From the IMG/VR virus record IMGVR_UViG_3300044641_003159, positions 1 through 30,004 of that record: DNA of 30,004 nucleotides; one strand, given 5' to 3'. Positions 1-30,004 of this stretch are shown here, one piece after another. A program made the translations under genes and the position numbers. Position 1 is the stretch's first letter. Each line of letters begins with the position of its first letter. Source of the DNA: a virus. The notes beneath the pieces were generated by a model. That model was not told where the DNA came from and did no database searches. It was given only the letters and a program-made list of their open reading frames with translations.

Positions 1-98
1 AACCTTCTTTAATAGTTGCACGTGCGTAAACAACTGAACTTGTTTCATCTTGAATGTTTGCAAAATTTGCAAGTGTTGAATGGTACAACTTTTCACGT
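1..98. repeat. Terminal direct repeat, left copy (circle closure)
   Basis: These 98 bases are identical to 29907-30004. The repeat lies inside one continuous coding frame: the tail protein starting at 283 reads leftward off the window start and continues in frame from the right end. It therefore marks an assembled circular or circularly permuted molecule of 29,906 bp. A repeat this short inside a gene looks like an assembler overlap rather than a packaging repeat. Confidence 0.93.
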
Positions 99-283
99 AT
101 AATTGGTGCGATATCTAACACACCATATCCACTTGCGTTCGGCTGTACGTTAATTGTGAAATCACCAAAATCAAATATGTAACGAAAACCTGCGTTACCA
201 CTATTCGTTGACGATGCAACGTAGATAAGACGTTGACCAACTGGTGTAAATTGTTCGGGTTGTTGTTGAATTGTAATTGCCAT
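1..283 (-). CDS. Tail/baseplate-type structural protein, N-terminal part (continues at 28960-30004)
   Basis: ATG at 281-283 starts MAITIQQQPEQFTPVGQR, and the frame is open to base 1. Through the 98-bp terminal repeat it joins, in frame, the leftward frame ending at 28960, giving one protein of about 409 residues. It lies between the HK97-gp10-like gene (290-832) and the 966-residue tail protein, a run of leftward virion genes. The start is preceded by a short A/T-rich gap after the stop of 290-832. Its composition (many Thr, Asn, Tyr; no membrane segment) suits a beta-rich tail protein. I know similar proteins next to large tail proteins in Bacteroidetes phages, but the exact role (distal tail, baseplate) is inferred from position only. 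Confidence 0.8.
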   Translation of the reverse strand, partial: MAITIQQQPEQFTPVGQRLIYVASSTNSGNAGFRYIFDFGDFTINVQPNASGYGVLDIAPIIREKLYHSTLANFANIQDETSSVVYARATIKEG

Positions 284-289
284 AATTCT

Positions 290-832
290 TTATTTAAATT
301 CAGTATTTAATGTTGCTTCAAAATCTTTTCCATAAGCAACAAATAATTTTTCTTCGTATTCATCCCACGTGTTTTCGAGCGCATACTCAAATGCATTCCA
401 ACCTTTGATGCCTTTCTTACCAATGCTTCGCGCAATCAAGAACGCAACACTTCGCTTTAACGATTCAGTTTGTTTTTGTATGCGACCATCTTTATCGCGT
501 AGCTTAATGCCACGTTGATTGATCCATTCATAAATGACATTTGATGGTGGTGCTTTTTTATTCGCTCCACGCCCTTCTTCCATTGAACCAAAATACTTAC
601 TTGCTTTTCCTTTCGCAAATACACTAACACCGATTGATGTTTTTTTGATTTTCAATCTGTATGCAAGTGATTTATTCATCGTTCCAGTATTAACGCGATT
701 TGTTGTTAATGAACGACCTGCACCCGTTGTTGTTTTGCGTTTCATTCTATAATCGCTTTGCATCAACTCAATAAAACGCTTTGCCATTTCATCAATAACT
801 GAAAAGAAGTTCGGCATTTTTTCTCGCGTCAT
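290..832 (-). CDS. HK97-gp10-like head-tail/tail completion protein
   Basis: 180 residues, starting at an ATG that overlaps the stop of the upstream gene (ATGA at 829-832). The centre has the pattern of the HK97 gp10-like family: MEEGRGANKKAPPSNVIYEW, followed by a GI turn, then AFLIARSIGKKGIKGW. Members of that family are small neck or tail-completion proteins that join head and tail. The very basic N-terminal third (MKRKTTTGAGR) fits contact with DNA or with the acidic connector surface. It sits between a fibre-type gene and the large tail proteins in the leftward virion operon. Family assignment is by motif and context; the exact neck position is not proven. Confidence 0.72.
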   Translation of the reverse strand: MTREKMPNFFSVIDEMAKRFIELMQSDYRMKRKTTTGAGRSLTTNRVNTGTMNKSLAYRLKIKKTSIGVSVFAKGKASKYFGSMEEGRGANKKAPPSNVIYEWINQRGIKLRDKDGRIQKQTESLKRSVAFLIARSIGKKGIKGWNAFEYALENTWDEYEEKLFVAYGKDFEATLNTEFK

Positions 833-1023
833 TTCATCACGGTTTTAAATTCTTCAAGTGTATTAATTACTTGCGTGTTTATGATGCATGGTAAAATGAT
901 TGCATAAATACCTTCGTTCAAATGCAAGTGAATGCATTGCTCATCTATTACTTCATACTCGTGAAATACATACACGTTGTTTCTGTACGTCAATTCCAAA
1001 CCTTTTACTTCTATCGATTCCAT
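829..1023 (-). CDS. Small hypothetical protein in the tail operon
   Basis: 64 residues from ATG at 1021-1023. The stop overlaps the start of the gp10-like gene by four bases, and the gene begins one base after the stop of the fibre gene, so it is translationally coupled on both sides. It is acidic, with a hydrophobic strand-rich middle (YAIILPCII) and two cysteines, and has no membrane segment that I would trust. I do not recognise it. Tight coupling within virion genes suggests a tail or neck role. Confidence 0.7.
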   Translation of the reverse strand: MESIEVKGLELTYRNNVYVFHEYEVIDEQCIHLHLNEGIYAIILPCIINTQVINTLEEFKTVMK

Positions 1024-1024
1024 C

Positions 1025-2113
1025 TTACGAATTCTTATTTATTTGTACGTGTATAAATGAACTAATTGTGCTATCTGCTGCACTTGTGTTTTGCACCGAT
1101 ATGACAAGATATTGGTCAATTGTCCAATCGATATTTGAACTCACTACAACGGTACCAGTTTGCGCATCATCTGTGTATACCCCAGCTATTGGAAAGCTCT
1201 CAGTGTTTGTACTTGATTTAACTGCTAATTGTCGAACCATTTGTGAGAATCTTGAAGTGTTGGCATTCGACGAAATAGCAACGTTAGCACCACCTATTAC
1301 TGCAGTTGTATTTACATATGCGCGAACAGATAACAAACCTGCCGTGCCCGTTTTACGAACGCGATTTCTGAATGTAATTACATCACCCACTGCAACTGTA
1401 TTAGCTGGAATTAAGATACTATCTGTTAATGTGTTGGCTGTTGTGCCTGTGACAGCAGTGCCATCTGTTGTCTTGATTTTATTAATGATTGGAAGTGGCT
1501 GTTCAAATGTTGGTCTAATTTGTAACACACCATTAACTGCACTATGAATTACAATTGCAACCGTTACTTGGTTGTTTGGATATGTCGGCATAGTAGTAGT
1601 AAAACCACCTGCACTTGTACTTGATGCGTAAAGAATATCACCATCAGCAAATGCACTTGTATCGATACCGCGCAATTGTCCAAAATGCATAACCATTCCA
1701 TCTGCTCCATTAGCAATTGATTCAGCCGTTACACCCATGCAATATTTACTTGGGTAGGTTCCATTAGCTAAGAATGGCGCTATTTTAATTCTACCACTTG
1801 CGCCTAGTGTACCGTCAGCTCTTACTACCGTACCTGCAGGAATAGTAGAGCCTGTCTGATTCTTTGCATAGTAAAACGTATCTTGCATTAACTGCCCCAC
1901 GTGCCCATTTAAAACAAGCTGTAGCGTACTGTGGTCAACATCCCAACTTAAAGTTCCCTGAGTAGTTGGCGTTCCGGTTGGTGTTGTATCGAAATTAACA
2001 AAACCTGCATCTAAACCATATTCACCCAAGTCAACATTTTGGGTTGCACCTGTGTATGGCACTCCACCACCACCACCACTTGCAACTGCTTTTATGTAGA
2101 AATCTTTACTCAT
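1025..2113 (-). CDS. Fibre-type virion protein
   Basis: 362 residues, ATG at 2111-2113 overlapping the upstream stop by four bases. A short N-terminal anchor is followed by a Gly-rich hinge (GGGGG) and PYTGATQNVDLG, a motif I know from the start of phage fibre or head-fibre repeats in Bacteroidetes phages. Next comes a middle domain with TIPAGTVVRADGTLG, GVTAESIANG and QLRGIDTSAFADGDILY, typical of a beta-rich fibre shaft domain. The last ~150 residues are Ser/Thr/Val/Asn-rich beta sequence, a likely receptor-facing knob. No enzyme motif is seen. It could be a tail or a head fibre; position next to the tail-terminator-like gene favours tail. Confidence 0.75.
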   Translation of the reverse strand: MSKDFYIKAVASGGGGGVPYTGATQNVDLGEYGLDAGFVNFDTTPTGTPTTQGTLSWDVDHSTLQLVLNGHVGQLMQDTFYYAKNQTGSTIPAGTVVRADGTLGASGRIKIAPFLANGTYPSKYCMGVTAESIANGADGMVMHFGQLRGIDTSAFADGDILYASSTSAGGFTTTMPTYPNNQVTVAIVIHSAVNGVLQIRPTFEQPLPIINKIKTTDGTAVTGTTANTLTDSILIPANTVAVGDVITFRNRVRKTGTAGLLSVRAYVNTTAVIGGANVAISSNANTSRFSQMVRQLAVKSSTNTESFPIAGVYTDDAQTGTVVVSSNIDWTIDQYLVISVQNTSAADSTISSFIHVQINKNS

Positions 2114-2571
2114 ATACTTGAAGGTGTATCACAAGAACTCCAATAATAAGGCACTACCATATCGAATGTAATTGTCCAACCAGTTAACACGTTTGCGAAT
2201 TCTTCAATGAATGGTTCAATCGAAACATTCTGCACACTTATCAATTCACCAAACACTTGTCTATTCGTCATAACGTTTGCAATGAAGTCTTCAACGATTT
2301 GTTGCAAGTCACTCAACACTTCTTTTTGATAATCAGTTTTTGTTTCTTTGTCGCGTGGTAGATCCGCGAGAATTATTTGAAAAGAAAATGTTTTTGCACC
2401 AGTTGCATAACTAACTGATGGTGGTATTACTTGGAACATTGGAAATTCATTCCACTTTTCAATGTCGAACGTATCGATGTGACCAAAGCGAAATTCTTTG
2501 ATGATGTAATGAGCATCAACCCACGTTTGGAATTTATTGATAACTTCGTTTAATGATTGTATTTGTGACAT
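2110..2571 (-). CDS. Tail-terminator/neck-like protein
   Basis: 153 residues, ATG at 2569-2571. The pattern FSFQIILADLPRDKETKTDY, then VLSDLQQIVEDFI, then IEPFIEEFANVLTGWTITFD and a C-terminal VPYYWSSCDTP is one I know from small neck or tail-terminator-like proteins in Bacteroidetes phages. The stop overlaps the fibre gene start (ATGA). Its 5' end is overlapped by the hidden -1 frame that follows the chaperone gene (stop at 2534), so translation may be coupled to that product. No membrane segment or enzyme motif. Role is inferred from family resemblance and position. Confidence 0.65.
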   Translation of the reverse strand: MSQIQSLNEVINKFQTWVDAHYIIKEFRFGHIDTFDIEKWNEFPMFQVIPPSVSYATGAKTFSFQIILADLPRDKETKTDYQKEVLSDLQQIVEDFIANVMTNRQVFGELISVQNVSIEPFIEEFANVLTGWTITFDMVVPYYWSSCDTPSSI

Positions 2572-2704
2572 AATTGTAATCGAGCATATAGTTCATATAA
2601 GTAAATAGCTCCCACGCCTTTTTTTCGCTAATTAAATCCAACTTTGTTAAATCTCTATCGCAGGCTTCCATAAACATATGGTAAAAGCCGTAGCGACCTA
2701 ACAC
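2534..2704 (-). CDS. T-like extension of the tail-assembly chaperone (-1 frame)
   Basis: This frame is open from about 2851 to a TAA at 2534-2536 and lies -1 relative to the chaperone gene 2710-3285. It fills the otherwise empty 2572-2709. Past the chaperone stop it reads LGRYGFYHMFMEACDRDLTK, then LISEKKAWELFTYM: aromatic-rich and helical, the style of the T half of G/GT chaperones in Bacteroidetes phages. The conserved part begins before any ATG, so it must be reached either by -1 frameshifting on the T-run at 2809-2815 (fusion of about 250 residues) or from the GTG at 2702-2704 in an A-rich context (56 residues; coordinates given for this case). Frameshifting is the better parallel to lambda G/GT. 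Confidence 0.7.
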   Translation of the reverse strand: MLGRYGFYHMFMEACDRDLTKLDLISEKKAWELFTYMNYMLDYNYVTNTIIKRSYQ

Positions 2705-2709
2705 TTGTT

Positions 2710-3285
2710 TTAATCCATCGTCAAATCTTGCATCTTGTTCTTCAACTCCATCAGCGTCTGCTCCAAAAATTCTTGGGAATTGTTGTTTAGTTCGCTTAGC
2801 AAAGTCGAAAAAAAAAGCATCGCACCGTTGAATTGTTCCAACGTCATTTGCTCAACGTACGATTCATTTAGCACACGATTTTCAATTGTGTATTTTTCAA
2901 TTGTGTACTTGTCAACAACACGTTTATCAATTGGTCTGTACAACACACCCATAATCTTAACGATGTTCGTATGCACATCTTTGCACCATTCAGATATATC
3001 AGCATATTCACCTGCAGTAATGTCATATAGATTTGGAATGAAACCAAAATCTTTATCACGAATTGTAATCACTTGAAAGAACTTCGCGCGTTCTTCTTGC
3101 AACGAATCAACGAACGCATTAATCAAAGTCGGCAAATCTTTGACTGGTATTTGTTTTGCTTTTTCTTTATCGATTTGACAGCACGCACACACTTGTTCGA
3201 TTTCATTTTTCGCTTGTTTAAAATCGCGATAGTGTTTAAGCGTGATGCTTGAATAATCTGCTGGAATGCTTACGCGTAATGCCAT
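2710..3285 (-). CDS. Tail-assembly chaperone (G-like)
   Basis: 191 residues from the ATG at 3283-3285 (MALRVSIPADYSSITLKHY), which is preceded by an A-rich leader. The frame is open further upstream to 3351, but that part (many Lys, Asn, His) reads like untranslated leader. The pattern SITLKHY, then DFGFIPNLYDITAGEYADIS, VLYRPIDKRVVDKY and a C-terminal AMLFFSTLLSEL helix is one I know from tail-assembly chaperone-like genes of Bacteroidetes phages. It contains the T_TTT_TTT slippery run at 2809-2815 and overlaps a -1 frame, the hallmark of G/GT genes that coat the tape measure before tail assembly. Oddly, the tape measure is far away in the same leftward operon (24.0-25.9 kb across the join). 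Confidence 0.72.
   Translation of the reverse strand: MALRVSIPADYSSITLKHYRDFKQAKNEIEQVCACCQIDKEKAKQIPVKDLPTLINAFVDSLQEERAKFFQVITIRDKDFGFIPNLYDITAGEYADISEWCKDVHTNIVKIMGVLYRPIDKRVVDKYTIEKYTIENRVLNESYVEQMTLEQFNGAMLFFSTLLSELNNNSQEFLEQTLMELKNKMQDLTMD
2809..2815 (-). promoter_or_regulatory. Putative -1 ribosomal frameshift site (T TTT TTT)
   Basis: On the coding strand, codons CTT TTT TTT TCG (2817-2806) form the heptamer T_TTT_TTT in the correct phase for a -1 slip. The run holds nine T. The -1 frame is open from here through the end of the chaperone gene and codes for a T-like domain beyond it. The slip would join residue 159 of the chaperone (counting from its ATG at 3285) to 91 new residues. 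A homopolymer sequencing error would be the main alternative. Confidence 0.6.
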
Positions 3286-3329
3286 ATTATTATGTTGTTT
3301 ATTTTCTACGAATAGATTCTTTTTGTTGT

Positions 3330-3560
3330 CTACGATCCACAATACAAGCAATCATCACCAGTATCGTTTAAAATTCTTTGTATCTCTTTATTAATTTCTT
3401 CATCACTCCACGTTGGATGGAATGCTTTGATTTGTGAACGCAAGAATGCGTTGTTGTTGTCGCTCATAATTTGTTTATTTTTTTTTAATATAACATTCCA
3501 TGCCCATTTGTCTTTTGGAGCATTCCACAATTCTTGAAGCATCGATTCTAATACACTCAT
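3330..3560 (-). CDS. Small hypothetical protein ending in CLYCGS
   Basis: 76 residues if started at the ATG at 3558-3560, which overlaps the upstream stop (ATGA). A second in-frame ATG at 3465-3467 has a strong A-rich leader and would give 45 residues. The C-terminal part has a helical stretch (SDEEINKEIQRILNDTGDD) and ends CLYCGS, a possible half zinc knuckle. The first 30 residues (LQELWNAPKDKWAWNVI) look truly coding, so the region may be two neighbouring small genes that became fused in frame. Function not recognised; it lies just before the tail chaperone. Confidence 0.6.
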   Translation of the reverse strand: MSVLESMLQELWNAPKDKWAWNVILKKNKQIMSDNNNAFLRSQIKAFHPTWSDEEINKEIQRILNDTGDDCLYCGS

Positions 3561-3799
3561 ATAATTAATTTATGTGTGTTGATATCGTGTTCTTCAAATA
3601 GATTTCTGATGTGTTCAAATACTTCTTCAACTCCTTTTTGATAGTCTGAATTTTGGTTCGTGTTGTATTTAGTAAATGTGCGATAAGAATTCGTTTGTAA
3701 CTCCCAAAGCATCATTGCCATATCAGTTGCCTTAACGCATCGTAAATGCGCAAGTGCATCATCACCATCATCCAAATTAAAAGTTAGTGTTGCTTTCAT
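3557..3799 (-). CDS. Small hypothetical phage protein
   Basis: 80 residues, ATG at 3797-3799 overlapping the upstream stop by four bases; its own stop overlaps the next start. MKATLTFNLDDGDDALAHLR, followed by an AMMLWELQTN helix and a C-terminal helix, matches a small hypothetical protein I often see in phages of several hosts. No known function. Acidic, soluble. Linked by overlaps to the small terminase upstream and the chaperone downstream. Confidence 0.68.
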   Translation of the reverse strand: MKATLTFNLDDGDDALAHLRCVKATDMAMMLWELQTNSYRTFTKYNTNQNSDYQKGVEEVFEHIRNLFEEHDINTHKLII

Positions 3800-4038
3800 T
3801 TGTACTTACGAATTAACTCAAAAGTTTTTTTTATGTCTTGCCAATTTAAATGTGGTTTATCATTTAGTTTTGAACCACTCCACGCAATGGTATATCCGTG
3901 ATTGGCATTAACAAAATCTTCGCGTTGAACTTTGTTACCATTAACAGCATCAAGATATATCCACGGGTAATTACCCACAAGCGAAATTTCAATTCCTATT
4001 TTTTTCAATCGATTAATGAACACTTCGATTTCGTTCAT
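3796..4038 (-). CDS. Small hypothetical phage protein (NYPWIYLDAVNG)
   Basis: 80 residues, ATG at 4036-4038 overlapping the small terminase stop. It contains IGIEISLVGNYPWIYLDAVN, then NHGYTIAWSG and an amphipathic C-terminal helix (DIKKTFELIRKYK). This pattern recurs in small Bacteroidetes-phage proteins of unknown function. It has no catalytic motif and no membrane segment. Translational coupling with terS suggests joint expression with packaging genes. Confidence 0.68.
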   Translation of the reverse strand: MNEIEVFINRLKKIGIEISLVGNYPWIYLDAVNGNKVQREDFVNANHGYTIAWSGSKLNDKPHLNWQDIKKTFELIRKYK

Positions 4039-4445
4039 AGCTTATCGTTGATTACAATTTGCACTGGTGCATCTGATACACCTGCTAATTCAGTTCGTTC
4101 AACATAACCCCTTTTCTTTCCCCTTGTCTTTAAATAAAAAATTGTTGCACTTGTATTTGGTGCATCTTGAACACGTATAACTTCACCGTCTGGTGTTGAA
4201 ACTTCGCGATGCGCTCCTTTTATCAATTCGAATAATTGACTTTCAGCAAAATCAAGTGCAAGGTCATTTAAAGATTCAACCTTTGCTTTATAATCTTCAT
4301 CGTTATTCATCCACAAATAATGCGTTGTTCTATCTATTCCAACTATCTGACACGCTGATGTTACTACACCCATCGTCTTTTCTAACGCTTGTAGCATAGC
4401 ATTCTTTTTTAATGTAGATTTTTGTTGTTTTATTTCTTCGCTCAT
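4035..4445 (-). CDS. Terminase small subunit-like DNA-binding protein
   Basis: 136 residues. A helix-turn-helix is visible at about residues 24-46 (MGVVTSACQIVGIDRTTHYL), followed by W-NNDEDYKAKVE, an acidic oligomerisation-type helix (SLNDLALDFAESQLFELIKG) and ATIFYLKTRGKKRGYVERTE. This is the arrangement of HTH-type small terminases, which recognise the packaging site and feed DNA to the large subunit. The large subunit here (12077-13384) is on the opposite strand in the early operon, so the two are not co-transcribed. The start overlaps the stop of the GIY-YIG gene by four bases. An alternative is a generic HTH regulator, less likely given the C-terminal pattern. Confidence 0.7.
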   Translation of the reverse strand: MSEEIKQQKSTLKKNAMLQALEKTMGVVTSACQIVGIDRTTHYLWMNNDEDYKAKVESLNDLALDFAESQLFELIKGAHREVSTPDGEVIRVQDAPNTSATIFYLKTRGKKRGYVERTELAGVSDAPVQIVINDKL

Positions 4446-5041
4446 AGTGGTATAGTTAACTGACGTTTTCTTTTCTCAATAAATAAATTGTTTTTAAAGA
4501 AATCATAGCGCATTAAATTTTTTATGTATTTGTTTGCTTCTTTATTCAAACTATTGTCATTATACCAATTACTTAATGTAGTAAGTAATCTTGGTACTTC
4601 ATTCGCTAATGCTTGAACAATTGTTATGTGTTTTGTATGACTTACAAATTTGTTGTTTTTAATTTTGATTGTGTAATAATAATATGGATCAAATGGTTTA
4701 GAATGTTTTTTTAATTCCTTCTTATTAATAACAATCATTTGCTTTCTTTTTTCTTTGCAGATATTTATACCACCACCACCTAATGCTATGTTTAAAACAT
4801 TTGGTTGCATAACAAAATCTTTATTTACAATATCTCTTTCTTTATCTAATGCTTCTTGACGTGTTTTGTGAAATGATATAATTTCTTTTTCAAAAAAATC
4901 TTTACCCAGTTCAGACATTAACTTTTTTAAATTAACACCAGAACCCATATAACCATCATTTAAATCTGATGTGCTATGAATGCCGATATAAATATTATCG
5001 GAATTTTTTTGTTTGATTTTATAGATGTAGTGATGCATCAT
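4442..5041 (-). CDS. GIY-YIG endonuclease (free-standing homing type)
   Basis: 199 residues from ATG at 5039-5041 (a second ATG follows directly). The GIY-YIG core is clear: YIYKI at residues 5-9, YIGIHS at 18-23, GYMGSG at 30-35, a catalytic-type R61 followed by EAL and E68, and NIALGGGG at 84-91. The C-terminal 100 residues are Lys/Asn-rich and may bind DNA. Such T4 Seg-like enzymes cut a specific site and spread by homing. It sits between an unknown gene and terS with a four-base overlap. Its codons are markedly A/T-rich (many ATA, AAA, TTA) compared with its neighbours, which suggests recent arrival. Confidence 0.82.
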   Translation of the reverse strand: MMHHYIYKIKQKNSDNIYIGIHSTSDLNDGYMGSGVNLKKLMSELGKDFFEKEIISFHKTRQEALDKERDIVNKDFVMQPNVLNIALGGGGINICKEKRKQMIVINKKELKKHSKPFDPYYYYTIKIKNNKFVSHTKHITIVQALANEVPRLLTTLSNWYNDNSLNKEANKYIKNLMRYDFFKNNLFIEKRKRQLTIPL

Positions 5042-5061
5042 ACGTTAATATAAATAGTAAA

Positions 5062-5415
5062 TCAATCTAATTTACTTTTAAAATGCAAAATTAATTGTTC
5101 CATCTTACTATCATAGTATTTTGAAAACGTGTTGAAACCTTCGTTATTCATCTCATAATTGCGATACAGAACACCGCGTAATCTTTGAGATGGTTTTTTC
5201 ATTGTGTCTTCTAAATCAGTTTTTAGTGATTCAACCATTTCGATTTCATCGCGTGAAAAAGATTCTTCTTTGAATAACAGATAACCAAATTGATTTGCAG
5301 TTGTAAATAATTCTGATGCTTGAACTGGTGTAAGTTCATTTGTACCAAAAGTTAATTTAAGTGTTTTGTCTTTCCGCGTTGTAACTGCTTCAAGTTGTGC
5401 AGGTATAAGTATCAT
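5062..5415 (-). CDS. Conserved hypothetical phage protein
   Basis: 117 residues, ATG at 5413-5415. The sequence LEAVTTRKDKTLKLTFGTNE followed by LTPVQASELF and a C-terminal KKPSQRLRGVLYRNYEMNN, YYDSKMEQLI is a pattern I recognise from hypothetical proteins of many Bacteroidetes phages, usually near the replication or packaging genes. Predicted soluble and helical. Function unknown. It is the first gene after the 406-bp non-coding stretch, so it is probably the first gene of a leftward transcript. Confidence 0.68.
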   Translation of the reverse strand: MILIPAQLEAVTTRKDKTLKLTFGTNELTPVQASELFTTANQFGYLLFKEESFSRDEIEMVESLKTDLEDTMKKPSQRLRGVLYRNYEMNNEGFNTFSKYYDSKMEQLILHFKSKLD

Positions 5416-5821
5416 TTGTTGTGAATTTTTTAAGATGAATATAGTTATTGATATGTATATATATTAATCATATTCAAAAGAAAAGAAAGAAAAAGAAAAA
5501 AGTTTAAAAAAGAAAAAGAAAGAAAAGAAAAAGACCCCCAAGAAAAACAAACGTTCACGCTTCAAAAGAAGCATTTACACGATCCAAGCATTGGTATATT
5601 GCAAGTGTTGACGTTTGATACTGCGCTATGTCCTACGCAGGTTAAATGATTAATGCTATGCATCAAATAAGAGTAAAAGAAAAGCGCAAATGGAGTAATG
5701 CAACAAACCACCAAATGCGCTTCCTTTTGATTTTGGAAATCCTAAACTAACTAAATATGATATGACAATTTGCATTACCACAAATATACGTTGATGTACC
5801 AATTAGTTGCTAGAATAATTA
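5416..5821. other. Non-coding region with hairpins and a polypurine tract
   Basis: No convincing reading frame is present on either strand; stops are frequent. Visible elements: a purine-only style tract of A and G at about 5476-5533 (pyrimidine run on the leftward transcript); a hairpin GCTTC-AAAA-GAAGC at 5559-5572; CTGCG/CGCAG at 5621-5640 with a 10-base loop; AAGCGCA/TGCGCTT at 5682-5722; and a 9-base inverted pair GTAATGCAA/TTGCATTAC at 5695-5703 and 5770-5778. A -7-type promoter element on the minus strand at 5781-5788 would make all of this a structured leader of about 360 nt for the gene at 5062-5415, or a separate RNA. Confidence 0.55.
5781..5788 (-). promoter_or_regulatory. Putative leftward Bacteroidota-type -7 element
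   Basis: On the minus strand this reads TATATTTG, an exact match to the Bacteroidota -7 consensus TAnnTTTG and identical to the rightward promoter element at 7188-7195. No clear TTTG lies 19-21 bp upstream, so this is a partial match. It would start a transcript near 5774 through the hairpin-rich leader. Confidence 0.38.
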
Positions 5822-6244
5822 TCAAGAACTTTTCAAAGATTCACGCATTGTTTTTATCTCGCGTTTAATACACGCACTACAAGTTGAACGTTCATTGTAT
5901 GCTTGTGTAATTTGGTCTTTGTAAGCATAGAACTTGTTACGTTGTGCATCGTCAATCTTACCAGTTGCTTCGATTACATCAAGCAATTCAATTAACGCAA
6001 TTTTTTCTTCATCAGTTAAGAGACCTTTCCATTTACCTGCTGGACAAGTTGCAAGTGAAAGTTTTGCTTTGATGGGCATTACACAACCACACAAGTGAAT
6101 TGATTTCTTTCGATAAAGAACTTCAATTTGTTCTTCACCACCTACGATTAACGATCCACACGATTGTGTTGTTGCTTCAAAAAATTTACAATTGCGACAG
6201 ATTTCTAACCTGCGATTGTATTCAGAACTTCTAACGAATAACAT
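5822..6244 (-). CDS. Cys-rich, probably zinc-binding protein
   Basis: 140 residues. Cysteines sit as C16-x2-C19, C29, C52-x-C54 and C67, with a further C122-x2-C125 near the end, giving a likely zinc ribbon in the first half (CRNCKFF, LCGCVMPIK, CPAGKW) and an acidic helical second half. The start ATG (6242-6244) lies inside the 3' end of the sigma-like gene (14-base overlap), so the two are probably co-translated. I know similar small Cys-rich proteins from Bacteroidetes phages without an assigned function. A role in transcription together with the sigma-like neighbour is inference only. Confidence 0.7.
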   Translation of the reverse strand: MLFVRSSEYNRRLEICRNCKFFEATTQSCGSLIVGGEEQIEVLYRKKSIHLCGCVMPIKAKLSLATCPAGKWKGLLTDEEKIALIELLDVIEATGKIDDAQRNKFYAYKDQITQAYNERSTCSACIKREIKTMRESLKSS

Positions 6245-6725
6245 TGTTTCTTAATTTTTGTTTTACTTTATCTATTGTGCGATACAAGTACACTTGTGGT
6301 ATACCAGTTTGCTTACTGAATTCTTTGTAACTGAAATCTTCAAGAATGTATTCTTCAAAAATCAAACGCTCGAATTCACTTAATCTGCTAATCAAAATAT
6401 CTAATTGTTCATTCGCTAAACGTGAACCTAACCACGTTTTATCTTCTTCGTAATTCTTGTCAACGAAATCACGCTTGTTAAGTTTGTATTGAATGTATTG
6501 TTTATTGAATGGTGATGATGGCGAATTAACTGATAAGTACATTACGCGAATTAGATAGAATTCAAATTCATCGTTCTGCAATAAATTGTCGATGTGTTTA
6601 CTTGTGATTGCGCTGATAATTGATTCGTGCAACAAATCTTCATACCATTCTTGATTGCGCGCAATGTTACGAGCCAACTTTTTGAGATGGTCATAATTCT
6701 TGCTTATGTATGCATCAAGTGTCAA
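6231..6725 (-). CDS. Sigma-70-family-like protein (ECF type)
   Basis: 164 residues starting at a TTG codon (6723-6725) that overlaps the nuclease gene by 11 bases. Residues 1-45 look like sigma region 2 (ARNIARNQEWYEDLLHESII), and residues 115-164 like region 4: LSEFERLIFEEYILEDFSYK, then EFSKQTGIPQVYLYRTIDKV with the helix-turn-helix. This is the two-domain layout of short ECF-type sigma factors, which direct RNA polymerase to special promoters. In this genome it would be a natural candidate to switch on leftward virion genes. It could also be a non-canonical sigma-like DNA-binding protein; region 2 is divergent. Confidence 0.7.
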   Translation of the reverse strand: MTLDAYISKNYDHLKKLARNIARNQEWYEDLLHESIISAITSKHIDNLLQNDEFEFYLIRVMYLSVNSPSSPFNKQYIQYKLNKRDFVDKNYEEDKTWLGSRLANEQLDILISRLSEFERLIFEEYILEDFSYKEFSKQTGIPQVYLYRTIDKVKQKLRNNVIR

Positions 6726-7119
6726 GGTACTTCTTTATTATTTCAATTGCTTCGTCACTGCCTTTACAAATATAACTTTCGTACTTTCTGTTTCTTAATT
6801 CGTCACGCCACCACTTCTGTTCACTTGATACACTACCACCTTTTTCTTTCTTCATTTCGATTGCAAGACCGTGAAATGATCCACGTGGTTCGTATATAAA
6901 CAAATCGGGGAATCCTTTTACATAACCAGTACGTTTCATTTTTACTGCTTGTAAATAACTTGTACGCATACCACCCGCAGATGCGCAGTACAATGCGTTT
7001 GGATACGCAGAACGAATGAATTGCACAACCAATTGTTGCTGATATGCTTCGCTATTCACGTTCAAAACACCTTTCTTGTATGTTTTTTTAGGTTTTCTAT
7101 GTAAAGTTTTTACGTTCAT
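6715..7119 (-). CDS. VRR-NUC domain nuclease
   Basis: 134 residues from the ATG at 7117-7119 (a TTG two codons upstream is also in frame). The VRR-NUC core of the PD-(D/E)XK superfamily is seen: E24 in the first helix, GFPDLFIYEP at residues 69-78 with D72, LAIEMKKEKG at 85-94 with E88 and K90, then Q101-KWW. In phages these small enzymes cut branched DNA or act as Holliday-junction resolvases before packaging. It is the first gene of the leftward block, back to back with the rightward early operon, and overlaps the sigma-like gene. The basic N-terminus (HRKPKKTYKKG) suits DNA binding. Confidence 0.85.
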   Translation of the reverse strand: MNVKTLHRKPKKTYKKGVLNVNSEAYQQQLVVQFIRSAYPNALYCASAGGMRTSYLQAVKMKRTGYVKGFPDLFIYEPRGSFHGLAIEMKKEKGGSVSSEQKWWRDELRNRKYESYICKGSDEAIEIIKKYLDT

Positions 7120-7164
7120 TTTCAATCAGTTAGCTATTAGTCATAAAAAAAAGTGAAAAAAAAG

Positions 7165-7195
7165 TTTGGTATTTCAAAATGTCGTTCTATATTTG
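7165..7195 (+). promoter_or_regulatory. Rightward early promoter, Bacteroidota type
   Basis: TTTG at 7165-7168, 19 bp, then TATATTTG at 7188-7195, an exact fit to the Bacteroidota consensus (TTTG, 19-21 bp, TAnnTTTG). It lies about 37 bp before the first rightward start (7232), in the only divergent gap of the genome. It is read by the host housekeeping sigma factor if the consensus holds, as expected for early genes. Confidence 0.75.
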
Positions 7196-7205
7196 CTCTA
7201 TCAAA

Positions 7206-7213
7206 CAAAGATA
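7206..7213 (-). promoter_or_regulatory. Possible leftward -7 element in the divergent gap
   Basis: Minus strand TATCTTTG matches TAnnTTTG. No TTTG stands 19-21 bp upstream, only T-rich sequence, so it is weak. It would drive the nuclease, sigma-like and Cys-rich genes and would overlap the rightward promoter's transcript start. Confidence 0.28.
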
Positions 7214-7231
7214 ATTAAAACAAAAAACAAA

Positions 7232-7486
7232 ATGAAAACACAAAGAACACCAGAAGAATTGAAAAAAGCAATTGCTGTATTAAAGAGAGGTGAAGCACGT
7301 GCAAATCGTTGTCATTATACAGAATTAGGCGCGGTAGTTTACCAAGCATTATCTAATGTAAAAACCAATTCAGATTTGGAAAAATTGATGGCATATAAAA
7401 ACACTTATGTTGGAACACAAGAAGTAAGCGTTAAAAAAGCGTGTATAGATTGTATTCAATTTGAATTCATAGATTTATACAAATAA
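7232..7486 (+). CDS. Small hypothetical early protein
   Basis: 84 residues from MKTQRTPEELKKAIAVLKRG. The ATG at 7232 follows the leader AAAACAAAAAACAAA and lies behind the early promoter; in-frame ATG codons further left fall inside the promoter and are not used. Helical, basic, with a CIDCIQF motif near the end. Function not recognised. First gene of the rightward operon, so probably an immediate-early protein. Confidence 0.72.
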   Translation: MKTQRTPEELKKAIAVLKRGEARANRCHYTELGAVVYQALSNVKTNSDLEKLMAYKNTYVGTQEVSVKKACIDCIQFEFIDLYK

Positions 7487-7495
7487 ATCAAATGA

Positions 7496-7517
7496 GGGGT
7501 GCGACTCAACAACGCAC
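7496..7517 (+). repeat. Conserved intergenic hairpin, copy 1
   Basis: GGGGTGCG, nine-base loop ACTCAACAA, CGCAC. The stem is GTGCG/CGCAC with a G-run in front. A second copy with the same arrangement is at 7820-7841. It lies in the gap between two early genes, ahead of the A-rich leader of the gene at 7557. Not followed by a T-run, so not a plain terminator. Confidence 0.6.
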
Positions 7518-7556
7518 ATTAATTAAATCAAATAACAAAACAAAAAACAAAACAAG

Positions 7557-7808
7557 ATGAAAAAATGGACACAAATTGAAGAAATCAACACGGGGGATGT
7601 TGTTCTTCGTAGCAATGGACTTTTAGCGCCACCTTCCGAAATAGTTATTATGTCATTGGAAGTAAGTAATACTTATGCAATAATGACTTGGCGATGGAAC
7701 GCAGACACTAATTCTTATTATTCCACTGAATTTCGCAAATCAACAAATATGATTGATTATGGAAGTTGGCACGATTTAACTTCACAACAATGGGATTTAG
7801 TTAAATAA
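7557..7808 (+). CDS. Small hypothetical early protein
   Basis: 83 residues, ATG preceded by AAAACAAAAAACAAAACAAG. Tryptophan-rich (MKKWTQIEEI, MTWRW, SWHDLTSQQWDLV) with a beta-rich central part. No domain recognised. It lies between the two conserved hairpins (7496-7517 and 7820-7841), suggesting a common post-transcriptional control with its neighbour. Confidence 0.7.
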   Translation: MKKWTQIEEINTGDVVLRSNGLLAPPSEIVIMSLEVSNTYAIMTWRWNADTNSYYSTEFRKSTNMIDYGSWHDLTSQQWDLVK

Positions 7809-7819
7809 ATAATAAACGG

Positions 7820-7841
7820 GGGGTGCGCATCCACAACGCAC
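7820..7841 (+). repeat. Conserved intergenic hairpin, copy 2
   Basis: GGGGTGCG, loop CATCCACAA, CGCAC: same stem and loop length as copy 1 at 7496-7517, and the loop ends identically (ACAA). The loop bases differ while stem and G-run are kept, as expected for a selected RNA structure. Followed by the A-rich leader of the gene at 7865. Confidence 0.6.
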
Positions 7842-7864
7842 AAACAAACAAAAAACAAAACACA

Positions 7865-8056
7865 ATGTACACACACATCTACTTTTCAAACATCGAAATC
7901 TTCATCGCAGAGTGCGAACAAAGAAATATCAAACCAACATCAGTATCATACGAATACGGTGAAACAACTGGTGCAATTGATTTTGCAACGAACGAAAAAT
8001 TAATCATGTGCGATGTTGCTTATGACAATTGCGCACGTTACGAAAGAGCGCACTAA
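7865..8056 (+). CDS. Small hypothetical early protein
   Basis: 63 residues from MYTHIYFSNIEIFIAECEQR; the ATG at 7865 follows AAAACAAAACACA. An upstream in-frame start would lie inside the conserved hairpin and is unlikely. Mixed alpha/beta, with VSYEYGETTGAIDF in the middle. Function unknown. Its stop is one base from the next start. Confidence 0.65.
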   Translation: MYTHIYFSNIEIFIAECEQRNIKPTSVSYEYGETTGAIDFATNEKLIMCDVAYDNCARYERAH

Positions 8057-8057
8057 T

Positions 8058-8261
8058 ATGTACTACGTTCAATTTATAATCGATGGTAAGTTGTTTAACC
8101 AATTTAGATTTCCAACGCGCTGGAAGGCAATTCAATATCTGCTATATCACGCGTATCGAATGCGAATTATAATCAGAGAAGATAAACTATATGCTTGTGA
8201 CAATGTAGAACAACCTACAAAAGAAATTAAAATCATTTATTCAGTAACAAAACCAGTATGA
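8058..8261 (+). CDS. Small hypothetical early protein
   Basis: 67 residues from MYYVQFIIDGKLFNQFRFPT. The start at 8058 is chosen because it is directly adjacent to the previous stop; an in-frame start at 8013 would overlap that gene. Basic, aromatic-rich, strand-helix pattern; not recognised. Its stop overlaps the next start (ATGA). Confidence 0.6.
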   Translation: MYYVQFIIDGKLFNQFRFPTRWKAIQYLLYHAYRMRIIIREDKLYACDNVEQPTKEIKIIYSVTKPV

Positions 8262-8380
8262 AAAAAGAACTCAAATGGATCATCGTAACAATAATCATCT
8301 TCGTTGTTATCGGAATCGTTGGCAATGACGAATACGAATTTGAAAAACGTCAAGAATCAGTAATCACTCAAAACAAATAA
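8258..8380 (+). CDS. Small single-pass membrane protein
   Basis: 40 residues: a short basic N-terminus (MKKELKW), one membrane helix (IIVTIIIFVVIGIVG, about residues 8-22) and an acidic, polar tail. The start overlaps the upstream stop by four bases. An early phage membrane microprotein; possible roles include superinfection exclusion or host takeover, but nothing in the sequence decides this. Confidence 0.65.
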   Translation: MKKELKWIIVTIIIFVVIGIVGNDEYEFEKRQESVITQNK

Positions 8381-8384
8381 TACA

Positions 8385-8579
8385 ATGCAAAATGAAAACA
8401 AAACATTCACACTTTCAGTTCGAGAACGAAACGCTATCTACAACGCTATCATCACTACGCAAAATTACTACGCAGATAAGTGTAATGGCAACGCGCACGT
8501 TGATGAATACTTTTACGAAAGAATCGACGAACTTGAATCCATACTCCACAAATTTATCACTGGCAAATTCGACAAATAA
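8385..8579 (+). CDS. Small hypothetical early protein
   Basis: 64 residues from MQNENKTFTLSVRERNAIYN. Helical, with an acidic second half (VDEYFYERIDELESILHKF). It starts four bases after the previous stop with a short A-rich leader. Function unknown. A +1 frame overlapping its 3' half stays open to 8715. Confidence 0.62.
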   Translation: MQNENKTFTLSVRERNAIYNAIITTQNYYADKCNGNAHVDEYFYERIDELESILHKFITGKFDK

Positions 8580-8715
8580 ACGCAAGTATGTTTGTGTTTC
8601 AAAATCTGCTGATGCTTACAACTTTACTCACAATGAAATTTCAAACAACATTGTGAAGTGTAAAAAGATTTCAGAATTGCGTTGGAACGATAGCATTATT
8701 GAACCATATTTGTAA
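8503..8715 (+). CDS. Small hypothetical protein, start uncertain
   Basis: The last 46 residues (KRKYVCVSKSADAYNF onward, ending WNDSIIEPYL) lie past the preceding gene and look coding. No ATG with an A-rich leader lies near the expected start, so the real start is unclear: ATG at 8503 or 8485, or TTG at 8533, all overlap the preceding gene in the other frame. A lost single base that once separated or joined the two frames is another explanation. Confidence 0.38.
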   Translation: MNTFTKESTNLNPYSTNLSLANSTNKRKYVCVSKSADAYNFTHNEISNNIVKCKKISELRWNDSIIEPYL

Positions 8716-8735
8716 TCAATTAAAAACAAAATACA

Positions 8736-9068
8736 ATGACAAATCAATTTGAATTATGTGGTGTGTGCGAAAATATTGCGCTCACGCACGAACAACTAAC
8801 ATCATTTCGCAATTCGTTCTTTGCACACATCAAAATCTGCGCACTCGAATCTGATTACAAAGAACAAGTGATAACACCAGTTGCATTAAATGGCAGGTTG
8901 TACAAGCTACGCACGTATGGTGAATGGACTGAACACGATGGTGTGGATCACTACGAATGCATTGATGCAGAATTGCAATCGAATATCGAAAACGTTTGGT
9001 GGGGATTGAACACAGATTGGTTTCACACTCGTTTTCGTCACAAAGATTTCGCACCAATAAATTTTTAA
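8736..9068 (+). CDS. Hypothetical early protein
   Basis: 110 residues, ATG after AAAACAAAATACA. Contains LCGVCENIALTHEQL near the start, a beta-rich centre (VALNGRLYKLRTYGEWTEHD) and a Trp-rich end (ENVWWGLNTDWFHTRF). No recognised domain. Sits directly upstream of the SSB-like gene, so possibly part of the DNA module. Confidence 0.68.
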   Translation: MTNQFELCGVCENIALTHEQLTSFRNSFFAHIKICALESDYKEQVITPVALNGRLYKLRTYGEWTEHDGVDHYECIDAELQSNIENVWWGLNTDWFHTRFRHKDFAPINF

Positions 9069-9146
9069 GATATGGATTATGAATTAGAGCGTTGGGAAGA
9101 ACGCAACGAAAAAAAACAACAAAGTAAACAATTAAAATCAAATACA

Positions 9147-9599
9147 ATGAGTAACAAAAAAAGTGTGGTTAAACACGTTCAAAGTGCAGGTACTTGGAAC
9201 GGAATGTTCAAATTCGATATCGATTTTGAAAACGGTGATACAGGTACTTGTTTCTGCAAGGAAGAATCAAGTGTACAAAAGAATTTCCCTATCGGCAAAG
9301 AAGTTGAATATGAATTCACTCCAATGGGCAAAGGTCACAAGGTAAAAGCAGTATATAATCCTGCATCAACTGGTGGTAATGGTAATGGTAGTTTTAAATC
9401 ATTCTCTAAATCACCAGAAGAACAATCACGCATTGCACGTATGAACGCATTAACGAACGCAGTTAATTGGGCTGTATCAAAAGATTCTGCAACCGAACTT
9501 GACGTGCTAACAATTGCATCCGCATTCGAGAATTTCATTATGAGCGGATTGAACACATCAACAACATCAACAAATAACACGGAAGACATTCCATTCTAA
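9147..9599 (+). CDS. SSB-like protein with DIPF tail
   Basis: 150 residues from MSNKKSVVKHVQ; this start has the usual A-rich leader (TTAAAATCAAATACA). An ATG at 9072 in the same frame would add 25 charged residues. Residues 1-70 look like a small OB-type beta barrel (GTWNGMFKFDIDFENGDTG, then IGKEVEYEFTP and GKGHKVKAVYN). A Gly/Asn/Ser linker follows, then a helical region and an acidic C-terminus ending DIPF. That tip is the same as the bacterial SSB tail that binds partner proteins at the replication fork. Single-stranded DNA binding is inferred from fold pattern and tail, not from a full SSB signature. Confidence 0.6.
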   Translation: MSNKKSVVKHVQSAGTWNGMFKFDIDFENGDTGTCFCKEESSVQKNFPIGKEVEYEFTPMGKGHKVKAVYNPASTGGNGNGSFKSFSKSPEEQSRIARMNALTNAVNWAVSKDSATELDVLTIASAFENFIMSGLNTSTTSTNNTEDIPF

Positions 9600-9612
9600 A
9601 AAACAAAACAAA

Positions 9613-9906
9613 ATGAAAAAGCTAATTAACTTAACTCAAGAAGTAAAATCATTACTTGAAAAACGCCCTGCATTACGTGAATCAAATCGTAAATTATGCA
9701 TCGCCATTTGGAAAAAAGAAATGCGTGTGAAAAAACTTTCGGATAATTTTGAATTCGAATATGGTCGCGGTGCATTGTCTTGTGGTGATAACATCGTTCG
9801 CGTTGCGAGATTACTCAAAGCAGAAAACGAACAACTGCGCGGAATGAATCACGTAACAAATCAAAAGAAAGCAGTAATAGGTAAAAAAATCTTAAAGAAA
9901 AAATGA
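9613..9906 (+). CDS. Conserved hypothetical phage protein
   Basis: 97 residues, ATG after an AAAACAAAACAAA leader. The pattern LTQEVKSLLEKRPALRESNR, IAIWKKEM, then RGALSCGDNIVRVARLL and ENEQLRG recurs in Bacteroidetes phages beside replication genes. Helical, strongly basic, probably DNA-associated, function unknown. Its stop overlaps the start of the HTH gene. Confidence 0.7.
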   Translation: MKKLINLTQEVKSLLEKRPALRESNRKLCIAIWKKEMRVKKLSDNFEFEYGRGALSCGDNIVRVARLLKAENEQLRGMNHVTNQKKAVIGKKILKKK

Positions 9907-10145
9907 TAGTTGAACGTTATAACACACCATTCGCAAGATTCGTGAAGAAGAATTTTGGTACGATTAACAAGTTCAAAAAAGTTTTAAGTGTAAGCGAACC
10001 AACCGTTCGCTTATACTTGAAACACCCAACAAGAATGCGCATCGAAGATTTCAATCGCATCTGTAATTTTTTGGAAATGAAGCGTGAAGACGTTTGGAAA
10101 TCAATGACAATAGACATAACAATTAAACACGAAGGAAATGAATGA
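9903..10145 (+). CDS. Small helix-turn-helix DNA-binding protein
   Basis: 80 residues. A Cro/CI-like HTH is visible at about residues 19-50: FGTINKFKKVLSVSEPTVRL, then YLKHPTRMRIEDFNRICNFL. It overlaps both neighbours by four to eight bases. Such proteins regulate early genes, but there is no divergent repressor pair or integrase here, so a lysogeny switch is not supported. It precedes the DnaA-like gene and may act at the origin or as an early repressor. Confidence 0.65.
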   Translation: MIVERYNTPFARFVKKNFGTINKFKKVLSVSEPTVRLYLKHPTRMRIEDFNRICNFLEMKREDVWKSMTIDITIKHEGNE

Positions 10146-10668
10146 TACAAGGGCAATACGAGCAATTAAAAACGAAATCATTGATATGATTCCACCAACG
10201 CATTACAAACGTTTCAATCAATTGTGGGAACTGGTTGTGCCTAACGTAGTAACACCATCACCAGAACAAATTGAATTACAACGTGAAATTGCAAATGAAC
10301 GTGACAGATTTTGGTTGTGCGTGGAAGACAAAGTGTGTTCGCAGATGGGCATCAACTCTGTTGAATTGTACAACAAAACACGCATTCGTGAAGTCGCACA
10401 ATCACGTCAAATCATTTGGTGGATTATGTATAACACTTGTCGCATCAGTTTACAAGCGATTGCGAATCGTTACTACAAAGACCACGCAACGTGTTTGCAC
10501 GGAATAAGACAAGTGAGTGCGATTATGCAATTCGATAAAACTTTTCGCGCTGATGTTGAATGCATATGCGATGCAATTGCAAATGCAGGTTTCACACAAG
10601 CGCAAGAATTTTACCGTACTTTTACAAAAGAAATCGAAAGACAAAACACTAAAAAACAAAAACAATGA
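10138..10668 (+). CDS. DnaA domain IV-like replication initiation protein
   Basis: 176 residues. Residues 82-125 match the C-terminal DNA-binding domain of DnaA: RIREVAQSRQIIWWIMYNTC, then ISLQAIANRYYKDHATCLHG, with the signature YKDHATCLHG in place of the bacterial RDHTTVxHA. The AAA+ ATPase part of DnaA is missing, so it should bind DNA like DnaA without its own ATP switch. It probably marks the phage origin or displaces host DnaA. It lies in the middle of the replication module, overlapping the HTH gene upstream (8 bases) and the next gene (ATGA). Confidence 0.75.
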   Translation: MNDTRAIRAIKNEIIDMIPPTHYKRFNQLWELVVPNVVTPSPEQIELQREIANERDRFWLCVEDKVCSQMGINSVELYNKTRIREVAQSRQIIWWIMYNTCRISLQAIANRYYKDHATCLHGIRQVSAIMQFDKTFRADVECICDAIANAGFTQAQEFYRTFTKEIERQNTKKQKQ

Positions 10669-11060
10669 ATGGTTATTTTTTAATGAAAAAAATTGATGCG
10701 TTGGAACTGCGCATCAAAGAACAACAAGAACAAATTGATGCTATTGAAAAACGTTTAAAACAACGTGAGCCATCAAAACGATTTCAACCACCAACACAAT
10801 CTGAAGTTGTACTTTACATTTGCAATGATTTACAAAAGTTGTGTGGATCGGATGCTGAAGTATTCGCAGAAAAATTTGTAGCACATTACGAAGCGAATGG
10901 TTGGAAGGTTGGAAGGAATGCGATGAAAGATTGGAAAGCATCAGTAAGAAAATGGAACATAGAACAATTCAATAAACAAACAAATGCAACAATTACAAAT
11001 GGAAAATTCAATTCAACGAATGCCGAACGCATCTACCGTGATGCACAGAACATCGGATAG
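10665..11060 (+). CDS. Probable replication accessory protein
   Basis: 131 residues. A coiled-coil N-terminus (residues 8-35, KEQQEQIDAIEKRLKQRE) is followed by PPTQSEVVLYICND, then FVAHYEANGWKVGRNAMKDW, KASVRKW. The PT-x-EEV and NGW-VG-MKDWKA-VR-W pattern is known to me from phage replication proteins and primosome-like accessory proteins. An alternative start at 10683 removes six residues. The function is inferred from neighbours (DnaA-like upstream). The last 77 bases overlap the next gene. Confidence 0.6.
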   Translation: MNGYFLMKKIDALELRIKEQQEQIDAIEKRLKQREPSKRFQPPTQSEVVLYICNDLQKLCGSDAEVFAEKFVAHYEANGWKVGRNAMKDWKASVRKWNIEQFNKQTNATITNGKFNSTNAERIYRDAQNIG

Positions 11061-11733
11061 AATCACAATTGCAGAACGTCAAAGTGAATTCATCAGCAAA
11101 CACGATTTACCGACATTCGTAAAACTATGCGCAAAGTTGTGTGCTATGTATGGTTTACAATTACCCGAAGCACAACTATTACAATTGCTAAAAGATTTCA
11201 TCGATAAACATTACGCGTGGTGTACATTCGAACATTGGAATATCGCGTTCGAATTAAATGCATCTAACCAGTTAGAAAAAAAAGTAGAACCATTTGGTGC
11301 GTTGACCGTTACATTTTTAGGTGATGTATTGACGTTATACAAACCATTGCGAGACAAAGCAAATTTGGAATGGCAACGTGAAGTGAACGAATCAAAGAAA
11401 CAACTTGCACCAGTTGTGAATGAAGAAGATTGGTTGAATTCATTGCGTGAAGACATCGATGCATACAAGAAAAAGAAGTTCACGGTAATTGATATGCGTG
11501 GTTCTATTATGCTCGAATGGTTAGAGACAAGCGGAAGAATTGCACACGATTATTTTAGCGATGAAGAATATCGCAAAGCTAAATTTGAAGCAAAGCGAAT
11601 TGTATTTTCTGATTTGCAAATGTCACAAGCTAAATATGACCGAATGGTTGAAGGCAAAAAAGAAAAGGTGCGTGATTACATACGCATTCAAGGTCTGCGC
11701 GAATTGTATAAAATATATTTGAGTAAGCAATGA
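10984..11733 (+). CDS. Probable replication-module protein, function unknown
   Basis: 249 residues if started at ATG 10984, which has the A-rich leader CAATAAACAAACAA. Later in-frame ATG codons at 10999, 11020 and 11041 would reduce the 77-base overlap with the previous gene. All-helical, charged: EWLETSGRIAHDYFSDEEY near residue 178 on, and a long basic C-terminal helix. Size, helical make-up and position after a DnaA-like gene resemble helicase-loader-type proteins of small phages, but no Walker motif is seen, so that is only a guess. Confidence 0.6.
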   Translation: MQQLQMENSIQRMPNASTVMHRTSDRITIAERQSEFISKHDLPTFVKLCAKLCAMYGLQLPEAQLLQLLKDFIDKHYAWCTFEHWNIAFELNASNQLEKKVEPFGALTVTFLGDVLTLYKPLRDKANLEWQREVNESKKQLAPVVNEEDWLNSLREDIDAYKKKKFTVIDMRGSIMLEWLETSGRIAHDYFSDEEYRKAKFEAKRIVFSDLQMSQAKYDRMVEGKKEKVRDYIRIQGLRELYKIYLSKQ

Positions 11734-12077
11734 AGCAGTTTTATTATAACGAACATAATGTGTGCGATAATCCAAACACTATGACATATAAATGTTTAAA
11801 AAAATATACTGCAACAATTAATACTGCAATTGTTGATAATGGCAAATGGTCTTATTCAATTAGTTTTGTTGGTTGTAATCAAGGTTGGTCACAACCATTA
11901 ATTGGTCACGCACAACACAATGTTTTTGAAACAGAACAACAAGCGTTTGATGCAGGTTTAAAACTTCTTGTGGATCAAATAAATGCGAATAACGATTTAA
12001 AAAAATACGATGCTATTTTAGAAATGTTGCGTTCTGATTTGTTTGATAAAAGTAATTTACAATTAAGTTTATTTTAA
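11730..12077 (+). CDS. Small protein with C-terminal beta-clamp-binding motif
   Basis: 115 residues, start overlapping the upstream stop (ATGA). It ends SNLQLSLF: QLSLF is the canonical pentapeptide (QL[SD]LF) by which bacterial polymerases and repair proteins bind the beta sliding clamp. The rest is a small alpha/beta domain (KWSYSISFVGCNQGWSQPL) and a helical stretch before the tail. It lies between the replication genes and the large terminase, whose ATG overlaps its stop by one base. It could recruit or block the host clamp; function beyond the motif is inference. Confidence 0.68.
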   Translation: MKQFYYNEHNVCDNPNTMTYKCLKKYTATINTAIVDNGKWSYSISFVGCNQGWSQPLIGHAQHNVFETEQQAFDAGLKLLVDQINANNDLKKYDAILEMLRSDLFDKSNLQLSLF

Positions 12078-13384
12078 TGAATCAGTACAAACCACAATAT
12101 TTACAACGCCAAGTCGAAGCATTGATGCATCTTGCAACGGATTCACCAGTTGAACAAGTGTTGTATGGTGGTGGTGCAGGTGGTGGTAAAACAAGGTTTG
12201 GTTGTATGTGGCAAATACAAAGACGATTGAAGTATGCCGGTACACGTTCACTTATTGGTCGAAGCAAATTAGATACGCTAAAAAAAACAACGCTCAACAC
12301 ATTCTTTGAAACGTGTGCAGATTTTGGTTTACTTGCAGATAAGCATTACAATTACAATGGTCAAACGAATGTGATTACATTTTTTAATGGAAGTGAAATT
12401 GTATTAAAAGATTTGTTTGCATACCCATCAAATCCAAATTTCGATTCATTAGGGTCGCTTGAAATTACAGATTACTTTATTGATGAAGTTGCAGAGGTAA
12501 CTGAAAAGGCAGTTAACATTGTTCATTCAAGATGTAGATACAAGTTGAATGAATTTAATTTAATACCTAAAGGTTTCTTGTCTTGCAATCCATCGAAAGG
12601 TTGGTTGTATAATGAATTTTATTTGAAGTATCGCAACAACGAATTACCAGTTCACCGTGCATTTGTTCAAGCATTGCCAACTGATAACCCACACTTACCA
12701 CAAGCATACATTGAATCTTTAAGACGATTGCCCGAATACGATAGAAAGCGTTTGCTTGAAGGCAATTGGGAATTTGATGATGATTCAGATAAGTTATTTG
12801 CAACCGATAATTTGTTACGAATGTTCCGCAATGAATTGTTAGATGGAACTAAATACATAACATCAGACATTGCGCGATTTGGTAAAGACCGAACCATCAT
12901 TTGCGTGTGGAATGGATTAACACTTATTGAATTAAAAATGCTACATAAAGCAAGTATTGATGAAGTAGTGAATGAAATTCGCAACACAGCAAAAAATCAC
13001 AACGTGTTATTGCAAAATGTAGTGTGCGATGAAGATGGTGTTGGTGGTGGTGTTGTGGATTATTTGAAATGCAGAGGTTTTGTCAATGGATCAAAAGCAA
13101 AGCAGCCACAATATCAAAATCTAAAATCAGAATGTTATTATACACTCGCGCAGTACATCGAAGAAAACAAGTTGACGATTTTAGTTAATGACAAAAAAGA
13201 ACAAATTGTGCGCGAACTGGAAATGATTAAACGCCATCGTGCAGATGTCGATGGAAAACTTCAAGTAACACCAAAAGACCAAATCAAATTACGCGAAGGA
13301 ATTTCACCCGATATAGCTGATGCGATTATGATGCGAATGTTCTTCGAACTCAATCCATCTTATGGACAATATGTTGTCGGTTAA
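12077..13384 (+). CDS. terL: Terminase large subunit
   Basis: 435 residues, the motor that packages DNA into the prohead. ATPase domain: Walker A GGGAGGGKT at residues 31-39, Walker B YFIDE at 133-137 (D136, E137), coupling motif SCNP at 169-172. RNase H-fold nuclease domain: D264 in TSDIARFG, CDEDG at 317-321, and SPDIADAI at 410-417 with D415. All key residues are present. Unlike the usual terS-terL-portal order, it stands on the rightward early strand while terS (4035-4445) and portal (18277-20232) are on the opposite strand. It follows the clamp-motif protein with a one-base overlap (TAATG). Confidence 0.95.
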   Translation: MNQYKPQYLQRQVEALMHLATDSPVEQVLYGGGAGGGKTRFGCMWQIQRRLKYAGTRSLIGRSKLDTLKKTTLNTFFETCADFGLLADKHYNYNGQTNVITFFNGSEIVLKDLFAYPSNPNFDSLGSLEITDYFIDEVAEVTEKAVNIVHSRCRYKLNEFNLIPKGFLSCNPSKGWLYNEFYLKYRNNELPVHRAFVQALPTDNPHLPQAYIESLRRLPEYDRKRLLEGNWEFDDDSDKLFATDNLLRMFRNELLDGTKYITSDIARFGKDRTIICVWNGLTLIELKMLHKASIDEVVNEIRNTAKNHNVLLQNVVCDEDGVGGGVVDYLKCRGFVNGSKAKQPQYQNLKSECYYTLAQYIEENKLTILVNDKKEQIVRELEMIKRHRADVDGKLQVTPKDQIKLREGISPDIADAIMMRMFFELNPSYGQYVVG

Positions 13385-13408
13385 AAAAAAATAAACTAAA
13401 TTCACACA

Positions 13409-13618
13409 ATGAAATACATCTACGAAACAATGGGAATAACGCAAGAACGCGAACGCTTCCTAATCACAATGCTATCGACATTAGTGCAACAACAAAAACA
13501 AATTGGTGATATTCTTACTGAATTTCACAAGTCGAAAAATCTAACATCAAAAGAGAAAATGTACTTGTCATTTTGCGCTGGTGCTATACTTGAAAAGAAA
13601 CACAACGAAGAAAACTAA
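13409..13618 (+). CDS. Small hypothetical protein
   Basis: 69 residues, ATG after an A-rich leader. Helical, with LTSKEKMYLSFCAGAILEKK at the end, a pattern I have seen in small proteins next to replication or terminase genes of Bacteroidetes phages. Function unknown. Confidence 0.65.
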   Translation: MKYIYETMGITQERERFLITMLSTLVQQQKQIGDILTEFHKSKNLTSKEKMYLSFCAGAILEKKHNEEN

Positions 13619-13630
13619 AAACAAAAATCA

Positions 13631-13951
13631 ATGCAAACAGACGAAGAAAAATTACGCGTCATTAATCTATTAATGTGGTTGCAGGTTGCAATATATGCGT
13701 GTGATGAAGTCGAAAATATCAGATGGTTCAACAAGCATCGAACTAAACAATCATTACAAGCGTTAGTGCGCACGATTCTTACAGAACACAACGTTGTTAT
13801 CAAAGCGTTTTGGGACACTGAAGGTGTGCGTATGGATGAAATAACTTTGATTCTTGACGAACTTACAAAACAAATTGCAAGTTGCCAGTATCACAAACTG
13901 CCCGAAGTAACTGAATGGATTGTTAACAATGATTATTTACGCGAAATCTAA
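13631..13951 (+). CDS. Hypothetical protein
   Basis: 106 residues, ATG after AAAAACAAAAATCA. Helical, with INLLMWLQVAIYACDEVENI near the N-terminus and SCQYHKLPEVTEWIVNNDYL at the end. The hydrophobic stretch is too mixed for a membrane helix. Not recognised. Between terL and the last rightward genes. Confidence 0.65.
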   Translation: MQTDEEKLRVINLLMWLQVAIYACDEVENIRWFNKHRTKQSLQALVRTILTEHNVVIKAFWDTEGVRMDEITLILDELTKQIASCQYHKLPEVTEWIVNNDYLREI

Positions 13952-13956
13952 AAATT

Positions 13957-14487
13957 ATGGAAAAGAAACTTGGAGAAATTGTAACAATTTACAAAGCAGA
14001 AAAAGAAGAACCAAAAAAACAAGTTCGAAAATTGGATTATGCAGTTGGGATTTTGTGTGAATATGGAAACAATGATTGGGTAGTATTTACTTCTGATGGT
14101 AGGAGATTTTCATTTGTAGATAAATCTATTGACACATCAAAATTTAAGACAAATCAAGTTGTATACTATTACTTAGACCAGTCAACAATAAAAAATGAAA
14201 TAGACACCAGAATATATGTAGACCATAAAGGTGAATATAGAGCTTTTATTGTAGATTCAAAAGATGTAAAAAACAAAGTATATAGTTTAGACTGGACATT
14301 TAATCAGTTGTGGGTGATTGGTGAGAGAAGCAGTTCTAAATGGGAGATTGTTCGAAAACAAGTTGCTGAAATGTTCCAAGATGAAATAAAAAAAGCATAT
14401 GAACAAGGACATAAAGACTCTGTTAAAAATGAAAATTATTTCAATGAAACTTTTGGTGATGACTTTAATGAATTAGAATGGACATAA
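13957..14487 (+). CDS. Hypothetical protein with EIKxA...YFNETF tail
   Basis: 176 residues, beta-rich N-terminal two thirds (NNDWVVFTSDGRRFSF, then IYVDHKGEYRAFIVDS) and a helical C-terminus: FQDEIKKAYEQGHKDS, then ENYFNETFGDD. The last part resembles the C-terminus of the next protein. Codon choice (many AGA, ATA, TTA) is more A/T-rich than in neighbouring genes, a hint of separate origin. Function unknown. Confidence 0.68.
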   Translation: MEKKLGEIVTIYKAEKEEPKKQVRKLDYAVGILCEYGNNDWVVFTSDGRRFSFVDKSIDTSKFKTNQVVYYYLDQSTIKNEIDTRIYVDHKGEYRAFIVDSKDVKNKVYSLDWTFNQLWVIGERSSSKWEIVRKQVAEMFQDEIKKAYEQGHKDSVKNENYFNETFGDDFNELEWT

Positions 14488-14489
14488 CA

Positions 14490-14720
14490 ATGAGTAACAA
14501 GAAACAAAGTAGTGTTGATTTTATATTCAACGCTTTCAACCTATTATCAGATTCCGACTTCAAAGCGTGGATGCTAAATAACCATGGTGTTATTAAAGCA
14601 ATGCACAAGGAGGAGATTCAAGATGCTTGGTTGAATGGTATGAAGGGAGAGATGATTGCACCCCTTTCAATGAATAACTACAAACCCGAAGCGGAACAAT
14701 ACTACAACGAAACATTTTGA
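14490..14720 (+). CDS. Hypothetical protein with YYNETF terminus
   Basis: 76 residues from MSNKKQSSVDFIFNAFNLLS; the ATG at 14490 follows the previous stop (an in-frame ATG at 14478 overlaps that gene). It ends EQYYNETF after a helix (EEIQDAWLNGMKGE), matching the tail of the preceding protein. The AWxxG...YYNETF terminus recurs in small phage proteins I know, with no assigned role. Confidence 0.65.
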   Translation: MSNKKQSSVDFIFNAFNLLSDSDFKAWMLNNHGVIKAMHKEEIQDAWLNGMKGEMIAPLSMNNYKPEAEQYYNETF

Positions 14721-14727
14721 TGTAACA

Positions 14728-14955
14728 ATGAGTAAATTATTGGATGAAGTAATTAGTGATTTAAAACACCGTGAATTGAAAGGTGTTGAAACGTATAACA
14801 CCACGATGGATCGTACTGATTTAACGCAACAAGAATGGTTGCAACATCTTTACGAAGAACTTTTGGATGCTTCGCTTTACACGAAGAAGTTAATTAAGAC
14901 ATTCGATAAATTGAAGTTTAATTTACAAGAAGAAAAAGTAAAAGACCTTCAATAA
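14728..14955 (+). CDS. MazG-like small phage protein
   Basis: 75 residues. VETYNTTMDRTDLTQQEWLQ, then HLYEELLDASLYTKKLI, has the EELxDA helix typical of MazG-like / dUTPase-like all-alpha NTP pyrophosphohydrolases, which cleave unwanted nucleotides. It contains only one clear E-E-x2-D motif and is shorter than full MazG, so catalytic ability is uncertain. It is the last rightward gene, and its 3' end overlaps the end of the leftward spanin-like gene by 38 bases. Confidence 0.6.
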   Translation: MSKLLDEVISDLKHRELKGVETYNTTMDRTDLTQQEWLQHLYEELLDASLYTKKLIKTFDKLKFNLQEEKVKDLQ

Positions 14956-15379
14956 TTGCAACACCAGTTGTAACAAGTAAAACGTCACGTTGACTTTTTT
15001 TTTGTTTTGTCAATTTATTATTTGACGATTGCAGATTTTGTTTATCATCTTCTAACAACTTCACTTTTGTTCTGAATTCTTTTTCATTCTGCTCATATTT
15101 GTTGATTTGTTTTGACTGCAATTCGATATCTTTTTTAAGCATCACAATTTTTTGTTCGTGAATATCTGATAAGTCACGAAAATAGCGTTCACTTAAAATT
15201 AATTTGTTAATCAAAACGTAGCGTTCGGTTGGGTTCAAAGTATCGTTGCTCGTCAAGTTTTTGCAGGTAATAGTACACGCTATCAATCGCGTGTTCGTCA
15301 ACATTAGTAATACTATTGATGCGATTAAAATCAATGTAGTATTTATTCGTGCGCTCTGCTTTTTTATTATCGATTTCAT
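14918..15379 (-). CDS. Spanin-like lipoprotein with coiled coil and C-terminal membrane helix
   Basis: 153 residues from ATG at 15377-15379. Hydrophobic signal segment (TTLILIASIVLLML, residues 14-27) and a lipobox L32-I33-A34-C35, then a long coiled coil (about residues 70-130) and a C-terminal membrane helix (VLLVTTGVAIIEGLLLFLL, about 132-151). This is the layout of a unimolecular spanin, linking outer and inner membranes for the last step of lysis. The first 173 bases overlap the preceding spanin-like gene in another frame. If that overlap is not used, TTG at 15214 (98 residues) or ATG at 15142 (74 residues) are the fallback starts, both lacking the lipobox. Confidence 0.62.
   Translation of the reverse strand: MKSIIKKQSARINTTLILIASIVLLMLTNTRLIACTITCKNLTSNDTLNPTERYVLINKLILSERYFRDLSDIHEQKIVMLKKDIELQSKQINKYEQNEKEFRTKVKLLEDDKQNLQSSNNKLTKQKKSQRDVLLVTTGVAIIEGLLLFLLVN
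14984..15003 (+). terminator. Possible rightward terminator at the convergent junction
   Basis: GTCA-CGT-TGAC followed by nine T (14995-15003), 28 bases past the last rightward stop. The stem is only four base pairs (an overlapping AACG/CGTT pairing is an alternative), so the hairpin is weak although the T-run is strong. It lies inside the coding region of the leftward spanin-like gene. Confidence 0.38.
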
Positions 15380-15572
15380 ACAATTGTTTTTGAAGTTCTT
15401 GGTGTTGTAATTTGTATTGTTTTAATTCACCTGCGTTTGCATTTAACGTACTATCGATGCGTTGAATTTCTTTTGTGTTATTCATAACTGGTGTTTGTTT
15501 TTTATTCAAGATGTACAAAGTGAACGCACACCAAACAAATAAAACTGCAAGTGTTGTATAAATATCTTTCAT
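15207..15572 (-). CDS. Inner-membrane spanin-like protein
   Basis: 121 residues. N-terminal membrane anchor (YTTLAVLFVWCAFTLYIL, about residues 5-22) followed by a polar, coiled-coil-prone region (ELKQYKLQHQELQKQLYEI) and no second membrane helix, the typical i-spanin shape. The start overlaps the phosphoesterase stop (ATGA), and its second half is overlapped by the lipobox-bearing gene in a different frame, as Rz is by Rz1. Spanin function is inferred from topology and position in the lysis cassette; no sequence family is recognised. Confidence 0.62.
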   Translation of the reverse strand: MKDIYTTLAVLFVWCAFTLYILNKKQTPVMNNTKEIQRIDSTLNANAGELKQYKLQHQELQKQLYEIDNKKAERTNKYYIDFNRINSITNVDEHAIDSVYYYLQKLDEQRYFEPNRTLRFD

Positions 15573-16570
15573 AACAATCGACCATTGTGAATGCGATAAT
15601 TCTTAACGTGAAAATCTTTACCATTACCACGTGTGATAATCGCGAAGCCGTGATTGTATTTTGAATATGGGTTGTAATCGGGTGATAATTCAGATAAGCA
15701 ACCAACACCCCAGCACGTTATAATTTTTCCATTAATGTCACGCTCTGAATGTTCTGCTGTTTGGTGGTGATGTCCACACATCGCAGTAGCTTTTGCTTTC
15801 ATATACAAGCCACGTGCAACGTTTACTGATGGTATAAATTGCTTTCCGAATTCGTGCCCGTGAAAGATGCTCAAACCACCTACATTCAATTTACTTTTTC
15901 CATCGATCCAAATGATTCTGTTCTTATCGCAATGCGTTAACGTTGGAAAATCAAACGCATCAATGTCAAATAATTCGGGTGCTTTCACGCGCATATAACG
16001 CCAATAACGTTCTTCGTGATTGCCTTCTTTGTAATATATATTCGCGTTCGGAAATGCTTGACGTAATTCAAACAAGAACGTGCGCATTGCATAAAGTTCT
16101 TCGCTGAATTTTCTTTTCTTCGGGTCTTTAACAAAGTCACTAATCATATGGCAATCGAGTGCGTCACCGTTTAAAATAATTGTGTCACATTGTTCTTGAA
16201 TACCAGTATCAATTGCAAGTGTTAATGCTTCGATGTCGTGATATGGAATATGTACATCAGATAGTACAAGAATCTTCGAACCTTTCACATCAATGTGTTG
16301 ACGTTTCTTCGCATACGATTTCGGTAATTTGAATGGATTTAACGCACGTGGTTTATCTTCAAACAATGTTTTATCTTTTGTTTTATTTCTATTTGCAACA
16401 CCAGTTTTACCACGTAGTTTTCGAATGTGTGAACGTGCGTGTTCAACATCTGTGTAAACTTCGGGGTGTTCTGCAAATAGTTTTTTAGCAAGTGTTAGTG
16501 ATGGTGTGTTTGCAAACTGCTCACACACTTTCTTCGCCATTAGATGCGCTTGTGTTTTTGGATGTGCCAT
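15569..16570 (-). CDS. Calcineurin-like metallophosphoesterase
   Basis: 333 residues from MAHPKTQAHLMAKKV (ATG 16568-16570); another ATG at 16538-16540 would reduce the overlap with the holin gene from 50 to 20 bases, and one at 16597 would enlarge it. After an N-terminal helical region (about 90 residues) the catalytic motifs are DVH at 105-107, GD at 135-136, GNHE at 183-186, HGH at 237-239 and GHHH at 266-269. These bind two metal ions and hydrolyse phosphodiesters or phosphomonoesters. The substrate is unknown; phage relatives may act on nucleic acids or nucleotides. It is placed between holin and spanin genes, an unusual spot for an enzyme of DNA metabolism. Confidence 0.88.
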   Translation of the reverse strand: MAHPKTQAHLMAKKVCEQFANTPSLTLAKKLFAEHPEVYTDVEHARSHIRKLRGKTGVANRNKTKDKTLFEDKPRALNPFKLPKSYAKKRQHIDVKGSKILVLSDVHIPYHDIEALTLAIDTGIQEQCDTIILNGDALDCHMISDFVKDPKKRKFSEELYAMRTFLFELRQAFPNANIYYKEGNHEERYWRYMRVKAPELFDIDAFDFPTLTHCDKNRIIWIDGKSKLNVGGLSIFHGHEFGKQFIPSVNVARGLYMKAKATAMCGHHHQTAEHSERDINGKIITCWGVGCLSELSPDYNPYSKYNHGFAIITRGNGKDFHVKNYRIHNGRLL

Positions 16571-16784
16571 TGGTTTTATTTGTGAATGCTTCCACAACTG
16601 TTGTACTTAAAACACCACCTGCAACAATTGCTAATGCATCATACATAAATTGTGGTGCGATGTAACTGGTGAATGTTCCAACGTATGCTAATACAATCAA
16701 ATTAATTACAATAAAAATAGCAGTAACTCTCTTACTGCTAACACTTTTTGAATAACTAAATAAATTGTTAATCCATTCTTTCAT
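16521..16784 (-). CDS. Holin candidate, two membrane helices
   Basis: 87 residues. Short charged N-terminus (MKEWINNLFSYSKSVSSKR), membrane helix 1 (AIFIVINLIVLAYVGTF, about 22-40), helix 2 (MYDALAIVAGGVLSTTVVEA, about 47-66) and a polar Ser/Thr/Asn tail. Size and topology are those of class II holins, which make the hole that lets lysin out. Overlaps the previous gene by four bases (ATGA) and the phosphoesterase at its 3' end. Confidence 0.68.
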   Translation of the reverse strand: MKEWINNLFSYSKSVSSKRVTAIFIVINLIVLAYVGTFTSYIAPQFMYDALAIVAGGVLSTTVVEAFTNKTNGTSKNTSASNGEESV

Positions 16785-17029
16785 AATAACTTCATCAGCA
16801 ATTCAACAATGAAACCACCAACGATGCCCATACCAGTTGCAATGCCCGTAAACTTCGCAACTTGCAATCTTTGATTTTGAATATAACGTTCGTGACGTTC
16901 AACTTTCTTCACTAATCCTTCTTGCAACATTTCATCGTCACCAATTAACGTTAATAACACTCTATCAATTTTGCGATTCAGCAATTGTATTTCTTTGTGG
17001 ATCAAATGTGTTTCGTTTTCGTGGCTCAT
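16781..17029 (-). CDS. XhlA-like lysis accessory / holin partner
   Basis: 82 residues from the ATG at 17027-17029, which overlaps the lysin stop (ATGA); an ATG two codons upstream is also in frame. A helical, coiled-coil-like first part (HLIHKEIQLLNRKIDRVLLT, then VKKVERHERYIQNQ) is followed by one C-terminal membrane helix (TGIATGMGIVGGFIVELLM). This resembles XhlA-type proteins that work with a holin. Function inferred from topology and position. Confidence 0.6.
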   Translation of the reverse strand: MSHENETHLIHKEIQLLNRKIDRVLLTLIGDDEMLQEGLVKKVERHERYIQNQRLQVAKFTGIATGMGIVGGFIVELLMKLL

Positions 17030-17577
17030 AACCATTCGTTGAATAAAGTATACGTGAAAAACTTGTTACCACTTGCTTCGCACATAGAAATCAGTTGTGC
17101 AAATTCTTGTGGGTTATTCAATACTTGACAACCTGCACTCCATTTTTCAACAAGTGTACTTATTGCATTTGGATTTGCGCGATGAATGTTAATTCCAAAA
17201 ATACCACGTTCAATGTTGGTTGTTACTTCAGCTATTTCGTTCTTATTTGAATCGCGATAAACATCAATTGGTGCGTATTGGGTTAATGCTTTATACTGCC
17301 CTTTGTGATATCCTAACACCCACGAATTTTTATACTGCTTAGGTACAACCATCGCAGTGCCTTTTGGGTTCATCAGATTTAACAACCAATGTCGACCTGC
17401 ATTTGTAGTTGCAGTAAACCAATACACTTCATCGTCTTTAATCACACCAACTAAATCATCGAATCGGTTTGGAACATTAGCGCGTGAACGTATACCAACC
17501 AAATGAAATTTCATTGCGAAATCATATTTGTGTTTAGCGAATTCTTCTTGCAGTTGTTTAATTGTTGGCTTGACCAT
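17026..17577 (-). CDS. L,D-transpeptidase-like lysis-region enzyme (endolysin candidate)
   Basis: 183 residues. A C-terminal motif pair GINIHRAN (H132) and WSAGCQV (S147, G149, C150) resembles the H...S-x-G-C signature of YkuD-type L,D-transpeptidases, in which the cysteine attacks peptidoglycan cross-bridges. The family sequence is divergent: no clear substrate-binding domain and R after the His. No lysozyme, amidase or peptidase of a classic type is present in this genome, and this gene lies directly upstream of two holin candidates, so it is the best endolysin candidate. No signal peptide, consistent with holin-dependent export. Confidence 0.58.
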   Translation of the reverse strand: MVKPTIKQLQEEFAKHKYDFAMKFHLVGIRSRANVPNRFDDLVGVIKDDEVYWFTATTNAGRHWLLNLMNPKGTAMVVPKQYKNSWVLGYHKGQYKALTQYAPIDVYRDSNKNEIAEVTTNIERGIFGINIHRANPNAISTLVEKWSAGCQVLNNPQEFAQLISMCEASGNKFFTYTLFNEWL

Positions 17578-17680
17578 TTTGCAATCTTTTTACTTGTTGT
17601 TCTTTTTTCTTTATGTACTTCTTCAACTTTTCAAAGTACACTTGTTGTTTTTCTAAATCTTTTTTTCTTCCCCTTGACAT
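17558..17680 (-). CDS. Very small Lys/Gln-rich protein
   Basis: 40 residues from MSRGRKKDLEKQQVYFEKLK, ATG at 17678-17680, seven bases after the connector gene's stop, with an A/T-rich leader. Basic amphipathic helix throughout. It fills the gap between connector and lysin genes, and its stop lies within the lysin gene (20-base overlap). Function unknown. Confidence 0.55.
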   Translation of the reverse strand: MSRGRKKDLEKQQVYFEKLKKYIKKKEQQVKRLQNGQANN

Positions 17681-17686
17681 ATTTAT

Positions 17687-18265
17687 TTATTGAAAGTAAG
17701 AATCTAACCAACCGCGTTTGTACTGCCCTTTTACATACCTATCACTTCCCATTGAGATTTCAAAATTGTTTGATGGGTACACATCTGTATCTGAATACAA
17801 TTGGTTTTGTGTGTTCGTTGAATACTCGGGAAACAACGAAGTGTTATCACACAAATAATCAACCATACGTGCTGTGTAGAACATTGCTTTTTGTCTTGAC
17901 TGCTCACGATAATTCTGCAAATCGTCTTGTGTAATTGGTTGTGAATCTTCACTTGTGCGAATAACCAATGAACCATTATCTGTTTTCATATACAAGTGCG
18001 GAAGCATTTCATACATTGCCCACCAACATACCATTCTGCGCACCCAATTATCAAGCAACGTTAAGTAATTACCGCTAATTGTATTATTCGCAACATCACT
18101 TTTTATCTTGTTATATAAATCTGTTCCAAGATATTGTTGCAAGTGTTCATCTTGCGCTAAATAAATTGCAGGGTACATAAGCAATGGATCAACTGAACCA
18201 TTTACCCACGTGTATTTTTTGATATAGTTTTCGTCAACTAAAAGAACTTCGGGTTGTAGTGCCAT
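17687..18265 (-). CDS. Head-tail connector/adaptor-like protein
   Basis: 192 residues. Starts with the pattern LLVDENYIKKYTWVNGSVDP, PAIYLAQDEHLQQYLGTDLY, then LTLLDNWVRRMVCWWAMYEM and RTSEDSQPITQDDLQNYREQ, with aromatic-rich C-terminus. I know this layout from a head-completion (adaptor) family in Bacteroidetes phages, helical proteins that sit under the portal. It directly follows the portal gene in the leftward operon. Adaptor role is by family resemblance and position. Confidence 0.7.
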   Translation of the reverse strand: MALQPEVLLVDENYIKKYTWVNGSVDPLLMYPAIYLAQDEHLQQYLGTDLYNKIKSDVANNTISGNYLTLLDNWVRRMVCWWAMYEMLPHLYMKTDNGSLVIRTSEDSQPITQDDLQNYREQSRQKAMFYTARMVDYLCDNTSLFPEYSTNTQNQLYSDTDVYPSNNFEISMGSDRYVKGQYKRGWLDSYFQ

Positions 18266-18276
18266 ATTAATTTTTT

Positions 18277-20232
18277 TTATTTGTATTTAAGTGAACCACG
18301 TGATGGTGTGTCAATTGGTCTTATTGCTTCAACACCTTTTGGTTTTAAACTATCAACGTTATCTTTTACAACTGAATCATTTGCAAGACCTTTATTTGGT
18401 AAGAACTGACCACCTTTTCTTTTTCTGAAATATATCTTGCGAAAGAACTTATGGTGACAATAGCAACCGCCTTTCCAATACCAGACCGAATACCCATTCG
18501 ACCCTGCTGGTGAAAATTGCGCATTCTCACCTTCCATTGCAATAATGTCTTCATAACGATAAACTGCACCTGCTTTTGAAAGTGCAACCATTTCTCTACA
18601 AAACTCGCGTGTTACCATTTCGCCATCACGCCACGTTAAATTTTTTGAATAGTAATACCGAATTTTATAAAGACCTTTATCTGTTTCATCCGAACGTTCA
18701 TTCGGCTTTGCATATGAACGCAATGACATATATTCTTTTCGATACGCTTCTTCGTTGTCTGGGTCTGTTACTTCTTCATCTGATATGCATTCCCATTCTT
18801 CTTCATCTACATATTCTGCTTTATCAGCAAGATGCGATAACCACGCGTGTGAATCTTCTTCGCTAATGTGAGCAGGAACACCATTGATTAATTGTGGTGC
18901 TTTCTTCTTTTTTACTTTTTTTTTTTGACTGCTCAATTTAGCAACTGCATCACCACCGCCAGTTGCGAACATTGATTTTGCAACTTCAACGTCAAGTTGT
19001 AAGAACTGCACCAAGAAAACAATCGCTTGTTCTTGCGTTAAAATTCCTTCTTTTACTTTTGAAACAATGTCAATTGCTGATGCAATTTGTGCACCGTTGT
19101 ATGTCACATCAGATACCTTTACTTCTGCTGTTACATCAGTTGTTGTTGGTTGGTCAACTGGTGTATCAATAACAATTGATTCAGTTGGTAATGCAGTTTC
19201 AACAATTTCAAAAGGTGAATTCAATGCAATTTCAATATCACCAATGATTGGTGTGAACACATCAGTAATTAATCTTTGATATGGTTGAATCACTTGATGG
19301 TTGAAGATATCCAACGCAACAACCATTTCATCTTTGTTACTACCAAATCCACCATTATCACGAATACCAAAAAGTAAAGGTGATGTGATACGATGGCCAA
19401 TCATAATTTGCTTCGCAGTTTCTTCACTCAAAAATTGATATTGTTTATCCGCATCAGATATTGGAAATGGCTCTATTTGTGGCGCACGTGCAGGGTCTTC
19501 ATTGAATGTCATCAAGAACTTACCTGCATTACTCGCACCGCTCAATCTTGCTTCCCATTCTCTACGTATTTGTTCGCGTTCTTCTTTTTGTGGTATGCCA
19601 TTCAAGAAGTTAATTATGAACGATGGAAATAATCCATTCATAATGTTATTCACGTGATACATTCCCATCTGATAACTTAACTCGATGTAGTTCAAAGAAC
19701 CATAGTAATCGGGTTTAGCATAGTACATAGAACCAGCACACATCGAATGGTCATAAATTACTTGACGTGGATATTCTTTTGCGCACGATGGATCAAACAA
19801 AGGAATGAAATATGGTTTACCTTTTTTACTGCGCGTGTTACTCCAATCGTATGAATACCACACACCAGTTACTTCTTCGCAATCTTTATCGTATGCTAAC
19901 CTGCAATTCTCAAAAGGTAAGTGATTGATTTGTGCAACGCGCGTACCATCTAATGACCAAATAATTTCAGCAACAAATTGACCTTGCAATTTTAAATCGA
20001 ATGCAATTCCATCTAACGCATTATCAAGAATCGTATCTGTTCCTTTACCTGCAATCATAAACGATATCGAATTCACCAACGCATTGTGTATTGGTGAATT
20101 GTGATACAGATTAATTAAGTATTGCGGATATAAATTGTTATCACCATAATCAATCCAACCTGCACGATTCTCTTTTTCAATTGCTTCCGTTGGTTGATAT
20201 TTGGCGAAGTTGAATTGTTGTATGTTAGTCAT
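18277..20232 (-). CDS. Portal protein with C-terminal Cys/His domain
   Basis: 651 residues. Residues 1-370 are portal-like: RAGWIDYGDNNLYPQYLINL, LYHNSPIHNALVNS, a GQFVAEIIWS strand and SDADKQYQFLSEETAKQIMI, HRITSPLLFG. Residues ~385-425 (GAQIASAIDIVSKVKEGILT) are the usual portal C-terminal helices. A Lys-rich linker (KKKVKKKK) and an acidic stretch lead to an extra domain at about 520-607 with LYKIRYYYSK, REFCREMV, YRYEDIIAM and KGGCYCHH (587-594). The portal is the ring through which DNA enters. The extra domain occurs on other Bacteroidetes-phage head proteins as far as I recall; it may bind metal. Length is well above the usual 400-500. Confidence 0.85.
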   Translation of the reverse strand: MTNIQQFNFAKYQPTEAIEKENRAGWIDYGDNNLYPQYLINLYHNSPIHNALVNSISFMIAGKGTDTILDNALDGIAFDLKLQGQFVAEIIWSLDGTRVAQINHLPFENCRLAYDKDCEEVTGVWYSYDWSNTRSKKGKPYFIPLFDPSCAKEYPRQVIYDHSMCAGSMYYAKPDYYGSLNYIELSYQMGMYHVNNIMNGLFPSFIINFLNGIPQKEEREQIRREWEARLSGASNAGKFLMTFNEDPARAPQIEPFPISDADKQYQFLSEETAKQIMIGHRITSPLLFGIRDNGGFGSNKDEMVVALDIFNHQVIQPYQRLITDVFTPIIGDIEIALNSPFEIVETALPTESIVIDTPVDQPTTTDVTAEVKVSDVTYNGAQIASAIDIVSKVKEGILTQEQAIVFLVQFLQLDVEVAKSMFATGGGDAVAKLSSQKKKVKKKKAPQLINGVPAHISEEDSHAWLSHLADKAEYVDEEEWECISDEEVTDPDNEEAYRKEYMSLRSYAKPNERSDETDKGLYKIRYYYSKNLTWRDGEMVTREFCREMVALSKAGAVYRYEDIIAMEGENAQFSPAGSNGYSVWYWKGGCYCHHKFFRKIYFRKRKGGQFLPNKGLANDSVVKDNVDSLKPKGVEAIRPIDTPSRGSLKYK

Positions 20233-20615
20233 TAAGTACCGGTATAAATAACGTCAACTGGAATTGTTGGCGTTGAAACATCATAGTAATTTACATTTTC
20301 AGTTAGTTCAAAAATTCCTTTTTCAACTAAACCAACAACACTTGCATCTGTTGGGTCTGTATTGCTTGAAGAATTTTGACCATACACTTCATATCTGTAA
20401 CGCCCTGCATCAACAAGTGTTGCAGTTGTTAATTCAATTGTGGTGATTCTTTCGTTCTCACTTATCACACTAACCACTTGACCTAATGTATCACCAGTCA
20501 TTTCGTAGGTCAACACTAACAAATAATGCGTGAATGCAGTTGTGTAATAACTACGCCCTTCATTCAACGTTAGATGCGTTGTTTGGTTTGCAGTATTTGT
20601 AAGTAGATAAATCAT
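20232..20615 (-). CDS. Small structural protein (head-region)
   Basis: 127 residues: MIYLLTNTANQTTHLTLNEG, HYLLVLTYEMTGDT, then DAGRYRYEVYGQNSSSNTD and a C-terminal VGLVEKGIFEL. A single beta-sandwich is likely. I know this small protein from Bacteroidetes phages between capsid/tube and portal genes, without an agreed role; decoration or head-fibre base are possible. It overlaps the portal start by one base (TAATG) and lies behind a strong hairpin (20633-20670). Confidence 0.68.
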   Translation of the reverse strand: MIYLLTNTANQTTHLTLNEGRSYYTTAFTHYLLVLTYEMTGDTLGQVVSVISENERITTIELTTATLVDAGRYRYEVYGQNSSSNTDPTDASVVGLVEKGIFELTENVNYYDVSTPTIPVDVIYTGT

Positions 20616-20632
20616 TTTTCCTTGTAAGTAAA

Positions 20633-20670
20633 GTTAACAAATGGTGGTTGTGTGACCACCAAATGTTAAC
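20633..20670 (-). terminator. Strong hairpin, probable leftward terminator/attenuator
   Basis: Leftward strand: GTTAACA, TT, TGGTGGT, six-base loop, ACCACCA, TT, TGTTAAC: 14 base pairs with a 2x2 internal loop, followed by TTTACTTAC. The pairing is too long for chance. The T-run is short, so it may be an attenuator or RNA-processing/stability element between the tube-like gene and the portal group. Confidence 0.6.
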
Positions 20671-20685
20671 ATAAATTAGAATTGT

Positions 20686-21195
20686 TTATACTAAATTTAA
20701 CGGGTTATCCGTCAATTTGTACGCACGTTTTGGTGTTTCGTGAGTAAATGCTAATGTGTAACCATTCATATCACCTAACGCTGTACCAGTTGCAGATGTT
20801 GATGTAGAAAGGTCTGCACCATTCTCATACCCAACTGCCCACCAATTTTGATTTGAATCTTTTACAAACACAATTAAACGTGCTTGTGCAACGCTTTGCA
20901 ATTCCAATCTTTTCGCGCTTGATAATTTGTGAAGCATAACGTTCACCGTTTGTGTGTAGAACACCGTTCCATTATCACGATTGAAGTTAATCGTTTCTTC
21001 AAATGAAGCTGTTTGCGTGGGTAACGAATACGTAAATAAATCTGATTGTGTGTAACCATTAATTGCAGTTACTTCTTCAGTTGCGTTAAATGTGAAATCA
21101 TTCAACGACAAATAATCAGCAAGTATAATTTCGATTACACCACCAACGCCATCTTTACAATCCAATGAAAAACCAGTTGTTAATTCACAAGCCAT
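20686..21195 (-). CDS. Tail-tube-like structural protein
   Basis: 169 residues from MACELTTGFSLDCKDGVGG (ATG 21193-21195); the frame is open further upstream through a hairpin and is not used. Pattern: DCKDGVGGVIEIILADYLSL, SFEETINFNRDNGTVFYTQT, LQSVAQARLIVFVKDSNQNW, then AVGYENGADLS and GDMNGYTLAFTHE. I know this family as an abundant virion protein of Bacteroidetes phages, most likely the tail tube subunit. It follows the major capsid gene and is flanked by hairpins on both sides, as expected for a strongly made protein. Confidence 0.68.
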   Translation of the reverse strand: MACELTTGFSLDCKDGVGGVIEIILADYLSLNDFTFNATEEVTAINGYTQSDLFTYSLPTQTASFEETINFNRDNGTVFYTQTVNVMLHKLSSAKRLELQSVAQARLIVFVKDSNQNWWAVGYENGADLSTSTSATGTALGDMNGYTLAFTHETPKRAYKLTDNPLNLV

Positions 21196-21223
21196 ATTTT
21201 TATTGTTTATTATTTGCACAAAA

Positions 21224-21250
21224 GTGATGCATCCTTGTTTGATGCACCAC
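21224..21250 (-). terminator. Hairpin after the major capsid gene, probable partial terminator
   Basis: Leftward strand: GTGGTGCATC, loop AAACAAG, GATGCATCAC, then TTTTG. Ten pairs with one mismatch. It lies in the 80-bp gap between capsid and tube-like genes. The T-run is four long, so termination may be partial. Confidence 0.52.
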
Positions 21251-21275
21251 AATTGTACAAGGGTTATTTAATTAA

Positions 21276-22172
21276 TTACGCTTGATAGAATGCGATTTCG
21301 TTGCCGAATCCATACTGAACACCAGCGAAGAATTTCGCACCGAAGCGAACATTGTCTGATAAGTCTTTATCGTACATATCCAACAACGCAACTTCGTTCC
21401 AATCAGAAAGCAAGTTAGTACCGAACCAAAGGTTAGATGCTTGCGCCATCACCATTGTATCGTTTGACATACCAGGGCACTCAACGATTTCGTATTGACC
21501 TAACCAAGTCATTACAACGGTTTCACCTTGATACAAGTAAGAACCATTACCTAAACCAAGAATCGCATAACGGAATGCTTCAGCAACGTTTGATGATACA
21601 TAGATGCGTGGCTTTTCAGTTGAGCGACGAACTTTCAAAGGACAAGTATCAACTAATCTTTTGATTTCATCGATAACATTTGTTTCGTCAATTGCAACTG
21701 GTGAAGAAACATCAAGTACAGATGCATCAGCTAAGAACAATGTTTCAAATCCATCATACTCACCAGCAGTTGCGTTAACACCTTGCCAAATAAGAACTTC
21801 ATTTTTTGCTGAAATTCCCGCCATCATATTAGCAATTATTGCATCAGCAAGAGATGCGTGAAGTTGTCCGTTCTGCTCTGATTTTGCTTCCCAATCTACA
21901 AGGAAATCCTTTTTACAAAGTTGTCTGTGAACTTGGAATTTTTCAAGTGTTAAAACGCGCTCTGTTAATGTAACAGTACCAGTTGGTGTGAAGTCACAAG
22001 TCGCGTTTGCGAATGTAATATCGTCAACTAATTTGCGTACTACTTGCTTGTACTCAACGTTTTCTTTAACGGTGATATACTGCAATGTTTCGTTTGACAA
22101 GAATGCCGAACGAATGTAACCTGCTGCTTCTTTACCAGCGTAGGTTGATGTAAGTGAAGTGGTTGTAGCCAT
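21276..22172 (-). CDS. Major capsid protein (HK97 fold)
   Basis: 298 residues. TLQYITVKENVEYKQVVRKL, then FTPTGTVTLTERVLTLEKFQ, QLCKKDFLVDWEAKSEQNGQ, PRIYVSSNVAEAFRYAI and a C-terminal DLSDNVRFGAKFFAGVQYGF are the signature of Bacteroidetes-phage major capsid proteins with the HK97 fold. No N-terminal delta domain is apparent; a separate scaffold gene (22191-22769) is directly upstream. It lies in its own short transcript section, bounded by hairpins at 22884-22901 and 21224-21250, which would allow expression apart from the tail and protease genes. Confidence 0.88.
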   Translation of the reverse strand: MATTTSLTSTYAGKEAAGYIRSAFLSNETLQYITVKENVEYKQVVRKLVDDITFANATCDFTPTGTVTLTERVLTLEKFQVHRQLCKKDFLVDWEAKSEQNGQLHASLADAIIANMMAGISAKNEVLIWQGVNATAGEYDGFETLFLADASVLDVSSPVAIDETNVIDEIKRLVDTCPLKVRRSTEKPRIYVSSNVAEAFRYAILGLGNGSYLYQGETVVMTWLGQYEIVECPGMSNDTMVMAQASNLWFGTNLLSDWNEVALLDMYDKDLSDNVRFGAKFFAGVQYGFGNEIAFYQA

Positions 22173-22190
22173 TTTTTATTTTTCTTTTTT

Positions 22191-22769
22191 TTATTTGTTT
22201 TTATTTAAGTTGTATGCGAAGCGTTCTTCGTAAGTCATTTGCTTGAATGATTTCTTCGGTGCTTCTTTAACTGCTTTTTTGAATTCAGTTTTTACTGATT
22301 CAACTGCTGGTTGTGCAGATAGTTTTGTTACTTGCGCTGACAAGTTTTCTTTTTCTGCTTTAAGTGTAGCAATTTCTTTTTCAAGATTTGCAACAACGTT
22401 TAGGATTGCTTCGAATTCAGCATTCATTGAATCTGTTGACTGCTCAACTTCTGTTGATGTCTCGATTTCAACTTCAACTTTTGGTTCTTCTTCCATTGGT
22501 TTGATTTCAGCAATCACACCTTCGGCAACAACGATAGATGATCCATCAGCAAGTTTGTATTCGCCATCAACTAAAGGTGCATCGTTTCCTTCTGCATCTT
22601 TAATCATTACACGAACTCCAACTGCCCACGCATCGCTATCTGTGTAGATAGAAGAACCATCTTCCAAGATTCCTTCAGTCATTTGCTTTACTTCAACAAC
22701 TTCTTCTGCAACAGATAAGTTGATGTTGTACTTTGCAAACAACTCTTGTACTTTTTCTTTTAGGTTCAT
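22191..22769 (-). CDS. Capsid scaffold/assembly protein
   Basis: 192 residues from MNLKEKVQELFAKYNINLSV (ATG 22767-22769, A-rich leader); the frame is open upstream but reads as leader. A small beta domain (YTDSDAWAVGVRVMIKDAEG, KLADGSSIVVAEGVIAE) is followed by an acidic stretch (EVEIETSTEVEQSTDS), a coiled coil (NLEKEIATLKAEKENLSAQV) and a basic C-terminal tail (KKAVKEAPKKSFKQM). This is the composition of internal scaffold proteins; the basic tail would touch the capsid protein encoded directly downstream. It is probably degraded by the protease encoded upstream. Confidence 0.72.
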   Translation of the reverse strand: MNLKEKVQELFAKYNINLSVAEEVVEVKQMTEGILEDGSSIYTDSDAWAVGVRVMIKDAEGNDAPLVDGEYKLADGSSIVVAEGVIAEIKPMEEEPKVEVEIETSTEVEQSTDSMNAEFEAILNVVANLEKEIATLKAEKENLSAQVTKLSAQPAVESVKTEFKKAVKEAPKKSFKQMTYEERFAYNLNKNK

Positions 22770-22883
22770 AATGTGTTTATATATTAATTCAAATAGCAAA
22801 TAGAAATACACGTACATTTGTTTCATAATTCACATCTTTTGTTGTGTTTTGTTTTCCAAATGTTTTTTGTTTGATTGAAGAAA

Positions 22884-22901
22884 GGTGCTAAACGTAGCAC
22901 C
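22884..22901. terminator. Intrinsic terminator hairpin between protease group and scaffold/capsid
   Basis: GGTGCTA-AACG-TAGCACC, a perfect 7-bp stem with a 4-base loop, extended by AAA/TTT. On the plus strand it is followed by seven T; on the leftward strand by TTTCTTC. It ends the transcript that carries the 58-residue gene (stop at 22910) and separates it from the scaffold-capsid unit. Confidence 0.72.
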
Positions 22902-22909
22902 TTTTTTTA

Positions 22910-23086
22910 TTATCCAAAATTTGCATCAATGCGTTTCAAAACTTCCAACTCACTTTCTTGTAATCCATATTTTTTGAAAGCAATCTTTGTTTCTTCATCG
23001 CAGATTTTATGAATTGCGTTGATGAAGTTGTGTACATCTTCACCATACAATTCTAATCTTATGAATGAACCACCTTCGATGTTCAT
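22910..23086 (-). CDS. Small hypothetical protein following the protease
   Basis: 58 residues from MNIEGGSFIRLELYGEDVHN, ATG at 23084-23086 overlapping the protease stop (ATGA). Helical: FINAIHKICDEETKIAFKKY, then LQESELEVLKRID. It fills what otherwise looks like a 300-bp gap; the terminator hairpin begins nine bases after its stop. Function unknown; coupling to the protease suggests a role in head maturation. Confidence 0.7.
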   Translation of the reverse strand: MNIEGGSFIRLELYGEDVHNFINAIHKICDEETKIAFKKYGLQESELEVLKRIDANFG

Positions 23087-23994
23087 TTATTCGGATTATA
23101 TGCCCAGTTCATTAATGAAATAGTACGCTTACTTCCACATTCATTTCCTTCACTATCAGTTAACGAATCACCTGCACTATTCTCACGCATACGATTAACG
23201 AATGCAATTGTTTTTCCTGCCCACTCAAAATGCTTTTCAGTCCATTCAGATTTTGGTGTAGATAGCAACTCTAAATTTCTTTCAATTGGTGAACGGTCTA
23301 AAGATGCAAGTGTTGAACATTCTGATTTTGCCCATTCATTCAATTCATCGTAAGTCATATTTACAACACGCACATAATCTTCATAACGCGCAACAATTTC
23401 TTCTTCACTTGCAAGTCGCAACATTTCTTCTAACTCGACAATCCATTGTTCTTGTTGTGCAGACATTACCATTTCTTTTTTTGGAACAAACATACCTTCG
23501 ATGCTAAACGCTTTTACTTCACCATTCTTTACTTTACTCCACACTTCATCGTTTTCAACTTTCATCGCACCGAACCACGTGCCAACTGGTAATGAAAAAC
23601 CAAACTCTTTTGATTTATCGCTTTCACCTTCAATGATCCACGATTCAACTAATGTCAATCCAACAACTGGTGCTTCGTGTTCTAACGTAGCATTGTGATG
23701 CAAGTTTTGTTTTAGATAATTATGTGCAATCTTTTGGATAGTTTCTTTTGAATACTTAACGTAGTATTCACCTTGTTCTTCATCGTAACGATAAATTAGT
23801 TGGTCTGGAATCAATAACGCACCATACAACATCTTGCGTTCATCGGTTGCAAGTGTAACGTATTTCTTTTGTTCTGATAGTGCAACGAAGTCAACACCAA
23901 TTGCAGGTTCTTCTACAACGCTAATTGCGTGAACACCAAGTGAACCACTTTCATCGATTCCGTATTCAATGATTTTCATTTTTTTTGTATTCAT
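23083..23994 (-). CDS. XkdF-like prohead maturation protease
   Basis: 303 residues. The herpes-protease-like core of XkdF-type phage proteases is seen: an N-terminal VHAISVVEEPAIGVDFVAL, LYGALLIPDQLIYR, H106 in ATLEHEAP, LTLVESWIIE, PVGTWFGAM and S164 in VKAFSIEGMF; H106 and S164 are the likely catalytic pair. It trims scaffold and perhaps capsid during head maturation. About 90 extra C-terminal residues carry LLSTPKSEWTEKHFEWAGKT and end CGSKRTISLMNWAYNPNK, a module I recall from related proteases and structural proteins of this host group, of unknown function. In transcription order it precedes scaffold and capsid genes. Confidence 0.82.
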   Translation of the reverse strand: MNTKKMKIIEYGIDESGSLGVHAISVVEEPAIGVDFVALSEQKKYVTLATDERKMLYGALLIPDQLIYRYDEEQGEYYVKYSKETIQKIAHNYLKQNLHHNATLEHEAPVVGLTLVESWIIEGESDKSKEFGFSLPVGTWFGAMKVENDEVWSKVKNGEVKAFSIEGMFVPKKEMVMSAQQEQWIVELEEMLRLASEEEIVARYEDYVRVVNMTYDELNEWAKSECSTLASLDRSPIERNLELLSTPKSEWTEKHFEWAGKTIAFVNRMRENSAGDSLTDSEGNECGSKRTISLMNWAYNPNK

Positions 23995-24021
23995 AATTTT
24001 TATTTTTTCGGTTTTTTTGTA

Positions 24022-25875
24022 TTACAATTTAGATTGGTTGTTTATCAGTTGTTGCGCTTCGATGCTATTCGATACCTGCCCACTAATTACATACGCTTGA
24101 AATGGTGGTTGTTGGTTTGGTTGGTTCGCTAAAAAGGAAAGTGATAATGGTGAAGGTGAACTACCACCACTTGCATTTAATCCACCACCACCGCTTGATG
24201 ATGGTGTTGTTTTACTTTCGAATTTCGTTTGTTGAATTTTAATTACGTTAGCGAGACCAGTTGCAAGTGCAATACCTGCTTCAACGAATTGCGCACCCGT
24301 CGCAAGTTTTGCAGGATTACCACCTGCCGTTAATGCGTTGTTAACTGCTGTGTATGTTGCAACAATTGCTTGTGCTAAATTGAATGCTTTTACTACTTCA
24401 AATTGTCGCTTCGCATCTTTTTCTGATTTAGTGCCAAACGATTCTGCAAGATTACCCAACGCACCAAATACATCACTTGCCATTTGTAAACGCTTTGCAT
24501 TTAATTCACGTTGACGTTCTTGTGCGCGGAATGCTTGTTCTGCATCAAGCGCATCTAATGCATCATTCTCAATTTTCTTTATTTCAATTATTTTGTCCGT
24601 TGTTTGTAACGCACCTTCGATTCTTTGTATACCTTGCGTTTCATATAACAAATCCAAATTGCGTTCATTCACACGCTCTGCTTCATACGCTTCATCCATT
24701 GCTTTCTTCAAAGCATCGGCTTCTTCTTGCAGAATTTCATCACGTGTTTTCTTTCTTTTTTCTGCTCCTTTTTTTATAATATCACCTTTCTTATCTTCAT
24801 TTTCTTCGTTTCCTTTTATGGTAAGTTTTGCTAATGCTTCTTGGTCATTATAAATATCTTCACTAATGAAATCAATTTCTTTTTGAATATTCTGCAAATC
24901 AGTTACGGTTGTTCCAACCATAGATGCACCCATATCTGTGATGCTCTGAATAAAACCACCTTGCAATCCAAGTAATGAAAGACCTGCTTGATTTGCTTCT
25001 GATAATGTAGTTGTGAATCCTTTATTCGCAAGTAATTGTGATTGTTTAGCATAAAGGTCTTCAAGATATTTTAACTTACCACGAACCTTTGCTTCTTGTT
25101 GTAACTTTAAAATCAATTGATTTTTTGCATTGATGATATCGTTCGTTGCGTTGATATCATTAATTGCTTCAATACCATTTGCTTTTAACGCTTTGTTCAC
25201 TTCACCTAATGCTTTCTTTCTATCATCTTCACTTTTCGAATGGTCATTAACCGCACGTACTAATAATTCAATTTGTGCAGTTTGAACTTTAACTGAATCC
25301 ATTTCTTTCATCACCGCCTCACTACGCATCATTTTATCAATCGATTCTTCTTGCGTTATATTGAAGTTTTTTACTGCTGTTGTTAATTCACTCCAATATG
25401 CAATTACACCTGCAATTGTACCTGCTATTAAGAAAATTGGATTTGCAAGTAACGCTTTACCCATATCACCAATTCCTTTAATCAAACCACCTAATTCTTC
25501 TTTAATGGTTTTAAAATTTAGTTGTCCAAGTGCATTGCCAAAACCACTTAACGCAACACCTGCACCTTTTAAATCTAATGACATTAATCTGTCACCAAAC
25601 AATGATGCGTTATTTGCAACACCTTCGAATGCATTACCTGCATTCGCACTTAACTCTTGAGCTAAATCACTTATGTTGTCTTTTAACTCAGATGCACGTT
25701 GTGATGCTTTTTTGAATTCTTCGCTTGATTGATCCATCTCAAGCATCTGATTCTGCAACGCACGTAATTCTGCTTTCGCACTTTTAAATCCTTGCGCACT
25801 TTGTTCTGATGCTTGCGCAACATCGTTCATATATTGAACGCCATTGCCAGTTATATTGAATTCTTTGGTAGCCAT
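24022..25875 (-). CDS. Tail tape measure protein
   Basis: 617 residues. N-terminal coiled coils (SAKAELRALQNQMLEMDQSS, ASELKDNISDLAQEL), one hydrophobic segment (LLANPIFLIAGTIAGVIAYW, about residues 143-162), further long helices, then KRQFEVVKAFNLAQAIVATY, TAVNNALTAGGNP, the hallmark of Bacteroidetes-phage tape measures, and a Gly/Ser/Pro-rich C-terminus. The length implies a rather short siphovirus tail (roughly 90 nm by the usual 1.5 angstrom per residue rule). It sets tail length and forms a channel into the host envelope. The chaperone that should coat it is encoded at 2710-3285, eight leftward genes earlier across the circle join. Confidence 0.9.
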   Translation of the reverse strand: MATKEFNITGNGVQYMNDVAQASEQSAQGFKSAKAELRALQNQMLEMDQSSEEFKKASQRASELKDNISDLAQELSANAGNAFEGVANNASLFGDRLMSLDLKGAGVALSGFGNALGQLNFKTIKEELGGLIKGIGDMGKALLANPIFLIAGTIAGVIAYWSELTTAVKNFNITQEESIDKMMRSEAVMKEMDSVKVQTAQIELLVRAVNDHSKSEDDRKKALGEVNKALKANGIEAINDINATNDIINAKNQLILKLQQEAKVRGKLKYLEDLYAKQSQLLANKGFTTTLSEANQAGLSLLGLQGGFIQSITDMGASMVGTTVTDLQNIQKEIDFISEDIYNDQEALAKLTIKGNEENEDKKGDIIKKGAEKRKKTRDEILQEEADALKKAMDEAYEAERVNERNLDLLYETQGIQRIEGALQTTDKIIEIKKIENDALDALDAEQAFRAQERQRELNAKRLQMASDVFGALGNLAESFGTKSEKDAKRQFEVVKAFNLAQAIVATYTAVNNALTAGGNPAKLATGAQFVEAGIALATGLANVIKIQQTKFESKTTPSSSGGGGLNASGGSSPSPLSLSFLANQPNQQPPFQAYVISGQVSNSIEAQQLINNQSKL

Positions 25876-26066
25876 TAATAAAAGATTAGATAACTAATAA
25901 ATATCCAAAACCCTACATTTACACTTATTCGTAAAACTTTTAATGCGTAATACTTGCGCATATCCAACTGGTATTTGCCTTGTGCGATTTGTGATACGAA
26001 TGATTTTCCTTTGATATCATTCTTGATGAACTCTAAACACGTAGTAACGTTATCTGCTTTTATCAT
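25875..26066 (-). CDS. Small protein with C-terminal membrane helix
   Basis: 63 residues. Polar, basic first two thirds (FIKNDIKGKSFVSQIAQGKY) then a single C-terminal membrane helix (VGFWIFISYLIFY, from about residue 47). It overlaps both neighbours (one base with the tape measure gene, four with the 966-residue gene). Membrane proteins inside tail operons can act in DNA entry, but no family is recognised. Confidence 0.65.
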   Translation of the reverse strand: MIKADNVTTCLEFIKNDIKGKSFVSQIAQGKYQLDMRKYYALKVLRISVNVGFWIFISYLIFY

Positions 26067-28963
26067 AATTGCTCGATGTTTAAATTAATTACTGATGCAA
26101 CACTTGCAGTAATGTTAATCAATGAACCTTCTGCGATTGTATTACCTAATGTATATGCAACTGCATCATCTGTTATTGTAATTGTTGGCGCACCAACAAC
26201 ATTATCAATTGTGTTAATTGACATATCATAAGGTGCATATACATCTATTGTTTGCACATCGATTAACTCAATTGTCCACAACACACTTGTATCGTTTTCA
26301 TTGTTGATGTACCAGTTGCTTCCATCACTCACCAACGTCACCGCGCTATTCGTTGTGTTCATTACATACGTCAACACATCGTCAATTTTTTGCATTCCAT
26401 AAGGTTGCAATGTCACGCCATAAGTTGAATCGATATTCTTGAATGTAATTGATTGCCCTTTGTATTGCGTTGCGTTTGGTACGTACAACGTAATATCTGC
26501 AGTCATATCTTGCGTTAATATGTAATTGTCATTTCTTGTTACCGCATAATCAGTTGAAACGATTTTAATTGGTCTTTCGATTGGTGTTGTGAACTTCACA
26601 TTATCACCGAAAAACTTTGGTGCTAACACATTCGTTTTTGCTTGCAATAAGTTCTTCGTTCCACTCGATGGAATTGAATAACACTTGTCATTTACTGAAT
26701 TCCAAAAGTAACCATAACGTCTACAACAATCTTCGGTTGCTTCCGCAGGGTCACCGTTTGAATCTTCCCAATTCAATGTCTTATCACGATTCGCACTTAC
26801 TGGTGTTGCATCACAAGAATTATCAATATCCAACACACGAATCAATTTCACTTTCGTAACATCCATTTCACCCAACACATAACCTTCAATATCCAACACG
26901 CGCCACCAACTATCAATGATCCATATTTTATCAGCGAATGAAAATGTAAAAATGTCTTCAAGTGTTAAAGCAAAATAACCTTCCATTATACGCGCTTGTC
27001 CATCGTAAATTTCACGATAGTAATTACGCCAAAAACGATTGTACAAATTGTTGTATGGTGATGCAGTAATTGTGTGCAATGGTACTTCGGGCGCAAAGTT
27101 CAAATCTAAATCGTTCACACCTGCGTTCATTGTAGAATAATTACTCAAGCATTTAACACTTGTTGTTTCAATTGCATCTGTAAATTCATTATACATCTGC
27201 ACGTTGAAATTCGCGAAGTAATATAATATGCGTGGTTTAGGGTTTACAAATTCACCGCTTTCATTCAAGAATTTTGGTACAACAACATCTGAACCATCGA
27301 TGCCATTGCAAGGTGTTGATGCAAATGCAAGTTCAATTTTTTCTTCACCAGTTGCGAAATCATTGATAACATCAAAATCATTTTCAGTCACTTCATACCT
27401 TCCGAAAACGCGACCATTATCTTGATAAATCTTGTTGCAAAAATCACCATCAGCAGTATATGTGAATGTAAATTTCTTCTTTTGTAAATCTGTTGTTGGT
27501 GAATAAACAATGTCTTTATTTAAATCTAATTTCTTTGACCAATCCAACGTGTTACCACTTGCGATGTATTCGTTCATTGGTGTGATTCGCAACGTATTTG
27601 GTAATGTCTTATCGGGTACGAAAACTAAATTGAACATTTGCTGAATGCTTTTGATGAAATCAATTTGCTTCATTTCGGGCGCGTTGAATTTCATAAACAC
27701 ATTCACGTTACCATACAATTCAGATGTTACACTTTGAAGTTCAAGACCTGTGCCTGTATAATTATTTGAACCATTACCAATCAAATCTAAATCCAACGAA
27801 GGTATAACACCGGGATTTAATCCACTTGCTAAACCATAACAAGCAATTTTAACTTTTAAAATATCACCAGTCTGCAATGCAATTGTGTTAAGTATATCAC
27901 AACTCACATCAGTTGAAGTCATCGTACCTTGTTGAATTATATTTGTTGCCTGCTCATAATTAACAATTTGGTCATTGACGTAGTATAATACAACTAATGT
28001 TGTGTTAGTTAAATCGGTATTTGTATTGTTACGCGTTGCACTTCCGTGTAACCAAAAACGAAATGTAAAGTCACCAGTTTGTGGCGCAGTAAATATGCCA
28101 CCGCTCCAACTATTCGATGCATCTTCGTATTCTGTAAATTGTGTATAGATATCGTATTGACTACTTGTTGTGGTCAACGTGATGTTATTGATGTTACTTG
28201 CTAATGCTAAATTCGATGCGAATAAACCAGTTGTATTAGCACCATTTAAGTATTGTGAATTTACGAATGGTACATAGACATTTGTAAGAATGCTATCTAA
28301 ATAATCACTCTCGTAACTAATGCCTGCATCGAGCATAATTTGGTCAAACAAATACTTTGCTTTTACAGCAGGTGTTAAATGACCAACGTACAAAGGTGTG
28401 CCACCATATTGCGCATCTGTTTGATTATAATAAATCGGTTGCCCTTCAAGATTACTTGCAGTAAAATTAAACTTATCGCACAACGTAAGAATCACATCAT
28501 CAGTCATACCACTCACGTTCTCATATAATAACTGATAATCTAAATCACCATTAGCAATTGTGCTGATATCACGTAGCATTTTTTCATTTAATGCACGTGC
28601 AAGATTTGGTACTTCCCCGAAAAATACAATTTCAAATTCAAACAATTTGCCTTGCGACCAATACACGCGCTTAACTTGTATGTGACCACTTGCAACTGGT
28701 ATGGTGTTGTTCGTTAACGTTGCTTCAGTTTTAATTCGATAGTCAAACCACCCATCGAAATTGACGTTATAAATAGCACCGAAAAAATCAACATTTGTTT
28801 TACTCGCAGGTATGCGAAACTCACGCGAGTAATTACCAACTGCACTAAAATCTGTAATGTCTGTGAACTTAAAATTCAGATGCAGTTTTTCGTTCTCGTA
28901 CAAATCCAAAGTTGCATAAGTACCATCACCATTATTAACCGATAAAATAACTTCGTTTATCAT
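26063..28963 (-). CDS. Large tail/baseplate structural protein
   Basis: 966 residues, the largest gene. The N-terminal part (MINEVILSVNNGDGTYATLD, FSAVGNYSREFRIPASKTN, RIKTEATLTNNTIPVASGHI) and VKAKYLFDQIMLDAGISYES are typical of a big tail protein that I know follows small tail genes in Bacteroidetes phages. A Cys cluster (ATEDCCRRYGYFW, then KCYS, near residue 765) is followed by a carbohydrate-binding-like beta region. The last 60 residues (QTIDVYAPYDMSINTI, AYTLGNTIAEGSLINI) form a separate beta domain. Likely baseplate hub or receptor-binding protein; which of these cannot be told from sequence alone. Its start overlaps the upstream tail gene (ATGA). Confidence 0.78.
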   Translation of the reverse strand: MINEVILSVNNGDGTYATLDLYENEKLHLNFKFTDITDFSAVGNYSREFRIPASKTNVDFFGAIYNVNFDGWFDYRIKTEATLTNNTIPVASGHIQVKRVYWSQGKLFEFEIVFFGEVPNLARALNEKMLRDISTIANGDLDYQLLYENVSGMTDDVILTLCDKFNFTASNLEGQPIYYNQTDAQYGGTPLYVGHLTPAVKAKYLFDQIMLDAGISYESDYLDSILTNVYVPFVNSQYLNGANTTGLFASNLALASNINNITLTTTSSQYDIYTQFTEYEDASNSWSGGIFTAPQTGDFTFRFWLHGSATRNNTNTDLTNTTLVVLYYVNDQIVNYEQATNIIQQGTMTSTDVSCDILNTIALQTGDILKVKIACYGLASGLNPGVIPSLDLDLIGNGSNNYTGTGLELQSVTSELYGNVNVFMKFNAPEMKQIDFIKSIQQMFNLVFVPDKTLPNTLRITPMNEYIASGNTLDWSKKLDLNKDIVYSPTTDLQKKKFTFTYTADGDFCNKIYQDNGRVFGRYEVTENDFDVINDFATGEEKIELAFASTPCNGIDGSDVVVPKFLNESGEFVNPKPRILYYFANFNVQMYNEFTDAIETTSVKCLSNYSTMNAGVNDLDLNFAPEVPLHTITASPYNNLYNRFWRNYYREIYDGQARIMEGYFALTLEDIFTFSFADKIWIIDSWWRVLDIEGYVLGEMDVTKVKLIRVLDIDNSCDATPVSANRDKTLNWEDSNGDPAEATEDCCRRYGYFWNSVNDKCYSIPSSGTKNLLQAKTNVLAPKFFGDNVKFTTPIERPIKIVSTDYAVTRNDNYILTQDMTADITLYVPNATQYKGQSITFKNIDSTYGVTLQPYGMQKIDDVLTYVMNTTNSAVTLVSDGSNWYINNENDTSVLWTIELIDVQTIDVYAPYDMSINTIDNVVGAPTITITDDAVAYTLGNTIAEGSLINITASVASVINLNIEQL

Positions 28964-30004
28964 AGACCTACTCCTTGACTATATTTTAAATTCAATGTGA
29001 CGTTAAACAACTTGCTATACTTTTCGTTCTTAATTGTAAATTGCGAATCAGCAATTAATACTGGTGTTTGCGAACCATCATCACTAACAATGAACACATC
29101 ATTCGAGCGTAACAAAGTTTGCAAGAATTCAAATTCGCCAACGCTCAACCAGTCACTATTAATCACAAGACCTTTCGTTGTGTTTACGTACCTATCTGTT
29201 ACACCTCTATCGTATGTGTTGAATCCAAACGTTGTAGAATTGTAATCACCAATTACTTTTTGATATTGTTTGCGCTCATAATTATATGTTAGTTCACTTC
29301 GCTTTGTGAAGTTGAAATAATCAACACCACCGCACGTATTTGTCCACATCAAACGCACGTTATCGAATAAGCAATCATCATCAATTTTGTAAAACACATA
29401 ACGTCTTGAAACCCTTGTGCCACCTATGTTACGCGCATACACATCATACCACTTCCAATTCGTCATTGTTGCCCCATCAGATAACAAGTTCATTGGGTAT
29501 GCACCGAATGCATTAACTGCTAATGGATCACCACTTAACGCATATATGATTGTATCGATTAGTGTGTTGGATTGGTTGAAAATGTTAATCGCAATTTCAA
29601 CTGCTTCTGTGTCTGGTAACTGCGTTGATATTTGACCAACGGAATACATAACACCATAATCAGATAATCGTGCAGGTATGTAAACTTCATCAGTTGTTAA
29701 ACCACCAACACTTGTGTAATCACTCCATACGTGCGTTGTGTTCAATCGTTCTGATAACAAATACTTGTCTGTTGTATTGAGCGCATAACGTGTGTTTGTA
29801 TCGGGTAAAAATCCATCACTCACTTGATATTCTGCGAGGAAAAAATAACCGCGTCTCGATAATGCTTGACCAACGGTTGTTGGTGTGAACACTCCATTAA
29901 TTAACCAACCTTCTTTAATAGTTGCACGTGCGTAAACAACTGAACTTGTTTCATCTTGAATGTTTGCAAAATTTGCAAGTGTTGAATGGTACAACTTTTC
30001 ACGT
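28960..30004 (-). CDS. Tail/baseplate-type structural protein, C-terminal part (begins at 283)
   Basis: The frame is open to the right edge. The last 98 bases equal 1-98, so the true start is the ATG at 281-283 and the full protein has about 409 residues. The C-terminal half has RVSRRYVFYKIDDDCLFDNV, MWTNTCGGVDYFNFTKRSEL and an end domain with FEFLQTLLRSNDVFIVSDDG. Trp- and Tyr-rich, beta-dominated, no membrane helix. The CGG-DYFNF pattern recurs in tail proteins of Bacteroidetes phages. It precedes the 966-residue tail gene with a four-base overlap, so the two are likely to be partners in the distal tail. Confidence 0.8.
   Translation of the reverse strand, partial: REKLYHSTLANFANIQDETSSVVYARATIKEGWLINGVFTPTTVGQALSRRGYFFLAEYQVSDGFLPDTNTRYALNTTDKYLLSERLNTTHVWSDYTSVGGLTTDEVYIPARLSDYGVMYSVGQISTQLPDTEAVEIAINIFNQSNTLIDTIIYALSGDPLAVNAFGAYPMNLLSDGATMTNWKWYDVYARNIGGTRVSRRYVFYKIDDDCLFDNVRLMWTNTCGGVDYFNFTKRSELTYNYERKQYQKVIGDYNSTTFGFNTYDRGVTDRYVNTTKGLVINSDWLSVGEFEFLQTLLRSNDVFIVSDDGSQTPVLIADSQFTIKNEKYSKLFNVTLNLKYSQGVGL
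29907..30004. repeat. Terminal direct repeat, right copy (circle closure)
   Basis: Identical to 1-98, see there. One copy should be removed to obtain the unit genome; features ending or starting in it are single genes. Confidence 0.93.

Follow-up and report, generated by a model that had tools for sequence, protein, structure and literature searches.

A probable host-dependent replication cassette and an optional QLSLF-tailed protein in the genome of a putative Bacteroidota phage

The locus described here raises two questions: how a phage with no recognisable replication enzymes has its DNA copied, and which of its own proteins take part. The window, meaning the whole stretch of DNA analysed, is the 30,004-base record IMGVR_UViG_3300044641_003159. 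Positions 1-98 recur exactly at 29907-30004, and this 98-base repeat at the record ends points to a complete phage genome of approximately 29,906 bases (29.9 kb), which codes for terminases, portal, protease, tape measure and tail genes. The terminase large subunit (TerL) was 49% identical to TerL of Flavobacterium phage 11b, which, together with the comparison of DnaA types given below (L098), suggests from sequence that the host belongs to the Bacteroidota. We scanned this genome and 13 related records, some of which are perhaps fragments, with models for DnaB_C, DNA_pol_A, DNA_pol_B, DNA_pol3_alpha, DNA_pol3_beta_2 (DnaN), DNAG_N and IstB/DnaC and observed no matches; every one of these models gave matches in control genomes. 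The original prediction of a genome without polymerase, primase, helicase or clamp was thus borne out, with a DnaC-type loader likewise undetected, and the conclusion that replication relies on host enzymes is supported.

It had also been predicted that three neighbouring rightward genes, encoding an SSB-like protein, a protein with domain IV of DnaA (the DnaA-IV protein) and a protein ending in QLSLF, form one takeover module. Their coordinates and plus-strand orientation were correct, but the genes are not adjacent, with four open reading frames lying between them (9613-9906, 9903-10145, 10665-11060 and 10984-11733), two of which are probably replication genes.

9147..9599, plus strand: SSB-like protein, 150 aa, with a predicted OB-type N-domain, a linker, two helices and the tip TEDIPF
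9613..9906, plus strand: 97-aa protein, function unassigned, confined to the window lineage (this phage's own)
9903..10145, plus strand: small helix-turn-helix (HTH) protein, 80 aa, weakly Cro/C1-like (HTH_26, E 0.0019, below the Pfam cut-off)
10138..10668, plus strand: DnaA-IV protein, 176 aa (Bac_DnaA_C, E 3.1e-13; domain IV at approximately residues 63-147)
10665..11060, plus strand: p5, 131 aa, with a coiled coil and the C-terminal domain of DUF4373-type phage replication initiators
10984..11733, plus strand: p6, 249 aa, no recognised fold, overlapping p5 and sitting in the helicase-loader position
11730..12077, plus strand: QLSLF protein, 115 aa, clamp-binding-type motif at its C-terminus; an accessory gene located in an exchange slot
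12077..13384, plus strand: TerL (Terminase_3, E 5.1e-9), flanking the slot

All three predicted features proved real, and none is due to chance. Of 42 distinct relatives of the SSB-like protein, 40 retain the tip [DE]x?[ILMV]PF, across families approximately 25% identical, the two exceptions being a contig truncated at GEAV and a fragment; this C-terminal tip is acidic and ends in PF, as in SSB. The AlphaFold2 model contained strands at residues 4-17, 20-27 and 32-37, a helix at 40-46 and strands at 52-60 and 63-70 (pLDDT ~80), giving the order b1-b2-b3-a-b4-b5 of an OB fold, with the linker and residues 134-148 disordered, and was poor overall (pTM 0.41). Foldseek returned mostly OB proteins (Teb1, IF1, PrgE), all of them weak (E >= 7.5e-3, none at E <= 0.001), and no sequence match to a known SSB was found in Pfam, PHROGs or PDB. 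The protein is therefore SSB-like by architecture and not by homology, and the DIPF terminus is SSB-like as predicted. An in-frame ATG lies upstream at 9072; the protein of relative L014 begins at the position equivalent to the ATG at 9147. During infection the SSB-like protein would coat ssDNA and present its SSB-type tip to host fork proteins.

The Bac_DnaA_C match to the DnaA-IV protein includes the segment YKDHATCLHG, and no AAA match corresponding to the AAA+ ATPase domain III was observed in the 176 residues, in agreement with the predicted domain IV without ATPase. When the family profile was searched against PDB, only DnaA structures were returned (best 1j1v, 2e-17). Within the helix-turn-helix region, DHAT and the RQ-motif arginine are both retained. 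Since L098, a Bacteroidota DnaA, also carries KDHAT, the DHAT of the phage protein is the host-type form; L098 itself (H2) had been tried as a phage DnaA-IV protein and was rejected as a full bacterial DnaA, serving as the host-type reference. The DnaA-box clusters sought in the phage were not found, with sites at chance level or fewer: TTATCCACA with at most one mismatch occurred at 13 sites in the genome against 11.1 expected, without clustering, and TTWTNCACA occurred once, whereas dinucleotide shuffles gave an expectation of 10.8 and a fourth-order model one of 5.2. Judged on its sequence, the DnaA-IV protein is probably an origin- or site-binding initiator; its domain IV, taken over from an initiator of the DnaA type, would mark a phage site. 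A role in initiation is supported by the gene order of the isolated Leeuwenhoekiella phage Arctus_1, in which a DnaA-IV protein comes directly after an AAA+ DnaC-like protein, itself preceded by a DUF4373-like protein.

Two of the intervening genes had been missed by the original prediction. The p5 domain carries the motif GWKVGxNxMKxWKAxxRxW, which reads GWxVGKNxMKxWKAAxRxW in DUF4373-type initiators, and tblastn matched p5 to the C-terminal part of Vibrio phage DUF4373 proteins and to the corresponding part of the Porphyromonas phage 005b replication initiation protein. Members of the p5 family also matched phrog_1408, a replication initiation protein, while the N-terminal domain of full-length initiators is absent from p5, the phrog_15768 match spanning profile positions 108-196 of 228. 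We compared the position of p6 with the gene orders of Porphyromonas phage 005b and Arctus_1, and p6 overlaps p5 just as, in 005b, the DnaC-like loader gene lies next to and overlaps the initiator gene. No informative family or structure match and no AAA+ domain were found for p6, nor an IstB match anywhere in the genome, and we therefore infer a loader role from position. Two other assignments of p6 were rejected: a G39P-type inhibitor/loader, for which Pfam support was absent, and a small terminase, for which only 2 of 14 members matched phrog_7344 (0.0055), a better TerS candidate lying at 4035-4445. From domain content and position, p5 and p6 together would deliver the host helicase.

Scans of viral contigs yielded 94 loci, and iterated profile searches over their open reading frames recovered a recurrent order of SSB-like, small HTH, DnaA-IV, p5 and p6 genes, followed by variable genes and TerL. 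Among the 91 loci with a DnaA-IV gene, some of which are short, p6 was present in 61, the small HTH gene in 58 and the SSB-like gene in 53. The conserved core is thus the SSB-like, small HTH, DnaA-IV, p5 and p6 genes (9147-11733), the small HTH gene being conserved within the cassette and the QLSLF gene falling outside the core. We consider it likely that this cassette is a host-dependent replication module. An iteron search within it returned two-copy repeats only, and no replication origin was found in the genome.

The QLSLF protein ends as predicted, with QL[STA]LF at the C-terminus of all 34 homologous rows, which represent 19 distinct nucleotide sequences. Synonymous codon changes were present within the conserved tail, and the homologues are otherwise divergent, with bodies down to 22% identity and wholly different linkers before the tail. 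AlphaFold2 folded residues 1-105 (pLDDT mostly 80-95) and left residues 108-115 disordered (pLDDT < 50), and the tail, invariant among the homologues found, is thus predicted to be accessible. Bacterial clamp ligands carry the motif Q-phi-x-[LM]-[FL], of which QLxLF has the highest affinity (2024 review, PMC11139829). QLSLF fits this motif and lies in a predicted flexible segment beyond the folded body, and on the sequence and the model we think it likely that the tail binds the host clamp. The body had no recognised domain, and no fold matches at E <= 0.001 in PDB or BFVD, so no catalysis can be named; a weak likeness to Pur-alpha repeats (TMt ~0.45) was not relied on. No convincing relatives were found in annotated phages and genome contigs.

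The QLSLF gene was present in 24 of 45 distinct phages that carry both p6 and TerL and absent in the remaining 21, and in five relatives its slot is occupied by a DNA methyltransferase or an AAA-GNAT protein. Within the window lineage the slot lies between p6 and TerL, and there L025/L026 and L028 carried a C5 methyltransferase without the tail, L029 carried an AAA-GNAT protein with the terminus QNQISLF, and L013/L014 had no gene, TerL directly following p6. In this lineage the SSB-like, DnaA-IV and QLSLF genes lie within one overlapping operon, and the start of TerL overlaps the QLSLF stop codon by one base in the window, L002, L005, L007, L010 and L011. In a second lineage (B) several genes separate p6 from the QLSLF gene, a 116-aa gene and a metallophosphoesterase gene separate the QLSLF gene from TerL, and the slot lies between a 64-aa gene and the 116-aa gene. 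The lineage B slot held a C5 methyltransferase ending QLKLF (L049), an N6/N4 methyltransferase ending QQKLF (L050) or a GIY-YIG gene (L057), and was empty in L055; unassigned genes occupied the slot in L065. The Nonlabens phages P12024S and P12024L show such an exchange directly, at a place bounded by the primase gene and a 116-aa gene common to both. One of them carries an AAA-GNAT gene (QISLF) accompanied by two small genes; the other has, at this place, one small gene, an oxygenase gene of the TET/JBP type, gp27 (QLEIF) and a methyltransferase gene (QQTLF). The QLSLF gene is thus optional and exchanged with methyltransferases or an AAA-GNAT protein, which places it probably outside replisome recruitment. 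The proposed single module of three proteins is not supported, given this optional gene and a conserved cassette that includes p5 and p6.

Similar tails were widespread among relatives of the slot enzymes, commonly as QLKLF, QQKLF or QISLF. AAA-GNAT relatives ended in Q[LIVM]x[LM][FL] with at most two further residues in 57 of 79 cases, N6A methyltransferase relatives in Qxx[LMI][FL] with at most three further residues in 79 of 80 (13 with an aliphatic second residue), and the tail was observed in 30 of 79 C5 methyltransferase relatives. Shuffles of the last 14 residues gave a mean below 0.1 per family. Outside these families the stricter form Q[LIMVQT]x[LMI]F, placed at the extreme C-terminus, was found in 4 of 4317 open reading frames, a figure that describes specificity inside our sample and not frequency among phages, since the loci were fetched with these families. 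Two of the four resemble enzymes of nucleic acids or nucleotides, namely a possible cytosine methyltransferase recognised by eye only (L281) and a PAPS-reductase-like protein (L228). Methyltransferases of Flavobacterium, Cellulophaga, Tenacibaculum and Nonlabens phage isolates end QQKLF, QTKLF, QTTLF or QQTLF, while Bacteroides BF486P1 carries QTSLFGV and the Tetrasphaera phage has no tail; in QQKLF and QTKLF the second residue is not aliphatic, unlike that of the canonical clamp motif. No report of clamp-tailed phage DNA modifiers was found in the open-access literature.

Taken as a whole, we put at roughly even chances an explanation in which host enzymes and the cassette carry out replication, with the QLSLF protein as a separate, clamp-tethered accessory in DNA protection. 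Its folded head, on a flexible tail, would dock on the host sliding clamp and there act on newly made phage DNA, and its role may be to protect that DNA, by modification or anti-restriction, in a manner linked to replication. Alternation in the slot with methyltransferases and an AAA-GNAT protein, whose relatives are often similarly tailed, makes protection the most likely role, one that we assign tentatively and at somewhat less than even chances. Several observations weigh against the explanation: no domain or fold is recognised in the QLSLF body, the slot also accommodates unrelated genes or stands empty, two of the C5 methyltransferases found there (L025/L026 and L028) are tailless, and QQKLF and QTKLF depart from the canonical motif. 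The DnaA-IV protein could instead regulate transcription, leaving p5 and p6 alone to start replication. DnaA domain IV is after all a helix-turn-helix domain, DnaA boxes are unclustered in the genome and the initiator domain sits in p5, but all cassettes found include the DnaA-IV gene, next to genes of initiator and loader type, as does an unrelated isolate, and we regard a purely regulatory role as unlikely.

The remaining alternatives concern the QLSLF protein. The original prediction was that the three proteins act as a minimal set of adaptors through which the host replisome is recruited to a phage origin, the clamp being brought in by QLSLF. It fits three real and conserved motifs, the absence of replication enzymes and the overlapping operon of the window lineage, but we now consider it improbable: QLSLF is missing from 21 of the 45 distinct relatives although these retain the remaining genes, methyltransferases replace it in the same slot, several genes intervene in lineage B, p5 and p6 suit the recruiting step better, and a DnaA-box cluster is absent. 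Slightly less probable is a protein that blocks the clamp and stops host replication. The staphylococcal phage proteins Twort gp168 and G1 gp240 bind DnaN and shut off host replication (PMC3594737), a precedent for a small protein with a high-affinity-type motif, yet a phage without its own clamp or polymerase would also suffer, and the DNA-modifying enzymes that alternate in the slot cannot all carry inhibitory tails. A link, through the clamp, between replication and some other late event, for example packaging, suggested by the one-base overlap with TerL, seems very improbable, given the two genes that separate QLSLF from TerL in lineage B and the direct succession of p6 and TerL in L013 and L014, which have no QLSLF gene.

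The clamp-tethered accessory also suggests a wider pattern, for which our confidence is lower still than for the protective role: aquatic Bacteroidota phages that rely on the replisome of their host may hang DNA-protection proteins on the host clamp by a shared, repeatedly acquired tail, the QLSLF protein being a new, non-methylase head. Phage DNA modification is usually pictured as the work of free enzymes. If the pattern is true, the DNA of these phages would be modified while it is being made; a conserved clamp-binding tail on several unrelated DNA-modifying families and on a small substitute protein predicts such fork-coupled modification, which would explain how phage DNA is protected ahead of its encounter with restriction enzymes.

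Compared with known systems, the cassette resembles lambda O/P-type and DUF4373 plus DnaC-like cassettes (005b, Arctus_1) in having an initiator-domain gene followed by a loader-position gene, with an SSB-type gene nearby and no polymerase. It differs in that the initiator C-terminal domain stands alone as p5, the DnaA-IV protein precedes p5, and an AAA+ domain is missing from p6, the presumed loader. Like DnaA, the DnaA-IV protein has domain IV with the H-A-T triad (also in L098) and the invariant RQ-motif arginine, whereas the phage family has no AAA+ domain and an HTH turn one residue shorter. With bacterial SSB the SSB-like protein shares the acidic C-terminal tip ending in PF and, as modelled, a possible OB topology, and it differs in having no detectable sequence similarity and an extra helical pair between the OB-type domain and the tail. 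Like the clamp ligands Pol II, Pol IV, UmuC and transposases, the QLSLF protein has a C-terminal QLxLF on a disordered tail; unlike them, it is a small phage protein with no fold match, swapped with DNA-modifying enzymes. If our model is right, a parallel in arrangement is eukaryotic Dnmt1-PCNA coupling (PMC9690074), in which a clamp motif keeps a DNA modifier at the fork, although here the clamp and motif are of the bacterial type and common ancestry is not implied.

Outside the cassette that runs from the SSB-like gene to p6, the following were observed in the window:

4442-5041, minus strand, gene resembling homing endonucleases (phrog_314, 1.7e-27)
5475-5720, minus strand, conserved non-coding element, recognized by conservation in L006 (a locus on another viral contig) and by folding
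6231-6725, minus strand, sigma-70-like protein gene
6715-7125, minus strand, adjoining VRR-NUC-like (resolvase-like) nuclease gene

The non-coding element shared 84% identity over 167 nt with the distant L006, compared with mostly 25-57% identity between the cassette proteins of the two. Its predicted fold had a z of -3.3, with both sides changed in 7 pairs, and no match to the element was found in Rfam. We consider it a candidate for a new phage structured RNA.

A dispersed motif, TGCAAGTGTT, was found with its close variants at 22 window sites (≤1 mismatch; 5.6 expected), e.g. at 68, 5600, 15546, 16214, 18138, 20337, 23305 and 26099, a count reached in 0 of 100 shuffles. Most relatives showed no enrichment of TGCAAGTGTT.

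Further clamp-type or similar motifs were observed in loci from other viral contigs:

L049 8281-9027 and L025 2484-3140, long ORF nested within the C5 MTase gene but read in a different frame
L105 4355-4795 and 11 relatives, family of ~146-aa proteins whose genes closely follow the AAA-GNAT gene
L073 24-425, 133-aa protein with C-terminal QLKLF

The two nested ORFs resemble each other and both start MKxxQKQISLF; they may represent a gene that overlaps the MTase gene and carries a clamp-type motif of its own. Some members of the ~146-aa family end in QQLLF or QLKCF. The L073 gene lies directly upstream of a DnaA-IV gene (encoding a DnaA domain IV) in an otherwise unrelated phage.

Within the window, the homing-endonuclease-like gene directly adjoins the terminase small subunit gene (4035-4445). 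The sigma-70-like and nuclease gene pair was also found in the Nonlabens phages P12024S and P12024L.
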